Shown: piece by piece, positions 1-25,089 of the stretch
Layout of the letters: every line of letters starts with the position of its first letter
How positions within the stretch are numbered: position 1 is the stretch's first letter
Origin: a virus
Direction: 5' to 3' (one strand)
Length of the DNA: 25,089 nucleotides
Virus record (IMG/VR): IMGVR_UViG_3300027365_000055
Span: 1 to 25,089 of that record
Made by a program: the position numbers and the translations under genes
The notes under the pieces: generated by a model
Told to the model about the DNA's origin: nothing
What the model saw: only the letters and a program-made list of their open reading frames with translations
Database searches by the model: none

Positions 1-79
1 TAGTTATAGTATAGTAGTAGTATTATTAATAGTTAATAGTACTATAAGATCTTAGGGTTTAACGGTCTTGATTTAAAAA

Positions 80-121
80 GCTGGAAAATTAAAAAGATCC
101 CGGGTTTTTAGTCCGGGATCT
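80..121 (-). terminator. Rho-independent terminator of the late operon
   Basis: A perfect 9-bp stem, AGATCCCGG (95-103) with CCGGGATCT (113-121), has a 9-nt loop. Read on the minus strand it is followed by TTTTTAATTTT (the complement of 84-94). It starts 22 nt after the holin stop codon, where the packed minus-strand operon ends. Hairpin plus U tract is the textbook intrinsic terminator, so late transcription very likely stops here. Confidence 0.9.
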
Positions 122-143
122 CTGGGGTTTGCTTACTTTGCTG

Positions 144-518
144 TCATTCTTTATGTATGTAATTTATTTTAACCGCTTCATTATTTAAGTCTAATTTCCA
201 GCCTTCTTTTTTCTTGAAATTATTTTCCGCTAGCTTCTTAATTTCCTTCTTATCCTTATATGTGGGTTTAAAACCTGCCTGTTCCAGCTCTGATATAATC
301 TGTTCTACTACGTCATCGACTGTGTTTATGTAAGGTAGGTTTTCGAAATTATCCTCGATCTGATCTAAAACCTTACTTACAATGTTAAGCCACCTGTAAC
401 CCTTAGCTACAAAAACCTTAAGTTCTGGCCGCACTTTAAGTAAAATTCCGATCAGTATAGAAATAGCCGGTATTAAACCTAAAGCTACGTTTAAAACTAA
501 CTGCCAATTAATATCCAT
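144..518 (-). CDS. Putative phage holin, LL-H-like, single N-terminal membrane helix
   Basis: This 124-aa protein has one strongly hydrophobic segment at residues 5-28 and then a long charged, helical cytoplasmic-type tail (residues 45-124) with many Lys and Glu. That layout matches the LL-H superfamily of phage holins, which oligomerise in the inner membrane and release the endolysin. Its start codon overlaps the amidase stop codon in a TAATG junction, so the two are probably translated together. It is the last gene before the terminator. The sequence alone does not prove hole formation. It could instead be another small membrane protein of the lysis cassette, since the XhlA-like protein nearby also has a membrane helix. 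Confidence 0.6.
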   Translation of the reverse strand: MDINWQLVLNVALGLIPAISILIGILLKVRPELKVFVAKGYRWLNIVSKVLDQIEDNFENLPYINTVDDVVEQIISELEQAGFKPTYKDKKEIKKLAENNFKKKEGWKLDLNNEAVKINYIHKE

Positions 519-1255
519 TATTTAGCCCCCTTAGCTTTATTTAAAAACTTCTGGAAGTTATTAAAGAAGTTTTCATACTCTTTGGTCTCTTTTTTAAGGT
601 CCTCTACTTCTCTTTCTGCTACCACCCGGCGGCTGTATTCCCTGTCAAGCTGTAGCTGTAGATCTTCCTTTTTATTTTTAGTAATCTTAAAATACTTACA
701 GATCCCGTCTAAGATCTCTTTGGCTGTTTCATTCTGGAATTCCGTGTCTAGTATTAAAGAAGCTTCGTCCTTATTAGTCATAAACCCGCCCTCGACTAAG
801 ATAGCCGGCGGTAAAGTTTCCTTTAATACATAAAAGTTACCTTCTTTAATACCTCTGTTCCTCTGCGGCGTTCCCTTAATTAATTCCTGCTGTACTGCCG
901 CGGCTAGTTTTCTACCTTCTGCCGATCCTGGGTAGTGAAAGGTTTCTATACCCTCTGCACCGGACCAGCCTTCACCTGCGGCGTTAAAATGAATACTTAC
1001 GTAAATCGCCTTATGATTAGACCCTAAAGACTTAAAAGCTGTATTAGCCCTATTTACGCGCTTTTCCAGGGACACGTCCTCTAACTCTGGCGCTACCATT
1101 GTAACATTAAAACCTAAATTCTCGGCCAGGGTCCTAAGTTTTACAGCTGTAGGTCGGTTGAACTCGTTTTCACGGGTCCCGCCAGGGGTCCGCTTCCCTG
1201 GCGTTTCTATACCGTGACCGTCGTCAATAAAGATCGTGATATTTTCTGGCTTCAT
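518..1255 (-). CDS. N-acetylmuramoyl-L-alanine amidase (Amidase_3), endolysin
   Basis: This 245-aa zinc amidase cleaves the bond between N-acetylmuramic acid and L-alanine of peptidoglycan and is the likely endolysin. Amidase_3 landmarks are all present. They are DDGHG with H14, a conserved acidic position in RENEFN (E29 or E31), SIHFNA with H89, and the catalytic Glu in VEGGFMTN (E155). The catalytic domain spans about residues 5-190. Residues 196-245 form a charged coiled-coil-like tail in place of a familiar wall-binding domain. No signal peptide is seen, so release would depend on the holin. The start has a good GGGAGG site upstream. It follows the XhlA-like gene by 3 nt and overlaps the holin gene. 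Confidence 0.93.
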   Translation of the reverse strand: MKPENITIFIDDGHGIETPGKRTPGGTRENEFNRPTAVKLRTLAENLGFNVTMVAPELEDVSLEKRVNRANTAFKSLGSNHKAIYVSIHFNAAGEGWSGAEGIETFHYPGSAEGRKLAAAVQQELIKGTPQRNRGIKEGNFYVLKETLPPAILVEGGFMTNKDEASLILDTEFQNETAKEILDGICKYFKITKNKKEDLQLQLDREYSRRVVAEREVEDLKKETKEYENFFNNFQKFLNKAKGAK

Positions 1256-1258
1256 ATC

Positions 1259-1624
1259 TTAAAAACCTCCCTTTGCTACAAAGTAACCAATAAGTGCGGC
1301 TATCGTCCACTTGATTACTTTAAGTGTATATTCCCGCCAGTCCTCGTTGTCCTGGCGGTTAGTTTTACTTATCCCTTCCAGGTATGTAAAAAGCCTACTT
1401 TCTAAATTATCAAGCTTAGTTCCGAACCCTTCTATATATGTTTTAATTTCTGCCTGGGCCATCTGTAGACTGCTTATATTTTCTTCGTTTTTATCTGTAG
1501 CGTATTCTACTTTACTAAGCCTTTCCCCGTAACCGTTAAACTTTTCCTTTAACCTCTGTAAATCTGCGCAGGGTTGGTTACAATCCCCGTTATTACTATT
1601 TCTGCTGTTATTAGTGTCGCCCAT
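1259..1624 (-). CDS. Hemolysin XhlA-like membrane protein of the lysis cassette
   Basis: This 121-aa protein has a low-complexity Asn/Ser N-terminus, a coiled-coil central region (about residues 20-95) and one C-terminal hydrophobic helix (about 102-118, in VIKWTIAALIGYFVA). That is the architecture of XhlA proteins, which in PBSX work with the holin XhlB and the amidase XlyA in host lysis. Two cysteines lie near the N-terminus (C15, C19). It has a GGGGG ribosome site and sits directly before the amidase. The family match rests on architecture and position more than on strict sequence motifs, so a general phage coiled-coil membrane protein remains possible. Confidence 0.7.
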   Translation of the reverse strand: MGDTNNSRNSNNGDCNQPCADLQRLKEKFNGYGERLSKVEYATDKNEENISSLQMAQAEIKTYIEGFGTKLDNLESRLFTYLEGISKTNRQDNEDWREYTLKVIKWTIAALIGYFVAKGGF

Positions 1625-1654
1625 TAACTACGCCCCCTATAATTATATAAGTTT

Positions 1655-1801
1655 CTATATTTTTGAAAGAATGTTATTCTTGTCAGTATCTGTTAATGCA
1701 GGATAATCATTATCTAAAATATCAGCCGCAGTTCTACCTTCTGTCTCAACTTTTCTTTTAACAACTCTTACAAATATATTAATTTGAAATGGTTTAAGCA
1801 C
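1655..1801 (-). CDS. Small conserved-looking phage protein, 48 aa, GTG start
   Basis: This 48-codon ORF runs from GTG at 1801 to TAG at 1655. It overlaps the end of the fibre-assembly gene by 8 nt and has AGGTGGTGG at a suitable distance upstream. The product starts LKPFQINIFVRVVKRK, then has an acidic Asp-rich half ending in NNILSKI, and reads as a compact helical protein. Similar very small proteins often sit between tail-fibre and lysis genes in Bacillota phages. I do not recognise a function. The reading frame fills what would otherwise be a 170-nt gap in a packed operon, and this together with its ribosome site supports it being real. Confidence 0.6.
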   Translation of the reverse strand: MLKPFQINIFVRVVKRKVETEGRTAADILDNDYPALTDTDKNNILSKI

Positions 1802-2309
1802 TTGTACCACCACCTATTATATCTGCTAAAGCATTTTCTAGCTCAGCTATTCTATATTCTTCATAAGTATTAAACCAAGACGGGTCTGGCTCAACTCCTA
1901 TTTCTGTAATTTCAACTTCAACTCCATTTTCATTAAAATATTTTCTACCAACATAATCAACTTTAATTTCCCACTCATTTATATCGTGATTAAATATAGC
2001 TCTTTCATTTACCGAAGTTTGAGGAGGGGTGATATCAGTTAATTCATTTCCTACTTCGCCTATTTGTTCGATTTCTATTTTTTTACCAGTATCTTTATAA
2101 TAAAAGTTTTCCCCTCTATAATCAGCTTTCACTTCCCAACTTTCTGTACTTTCATTAAATATTGCTACTTCATTTTCACTTAATGAAGGTGGTTCAATAT
2201 CAGTAGCAAAAGCTGGGATAAGATGCTTTGCTTTTTCCAAAGGATTTTCTCTTGCTTCACCTTCTGTCAAAAACTCATACTTATCTCGACTGTAATGATA
2301 TATCTTCAT
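1794..2309 (-). CDS. Tail fibre assembly-like protein with duplicated module
   Basis: This 171-aa protein sits just after the collar-domain fibre gene, the usual place for a fibre chaperone or accessory protein. Residues 40-94 and 95-141 are clear repeats. Both begin with PP, contain an AIFN...W-E-K--DY-G core (AIFN at 49-52 and 104-107) and end in E-IGE/V, with a period of 55 residues. Phage fibre-assembly proteins often carry such PP...W...DYRG segments. The C-terminus is a short helix. A perfect AGGAGG site precedes the ATG. Its DNA is visibly AT-richer than most of the operon, as is the fibre gene. Direct participation in the virion is an alternative. Confidence 0.6.
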   Translation of the reverse strand: MKIYHYSRDKYEFLTEGEARENPLEKAKHLIPAFATDIEPPSLSENEVAIFNESTESWEVKADYRGENFYYKDTGKKIEIEQIGEVGNELTDITPPQTSVNERAIFNHDINEWEIKVDYVGRKYFNENGVEVEITEIGVEPDPSWFNTYEEYRIAELENALADIIGGGTSA

Positions 2310-2321
2310 TAATTAACCTCC

Positions 2322-3302
2322 TTAATATTTAATTAATGGTAGTAAAGCAACATTCCTTGATCTTATTTCATCTACTAAATTTTCCCAATCTTCTTTTAAA
2401 TGTGGATTCGGTATGTCATCACTAACAGTAAAACTTAAAGGGACATTATTTAGCGTACCATCTGTAGTAAATCCATCAGGCGGCTGCCTTATAGGGAAAG
2501 GTAGTTTTAAACCAAAATCTTGCCAACTTCCAAAATCTCTACCACTATCAACACCCCGACCATTATCAAATCCTCTAACAAATTCACCGCGAAGATCAGG
2601 CAAATTAAAAGTTGTGCTCCCATCACCTGATCCAAAAACAGTTCCAATTTCACCAAATAAATCAGAATAAGTAGTCCTTGATAGTTCAGCCCCGTTACAT
2701 TCTAAATACCCATTAGGAATATTATTAACTGCTCTCCATATTACTGTTCCTGGTGGAACAGCAGTGCTGATTATTTCAGATAAATGCTTACCATCTAAAG
2801 TATCTGCATTAAGGGCTGTACCGTTAACACTTATAATTAATTGGTTATTTACATCATCATAATTCAAATCGATATTATTTCCAGCTGATATAAGGTTACT
2901 TACAGTATCTTGTAAGGCCTCTAACGGTAAATTGCCGCTATTTCCAGGTATTATATTCCCGTAACCTATACTATTTAAGTCAGAAGTTAGGATATTATCT
3001 TTAATCGTTACAGTAGTTAGGTCGTCAGTAGAATTATAAACTACGTTTTCTACAGAAGAATACAAAAAATTAGCGTTTATTTCAGCTTTTATTCTTCTGT
3101 TAGTTATAAAAATACTAGTTTGGTCTTCTGGTACAGTAAACTGGTTACTTGATACATAGCTTACAGGTTCAAAATCTATAAAACCTGTACTTATTACTTT
3201 TTCTAATATCTTATTATCATTTACCCAATCTTTACGTTCTACACGGTCGATACCTACCCAGTCATTAAGCTTTAACTGCGGTGTTTTATATTGACTGCTC
3301 AT
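2322..3302 (-). CDS. Tail fibre with C-terminal tail-collar domain
   Basis: This 326-aa host-recognition fibre has an N-terminal region (residues 1-110) with the KLNDWVGIDRVERKDW pattern seen at the baseplate-attachment end of Bacillota phage fibres. A linker includes ADTLDGKHLSEI (166-177), the common LDG-H fibre motif. The tail-collar domain runs from VPPGTVIW (about 182) through NLPDLRGEFVRGFDNG (233-248). The C-terminus ends SRNVALLPLIKY, the usual ending of collar-domain fibres. AAAGGAGG lies ahead of the ATG. It follows the DUF2313 wedge gene by 12 nt. At 326 residues it is a short fibre. The 3' half is AT-rich compared with the baseplate genes, which suggests exchange by recombination. 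Confidence 0.88.
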   Translation of the reverse strand: MSSQYKTPQLKLNDWVGIDRVERKDWVNDNKILEKVISTGFIDFEPVSYVSSNQFTVPEDQTSIFITNRRIKAEINANFLYSSVENVVYNSTDDLTTVTIKDNILTSDLNSIGYGNIIPGNSGNLPLEALQDTVSNLISAGNNIDLNYDDVNNQLIISVNGTALNADTLDGKHLSEIISTAVPPGTVIWRAVNNIPNGYLECNGAELSRTTYSDLFGEIGTVFGSGDGSTTFNLPDLRGEFVRGFDNGRGVDSGRDFGSWQDFGLKLPFPIRQPPDGFTTDGTLNNVPLSFTVSDDIPNPHLKEDWENLVDEIRSRNVALLPLIKY

Positions 3303-3314
3303 TTTTAACCTCCT

Positions 3315-3884
3315 TTATGTTAGCGGCGGTCTAGCTACTTCTAATTCGTCAAAAGTATAATTTGCCGCGTCTAATTCATCAAAAGTCATATTTTCTTTAT
3401 CCACTTCGTCCCATATTAAATAAGTAAATTCGTAACTTACACCGTAGTGGGCGTGGATCAAACCGTTAACTATTGCTTTAAGATCTTCTAAGTTCGGCGG
3501 GATCCCTCTTTTACCTACGAATTTAATAATTACTTCATACTGGGCCGGTCTAATCTTTACGTCTACTTCCCCGTTTAAAAAACTTTCACAGACTGATTTA
3601 ATCAAATCTTCGGAAAAGTTACCTACAGCCCGCCAGCGGCTTAATACCCTGGACCGCCTTACATCGTAGCTGTCACTTTCGTTAGTAGGTATATTAAGCA
3701 GTTCTTCCCAGTATTTAAGCCCCCAGGTAGCTGTAGTAATATAAAATTGCTTTCTTAAATCTTCCCGGGCTTCCTCTATGCTATCGTATTCGCTAGCTTG
3801 CGCCGCCTGGATCTGGTTATATAGGTTAGAGAATTTATAATAATAAGGTGCCTGGTTTAACATTCGATCAGTTCTTAAAGTCAT
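3315..3884 (-). CDS. Baseplate wedge protein, DUF2313 / XkdU-like
   Basis: This 189-aa protein sits directly after the baseplate J gene, which is the XkdU (YmfQ, DUF2313) place in PBSX-like tails. The family links the wedge to the fibre. Typical features are an N-terminal helical region with Y-Y-S-LYNQIQAAQASEYD (residues 14-34), the RR-R-L-RW-A-GNFSEDLIKSV segment (about 87-110), and a PPNLEDLKAIVNG stretch followed by a hydrophobic strand. The C-terminus repeats a TFDELD unit (168-173, 177-182), as members of this group often do with T-DELD repeats. The ribosome site is weak, and the start is 1 nt past the stop of the J gene, so translational coupling is likely. Confidence 0.75.
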   Translation of the reverse strand: MTLRTDRMLNQAPYYYKFSNLYNQIQAAQASEYDSIEEAREDLRKQFYITTATWGLKYWEELLNIPTNESDSYDVRRSRVLSRWRAVGNFSEDLIKSVCESFLNGEVDVKIRPAQYEVIIKFVGKRGIPPNLEDLKAIVNGLIHAHYGVSYEFTYLIWDEVDKENMTFDELDAANYTFDELEVARPPLT

Positions 3885-3885
3885 A

Positions 3886-5445
3886 TTAGATCGTCACCGT
3901 CCCCAGGGTTGCTACTTCTTCCTTACCGGGCATTATATCAGTAGTTCCGCCGTTTATTGTAAGATCAGAATAGTTACTAACCCCTGTAGTTTCAATAAGT
4001 AGGGATCCGATCTTATTATAAACTACCGGCTTATCTGAAAAAGCTAGGTCTACAAGGTAATTTTCTACCTTATCTTTAAAGTCAGCTTCTACCTCCGCCT
4101 GGTCGTAACCTTCGGAATAGTCTACTACAGCTGTAATATCTATCGGTAGATCTATAGCTGATATAACGTAAACCATAGCCCCTGCTGGCGCTTTTCCTTC
4201 CCCTAAAGCCTGGCCGTATAAGCTTATAAAGTTAACATTATCTACAGTAACTAAGGTTGTAGTGTCTGTAGTAAGCCTGGTTACTGCTATTTCTATAGGC
4301 TGTAGACCGTCCCAGTAAAAAGGAAGTTCTACATAACCGTAGCTTGTGCTTAAGTCTGCGGCGGTAAGGGTTTTTACAGCTTGATTGTTTTCCGCGTCGG
4401 TTTCATAAACCGGGGTTAAAGTGCCGCGGTCCCTTACTTCGATCTTTAGTAGATCATTAGTTCCGGAATTACTATCTACTTTTACCTGGACCCTGGCCTT
4501 AAAATGGTTCTGGGTTTCTAAAAGATCTTCTAAACCGCCGAATTGATCGTAGTATAAGATCCCGTCCCCCTGGCTATCGTAAGCTAGTTCTGCATTATCA
4601 GCGTTAACTGTAACCCCGTAGCCGTCGGTTAACATAGTTTCAGCTTCTTTTGTAGTATCTAGTTTAGGATCTAAATATTCCTGTACCTCGTCTACTAAAG
4701 TTTCAGTAGCTGGCTGGTATTCAGTATCTATTATAACCGCTTTTACGGTCCCGTTGCCGCGCCATAAAGGCAGAATTCGCTGATCGCCGACCGCTGGTAT
4801 TTCCTGGATCCAGCGAATATAATCATTTCTATTTCCTCCGGTGTCCGGGTGATTTACCTTAAACTCGTAGCGATCGTAAGCTTCCGGATCGTCCTCGGTA
4901 TCAGTACCTAAAATATCTGAACCCTGGTCTATTATCTGTTTAATACCACCGATTGAAGGTTGAAAAATAAAGTCTGATCCTGTAGCTATATTTCCGACCG
5001 TCCCGTCAGTATTACAGGTAACTTTTACAGCTTTTGTTTCATTAGCGGTGAATTCTACCTTTTCGTCGACCGTGTATTCTAAAGGATCCCCTTCATTATC
5101 TAGTATAACAGTATTAAGTAACTGCCCAGCTGGAATAACTACCCCACTGTCTGCTGTTACGTTTAAAGTTCTCTGGTTCGGGGTAGATCCTTTCCGGGTC
5201 ATTCCTATGTCGTTCATTAAGTAATCTAAAAAGCTACCTTCCGCGTATTGAGCAAAAGCGTTTTTTAATATCTGATCTAGTCCGATCTGTAACTGTTTTA
5301 CTTCAAGTGGCGAAGTAGCTACAGTATCATAAACAAAATCGCCGGGTTTTTTACGCCAGTCGTCGCTTATTCTGCTTAACATTCTATCTCTTATATCTGC
5401 TTCCTGTTCTTCATAAACAGATTTAAATTCTGGTCTATCTGCCAT
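3886..5445 (-). CDS. Baseplate J-like protein (XkdT type) with an inserted domain
   Basis: The family forms the baseplate wedge body around the hub. Residues 1-260 match the usual gpJ pattern: GDFVYD (35-40), an ALEVKQL-like helix, FLDYLMNDIGMTRK (72-84), and PDTGGNRNDYIRWIQEIPAVGDQRILPLWRGNGTV-type motifs at about 200-234. The family core resumes at LGEGKAPAGAMVYV (414-427) and runs to the end. In ordinary XkdT proteins the segments around residues 260 and 414 are adjacent. Here about 150 residues (262-413) intervene, rich in beta-type sequence with alternating hydrophobics. That explains the length of 519 aa against the usual 350-390. It has an AAGGGGG ribosome site and lies between the DUF2634 and DUF2313 genes. 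Confidence 0.88.
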   Translation of the reverse strand: MADRPEFKSVYEEQEADIRDRMLSRISDDWRKKPGDFVYDTVATSPLEVKQLQIGLDQILKNAFAQYAEGSFLDYLMNDIGMTRKGSTPNQRTLNVTADSGVVIPAGQLLNTVILDNEGDPLEYTVDEKVEFTANETKAVKVTCNTDGTVGNIATGSDFIFQPSIGGIKQIIDQGSDILGTDTEDDPEAYDRYEFKVNHPDTGGNRNDYIRWIQEIPAVGDQRILPLWRGNGTVKAVIIDTEYQPATETLVDEVQEYLDPKLDTTKEAETMLTDGYGVTVNADNAELAYDSQGDGILYYDQFGGLEDLLETQNHFKARVQVKVDSNSGTNDLLKIEVRDRGTLTPVYETDAENNQAVKTLTAADLSTSYGYVELPFYWDGLQPIEIAVTRLTTDTTTLVTVDNVNFISLYGQALGEGKAPAGAMVYVISAIDLPIDITAVVDYSEGYDQAEVEADFKDKVENYLVDLAFSDKPVVYNKIGSLLIETTGVSNYSDLTINGGTTDIMPGKEEVATLGTVTI

Positions 5446-5451
5446 AAATAT

Positions 5452-5895
5452 TTACCCCCTTTCAGTTAGTGTAATAATACCTTCTATAGGTAGCTTGTCG
5501 TCGTAAATTGTAGTAATCACCGCTTTAATATAAACCTCGTCTAAATCTATTTTGCGACCATTAAACTCATTTTTAATTACTTCAATGTTAAAGACGTCCT
5601 TTACACCGTCTAAATATATACCAGCTTCTTTCACAGCTCTTTTTATTTCGCTTTCCTTAACCCCTCCGGTAAGATTAGATCTTATTACATTAAGTAGATC
5701 ATTACCATATTTATGGTGCTGATCCGGATCGTCCTGGTTAGCATATATCAAATAAACCCCTCTTCTGGTCTGCTGGGCTTTAAAGAATAATTCTTCTACT
5801 GCTACGTTACCGGTCCCTGTTTTTACTGATCCGTTTAAATCTCTTTTAAATTCCATTTTCGACCAGTCAAATACAGGGGTCTTTTTTCCTGCCAT
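5452..5895 (-). CDS. Baseplate protein, DUF2634 / XkdS-like (gp25-type)
   Basis: This 147-aa protein sits immediately before baseplate J, the XkdS (DUF2634) position. XkdS-type proteins are related to the T4 gp25 lysozyme-fold wedge protein. The sequence has the expected order: FDWSKMEFKRDLNG near the N-terminus, a helix carrying AVEELFFKAQQTRRGVYLIY (residues 28-47), HKYGNDLL (61-68), a second helix with KESEIKRAVKEA, and C-terminal strands. The role is structural, joining wedge and sheath at the baseplate. A GGGGTGA ribosome site precedes the ATG, 10 nt downstream of the spike-like gene. Confidence 0.75.
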   Translation of the reverse strand: MAGKKTPVFDWSKMEFKRDLNGSVKTGTGNVAVEELFFKAQQTRRGVYLIYANQDDPDQHHKYGNDLLNVIRSNLTGGVKESEIKRAVKEAGIYLDGVKDVFNIEVIKNEFNGRKIDLDEVYIKAVITTIYDDKLPIEGIITLTERG

Positions 5896-5905
5896 AATAT
5901 CACCC

Positions 5906-6658
5906 CTATCGACTTAAGAATTGAGTAACTACATATTGCACGTTTTCCGGTGTCCCTGTAGGCTCTATTATTACGCTGTCGCCGCCTTTAAGGCTGTCGA
6001 CTACTAAGTTATCACCTCGTAAATACATATCGCTAGGTTTATCGTGTGTGTCAAAATACTGTGTTTGTATATGATTATGTACTACCCAGCTAGGTACAAT
6101 CAAACCGGAAATAGTCCCGTAATTTTCTACATTACAGCTAGTACCTCCGGCCATAGTAGCCTGTACTACCCCGCCGGTCAGTTTCTCGGTTAATACCCAG
6201 CGTGGGTTAGCGCTGTAGTTATCGCCGTCGATCGGACGTACTAAAAAGCGATCCGTCTGTCTAACAGGGTTCATATCTACCGGAATTTCGAAGCGGTCTG
6301 CCGTGTAAACAGGATCTACTAACTGTCCGCTTTTTTCAAACTTAAAAGTAGGGTCCGGGCCGGGTGTTACAGCTTCTAAGATCGGTATTCCTCCGCTGAT
6401 CTTTTCTATTAAGGCCCAGCGGTGGTTATTATCCCCACCGACAAGCGGGTAAGCTAAATAAAGATCGTTAACCCTTAAAGGGTACATTTCCGGCGGTACT
6501 TCGAATAAATCTATATCTAATACAAGTTCTGAACCCTCTAAAATAAAGGTTTCCGTTCCCGGTTCAGTACTATTTACCCTGGCTACTCTAAGGCCTGGGG
6601 GTTGGTTATCATTTTCTTTTCTTAATAGTTTAAGTAAGTCTACTTCTTTATCTGCCAT
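5906..6658 (-). CDS. Baseplate spike/OB-fold protein, DUF2577 / XkdR position, with triple repeat
   Basis: This 250-aa protein lies between the gpD-like hub and the DUF2634 gene, the XkdR (DUF2577) position of PBSX. Three segments look homologous. They are residues 62-88 (RVNDLYLAYP to RWALIEKI), 133-160 (RQTDRFLVRP to RWVLTEKL) and 223-248 (LKGGDSVIIEP to YVVTQFL). Each has D--L--P then a W/Y-V-L-E-L strand, so the usual single OB-like module appears repeated. Residues 194-205 carry H194, H196 and H205 (HNH then DTH), resembling the HxH metal site at the tips of P2 gpV-type spikes. It is longer than typical DUF2577 proteins of about 100 aa. A hub adaptor is the alternative role. Confidence 0.65.
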   Translation of the reverse strand: MADKEVDLLKLLRKENDNQPPGLRVARVNSTEPGTETFILEGSELVLDIDLFEVPPEMYPLRVNDLYLAYPLVGGDNNHRWALIEKISGGIPILEAVTPGPDPTFKFEKSGQLVDPVYTADRFEIPVDMNPVRQTDRFLVRPIDGDNYSANPRWVLTEKLTGGVVQATMAGGTSCNVENYGTISGLIVPSWVVHNHIQTQYFDTHDKPSDMYLRGDNLVVDSLKGGDSVIIEPTGTPENVQYVVTQFLSR

Positions 6659-6669
6659 TAATTAACCCC

Positions 6670-7749
6670 CTAACCTTCCGGATCTATTCCGTATTTATCC
6701 ATCAGCTTTTTAAGTTCGTCGCTGTATTCCTGCTGTACGCCTTTTTCTGTTTCTTCATCAGACGGCGGCGGTTGACTGGCGTTTTCATATTCTATAATAG
6801 GTACGTCCGGCGCTTCCTGTATATCGAACTTAAGTTCTATAAGGTTATCACTCTTAAAAGTCTGTACCGCGTTTTTAATATGATAGGCACCGATTAGTTT
6901 AGTTTTTTCTTCCTCTACATAAATCACGTCCCCGCTGTAAAACTGCGGCATAGTCCCCGGATTTATTCCCTTAATACTCTGTGATTTTTCGACTTTACCT
7001 TTCTGTTTTAATAGATCATTAGCTAATTGATCCATTATTTTAGCCGCCTGTTTGTCTACTTCTTCAAAGTGTGTATAAGGCCCGTACTGTTTAATACTTT
7101 GACTATCGCCTTTAGTAACTACCTTCCCTGTTTCTCTGTTAACAAGCTTTACTATAGTTACTGTTTTTTCGATACTATCCTTGTATTCTGCCTGTTCTAG
7201 GTTAACACCGACTTGGAAGGCCCAGACCTTTTTAGGTGTTTTTCTTTCAAATAGGATCAGACCTTTTTCTGGATCGTATCTAAACCAGTACTTTTTACTG
7301 TTTTCTCTGTAAGTTCGGGCCAGTAAGTCGATAGCTATTTTATCCGGGTCCTTATTCTCGTAAAAAAGCTGGGATAGTACGGCGCCGGTATTTTCCAGCT
7401 GGCCGATCTTTACGCCTGTCTTTTCTGCTAACTGCTTCATTCCCTGGTTAGCTGTTATATTCTTAAAGTAATAATCACCGGGGTTATTTTTCATAAATAT
7501 TAGAGGATCCGCCGCGGTATACTCTGCCTGTCCGTTTGAGTTATAGCGCCGTGATCTTAAAAAACCATAGAACCAGATCTCGTTACTATAACGAAGCTTA
7601 ACTGGCTGACCTAAATAGTTTTCCAGATCACGACTTTTATAAGGCTTAAGGGATAAAGTCCTACACGTGGCGTTTATATTATCCTGTATTCGGGGCGGAC
7701 TGGCTAGTAATGGTCTAATGTCCTGGCCGTTAACTTCTACCTGGATCAT
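6670..7749 (-). CDS. Baseplate hub protein, late control gpD / XkdQ-like
   Basis: This 359-aa protein follows the LysM protein, as XkdQ follows XkdP. The gpD/gp27-like hub proteins form the trimeric centre of the baseplate that receives the spike. Matching features are an N-terminal beta region (IQVEVNGQDIRPLL to VKLRYSNEIWFYGFLRSRRY), the YTAADPLIFMKNNPGDYYFKN-type motif (about 78-98, with AADPLIFM), and the segment KYWFRYDPEKGLILFERK (152-169). A C-terminal beta region leads to a Pro-rich linker (328-333) and a short helix. ATGA overlap with the LysM gene and a weak ribosome site suggest coupled translation. Confidence 0.8.
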   Translation of the reverse strand: MIQVEVNGQDIRPLLASPPRIQDNINATCRTLSLKPYKSRDLENYLGQPVKLRYSNEIWFYGFLRSRRYNSNGQAEYTAADPLIFMKNNPGDYYFKNITANQGMKQLAEKTGVKIGQLENTGAVLSQLFYENKDPDKIAIDLLARTYRENSKKYWFRYDPEKGLILFERKTPKKVWAFQVGVNLEQAEYKDSIEKTVTIVKLVNRETGKVVTKGDSQSIKQYGPYTHFEEVDKQAAKIMDQLANDLLKQKGKVEKSQSIKGINPGTMPQFYSGDVIYVEEEKTKLIGAYHIKNAVQTFKSDNLIELKFDIQEAPDVPIIEYENASQPPPSDEETEKGVQQEYSDELKKLMDKYGIDPEG

Positions 7750-8414
7750 ACCATTAATTCCGTTCCTGGTTGTATTGTGTTCGGATCGTCCCCGATTGCT
7801 TCCCTGTTATCAGCGTAAATAGTTTCCCAGTCATTCCCCGTTCTTTTTGCTATAGTAGTTAAGTTATCCCCTTCCTTAACTACGTAGCTACTGGGTGGTG
7901 TTTCTTCCGGTACTGGCGCCCTGTCCTCTGCCGTTTGCTGTGTCACTTCTTCGATCGTCCCGGTGTCTGTATTATACTGTCTGGGTCTTACGTCTTTATC
8001 GCGCTTAAAGTTACAGCTGTAATAAATATCTTTTTCGTGTCCTCTAAGATCCCAGTTAAAGGAAGCTAAATACATAGGTACGTTAAGATCTATTACAGGT
8101 ATAATAAGCTGTAAAGGCCTACCTGTATCTTTCCATTCTTTAAATATTTCCTTATATTCCAGCGGTTCTTTTAGAAGATCCCCGGCGATATTAACATAAC
8201 CGCCGTCGTATCTTGCCGGGAAAAAAGAGGACCAGCCCATACTGTCAAGTTCCACCCCGCTGTGGAAATCAATATTACCTACATTAAGGATCTTAACAGT
8301 ATCTACCATAGCCGCGCCCTCCTGGTATTGAAGCCTGGGCGGTATTACTGGAATACGTACGTATTCGCCTGTTTTATTATCCCTTATGGTTATCTTTACC
8401 TTTAGACTACCCAT
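7746..8414 (-). CDS. LysM-domain baseplate protein, XkdP-like (start moved to 8414)
   Basis: The frame is open up to a GTG at 8435, but the ATG at 8414 is better. GGAGGT lies 8 nt before it, inside the last codons of the tape measure gene, and it gives the start MGSLKVKITIRD. The product is 222 aa. Residues 1-150 form a beta-rich domain seen in XkdP-type proteins. A Thr/Pro/Glu linker follows at about 150-175, and residues 176-222 form a LysM domain (VVKEGDNLTTIAKRTG to IQPGTELMV). LysM binds N-acetylglucosamine-containing peptidoglycan, which fits anchoring the tail tip or baseplate to the wall. It overlaps the tape measure gene by 8 nt and the hub gene by 4 nt. Confidence 0.87.
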   Translation of the reverse strand: MGSLKVKITIRDNKTGEYVRIPVIPPRLQYQEGAAMVDTVKILNVGNIDFHSGVELDSMGWSSFFPARYDGGYVNIAGDLLKEPLEYKEIFKEWKDTGRPLQLIIPVIDLNVPMYLASFNWDLRGHEKDIYYSCNFKRDKDVRPRQYNTDTGTIEEVTQQTAEDRAPVPEETPPSSYVVKEGDNLTTIAKRTGNDWETIYADNREAIGDDPNTIQPGTELMV

Positions 8415-10854
8415 TGAGTAATACCTCCATTTCACCGGTGCTTAATACTTCGTCAGCGTCCGATAATCTGTTATATAGACTAGCTATAATCTCGTCTACC
8501 AGATCTTCTACATTTCTATTACCTACGTCCTTAAGTTCTAAAGTACCTATTAAGTTCTGAATAGCTACGCTTTTACTTGTATTATTCGTGTTAACTGTTC
8601 CAGCTGGGTTTATTTTCTGACTGTTACCTGTTGTAGGGCTATCTTTAAATTGATCCCCAGAAGCGCTGGCCTTAAGTTCTATAGGTTTTAGATTTTCTAA
8701 GTTTTTAGGTAAAAAAGCTTTCGGGATCTTATCAATTATCCCTACTACCTTATTATAAATATCTAAAACGCTGTTTCTAACCCCGCTGAATACATTATCT
8801 ACGGCGTTTAAAATCCCGTTAATCGGTGTCAGCGCAAAATCTTTTACTTTTTCAAATACATTAGTAACAGTATCGTAGATCTTAGTAGCTTTATTTTCTA
8901 TACCGTCTATTATAGTAGTTATAATAGCCTGGCCGCTACCTGTTAAATTACTAAAAGGTCCGTCCTTAGCGTCACTAAACGGCAGTAAGTTTCTTACCTT
9001 TTCAAATACATTCTTTACAGCTTCTACTGGGGCCATAGCCGCGGTTTGAATTCCTGTAACTAAGGTATTTATAATAGTACCCCCGGCGTCTAAAAATAGA
9101 CCACCTAACTCTGTAAAGAACTGTTCTATACCAGTCCAGATACCAGATAGCATACTTAACATAGCTTCCCAGGCACCTTCCCAGTCACCGGTAAGTAGGC
9201 TTAAACCTACACCGAATATTCCGGATATTATAGACCAGCTTATACGAACTATTGCGCCTACCATACCCATAACACGGCGTACGGTATCAAATATTAAACT
9301 AAAGCCATTAATTACTGCTGTCTTAATTATGTTAATCTTAGCCATTACAAAAGGCCCTAAAAAAGCCCAAACAAAAGATATTATCTGCTCGATCTTAGGC
9401 CAGTAAGTATTAACCCAGTTAAGTACTGCACTAAAAGCGTTAACTATAGAATTCCGTAAACTATCTACTATAGGTTTAACCTTAGTCCAGATTGTATCCC
9501 ATACGCTGTTAACAATGTTTCTAAAGGTTTCTGACTTCCTATAGGCTAATATTAAACCTCCGACTAATAAAGCTATCGAAGCTACTACCAGGCCTATAGG
9601 GTTAGCGTTTAAAGCGATATTGAGCGCTGTTTGGACGCCGGCCCAACCTTCGGTTATACCGATCGCTATAAGACCTAATGTCTGATAAGCTGTAATAGCG
9701 GCATTATAAGCCCATTGTATACCAGCGGCTACGGTCTGGTAAAAAGCTATACCTTTAGTAATCATTAAGTAACTACCCAGGGTTACGACTAAGCCTTCTA
9801 CAAAAGGCCCGATCCAGTCCCAGTTATTGCGGATAGCTTGTGCGGCACCGATCATAAAAAAGACGCCCGGTTTTATGTAATTATTAATTCCGTTTTTTAC
9901 AGCTGTTAAACTATTTTCTACATTTGTAGCCCAGCGATCTATAGCGCCGCTGTCCTCTAAAAAGCTTAGGTACTCTAAAAGACCTTCAAGCTGTAATTTA
10001 GCTTCCTCGAAGATCGGTTCGCCTAAAGTTCTACCTAACCGGGACCAGAAATCTTTAGCATTTGACATCATACCGTCCCAGGTTTCCATTTGCATAGCCA
10101 TTCCGCCCTCGAAGCGTTCTTCCATAAGAGAAAATAAAGCGGCGTTAAAAGCTTTCATATCCGTTATTTGTCCCTTATTGTTAATCGGGTTAGTGCCTAG
10201 CATTTCGGCCTGTTCCTCGATCATATCCTTAGTTATACCGAATTCTTTAAGTCTTTCTACTTCTCCGGTCTGGGCGTCTGCTACAGCTTCTACTGCTTGC
10301 ATAAGATCTTTACCCATTACAGAAGCCATATCGCCAGTAATACCTAATACTTTTTCTGACTGCAAGCCGTAACTTTCTAGACGGGTAGTAGCTTCTACTA
10401 TATCGCCGATCTGAAAGGGTGTTCCGCCGGCGAATTTTTCGGCCCATTCTAGCTGTTTAATAGCTTCTTCCTGTGAACCCATTATAACCTCTAGCGTATT
10501 CTGGTAAGTTTCCATATTAGCGTTACTATCTACAAGCCATTTTTTACCGCCTACCAGGGCCATACTCGAAGCTACACCGACTAATAAACCTCTTAACATT
10601 CTCATTCCAGAACCTAATCTATTTGTAGCAGTCCGCTGTTCTTTTAAGTTATTAGTAGCCCTCTGGGTGTCGCGGCTAAAATCGTCCATACTGTCCCGCG
10701 CTCTTAACTGCCTATTTACCATTTCTGCGGTTTCGCTGTTAGCGCCTTCTATAGAGTTACTAAACATATCGGTAGCGCGTTTTACGTCCTTTAATTGCTT
10801 ACTAAATCTATCTTTCAAGGTCATTTTAGCGCCCATTACAAATTCTCTAGCCAT
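8407..10854 (-). CDS. Tail tape measure protein (XkdO-like)
   Basis: This 815-aa protein lies directly after the frameshifted tail chaperone, the standard place for the tape measure. It has an N-terminal coiled-coil region (10-80), a hydrophobic helix (about 86-103, in MLRGLLVGVASSMALVGG) and the TPF motif with QIGDIVEATTRLESYGL (145-164) of the TMP core. Residues about 345-445 hold several hydrophobic helices, including GLVVASIALLVGGLILAY. The C-terminal half is amphipathic and Gly/Ile-rich with repeated FEKV units. It sets tail length and helps DNA entry. At about 0.15 nm per residue it would give a tail near 120 nm (inference). The start has GGGGGTAAATTAATG and lies 22 nt after the frameshift ORF. 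Confidence 0.92.
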   Translation of the reverse strand: MAREFVMGAKMTLKDRFSKQLKDVKRATDMFSNSIEGANSETAEMVNRQLRARDSMDDFSRDTQRATNNLKEQRTATNRLGSGMRMLRGLLVGVASSMALVGGKKWLVDSNANMETYQNTLEVIMGSQEEAIKQLEWAEKFAGGTPFQIGDIVEATTRLESYGLQSEKVLGITGDMASVMGKDLMQAVEAVADAQTGEVERLKEFGITKDMIEEQAEMLGTNPINNKGQITDMKAFNAALFSLMEERFEGGMAMQMETWDGMMSNAKDFWSRLGRTLGEPIFEEAKLQLEGLLEYLSFLEDSGAIDRWATNVENSLTAVKNGINNYIKPGVFFMIGAAQAIRNNWDWIGPFVEGLVVTLGSYLMITKGIAFYQTVAAGIQWAYNAAITAYQTLGLIAIGITEGWAGVQTALNIALNANPIGLVVASIALLVGGLILAYRKSETFRNIVNSVWDTIWTKVKPIVDSLRNSIVNAFSAVLNWVNTYWPKIEQIISFVWAFLGPFVMAKINIIKTAVINGFSLIFDTVRRVMGMVGAIVRISWSIISGIFGVGLSLLTGDWEGAWEAMLSMLSGIWTGIEQFFTELGGLFLDAGGTIINTLVTGIQTAAMAPVEAVKNVFEKVRNLLPFSDAKDGPFSNLTGSGQAIITTIIDGIENKATKIYDTVTNVFEKVKDFALTPINGILNAVDNVFSGVRNSVLDIYNKVVGIIDKIPKAFLPKNLENLKPIELKASASGDQFKDSPTTGNSQKINPAGTVNTNNTSKSVAIQNLIGTLELKDVGNRNVEDLVDEIIASLYNRLSDADEVLSTGEMEVLLNG

Positions 10855-10876
10855 TAATTTACCCCCTTTCTACTCA

Positions 10877-11472
10877 TTACTTGCGAGATCTTTTATTTTC
10901 TGCTTTGATCCGTTCAAGCGTAGCCTGGTAAATAAAAGTTTTTTCGCCAGGCGGTAGGTTGTAAATTTCGGACGGAAGCTTTTTATAGTTATTCCATATA
11001 TAAGCTAATAACCTAGCTTCGCCGTCCTGCTTTATTAGTTTTTTACTTCTTCCTCCTGCTTTTTACGCGCTCTTTTACCAAAACCGGAAAGATCTTGTAT
11101 ATCCATAGCGAACTCGTAAATTTCCCCCGGCTGTAGTAACTTACTTACCGCTTTTTCAGCGCTGACTACGTTAAGCTTTTCCAGCAGTTTTTTATTAGCA
11201 AAAGTAAAGTCGCTTCGATTATCCTTATCTACCGCGTCGATAACTAAGCGAACCATTAGTTTATCGTCGTCTACGTCGGGTTTTCTTCCACCCGATCCGT
11301 CCGGTATCAACTTAACACAGTCGCGCTTATTTCTCTTATACTCTGGGTGATCTATAGCAGTATAAGGAATTAAACCCAGTTTCTCGCTTTCAAATTCCCC
11401 GGTCTTAAGACTTGTAAGTTCTTCTGTATCCTTTGTTAAGATCATATCTAAACTAGTAAAATTGTTTGACAT
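10877..11472 (-). CDS. Frameshift-extended tail assembly chaperone (G-T type, 198 aa)
   Basis: The 145-codon chaperone gene ends at 11035 within GTA AAA AAC TAA. If ribosomes slip -1 on A AAA AAC (11038-11044), reading continues for 53 more codons to TAA at 10877. That adds LIKQDGEARLLAYIW through LPSEIYNLPPGEKTF to SRK. The extra ORF has no ribosome site or good start of its own. It fills the whole gap before the tape measure gene, as in lambda G/GT and XkdN-type loci. An internal AGGAGG (11052-11057) lies 7 nt before the heptamer. Downstream hairpins are possible: CTAATAA/TTATTAG at once, or AAGCTA/TAGCTT 18 nt later. Long tail phages use such products to fold and load the tape measure. Confidence 0.85.
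11035..11472 (-). CDS. Tail assembly chaperone, XkdN-like (unshifted product)
   Basis: This 145-aa protein sits between tail tube and tape measure, the XkdN/gpG place. The sequence is mostly alpha-helical and charged: SLDMILTKDTEEL, a central GRKPDVDDDKLMVRLVIDAVDKDN region, then LLEKLNVVSAEKAVSKLLQPGEIYEFAMDIQDLSGFG before a basic/acidic tail. The LLQPGE and DI-DLSGFG elements resemble those I recall from XkdN-type chaperones. AAAGGGG lies 12 nt ahead of the ATG. The last 2 codons before the stop form the slippery site used to make the longer product. A hairpin at 11501-11530 precedes it in the leader. Confidence 0.8.
   Translation of the reverse strand: MSNNFTSLDMILTKDTEELTSLKTGEFESEKLGLIPYTAIDHPEYKRNKRDCVKLIPDGSGGRKPDVDDDKLMVRLVIDAVDKDNRSDFTFANKKLLEKLNVVSAEKAVSKLLQPGEIYEFAMDIQDLSGFGKRARKKQEEEVKN
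11038..11057 (-). promoter_or_regulatory. Programmed -1 ribosomal frameshift signal
   Basis: Read on the minus strand, AGGAGG (11057-11052), then 7 nt, then A AAA AAC (11044-11038), then the zero-frame stop TAA (11037-11035). The layout copies the E. coli dnaX signal: an internal Shine-Dalgarno upstream, a slippery heptamer, and an mRNA hairpin downstream. Candidate hairpins are 11005-11011 with 11032-11038 (7 bp) and 11002-11007 with 11014-11019 (6 bp, loop 6). They exclude each other. The heptamer is in the correct zero-frame phase. Confidence 0.85.
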
Positions 11473-11500
11473 AAATTAAAACCCCTTTCTAATATTAGCC

Positions 11501-11530
11501 AGGGGTTAAGCCTTTACGGCGTTAACCCCT
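11501..11530 (-). promoter_or_regulatory. Strong intergenic hairpin before the tail chaperone gene
   Basis: AGGGGTTAAGCC (11501-11512) pairs with GGCGTTAACCCCT (11518-11530), with one bulged base and a 5-nt loop. It lies in the 68-nt gap between tube and chaperone genes. On the minus strand no U run follows, so it is not a typical intrinsic terminator. A partial terminator, an mRNA-stability element or a processing site that lowers chaperone relative to tube expression are all possible. Confidence 0.6.
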
Positions 11531-11540
11531 AACTATTGAA

Positions 11541-11963
11541 TTATTCGTCTATACTGGCCTTATATTCGAAATCTTCGAAAGTAAAGTCCAGTTCTACTTC
11601 TACAATATCCCCTAATGAATAGTTCTGTAAGGGTATCTGATCGAAAGATAGTCGCTTATAAAGGACTGCTTCTTCCCCTTTTGCAGTAGGATCTGCCAGC
11701 TTCCCTAAATAGTTAAACTTAGCTGTAGGTTCCTCGCTGATCTTTTTAACCAGGGCAGAAGTAAGTTTTAAATAAGTTACTGATCCAGAACCGGATCCGC
11801 CCATAACTTTATGTCCGGACATAAATTCGCCGGCCATTTCTATTTCCTCTTTGTTAAGATCTACTACAGCTTCAAATTCCTGGGTAGTAGTTAACTGGCG
11901 GCCGTCCTCGTCGTATAAAAAGCCATATTTACCGTTAATAACTTCGTTAGTGTCGAAGCCCAT
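11541..11963 (-). CDS. Tail tube protein (XkdM-like)
   Basis: This 140-aa protein has the XkdM pattern. It starts GFDTNEVINGKYGFLYDEDGRQL, then has a helix and strand with EAVVDLNKEEIEMAGEFMSGHKVMG (about 29-55), then GSGSVTYLKLTS, and a C-terminal beta region ending VEVELDFTFEDFEY. These proteins stack as hexamers to form the inner tube through which DNA passes. It follows the sheath gene by 18 nt and has an AGGGGG ribosome site. The following gap contains a hairpin. Confidence 0.9.
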   Translation of the reverse strand: MGFDTNEVINGKYGFLYDEDGRQLTTTQEFEAVVDLNKEEIEMAGEFMSGHKVMGGSGSGSVTYLKLTSALVKKISEEPTAKFNYLGKLADPTAKGEEAVLYKRLSFDQIPLQNYSLGDIVEVELDFTFEDFEYKASIDE

Positions 11964-11981
11964 ATATTAATACCCCCTCTA

Positions 11982-13409
11982 TTAAAATCTAAGTTGGAAT
12001 TTCTGGTAGATCCGTTCCATACTATCAACGGGTGTAAATTCAGCGATAAAGTAAGCTTCGTCTAAAGCCGGGCTATATACCGCGTCTTTGCCGTGATATT
12101 CCGGATCTTCGATATAAGAGTACCTAAAACCTGGTTCGTCTTTAACTACTTCCATAGCCGCCAGCGCTCTAAAGTATGTATCCTGTACTAAACTAGCGTA
12201 GGTCTGTCTAGCTTCCTGGGTATTAGATTTAGTTTTCTTATACTCATTACCGAAAGCTTCCAGATCTCTACTGATAAAATCAAGCGCGTTATTTACTCTG
12301 ATCTTACCCATATAGATATGTTCGCCACCGGAAGGCGCTGTTAAAGTATTAACCCCTTCGTCGATAACTACCATACCTTTATCATCAGTAGTAAATACTA
12401 AAGTACCAGCTTCTTTTGCTTTTACACGATCCCCTGGTAGTAATTCTTCATTAACGCTGTCGTAGTCGATAACTACATCAGTCACAGTTCTATTTAACGG
12501 AATACTTGCGACCCTGGCCGCTACGAATACTGCCATTTCTGCCGCTGTGTAACCGTCAACACCGTTTCCGACGTTAACTATACCTCTGTGGTTAAAGTTC
12601 TTACTGGCTGTATTAGCCGCGTCGACGTCTGTATCCCAGGTAGACGGTCCACCACTTGCAAAAGTGATATATAAGCCCTGGTCCCTTACTCTTTTAGTCC
12701 AAGCTTCCATCTCTGCTATAATAGCTTCGTCGTCTACACCGTCAAGACTGAAAGCCTGCGGCTTGCCGTTAGCTTCTATAGCGTCCAGGAAGTTTGAATA
12801 CTCGGTCGAAGTAATAGCGGCCGCGCCGTTATTACCACCGGCGAAAGGCTCACCTACAATATTAGCTGGTAGGTTGTCGCCAGTACTTGTTACATTCACG
12901 TAGCCTGTAGCGTTCAGCTTTTCTTCCAGCTCTGCTACGGTTCCGGCGTCTACTTCTGCTAGCTTATAGCCATTTTCTATAATCTGGATAACTTTATTCC
13001 CGTCAGTAGCCAGGCTATCTTTAACTGTTACTTCAAAAGCCCTGTCGCTGGGGTACTTAGTTTCCATAGCTATACTTTCAGTCGTGCCGCTATCTTGCAA
13101 GCTTACTGTACCCTTTGCGGCGTCTGGGTCTGCCATACGATAAGTTAATACTCGCTGTGGCTTACCTTTCCAGGCGTTATCATAGATTAAATTAGCGGAT
13201 AAGCTTTCATTTGCAGAAGCGTTGTACTTCTTATCAAATTCCCCGCCGAATAATACCTGTTCCAGCTTGTTAGCCGGTCCCCAGTCAGCGGTAAACGGAT
13301 AAGCTACTATACCGCGATCGCCTAACGGGATACCAGTTATTACAGACTGTATCAGCGTATAAACACCGGATAGTACTTTACTGGATCCTTCTATATAAGT
13401 ACCTGCCAT
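11982..13409 (-). CDS. Contractile tail sheath protein (XkdK-like)
   Basis: This 475-aa protein has the N-terminal GTYIEGSSKVLSGVYTLI, the arm seen at the start of sheath proteins. The typical strand GIVAYPFTADWGP follows (residues 33-45). A large insertion domain (about 90-340) contains TSTEYSNFLDAIE and TWTKRVRDQG-type helices with a VDDEAIIAEM strand. The C-terminal sheath domain holds KIRVNNALDFISRDL (369-383) and FTPVDSMERIYQKFQ (458-472). The sheath surrounds the tube and contracts on host binding, which makes this a myovirus. It has an AAGGGGGATTATAAATT leader and sits just before the tube gene, as in PBSX. Confidence 0.94.
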   Translation of the reverse strand: MAGTYIEGSSKVLSGVYTLIQSVITGIPLGDRGIVAYPFTADWGPANKLEQVLFGGEFDKKYNASANESLSANLIYDNAWKGKPQRVLTYRMADPDAAKGTVSLQDSGTTESIAMETKYPSDRAFEVTVKDSLATDGNKVIQIIENGYKLAEVDAGTVAELEEKLNATGYVNVTSTGDNLPANIVGEPFAGGNNGAAAITSTEYSNFLDAIEANGKPQAFSLDGVDDEAIIAEMEAWTKRVRDQGLYITFASGGPSTWDTDVDAANTASKNFNHRGIVNVGNGVDGYTAAEMAVFVAARVASIPLNRTVTDVVIDYDSVNEELLPGDRVKAKEAGTLVFTTDDKGMVVIDEGVNTLTAPSGGEHIYMGKIRVNNALDFISRDLEAFGNEYKKTKSNTQEARQTYASLVQDTYFRALAAMEVVKDEPGFRYSYIEDPEYHGKDAVYSPALDEAYFIAEFTPVDSMERIYQKFQLRF

Positions 13410-13429
13410 AATTTATAATCCCCCTTCGA

Positions 13430-13648
13430 TTATCTTTTTACCTTGCGCGCTTTATACGCGTCAAGTTTCTTTTTTGCTTCTTCTTTCGTGATTTCCCCTT
13501 CTAAGTTACGAAGGGCGCCAGCTAAAAGGTGCGGTCTAACGTTAAAAGCAGTTTCTGCCGCATTTATTAGTTCTTCCTTTGTGTACGTGGCTTTATTTTC
13601 TGTGTTCGTAGTGGTCTTTTTTGTGTCCTCTTTCTTACTTTTAGCCAT
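13430..13648 (-). CDS. Small tail-region protein, 72 aa
   Basis: Residues 1-20 are Lys/Thr-rich and disordered-looking. Residues 21-72 carry a helical pattern, YTKEELINAAETAFNVRPHL then AGALRNLEG, then ITKEEAKKKLDAYKARKVK. Small proteins of this type, with -EEL-A-A--F-V-P-L--GAL, recur just before the sheath gene in Bacillota myoviruses as I recall them. I do not know their function. A clear AAAGGGGG site precedes the ATG, and spacing to neighbours is 14-20 nt, so the gene is well supported. Confidence 0.75.
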   Translation of the reverse strand: MAKSKKEDTKKTTTNTENKATYTKEELINAAETAFNVRPHLLAGALRNLEGEITKEEAKKKLDAYKARKVKR

Positions 13649-13662
13649 TTAATAAACCCCCT

Positions 13663-14145
13663 TTAGTAGTCTTTAACTTCGCCGCGATTTTCATTTATTA
13701 TCAGTCTATTACCTACAAAAGTAGGACTAGGCGGCGCTTCTGGTACTGGGCGGCTGTAAGTTACTTCGTACCTAATAACAAAGCTAATATCCAGGCCGTC
13801 ACTGTCTGTGAACTCAACTTCTATATTCTTAAGCCTTCCTACTTTAACACCGTTTCCGTCTTTAATATCTAAATAACTGTCCCGATCTTCTATATCAGAT
13901 ATTAAAGCTTCCTGTATTTCCAGGGCTTCGTCTAAGTTATTAGCAAATAACCTACAATACTGGGTTATTCCGTTCACGTATTTATACCGGGTTAGTTCCC
14001 GATCTTTACCCCTGCCCGGCGGTTCAAATAAGATTATAGGCCTGGAAGCTTTAGTTTTACCGCTGTTTAAGCGGATAGAATTCACGTCTGCCGCCTGCTT
14101 TATCCAGGTCTGGATCGTGTTTAATTCTAGTTTATAGTTACCCAT
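13663..14145 (-). CDS. Putative tail terminator / tail completion protein
   Basis: This 160-aa protein lies between the HK97 gp10-like gene and the small gene before the sheath, the tail-terminator place in PBSX/skin-like modules (XkdJ/YqbJ region). It begins with an amphipathic helix (YKLELNTIQTWIKQA), has a strand with SRPIILFEPPGRGKD (34-48), a helix with LDEALEIQEALISDIEDR and a C-terminal beta hairpin including SFVIRYEVTYSRPVPE. That alternation fits the terminator fold that caps the tube and joins head and tail. No catalytic motif is seen. The assignment rests mainly on order and size. Confidence 0.55.
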   Translation of the reverse strand: MGNYKLELNTIQTWIKQAADVNSIRLNSGKTKASRPIILFEPPGRGKDRELTRYKYVNGITQYCRLFANNLDEALEIQEALISDIEDRDSYLDIKDGNGVKVGRLKNIEVEFTDSDGLDISFVIRYEVTYSRPVPEAPPSPTFVGNRLIINENRGEVKDY

Positions 14146-14159
14146 TAACCAGGCCCCCT

Positions 14160-14657
14160 TTAGTTATTTAATTCAGCGTAAAGGCGCTGAAATTCAAAGT
14201 CTACAATGTCGCTTAAATCGTCATCTAAGTATTCTATACCTTTAGCCATTTGGTGTGCGCCAGGAATAACTTTTCCGGTAAGAACCATTCCGGTGTCGTA
14301 ATCTTCCCGGTAATGAAAGGTTCCGTTTTTCCAGAAGCCAGGGACAAATCTTCCAGCTTGTTGCTCGAAGCCTTCCTCTACGTGTCTGGCGTACTTAACT
14401 GTAGTTCCCCAGACTACGTAACTTGTCTTACCTGCTTTAAGTTCAAATACATTATTTTTATCACCGAAGCTATAGCTATCAGCCAAAGTTCCAGATCTTA
14501 CGGGCGTAAGGTCCTGGGTGTATTCTAAACCGCGAAGGCCTGCTGATCTTAACACCCGGGATTTAAAGCGTTCGATATGTTCGTCGTCTAAACCGTCTAA
14601 CCACTTTATCCAGTCTTCTAAGTTTTCGATCTCTAAATTATCGTCGCGGCGGGCCAT
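14160..14657 (-). CDS. HK97 gp10-like head-tail joining protein (XkdI-like)
   Basis: This 165-aa protein has the gp10 hallmarks. An N-terminal helix leads into LRSAGLRGLEYTQDLTPVRSGTLADSYS, with the key TPVRSGTL at 56-63. A strand follows, then WGTTVKYARHVEEGF (83-97), and a C-terminal helix begins at GAHQMAKGIEYL. The family forms part of the head-tail interface or tail completion. Its ATG overlaps the connector stop in a TAATG junction and lacks a strong ribosome site, so it is probably translated by coupling with the gene before it. Confidence 0.85.
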   Translation of the reverse strand: MARRDDNLEIENLEDWIKWLDGLDDEHIERFKSRVLRSAGLRGLEYTQDLTPVRSGTLADSYSFGDKNNVFELKAGKTSYVVWGTTVKYARHVEEGFEQQAGRFVPGFWKNGTFHYREDYDTGMVLTGKVIPGAHQMAKGIEYLDDDLSDIVDFEFQRLYAELNN

Positions 14658-15046
14658 TATAAAAAACTGATCCCGCGATCTGACTTTTCCGCGTTAATTC
14701 TGTCGTGCAATTCAGCGTAAGGCTGTAGCATTGTTACGACGTCCTTAAGCGGGTCTTTCTTTTTAACAAAGTGGCCGGTCGGTGCGGCTTCTGTTACGTT
14801 ACCGTTATCAAGGTTGACCTGGCCCGTTTCGCCCTCGCTTAGTATCTCGAAAGCCATACCTATAGCACTTTTAATGTTCTCTGGATCCATTCCAGCGCTA
14901 GTTATTTGATCTTCGGTTAGCGGTCCACCTATAACACCTGCCGCAAAGCCATTAGCACGACCTAAAAACTTAGTTACGTCGTTAGTACTCATATTTTCAG
15001 CGTCCGGGTAGTAGTCGTTTAGTTCACTAGCTGTAAGATAGGCCAT
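14657..15046 (-). CDS. Head-tail connector protein (YqbG / gp6-like)
   Basis: This 129-aa, mostly helical protein starts AYLTASELNDYYPDAENM, typical of connector proteins of the gp6/YqbG type. It then has TKFLGRANGFAAGVIGG (26-42) and the helix IKSAIGMAFEILSEG. These form a ring under the portal. It lies right after the YqbF-like gene, matching the skin element order yqbE-F-G. AAGGGGG precedes the ATG. The connector role is inferred from position and general pattern. Confidence 0.7.
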   Translation of the reverse strand: MAYLTASELNDYYPDAENMSTNDVTKFLGRANGFAAGVIGGPLTEDQITSAGMDPENIKSAIGMAFEILSEGETGQVNLDNGNVTEAAPTGHFVKKKDPLKDVVTMLQPYAELHDRINAEKSDRGISFL

Positions 15047-15058
15047 AACTTAACCCCC

Positions 15059-15442
15059 TTATTCTTCTAATTTTTTAAGTACGGCTTTAGTCTTATCGGC
15101 TTCGATAATAGCTTCAATTAGAGGATCTTTATTAATATCGTAAGGAATTTCGATAATTTCCTTAGCTACTTCGTAAAGATTATCCCTTGTTTTCTTATCT
15201 AAAGTTTTAAATTCTTTTTCATAAGCCGCTTGCAGTTCTTCTTCGGTTTGCTTACTGTCGTCCTGGGAAGTATCTTCATTCTTAACTTCCATTACCACAG
15301 CTTTTGCGACCTTTTCTTTTACTAGGTGTTCGCCGGCACTTACCGGAAGTTCTACTACTTGATCCTTTTTAAGATCTACACCCCTTAAAGTAACCTTACC
15401 GCCCTTAAGAATTTTATACTTTCTTTCCTGTACGTCTGCCAT
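15059..15442 (-). CDS. YqbF-like protein next to the capsid gene
   Basis: This 127-aa protein has residues 6-50 forming a small beta domain (KYKILKGGKVTLRGVDLKKD to SAGEHLVKEKVAKAV), like the N-terminal domain I associate with YqbF. A charged linker (about 52-72) follows. Residues 73-127 are helical and resemble an HeH/LEM-type fold (RDNLYEVAKEI to KDPLIEAI). The gene sits between major capsid and connector, as yqbF does in the B. subtilis skin element. It has a perfect AAGGAGG site. Its function is unknown to me; a capsid accessory or connector-associated role is likely. Confidence 0.6.
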   Translation of the reverse strand: MADVQERKYKILKGGKVTLRGVDLKKDQVVELPVSAGEHLVKEKVAKAVVMEVKNEDTSQDDSKQTEEELQAAYEKEFKTLDKKTRDNLYEVAKEIIEIPYDINKDPLIEAIIEADKTKAVLKKLEE

Positions 15443-15466
15443 TTAGCTAATACCTCCTTGTGATTT

Positions 15467-15492
15467 ACCAGGGCCTATAATTAGACCCTGGT
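15467..15492 (-). promoter_or_regulatory. Hairpin after the major capsid gene
   Basis: ACCAGGGCC (15467-15475) and GACCCTGGT (15484-15492) form a 9-bp stem (one G-U pair in the transcript) with an 8-nt loop in the gap after the capsid stop codon. No U run follows on the minus strand. It may protect the abundant capsid message from 3' decay or cause partial termination. Confidence 0.55.
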
Positions 15493-15509
15493 TACATTAG
15501 TTAATTAGT

Positions 15510-16532
15510 TTACGCGTTAAGTAAAATATCCGCGTACATAATCAGTTCCGGGTTAGTTACTTTAGGCATTGAAGCAGTAACTACCTCTACGATTTCACGC
15601 TTAGGTCTTTCCATTGTAAAAGATCTACCAAAGATACCCGGGTTCATATCGTTTTCTACTGTAGGGCCTAATAAACTGTTTCCAATTTCTCCGCCCTCTA
15701 GTAAGAATACGCCGCGGTATTCTGGTAATAATCTTTGAGTAACACGACTTCCACCGCTCTGAACGTCCCTATAGGTAACTTTACTGTCGAAAGCTTCCAT
15801 AGGTGGAAGTTCTAGTCCCTGTAACCACTCGTTAAGCTGTGGTAGAGTAATTCGCTGGGAAGTAGTGTTACCTGTTACAGATTCTACGATCGTACTATCT
15901 TTTAATACTGTACGGATCGCTTTAATTGAAGTTACGAATACGTCCGGTGCTTGACCGTTCGCGTCTACGTAGTCCTGTACCCAGGTTTCGTAATCGCTAA
16001 TAATATCTGGTCCACCGGCGCCGTCGTCCCATTTAACAGCGGCTGTTTTCTTATGATCTGACGGTACCCCGAAGTCAATACCTAACATAACCCCGTTTTT
16101 ATTGTAGCTTAACATACCGTTACCCAGCGCCTGCCAGTTCATCCACTCGATACGGGCGTCAATATTACCGCGTACTCTGGCCGCTTTATTAAGTAACTGG
16201 GCTTCCATAAGCTCGCGTTCAGCTTCGTTATTGCTCATAAGACCTCTTAACTCTTTCTTACTGACTATGTAAGATTGTCCTATGTCTGCAATTTCACCGC
16301 TTACGCGTCTTACTGGGTCCCTGTCAGTCATAGGAAGTTCTGCTCCAGCGTCTACAATGTCTGCCATATCAGCTTGTCTTTCTAGTACTGTTTCGTTCCA
16401 ATCAAGGTCAAAAGTTTCTACCCTGGGAAGAAAACGACTAGAAATGTAGTTCTCGTCTACAGGAATTTCCTGTATAGTTTCTGTAAATAGCGGGTTTTCA
16501 AAATACTCGCTATATTGTGCTAATCCTGCCAT
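15510..16532 (-). CDS. Major capsid protein (Phage_cap_E / lambda gpE type)
   Basis: This 340-aa protein matches the gpE capsid family. It has an N-terminal region with NPLFTETIQEIP and ISSRFLPRVETFDLDW (residues 13-45), the ADIVDAGAELPMTDR segment (57-71), and a long spine helix region with SYIVSKKELRGLMSN then EAQLLNKAARVRGNIDARIEWMNWQAL. C-terminal strands run from QRLLPEYRGVFLLEGGEI to the end at MYADILLNA. It builds the icosahedral shell with HK97 fold. The order scaffold, decoration, capsid is standard. The leader AAGGGGGAATAAATAATG is the same as that of the decoration gene. Confidence 0.92.
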   Translation of the reverse strand: MAGLAQYSEYFENPLFTETIQEIPVDENYISSRFLPRVETFDLDWNETVLERQADMADIVDAGAELPMTDRDPVRRVSGEIADIGQSYIVSKKELRGLMSNNEAERELMEAQLLNKAARVRGNIDARIEWMNWQALGNGMLSYNKNGVMLGIDFGVPSDHKKTAAVKWDDGAGGPDIISDYETWVQDYVDANGQAPDVFVTSIKAIRTVLKDSTIVESVTGNTTSQRITLPQLNEWLQGLELPPMEAFDSKVTYRDVQSGGSRVTQRLLPEYRGVFLLEGGEIGNSLLGPTVENDMNPGIFGRSFTMERPKREIVEVVTASMPKVTNPELIMYADILLNA

Positions 16533-16587
16533 TATTTATTCCCCCTTAAGTTATTTCCCGGCTGTGAAATTTTAATACCGGTATCTA

Positions 16588-16977
16588 TTATCTATAGTCG
16601 ATCATTTTAGTTTTAGCTTTGAAAGCGTCAGTTACACCGGTTAGCATACCTTCATAAACTGCACCGTGTACTAATACTTCACCGACTACCTGGTCCGCGT
16701 TATTTCCGTCGTCGTCAAGCTTAAACTTAACGCTTTCGTCTAAAATAAGCGGTCTATCATAGTCTGGTTCGAATGTGTCGGGTGTGGTTTCTGTGTAAGC
16801 TTCATACTTTCCAGTATTTACGTTTCTAGCTACACAAGTACCAGCTTCTACTAATTCTTCTGCTGAAAAAGTAGAACCATCTAAAGTGATACCTCCGTCA
16901 ATATACGCGTAATGCGCCGAAGCCTTAATTTCTTTCGGTGCGTTAGCGCTGGAATGTCTAACTTGATAATCTGCCAT
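16588..16977 (-). CDS. Head decoration protein (lambda gpD-like)
   Basis: This 129-aa, beta-rich protein lies right before the capsid gene. Features of the gpD-type decoration group are a flexible N-terminus and a hydrophobic strand ITLDGST. Further on come GTCVARNVNTGKYEAY (47-62), DRPLILDESV and a C-terminal VVGEVLVHGAVYEGML strand (97-112). It would bind on the outside of expanded capsids and stabilise them. Its 24-nt translation start region is identical to that of the capsid gene, in keeping with matched high output. Confidence 0.82.
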   Translation of the reverse strand: MADYQVRHSSANAPKEIKASAHYAYIDGGITLDGSTFSAEELVEAGTCVARNVNTGKYEAYTETTPDTFEPDYDRPLILDESVKFKLDDDGNNADQVVGEVLVHGAVYEGMLTGVTDAFKAKTKMIDYR

Positions 16978-17006
16978 TATTTATTCCCCCTTAAATTGAT
17001 CTTACT

Positions 17007-17753
17007 TTACTCGTCTTTTTTAAAACCCATTTTCTCTAAGGCACTATTTACTTTCTTTTTGCGGTCATTATCGTTACCTTTGCCGCCGCCCCCACCGGGT
17101 CCGCCGCTTTTAAACTTTTTATCGTCGCCGGTGTCGTCGTCCTTTCCGCTACCTTCTTCGTCTGGGAATAGGTTAGGTTCTGCTTTAACTACCCTTTCCA
17201 CTGCTTTTTCGACGGAACCTTCTACCAGGTTACCGTCTTCATATTCTAAGAGATCAGAATAATCAGTAGTTAAGGCGCGTACTACTTGCTTAGTATCATA
17301 AGGTTTGTACTTACTAGCCACTTTATAGACCCCATTTTCTACACTAAGTCTATCTATAGTAGCTTCCAGCTGATCTGCTTTAGCGGCCTTATCTTTCAGC
17401 CTTTTAAGTTCCTTATCGTCCGGTGTTACTTCGCCGGCTTCTGCCCCAACTGTAACAAGTTCGACTACTTTATCTTCTATTTCGCCGTCTGCTAAATCGT
17501 CTACGTCTTCTACCCCGGCATTACGTAAATACTTTCTGATTTCGCGAAGGGCGCGCCCCTTAACGATCCTATTTACATCGCTTTGACTGTAAATTAAAGT
17601 TTCGCCTTGTTCCGGGTCGTATTCTTTAGCTTCGTCGTGTTCCTCCTGCGATATATTTTCGTCATTTAGTAGCTGATCCAGCTGTTTTAAGTATTCTTCC
17701 CTTTTGATCTTTCCGTTTTCGTACTTAGCTTTAAGCAATTTAAGTTCTTCCAT
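17007..17753 (-). CDS. Capsid scaffolding protein
   Basis: This 248-aa protein sits between the minor head gene and the decoration/capsid genes. It is highly charged, has a central coiled coil (about 110-150, in KELKRLKDKAAKADQLEATI) and an acidic C-terminal region. A GGPGGGGG linker and a basic end (about 215-248) follow, typical of scaffolds that bind capsid through a basic tail. Residues 5-28 resemble a SHOCT-type module (LLKAKYENGKIKREEYLKQL). QSDVNRIVKGRALREIRK (56-73) recalls phage scaffold proteins of the DUF4355 type. There is no protease domain. AAAGGGG precedes the ATG, with a 153-nt gap upstream. Confidence 0.8.
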   Translation of the reverse strand: MEELKLLKAKYENGKIKREEYLKQLDQLLNDENISQEEHDEAKEYDPEQGETLIYSQSDVNRIVKGRALREIRKYLRNAGVEDVDDLADGEIEDKVVELVTVGAEAGEVTPDDKELKRLKDKAAKADQLEATIDRLSVENGVYKVASKYKPYDTKQVVRALTTDYSDLLEYEDGNLVEGSVEKAVERVVKAEPNLFPDEEGSGKDDDTGDDKKFKSGGPGGGGGKGNDNDRKKKVNSALEKMGFKKDE

Positions 17754-17778
17754 TTTATTATATCCCCTTTCCGTTTTT

Positions 17779-17874
17779 GGCCCGTCGGCTCATTATTCCG
17801 GGGTTATCCGGTCCCCGTACCGTAAAATAATATTTAATAATTTTATGATTGACCGTTTATAAAGGCCCGTCGGC
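17779..17874. repeat. Direct repeat GGCCCGTCGGC in the gap before the scaffold gene
   Basis: GGCCCGTCGGC occurs at 17779-17789 and 17864-17874, 85 bp apart. Each copy has CCGTTT a few bases to its left on the plus strand. Between the copies is a possible 5-bp GC hairpin (17799-17803 with 17813-17817) and an AT-rich tract. The gap of about 150 nt is unusual in this packed operon. It could hold an internal promoter or a protein-binding site. I see no convincing -35/-10 pair. Confidence 0.5.
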
Positions 17875-17906
17875 CATAAATCTATATTAAGGCGGCCAGG
17901 TAATAA

Positions 17907-18074
17907 CTAGCCGCTTGTTTCTATAGGTTCGTAAGTAATACCGTTATCACCCTCTACAGGTTCTTCGTGATTTCTAAGGCCCGTAAATATGTCCTGTGGT
18001 ATTTTATCTTTAAAAGCGTCACAAGTCTGTAGTCCGTTATAATGTTTACAGGTCATACAATAAACAGTTTCCAT
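17907..18074 (-). CDS. Small Cys-containing head-region protein, 55 aa
   Basis: The ORF starts at ATG 18074, overlapping the stop of the minor head gene in TAATG, and ends at TAG 17907. The product has C6, C9 and C18 with H11 (CMTCKHYNGLQTC), a short metal-binding-like knuckle. It then has KIPQDIFTGLRNHEEPVEGDNGITYEPI. This ending with GDNGI-(F/Y)EPI is a pattern I recall in small proteins encoded beside minor head genes of Bacillota phages. Its function is unknown. GAGGTACATA lies upstream of the start. Its short length is the only reason for doubt. Confidence 0.75.
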   Translation of the reverse strand: METVYCMTCKHYNGLQTCDAFKDKIPQDIFTGLRNHEEPVEGDNGITYEPIETSG

Positions 18075-19951
18075 TATGTACCTCCCTTAACGCTGTTAAT
18101 GGTTTCCTCGTAGGCTTTTAAAATAGTTTCTGGTACGTCAGCCTTACGATCAAGCGCTACCATAGCGTTAGTTTCTGCAAATAATTCTGAACTACTGCTG
18201 GCCCCGTATTCAGAAAGCTTAAGTCTATCTACTTCCTTTACTGCAAATTTCTCTAAGGCGTCTTCCCAGGTATCAGCAAGGCCGTTATAATTATATATAC
18301 CATGTCCTGTTTCGTGAGTGGTTAAAGTATAAATAAAATCATCAGCTTCTACATCTGTATGAGTAGACCAGCGGACTACTTCTTTAGCTTTAGCCAGCTT
18401 TTCTCTATTCTGTTCTAACAACCAATCAGGACGCCGGCTATCATTAGCTTGTTTTTCCAGCTTTTCAAGTACCTTTCTACGACTATACTTATAATTTCTT
18501 TGCTGTTTTTTAATATAATTTTCTGGGTTTCTAATATGCAACTTTCTAAAACTCATTCTAGGCATTTTTGTAGGGTCTTTTTTTGAATGAGTTACAAGAC
18601 CAGAAGTCCCTCGATTTTTATTAGCAGGTATCCAGTCAAGGTTATCTATTTCAAGCGGCAAACCGTTTCTACCTGCGGCTATACCTCTGTTAATCTCATT
18701 AAGCTGATCTAAAGTTACCCCGTTTAGATCCACTTTTTTAAAAGTTTTACGTGCTTCTCTTTTAGCTTCCGCTAAAGTGCTGGCCGGCGTAAAAGTACCG
18801 GCTGTAGAAGCTTCTGCGGTTTCTTCTGCAAGTTTATTAAAAGCGTTCTTAGATATTACAATACTTTTACCATTTACTGTATATCTACCTACTTTTTTAT
18901 TAAGATCTGCTATAGTTTCCCCCGGTCTTAAGTAACTTTTCGGGTTATCGACCTCTAACCTTTTATCTAAACTAGGTAAGCCGCGTTCTTTCGCATATTC
19001 TTCATATGTACGGGCTTTAGTATATGTTCTTTCCCCGAATTGATCCGGACCGTCACCGTTACCCCTGGCTATACGTTCTTTTTCACTTACACCCAGGGCA
19101 GATAAAACAGGCGACCATTTACAGCGGCAATTCGGGTGGTTCGGGATCCGCTGACCTGCTATTCCAGCATTTTCGGGCGTATCATAGTCTAAATCGTAAA
19201 GCTTGCCGTCGTTTTTAGCGTCCTTCGGCGCTGTTCTGGCGTCTAAGGTAGCGTTCCAGCGTTTCCCGTCTAATACGTCGGCGTTTTCCATATATGAATA
19301 ACTAGCTCCTAAAGCCGCGGCTCTGTTAGCTTCGGTTCTTATAAGCCGTACCGCATTAAAATAGCCTTCATCAGTTATCTGTCCCAGCCTTCGGGCCGCT
19401 TCATTCCAGCCCCAACCTTCTACTACCATATCGTTAATAGTATCTTTCATTTTACTAGCTAATAAAGCTGTATTAGCCCGTAATCTATCCGAATAATTAC
19501 CCCCGTCATCAAGCCAGGGGTTAGCAAGTACGCCTAAAATACGTTCCATAGATAACATAGGCGTATTTACGCTAATCTTAGCCGCTTGTTCCATTCCGAA
19601 TAAATGACTATAGTAGCTTTTCTCGAACTCATAACCTATATTAGCGCTGTAATAAGGCTGTAGCTTATTTTCTACGCGCTTAATATCAGCGGCTAGACTA
19701 TTAGCCAGGGCGTCCATTCTATCGCCCTGCCGCATTAGGTTAGTTATCTTTTTCGGATCGTCTAAAGCGCCAACCTGTTTATATATAGACTTTGTTTTAC
19801 TTTTTGCTCTGTCTTTAAGCCTTTTCCAGATCGGGACCATTTCTTTAGCATATTGACCGGCGGACTTATCTAACTGGTCCTGGTATTTCTCTACGAAGTC
19901 CGACAGATCTTTCTGCCGACGTTTAAGGACCCGATCGCTTATATCCGCCAT
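18074..19951 (-). CDS. MuF-type minor head protein (SPP1 gp7-like) fused to a zincin-like domain
   Basis: Residues 1-285 of this 625-aa protein form the MuF domain. It has a helical N-terminus, MERILGVLANPWLDDG, the conserved RLIRTEANRAAALGA (202-216), and the end motif GIAGQRIPNHPNCRC (263-277). MuF proteins enter the procapsid at the portal and can be ejected with DNA. Residues 300-625 are an extra domain. It has a linker with basic stretches and TLTTHETGHGIYNY, giving an HExGH motif (H546, E547, H550). SSSELFAETNAM follows, where E589 or E593 could be the third zinc ligand, as in gluzincins. By hand count GC falls to 23-33% in rows over the extra domain, against 52% in a row over the N-terminal half. 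It has a GGGGG ribosome site. Confidence 0.85.
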   Translation of the reverse strand: MADISDRVLKRRQKDLSDFVEKYQDQLDKSAGQYAKEMVPIWKRLKDRAKSKTKSIYKQVGALDDPKKITNLMRQGDRMDALANSLAADIKRVENKLQPYYSANIGYEFEKSYYSHLFGMEQAAKISVNTPMLSMERILGVLANPWLDDGGNYSDRLRANTALLASKMKDTINDMVVEGWGWNEAARRLGQITDEGYFNAVRLIRTEANRAAALGASYSYMENADVLDGKRWNATLDARTAPKDAKNDGKLYDLDYDTPENAGIAGQRIPNHPNCRCKWSPVLSALGVSEKERIARGNGDGPDQFGERTYTKARTYEEYAKERGLPSLDKRLEVDNPKSYLRPGETIADLNKKVGRYTVNGKSIVISKNAFNKLAEETAEASTAGTFTPASTLAEAKREARKTFKKVDLNGVTLDQLNEINRGIAAGRNGLPLEIDNLDWIPANKNRGTSGLVTHSKKDPTKMPRMSFRKLHIRNPENYIKKQQRNYKYSRRKVLEKLEKQANDSRRPDWLLEQNREKLAKAKEVVRWSTHTDVEADDFIYTLTTHETGHGIYNYNGLADTWEDALEKFAVKEVDRLKLSEYGASSSSELFAETNAMVALDRKADVPETILKAYEETINSVKGGT

Positions 19952-19962
19952 ATCTTAGCCCC

Positions 19963-21555
19963 CTATTCTTCCGTATTCTGACCTTCTAAGTCTGTAAACT
20001 CATTACCGAAGCCCATAGCGCCCATATTTTCCTCTAGCTTTTCTTTACGCTGTTCTTTCATTTCAGCCAGGGCTTTTTTAGGATCGTCTACAAACCATAA
20101 CAGCTCATATAAGTATTTATCTGGTACTTTTCCAGCCAGCGTTGCTACTATAGTAGATACTGCTTGATAGTCCTGCGGGATATTCCGGGTCAGACTAGGG
20201 CTTACCCATTCTGACTTATATAACTCTACTTCTGTTTCAGTTTTCCCGGCTAGGATACTGTGTATTTCTTCTTCGGCTATTCCAGCTTCTTTTAACTTGT
20301 CAGCGTTAAGTAGATCCGTGATTATAGCCACAGTTTCCATAATAGCTTCTATGAAATAGATCTCTTTTTTACCTGCTTTAATATCCAGGTTAGCGAACTT
20401 CATTTTAATTTCGTAGGCCGTCTTACCCTCTAAGTTACTTAAATTAGGTGTGAAGGTTGTATCGTGTAAGGTGTTAACAAGACGATCCATATAGTTTTTA
20501 GTGGTCGTGTCGTCCTGGTCCTGGCTAATAAACGCCGCGTCACTATCGGAATTCTTTAAAGCTAAGGCTCTGGCTTTTCTCATTTTCTGTACTTCTTCTT
20601 CGTCGGTATCTACACCCTTAAGCAGTAAATACTGATCCATTAAGTACTCGGCCAGGTTAGATTTATCACTTAACTTGTGTGATATGTCTTTAATAAGGCT
20701 GTAAGCACCGTTTGAAAGATCAGACTTTCCTACATTCTTAAGCCTGTCCTTATAATTAGCAGGTTTTCCGTTATTGAAGATACTTACCGGGATCCTGCCG
20801 GCGTAGTGTGGGAAAGGGTTGTTTTTACCTTCCTCCACGTCTTCAAGTTCGAATTTCTTACCTGTTTTATCGGATATGTACCAGGTTACGTATTTATCGT
20901 CGTAAACTTCGACCCTTTTACGGGTTTCTAGCTTAATACCGGCTTCACTATCTACCGGGACTTCTATATCGTAAGCCCTAAGCACTAAAGCCCGTCTATT
21001 CTTAGTATTATAGACTGGTATTACTTCCTGGACCGGATATTCTTCAAAATCTATGGTCCCGTCCGGCTCGATCCAATGAATTATACAGCTGTAGGCGGCT
21101 AAAGAACCCTGTGTAAGCTGTTCTTTGAGTATTCGGTGCGCTTTAGTTGTTCCTAAGTAATCTTTAATAACCTGCCGGTATTCTTTTACTATATCCGCTT
21201 CGTCAGCTTCCGGATCTTCTACCTGGACCGGGTCCTCTACTTTAAATGTTGGAGCCTGGGCTATCATATAATCGACAACCGTATCTACAATAAGCTGGGC
21301 GTAATTAGCTATCAGTTTATTATTAATACCGTCGCCGCGATCTTTGTCGCGTTTTTCTATTTCTTCTATGTAACCGTCATAAGCTTTCTGGTATTCTTCT
21401 ATGTTATTTTCTCTAAGCCAGGCGTCGTGCTGATCTAAAATTTTTCCGATCCAGCGGCCGTTCTTCTGGCCCCAGGCTTCTGCTACTTCTTGTTCTAGTC
21501 CCGTATCCTCTGGTAGATCTGACAATAAAATCGGTACTGATGTCGTTACTGCCAT
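19963..21555 (-). CDS. Portal protein (SPP1 gp6-like)
   Basis: This 530-aa protein follows the large terminase by 14 nt and precedes the MuF protein. Family-like parts are the early helix with NNKLIANYAQLIVDTVVDYM (78-97) leading into AQAPTF, and the strand/loop with LAAYSCIIHWIEPDGTIDF (152-170). FPHYAGRIPVSIFNN (248-262) and the long helical region around LIKDISHKLSDKSNLAEYLMDQ (287-308) follow. Then come TFTPNLSNLEGKTAYEIKM (367-385) and an acidic C-terminus. Twelve copies normally form the ring through which DNA enters the head. AAAGGGG precedes the ATG. Confidence 0.9.
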   Translation of the reverse strand: MAVTTSVPILLSDLPEDTGLEQEVAEAWGQKNGRWIGKILDQHDAWLRENNIEEYQKAYDGYIEEIEKRDKDRGDGINNKLIANYAQLIVDTVVDYMIAQAPTFKVEDPVQVEDPEADEADIVKEYRQVIKDYLGTTKAHRILKEQLTQGSLAAYSCIIHWIEPDGTIDFEEYPVQEVIPVYNTKNRRALVLRAYDIEVPVDSEAGIKLETRKRVEVYDDKYVTWYISDKTGKKFELEDVEEGKNNPFPHYAGRIPVSIFNNGKPANYKDRLKNVGKSDLSNGAYSLIKDISHKLSDKSNLAEYLMDQYLLLKGVDTDEEEVQKMRKARALALKNSDSDAAFISQDQDDTTTKNYMDRLVNTLHDTTFTPNLSNLEGKTAYEIKMKFANLDIKAGKKEIYFIEAIMETVAIITDLLNADKLKEAGIAEEEIHSILAGKTETEVELYKSEWVSPSLTRNIPQDYQAVSTIVATLAGKVPDKYLYELLWFVDDPKKALAEMKEQRKEKLEENMGAMGFGNEFTDLEGQNTEE

Positions 21556-21569
21556 ACGTTAGCCCCTTT

Positions 21570-23264
21570 CTAAATAAGATCTCGTCTGTCTGGGATACTT
21601 ACACCGTACTGGCCGCCCTTAATATTAAAGGCGCCGTGCAATAATAAAAATAGTGCTGTAACTAAGTCGTCGTGTGGTACGTGGCCTTCATATCTCGGCG
21701 TCGCGTTTTGCGGCACGTGCCAGTTAATCTGCTGTTTTTTCTTCGCTTCTCTAATTAAGTGCTTAATCTGCCAGCGAAGCTCTTTCCATAATTCCGCGGC
21801 CCTTTTGTTACCTTCCCCTGTAGGCTGTCCCGGGATCTTAATAAGATCAAGGCTGTTATAATTATAAGCTAAATATCCCAGCTTTGATTTATTCTCGTCC
21901 CCGTTAGCCTTAAACTTGTACGGTATAATATCCAATCTCGGGAATTCTTCTATTAGGTAATAAGCCAAGGGTTCCCCGATCCCTGTAGCGTCACAGACGC
22001 CGCCTATTACGTTCCAATGTTTTAAAATCTTTTTTATAGTTTCTCTTTGCCTTGTGTGCTTTTCCCCGGTCCAATGATACAAGCAAACCGGAACTACTGT
22101 CCCGTCATTCTGTAATTCCCCGATAATTAAAGCCGTACTATCTCGCTTGTCTTTTCCAGCTGTAAAATCTTTTAGATCAGTCGGGTTTTCTTCCTGGCCC
22201 GCTACATCAGTACTGAATATGTAAGTCTTTCCTTTTTCCGGACCTACCCGCATACGATAGTTATTAGCATACATTCGGGCCACGTTCTCGTCACTAAAAA
22301 AGCGACCTATACTGTCAACAAAGTTTAATTTATACTGTGTCTGTATAGCGATATGATCTTCACCTAAACGCGCTACCTGGTTTTCGTAAGCCTTCCGGTA
22401 ATTATCATTAACCTGCTTAACTCGGTCAGCGTCTACCTTAAAAACAAGCTTCGGCCTTCCTATATCCAGTTTTTTAGCTAGCCTTTCTTCCATATCGTAG
22501 GACTGCTGGATCGCTTCATAGATAAAACAGTCTTTCGTCCAGGCTACGCCCCAGAATACGGTAGTCGCATTATTGAAAGAAGCCATAGGCTGGGCGTCGC
22601 GTTCCCACTTATCCCGGTCTATGTCCTGGGCTTCGTCACCTTCTAAAAGCGTAAAAGCAGTCTGGGAAGCTACGTTAGCAGTCGGGTTAATAGATAAAAA
22701 GGTCCATTTGTTACTGTCCCGCGGCGGTCCGATATGGTACTTAAAGCCGTCAGACTTAGACCATAACTGCCGTGTAACTACTGATCCGGCCAGGCCGCCG
22801 CTATCTTTAGTAGGCGCACCTTCCAGGCGATCCATAGAAGCCTGTACCTGTGGTTTATGTACCGGCGCAAACTTAACGCCGCTTACCTGTTCCCCAAAGT
22901 ACCAGCCGTATAATAATAAGTACTGCTGTATAAAGGCAGAAGTTTCGTTCTTTCCTGCCTGGCGGGTCATTAATACCACAAACTGCCAGCCTAAGCCCTG
23001 TACACAGCTGTATATAATAGCGTCAGCTATTTCTACCTGGTAATCAAACGGATCATTCTTCCGGAATACGCGCCAGGCTTCCCTTAAGTTTTCACGCTTA
23101 AAAAGATCACCTAAATCATTAATAGTATTATAAGGCACACCTTCCCTGGCCGCTTTAGCTGTTTTCGGGACGGCCACCAATTTAGGCGCCCCACTAATCG
23201 GGTCTATATCCTCTTTATAATCAAAGTCTGTCTTATAGGCCAGGTTTCCGTCAGTATCTACCAT
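21570..23264 (-). CDS. terL: Terminase large subunit
   Basis: This 564-aa packaging motor has an ATPase domain with a Walker A-like loop LMTRQAGKNETSAF (98-111) and Walker B LLEGDEAQDID (206-216, D210/E211). The RNase H-like nuclease domain has FSTDVAGQ (350-357, with D353), GGVCDATGIGEPL (421-433, D425) and HDDLVTALFLL (531-541, D532/D533). Both activities therefore look intact. The start is ATG 23264, overlapping the last codons of the 58-aa Cys-rich gene, with GGGGG about 10 nt upstream. It lies before the portal gene, as usual. Confidence 0.95.
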   Translation of the reverse strand: MVDTDGNLAYKTDFDYKEDIDPISGAPKLVAVPKTAKAAREGVPYNTINDLGDLFKRENLREAWRVFRKNDPFDYQVEIADAIIYSCVQGLGWQFVVLMTRQAGKNETSAFIQQYLLLYGWYFGEQVSGVKFAPVHKPQVQASMDRLEGAPTKDSGGLAGSVVTRQLWSKSDGFKYHIGPPRDSNKWTFLSINPTANVASQTAFTLLEGDEAQDIDRDKWERDAQPMASFNNATTVFWGVAWTKDCFIYEAIQQSYDMEERLAKKLDIGRPKLVFKVDADRVKQVNDNYRKAYENQVARLGEDHIAIQTQYKLNFVDSIGRFFSDENVARMYANNYRMRVGPEKGKTYIFSTDVAGQEENPTDLKDFTAGKDKRDSTALIIGELQNDGTVVPVCLYHWTGEKHTRQRETIKKILKHWNVIGGVCDATGIGEPLAYYLIEEFPRLDIIPYKFKANGDENKSKLGYLAYNYNSLDLIKIPGQPTGEGNKRAAELWKELRWQIKHLIREAKKKQQINWHVPQNATPRYEGHVPHDDLVTALFLLLHGAFNIKGGQYGVSIPDRRDLI

Positions 23265-23434
23265 TCGAAAGGTACCCCCTTTTCTTCTGTAGGGGCCGAC
23301 TTCCTACAAATCTGTAGTTTAATACCGTTACACTCATTACAGCGGGGGCAAGCTTGTATTACCCCGTGGCGGCTGGACTTTCTACAGCTGTAGCAAACAC
23401 AACCACGGCAAGGATCTTTATTCTTGCGGGTCAT
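23258..23434 (-). CDS. Cys-rich small protein before the large terminase, 58 aa
   Basis: The ORF starts at ATG 23434, overlapping the stop of the 43-aa gene (ATGA), and ends at TAG 23258 inside the start of the large terminase gene. Eight cysteines at 9, 12, 14, 17, 29, 32, 35 and 43, with H23, give CRGCVC-SC and CPRC-EC clusters. It looks like one or two zinc-binding knuckles of ribbon type. The N-terminus is basic. Position between the terminase genes suggests a packaging accessory or DNA-binding role, but I recognise no family. Coupled overlaps on both sides support it being translated. Confidence 0.7.
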   Translation of the reverse strand: MTRKNKDPCRGCVCYSCRKSSRHGVIQACPRCNECNGIKLQICRKSAPTEEKGVPFEW

Positions 23435-23562
23435 TCTGTATTATACCCAGCTAAATGCAGTAACTTTTTATAAGGTAAATGCTTATAATCTACAGGGTTT
23501 AGCCCAGCCCGTTTTAGTGCCTCTTTAACCTCTTTAAGTGTCGGTTTTTGCTGATCTGCCAT
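23431..23562 (-). CDS. Small helical protein, 43 aa, between the terminase genes
   Basis: The ORF runs from ATG 23562 to TGA 23431 with GGGGGCG just before the start. The product is basic and helical (KPTLKEVKEALKRAGLNPVDYKHL then PYKKLLHLAGYNTE), like a small helix-turn-helix or SAP-type fragment, but no motif is decisive. It is the first gene after the repeat array and overlaps the Cys-rich gene by 4 nt. Function unknown. Confidence 0.65.
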   Translation of the reverse strand: MADQQKPTLKEVKEALKRAGLNPVDYKHLPYKKLLHLAGYNTE

Positions 23563-23593
23563 AAGATCGCCCCCAGTCGTAACTATTTTCCTA

Positions 23594-23776
23594 TGTAAAA
23601 CAAGAAAATAGTCTGATCTATAGTTTTAACTAATTAGCTGTGTAGAATAAGAAAATAGTCTGATCTATAGTTTTAACTAATTAGCTGTGTAGAATAAGAA
23701 ATTAATCTGATCTATAGTTCTATCTAATTAACTGTGTAAAACAAGAAATTAATCTGATCTATAGTTCTATCTAATT
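23594..23776. repeat. Four tandem 47-bp direct repeats between the terminase genes
   Basis: Units begin at 23594, 23641, 23688 and 23735, and the last is cut short at about 23776. Each starts TGTA-AA-AAGAAA and has the invariant core TCTGATCTATAG. Units 1 and 2 share one version of the flanks of the core, and units 3 and 4 share another. The flanks of the array mirror each other (CTATTTTCCTATGTAA at left, CTAATTTTCTTATGTAA at right). No ORF crosses the array on the minus strand. Such iterons fit a small-terminase binding (pac-like) site or an operator array. Confidence 0.9.
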
Positions 23777-23790
23777 TTCTTATGTAAATA

Positions 23791-23814
23791 TTCGCAAACC
23801 GTTTATTTTACGAA
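23791..23814. repeat. Inverted repeat TTCGCAAA/TTTACGAA after the small terminase gene
   Basis: TTCGCAAA (23791-23798) and TTTACGAA (23807-23814) form an 8-bp stem (one G-U pair in the transcript) with an 8-nt loop, starting 5 nt after the stop codon. A related ATTCGCAA/TTGCGAAT pair lies before the gene at 24622-24660. It may act as a weak terminator or a protein-binding site. Confidence 0.6.
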
Positions 23815-23818
23815 GTTT

Positions 23819-24571
23819 TTACTTGTCTTGCCTTTTTTGTGGCCCAGATCCCCAGCTTACATTAACTTCGCCCTGGCTAGCGGCTCTTAATTCGCTATTA
23901 ATTCTACCAACTAGATCGTCTGGCGTATCCTCTGTAAGTCTGGCGTGCTTTTCAATAAGCCGGGCTAACGTGTTTAAGGCCCGATCTAAGGCGTTATCCT
24001 CGATTGTTCCAGCTGTATAATAACTGTAACCCCCGTCTGATTTCTGCTGAAATTTAACTCTAGTCTTAAGTTCAGCGTAAGCCCTGGCCTGTTTTTCGTC
24101 CCCAGTTTCTTTAAGCTGTTCTTCATAGCGTCGGTTATATTTATCTTTCCATTTCTTTAGATAGAGTACTATCTTAGCCCTAAGCGCTGTTATTTCGTGC
24201 TGTAAACTTAGGATCTCGTCCTTTTTCTCTAAAAGCTCATTATAAAGTTCGGCTTCCTCGTCGTGTAAAGCGTCAGAATAAAAGCCGTGCTTCCTAGCGT
24301 TCTGGCTAGATTTAGCTTTACCCTTCTTAGTTTTAGGGCCTGTATTATTCCCACCGTGATACTTACAGCGACCATAACCTAAATGATCGGTCCCTTTCCC
24401 AGCTACATTTCTACAGCCATTATTCTTTTTAGACCCACAAGCTAAGATAGGGCCGTAACTTCTTTCTAAGATTAAATTCTTCTCGTCTGCTTTAGGGTGC
24501 AGCTTCTTTTTTAACTCTGGATCATGAGGATCGTAATTTTTTGGTAGGTCAATTTTTGGAAATGTTGCCAT
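23819..24571 (-). CDS. Putative terminase small subunit with N-terminal zinc-binding motif
   Basis: This 250-aa protein is the first gene of the operon, ahead of the large terminase. Residues 43-74 read LACGSKKNNGCRNVAG to GRCKYHGG, with C45, C53, C69 and H72 set as a zinc knuckle. The CG-K--G-C-N and GRC-YHGG elements recur in phage packaging or HGG-type proteins. A basic SSQNARKHGFYS segment (88-99) is followed by long coiled-coil helices (100-150) and a helical C-terminal half. That gives a DNA-binding end plus an oligomerising region, as expected for TerS. The ribosome site AAAGGGGG lies about 13 nt from the ATG, rather far. A homing or DNA-binding accessory protein is the alternative. 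Confidence 0.65.
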   Translation of the reverse strand: MATFPKIDLPKNYDPHDPELKKKLHPKADEKNLILERSYGPILACGSKKNNGCRNVAGKGTDHLGYGRCKYHGGNNTGPKTKKGKAKSSQNARKHGFYSDALHDEEAELYNELLEKKDEILSLQHEITALRAKIVLYLKKWKDKYNRRYEEQLKETGDEKQARAYAELKTRVKFQQKSDGGYSYYTAGTIEDNALDRALNTLARLIEKHARLTEDTPDDLVGRINSELRAASQGEVNVSWGSGPQKRQDK

Positions 24572-24621
24572 ATTTGAGTAGCGACCCCCTTTCTTAGCAG
24601 TCTATGATTTTCCTTTCGGAC

Positions 24622-24660
24622 ATTCGCAATTCAAAAAATATGAACGGACGTTTTGCGAAT
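24622..24660. repeat. Inverted repeat ATTCGCAA/TTGCGAAT before the small terminase gene
   Basis: ATTCGCAA (24622-24629) and TTGCGAAT (24653-24660) are perfect 8-bp inverted arms 23 bp apart. They lie 51-89 bp before the ATG, between the promoter candidate and the gene. The arm sequence recurs right after the gene at 23790-23797. It could be an operator or terminase-binding site. Confidence 0.65.
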
Positions 24661-24787
24661 TTCATAAAAACTTCTTTACTTCTTTAAATAAATTATGTAA
24701 AAATATGTAATTAGTTACAGATTTCTTTACTGTAAATAAAGAATTAAAGAAAACTGTAAAACTTCTAACTAGACTTCTTCATTTACC

Positions 24788-24796
24788 ATTATATCA
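24788..24796 (-). promoter_or_regulatory. Candidate late-operon promoter (extended -10)
   Basis: On the minus strand TGATATAAT reads as a perfect TATAAT with the TGn extension. The -35 area is poor (TGTAAA at 17-bp spacing), which extended -10 promoters tolerate. Transcription would begin near 24781 and give a leader of about 210 nt before the small terminase gene. It is the best promoter-like site ahead of the operon. In an AT-rich stretch chance matches occur. Confidence 0.45.
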
Positions 24797-24880
24797 ATAA
24801 ATTTCAATAATTTACAGCAAATAACCGCAATAACCCTTTAAACTGTTCGAATTTTCCATATATTTACGCTCTAAAGGGGT

Positions 24881-24977
24881 TTTCAGAAAAAATATATAAT
24901 AATTATTTTAGGGAGGGGGGGTTAACCTAAAGTTTTTCTGAAATTATTTTTTAAAAAATTACAACCCCCTCCCCCCT
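24881..24977. repeat. Nested inverted repeats with G and C tracts
   Basis: TTTCAGAAAAA (24881-24891) is a perfect inverted match of TTTTTCTGAAA (24933-24943). Inside it, TTTAGG and CCTAAA flank a GAGGGGGGGTTAA loop. The tract GGGAGGGGGGGTT (24911-24923) is complemented by AACCCCCTCCCCCC (24963-24976), and the 14-bp palindrome ATTTTTTAAAAAAT (24946-24959) lies between. It could be a terminator for upstream genes, a packaging or replication site, or both. Confidence 0.7.
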
Positions 24978-25089
24978 AGACACAACCTTATATATTTTTT
25001 ATTTTATTTTTCTTTTACTTCCCCAGCTTTTAAAAACAAACCAACAACCAAAACCAATTACTACTAATACTAATAATACTATATATAAT

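What the first reader, a model, noticed from the sequence alone, without database searches (positions are those of the whole stretch)
18077..18964. Minor head protein fused to an HETGH zincin-like domain
Seen: a complete MuF domain ending in NHPNCRC is followed by about 325 residues with HETGH and a downstream SSSELFAE that could give a third ligand. Known: MuF proteins are packaged near the portal and some phages fuse them to toxin or enzyme domains (polyvalent proteins). Inference: a metallopeptidase may be carried in the virion and delivered into the host, or act in head maturation. I see no separate prohead protease in this head module, although SPP1-type heads also assemble without one.
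Basis: partly seen in the sequence, partly recalled or inferred. Interest (0 to 1): 0.75.

Follow-up and report, generated by a model that had tools for sequence, protein, structure and literature searches.

The report
Phage head protein carrying a metallopeptidase
A phage head protein next to the DNA portal carries a zinc-peptidase tail, followed by a tiny overlapping gene that travels with this kind of peptidase from phage to phage; this looks like an injected enzyme plus its own inhibitor (a known type of arrangement with newly recognised parts).

Summary
ORF 18074-19951(-) (625 aa) is an SPP1-gp7/Mu-F head protein with a C-terminal zincin. H546, E547, H550, Y582, E589 and E593 are conserved in homologues, and E589 is the likely third zinc ligand. 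The domain (about residues 387-625) belongs to the lethal-factor/Pro-Pro-endopeptidase-like (ATLF) group by profile; AlphaFold and Foldseek gave no independent fold match. In this head lineage all 29 long MuF proteins carry one HExxH in the C-terminus, from at least four zincin classes that swap between close relatives. Short relatives end after the MuF core, so head assembly does not need the zincin. Its family was searched for on its own: 77 of 93 loci have a zincin motif within 600 nt upstream (control 0.45%). The window's zincin is closest to zincins linked to this companion in unrelated MuF proteins, so both move as a cassette. Best reading: a MuF polymorphic effector (injected peptidase) with a cognate inhibitor/immunity protein. 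Injection, proteolysis and inhibition are inferred, not shown. MuF metallopeptidases and downstream small ORFs were reported in 2017; the specific class-locked pairs appear undescribed.

The parts
18074..19951 (-). MuF-zincin fusion gene, 625 aa (P0001)
18887..19951 (-). Head-protein core, residues 1-355, shared at 51-75% identity with relatives
   Evidence: alignment A1
19118..19453 (-). Phage_Mu_F domain, residues 167-278
   Evidence: E 2.1e-9
19121..19141 (-). NHPNCRC motif, residues 271-277
18917..19078 (-). Highly conserved end of the core (ERIARG..YTKARTYEEYAKERGLP..YLRPGE, residues 292-345); short family members stop within or just after it
18077..18793 (-). ATLF-like zincin domain, residues 387-625
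   Evidence: low third-position GC (23-32% against 38-46% in neighbouring head genes)
18302..18316 (-). HETGH, residues 546-550 (two zinc ligands and the general base)
18173..18196 (-). SSSELFAE, residues 586-593; E589 is the proposed third zinc ligand
   Evidence: invariant in 13 homologues; Y-x(5-9)-ExxAE in 62 of 67 companion-linked zincins against 3% of shuffles
17907..18074 (-). Companion gene, 55 aa (METVYCMTCKHYNG..CDAF..KIPQDI..GDNGI), start codon overlaps the MuF stop codon (TAATG); proposed inhibitor/immunity protein
19963..21555 (-). SPP1-type portal protein (context)
   Evidence: PF05133 E 9.9e-50
17007..17753 (-). Scaffold-like protein (context)
   Evidence: phrog_2303 E 3.5e-6
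15510..16532 (-). Major capsid protein E family (context)
   Evidence: PF03864

Best explanation
The gene encodes a MuF-type polymorphic effector. The MuF core (residues 1-355) is a minor head protein that assembles at or near the portal; the C-terminal ATLF-like zincin (about 387-625) is cargo carried in the capsid and released into the host with the DNA, where it would cleave one or a few proteins. The 55-aa overlapping gene encodes the cognate companion, most likely an inhibitor/immunity protein that binds the zincin in the producing cell so that the phage factory is not damaged, and that is not packaged. Shown here: MuF core, zincin homology with intact catalytic residues, translational overlap, and co-inheritance of zincin and companion as a cassette. 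Inferred: virion incorporation and injection (from the biology of MuF/SPP1 gp7 proteins), proteolytic activity, target, and inhibition by the companion.
For: Catalytic residues and third ligand conserved. The family profile matches lethal-factor catalytic chains (E 2.8e-9) and Pro-Pro endopeptidase (E 0.004) in the PDB. All 29 long MuF in the lineage have one C-terminal HExxH, and closest relatives carry different zincin classes (tree, 13 changes over 6 labels). Each long member examined with enough downstream sequence has a small ORF directly downstream. Leave-one-out profiles confirm 8 of 10, 14 of 15 and 4 of 4 members of three companion families, with no cross-matches. Companion follows zincin, not head lineage: L077 has an unrelated MuF and carries the class A companion; the window's zincin is nearest to L134 and L157, whose remaining N-terminal parts show no match to the window's MuF core and which have the same companion family at 52% and 44% identity. 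An independent scan for the companion motif finds HExxH within 600 nt upstream in 77 of 93 loci against 5 of 1116 control windows. Tandem companion copies: five in L185, two in L196. Low GC3 across zincin and companion suggests recent acquisition. [quoted passage not shown] the MuF toxins Bxa and Apk2 have demonstrated immunity proteins (PMC11699363).
Against: No fold-level confirmation: AlphaFold mean pLDDT 57 and 69, and Foldseek found no significant match. The companion family of the window also follows ADP-ribosyltransferase-bearing MuF (L108, L111) and an unassigned HNHP domain (L098, L173), so it is not strictly zincin-specific and could be a loading factor or chaperone instead of an inhibitor. 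No evidence of toxicity. Nothing here shows the protein in a virion.
Confidence: 0.66

Rival explanations
1. The zincin is the head-maturation protease of this phage: it acts inside the prohead, cutting itself, scaffold or capsid, and the companion restrains it until assembly.
For: No other protease was found in the window, nor an S78 protease in the contig. PHROG phrog_595, called 'head maturation protease', matches the MuF part.
Against: Relatives in the same lineage (L041, L044, L046 at 367-368 aa) and the L047-L066 group (about 305 aa) end without a zincin and show no other HExxH ORF in the locus fetched. phrog_595 matches residues 20-444, before the HETGH. At least four different zincin classes occupy the same slot, which fits interchangeable cargo better than one assembly protease with fixed substrates. 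SPP1-type heads assemble without a protease (established knowledge).
Confidence: 0.1
2. The zincin is a self-processing device, releasing itself or its linker from the MuF core after delivery, as proposed for MPTase domains in polyvalent proteins.
For: Iyer et al. 2017 propose autoproteolysis for P1 DdrB and others (PMC5512222).
Against: Here there is no further effector domain to release; only the zincin follows the MuF core.
Confidence: 0.12
3. The small gene is a dedicated loading chaperone or adaptor for effector-bearing MuF proteins, not an inhibitor; the zincin is still an injected effector.
For: The same companion family follows ADP-ribosyltransferase-bearing MuF proteins and has a conserved C-x2-C..C..H pattern typical of small zinc-binding adaptors.
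Against: Companion families differ by zincin class within one head lineage, and tandem copies (L185, L196) resemble immunity arrays.
Confidence: 0.25
4. The C-terminal region is a degenerate or purely structural remnant without peptidase activity.
For: The window's zincin is divergent (about 16-29% identity to homologues) and the model was of limited confidence.
Against: All catalytic and ligand positions are intact and the companion gene is kept.
Confidence: 0.06

Closest known systems
MuF polymorphic toxins (Jamet et al. 2017, PMC5576092; Zhang et al. 2012, PMC3482391)
   Same: MuF head domain at the N-terminus, gene directly after the portal gene, enzymatic C-terminus, small ORF directly downstream; metallopeptidases make up 20% of their set.
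   Different: In this lineage nearly all C-termini are zincins of several classes, each with its own companion family. Carriers include phages in which no integrase was found (contig G001 and vB_BboS-125), while that paper places MuF toxins in temperate phages.
Bxa and Apk2 MuF toxins with cognate immunity proteins (PMC11699363)
   Same: Head-protein fusion, small immunity genes adjacent, one acting by binding the toxin.
   Different: Their enzymes are an ADP-ribosyltransferase and an alarmone synthetase; this one is a predicted zinc peptidase, untested.
ATLF / peptidase M34 group (lethal-factor catalytic domain, Pro-Pro endopeptidase Zmp1)
   Same: HExxH, distal Y-x(6)-ExxAE, profile match to solved chains.
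   Different: The window protein itself matches no ATLF Pfam model; only homologues do, just under the curated cut-off (best 27.0 against 27.4 bits). Carrier is a phage head protein.
MPTase-PolyVal zincins of polyvalent proteins (PF18818, Iyer et al. 2017)
   Same: Phage-borne zincins fused to other domains; relative L003 of the same head lineage has this type.
   Different: The window's zincin gives no match to PF18818 and is of another class.

Membership tests
MuF polymorphic toxin / effector | MuF (Phage_Mu_F / SPP1 gp7) domain at the N-terminus | tested here: met
   PF04233 E 2.1e-9; TIGR01641 above cut-off
MuF polymorphic toxin / effector | Gene directly after the portal gene in the packaging/head module | tested here: met
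   Portal 19963-21555 directly upstream
MuF polymorphic toxin / effector | Exchangeable enzymatic C-terminal domain | tested here: met
   Zincin classes swap between close relatives
MuF polymorphic toxin / effector | Small downstream ORF as immunity candidate | tested here: met
   55-aa ORF overlapping the stop codon, linked family-wide
MuF polymorphic toxin / effector | Toxicity neutralised by the small protein | not testable with these tools
   Needs expression tests
MuF polymorphic toxin / effector | Packaged in the virion and delivered to the host | not testable with these tools
   Inferred from MuF biology
ATLF-like zincin (M34 group) | HExxH plus distal Glu third ligand in an ExxAE context | tested here: met
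ATLF-like zincin (M34 group) | Sequence-profile match to the family | tested here: met
   Indirect, through the family alignment: lethal-factor chains E 2.8e-9, Pro-Pro endopeptidase E 0.004. The window alone matches no Pfam model
ATLF-like zincin (M34 group) | Zincin fold | tested here: inconclusive
   pLDDT 69 with the HETGH and ELFAE stretches on helices; no significant Foldseek match
Prohead / head-maturation protease | Member of a known prohead protease family (S78 tested) | tested here: not met
   No S78 match in the contig containing the window or in five related contigs; no Pfam protease match for P0001 itself
Prohead / head-maturation protease | Kept in all relatives that use the same head module | tested here: not met
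   Short MuF relatives lack it
MPTase-PolyVal (PF18818) | Profile match | tested here: not met
   No match for the window protein; relative L003 matches weakly

The most novel reading that the evidence does not exclude
Zincin-bearing MuF proteins form a distinct injected-peptidase system in which the enzyme class is interchangeable but peptidase activity is kept, each class having its own tiny inhibitor family; the C-x2-C/AFPDGIP companion family would then be a broad new family of phage-encoded metallopeptidase inhibitors, occasionally re-used for other injected enzymes.
Probability: 0.35. Interest if true: 0.8.

Novelty: new variant of a known kind. Interest (0 to 1): 0.6.

Why it matters
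No MuF metallopeptidase turned up as experimentally characterised in the papers read; PMC11699363 names only Apk2 (and its own Bxa) as characterised MuF toxins. If correct, this gives ready-made enzyme/inhibitor pairs to test, including one in an isolated phage (Bacillus phage vB_BboS-125). It makes testable whether phages inject proteases at the start of infection, and it would put a function on several small phage gene families that have none.

Tried and rejected
AlphaFold of residues 271-625 (pLDDT 57) and of 387-625 (pLDDT 69): too weak for fold assignment; Foldseek against PDB and BFVD found nothing significant, although the BFVD top rank was a phage minor capsid protein and rank 4 a phage protein named 'Lethal factor'. 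Single-sequence PDB search with the C-terminus: nothing useful. Direct Pfam, PHROG and NCBIfam scans of the C-terminus: no usable zincin match (only a sub-threshold M32 hit). Scan for close relatives of the C-terminus alone returned only the contig that contains the window. Idea that the GenBank label 'ADP-ribosyltransferase' on the vB_BboS-125 homologue shows a toxin swap: rejected, its C-terminus is a zincin. Idea that the window's companion is strictly zincin-specific: rejected, some copies follow ADP-ribosyltransferases. Some companion assignments (L014, L042, L082, L003/L017) are not confirmed by leave-one-out or pairwise profiles. The dynein light-chain matches of profile A5 were treated as spurious because they vanished with A12.

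Full report
Observation. The ORF at 18074-19951 on the minus strand encodes 625 residues. It follows an SPP1-type portal gene and precedes scaffold, decoration-like and major capsid genes of a phage with a contractile tail. Residues 167-278 match Phage_Mu_F and SPP1 gp7. HETGH lies at 546-550 and SSSELFAE at 586-593. The window is a virus record of 25,089 bases that lies, nearly identical, inside a 52,765-base IMG/VR contig.

What the C-terminus is. Family libraries do not recognise it directly. Relatives of the head core were fetched with an alignment of residues 1-355. A profile built from eight homologous C-termini, without the window, scores the window 31.1 bits, against at most 9.0 bits for 1000 shuffles. 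In 13 aligned sequences H546, E547, H550, Y582, E589 and A592 never vary, and E593 varies once. Profiles of the family match lethal-factor catalytic chains (E 2.8e-9) and Pro-Pro endopeptidase (E 0.004) among solved structures. Homologues approach the ATLF Pfam cut-off (27.0 against 27.4 bits). So the domain is an ATLF-like zincin, with E589 the likely third ligand. The fold itself was not confirmed: the better model had pLDDT 69 and found no significant structural match.

Modular exchange. All 29 long MuF proteins of this lineage carry one HExxH in the C-terminus (chance about 0.5% per protein). By motif and profile they fall into at least four classes: ATLF-like (A); one with HE[LMF]GHR and SMGLES motifs (B); MPTase-PolyVal-like (C, L003 by Pfam and L017 by resemblance); and L031 (D). 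A maximum-likelihood tree of the MuF core needs 13 changes for six labels, and the window's nearest relative on the tree (L014, 75% identical in the core) carries a class B-like zincin. L045 carries an unassigned non-zincin domain. Short relatives stop at or just after the conserved YTKARTYEEYAKERG segment, with no zincin and no HExxH ORF elsewhere in the locus fetched. Head assembly in this lineage therefore does not require the peptidase.

The companion gene. The MuF stop codon overlaps the start of a 55-codon gene (17907-18074). Long members examined have such a small ORF at -1 to +15 nt; in vB_BboS-125 it is unannotated and would start with ATT. Companions fall into families that match the zincin class. 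Leave-one-out profiles confirm 8 of 10 (class A type), 14 of 15 (class B type) and 4 of 4 (the window's C-x2-C type), with no cross-matches.

Does the companion follow the zincin or the head? L077 has an unrelated MuF but a class A zincin and the class A companion. A scan of viral contigs for the motif AFPDGIP[DE][DE]I of the window's companion family, made without reference to zincins, gave 99 loci. Of 93 with enough upstream sequence, 77 have HExxH in an open frame within 600 nt, against 5 of 1116 control windows. The window's zincin is most similar to zincins from that set (L134 E 7e-24, L157 E 3e-16), better than to any class A zincin of its own head lineage. L134 and L157 show no match to the window's MuF core (L134 is cut at the contig end), but their companions are 52% and 44% identical to the window's. 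Third-position GC falls from 38-46% in the neighbouring head genes and the first 290 residues to 23-32% in the zincin and companion. Zincin and companion thus appear to have been acquired together. L185 has five tandem companions and L196 two, as in immunity arrays.

Limits. The window's companion family also follows MuF proteins with ADP-ribosyltransferase domains (L108, L111) and with an unassigned domain bearing HNHP (L098, L173), so it cannot be called a strict zincin inhibitor; a chaperone or loading role remains open. Proteolysis, target, packaging and delivery are not shown.

Relation to known systems. Jamet et al. 2017 (PMC5576092) defined MuF polymorphic toxins, found a metallopeptidase in 20% of them, and found a small downstream ORF in 89.4% against 25.5% for short MuF. 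Iyer et al. 2017 (PMC5512222) described zincins in polyvalent proteins and proposed processing or effector roles. Bxa and Apk2 (PMC11699363) are MuF toxins with demonstrated immunity proteins. The present gene fits this kind of system. What appears new is the particular zincin/companion pairs and their class-locked co-inheritance within a lineage that keeps exchanging one zincin for another; only the open-licence library was searched for prior reports.

Verdict.

Noticed in passing
window 23575-23809: About five head-to-tail copies of a 47-nt unit between the small and large terminase genes; similar copies lie near 2950-3026 of the contig containing the window (L088). Possibly a packaging or terminase-binding site.
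   Followed up: partly
L010 5971-8010 (Bacillus phage vB_BboS-125, MH884509): Deposited as NAD(+)--arginine ADP-ribosyltransferase, but the C-terminus is a class B zincin (HEMGH); the companion gene after it is unannotated and would start with ATT.
   Followed up: yes
L185 4878-5983: Five tandem copies of the C-x2-C/AFPDGIP companion after one zincin-MuF gene.
   Followed up: partly
L083 2-1408; L144 upstream ORF of 2276 aa; L135 upstream ORF: Single proteins with more than one effector: class B plus class A zincin (L083), four HEF[GA]H motifs (L144), and zincin followed by an ADP-ribosyltransferase-like region (L135).
   Followed up: no
L088 12655-15777: In the contig containing the window: archaeal/eukaryotic-type primase (small and large subunit matches) fused to an MCM helicase domain, next to a family A DNA polymerase.
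   Followed up: no
L089 5458-6045: A 196-aa ORF with HExxH, weakly like M78/ImmA peptidases, about 2 kb upstream of the small terminase gene in the contig containing the window.
   Followed up: no
L032 3998-5521 and following frame: The zincin of this MuF is split off by a frame change right before HEFGH (sequencing error or real).
   Followed up: no
L098, L139, L173, L095 upstream ORFs: MuF proteins with a shared domain bearing THNHP..(S)..D, JAMM-like in pattern but without a Pfam match, followed by the same companion family.
   Followed up: partly
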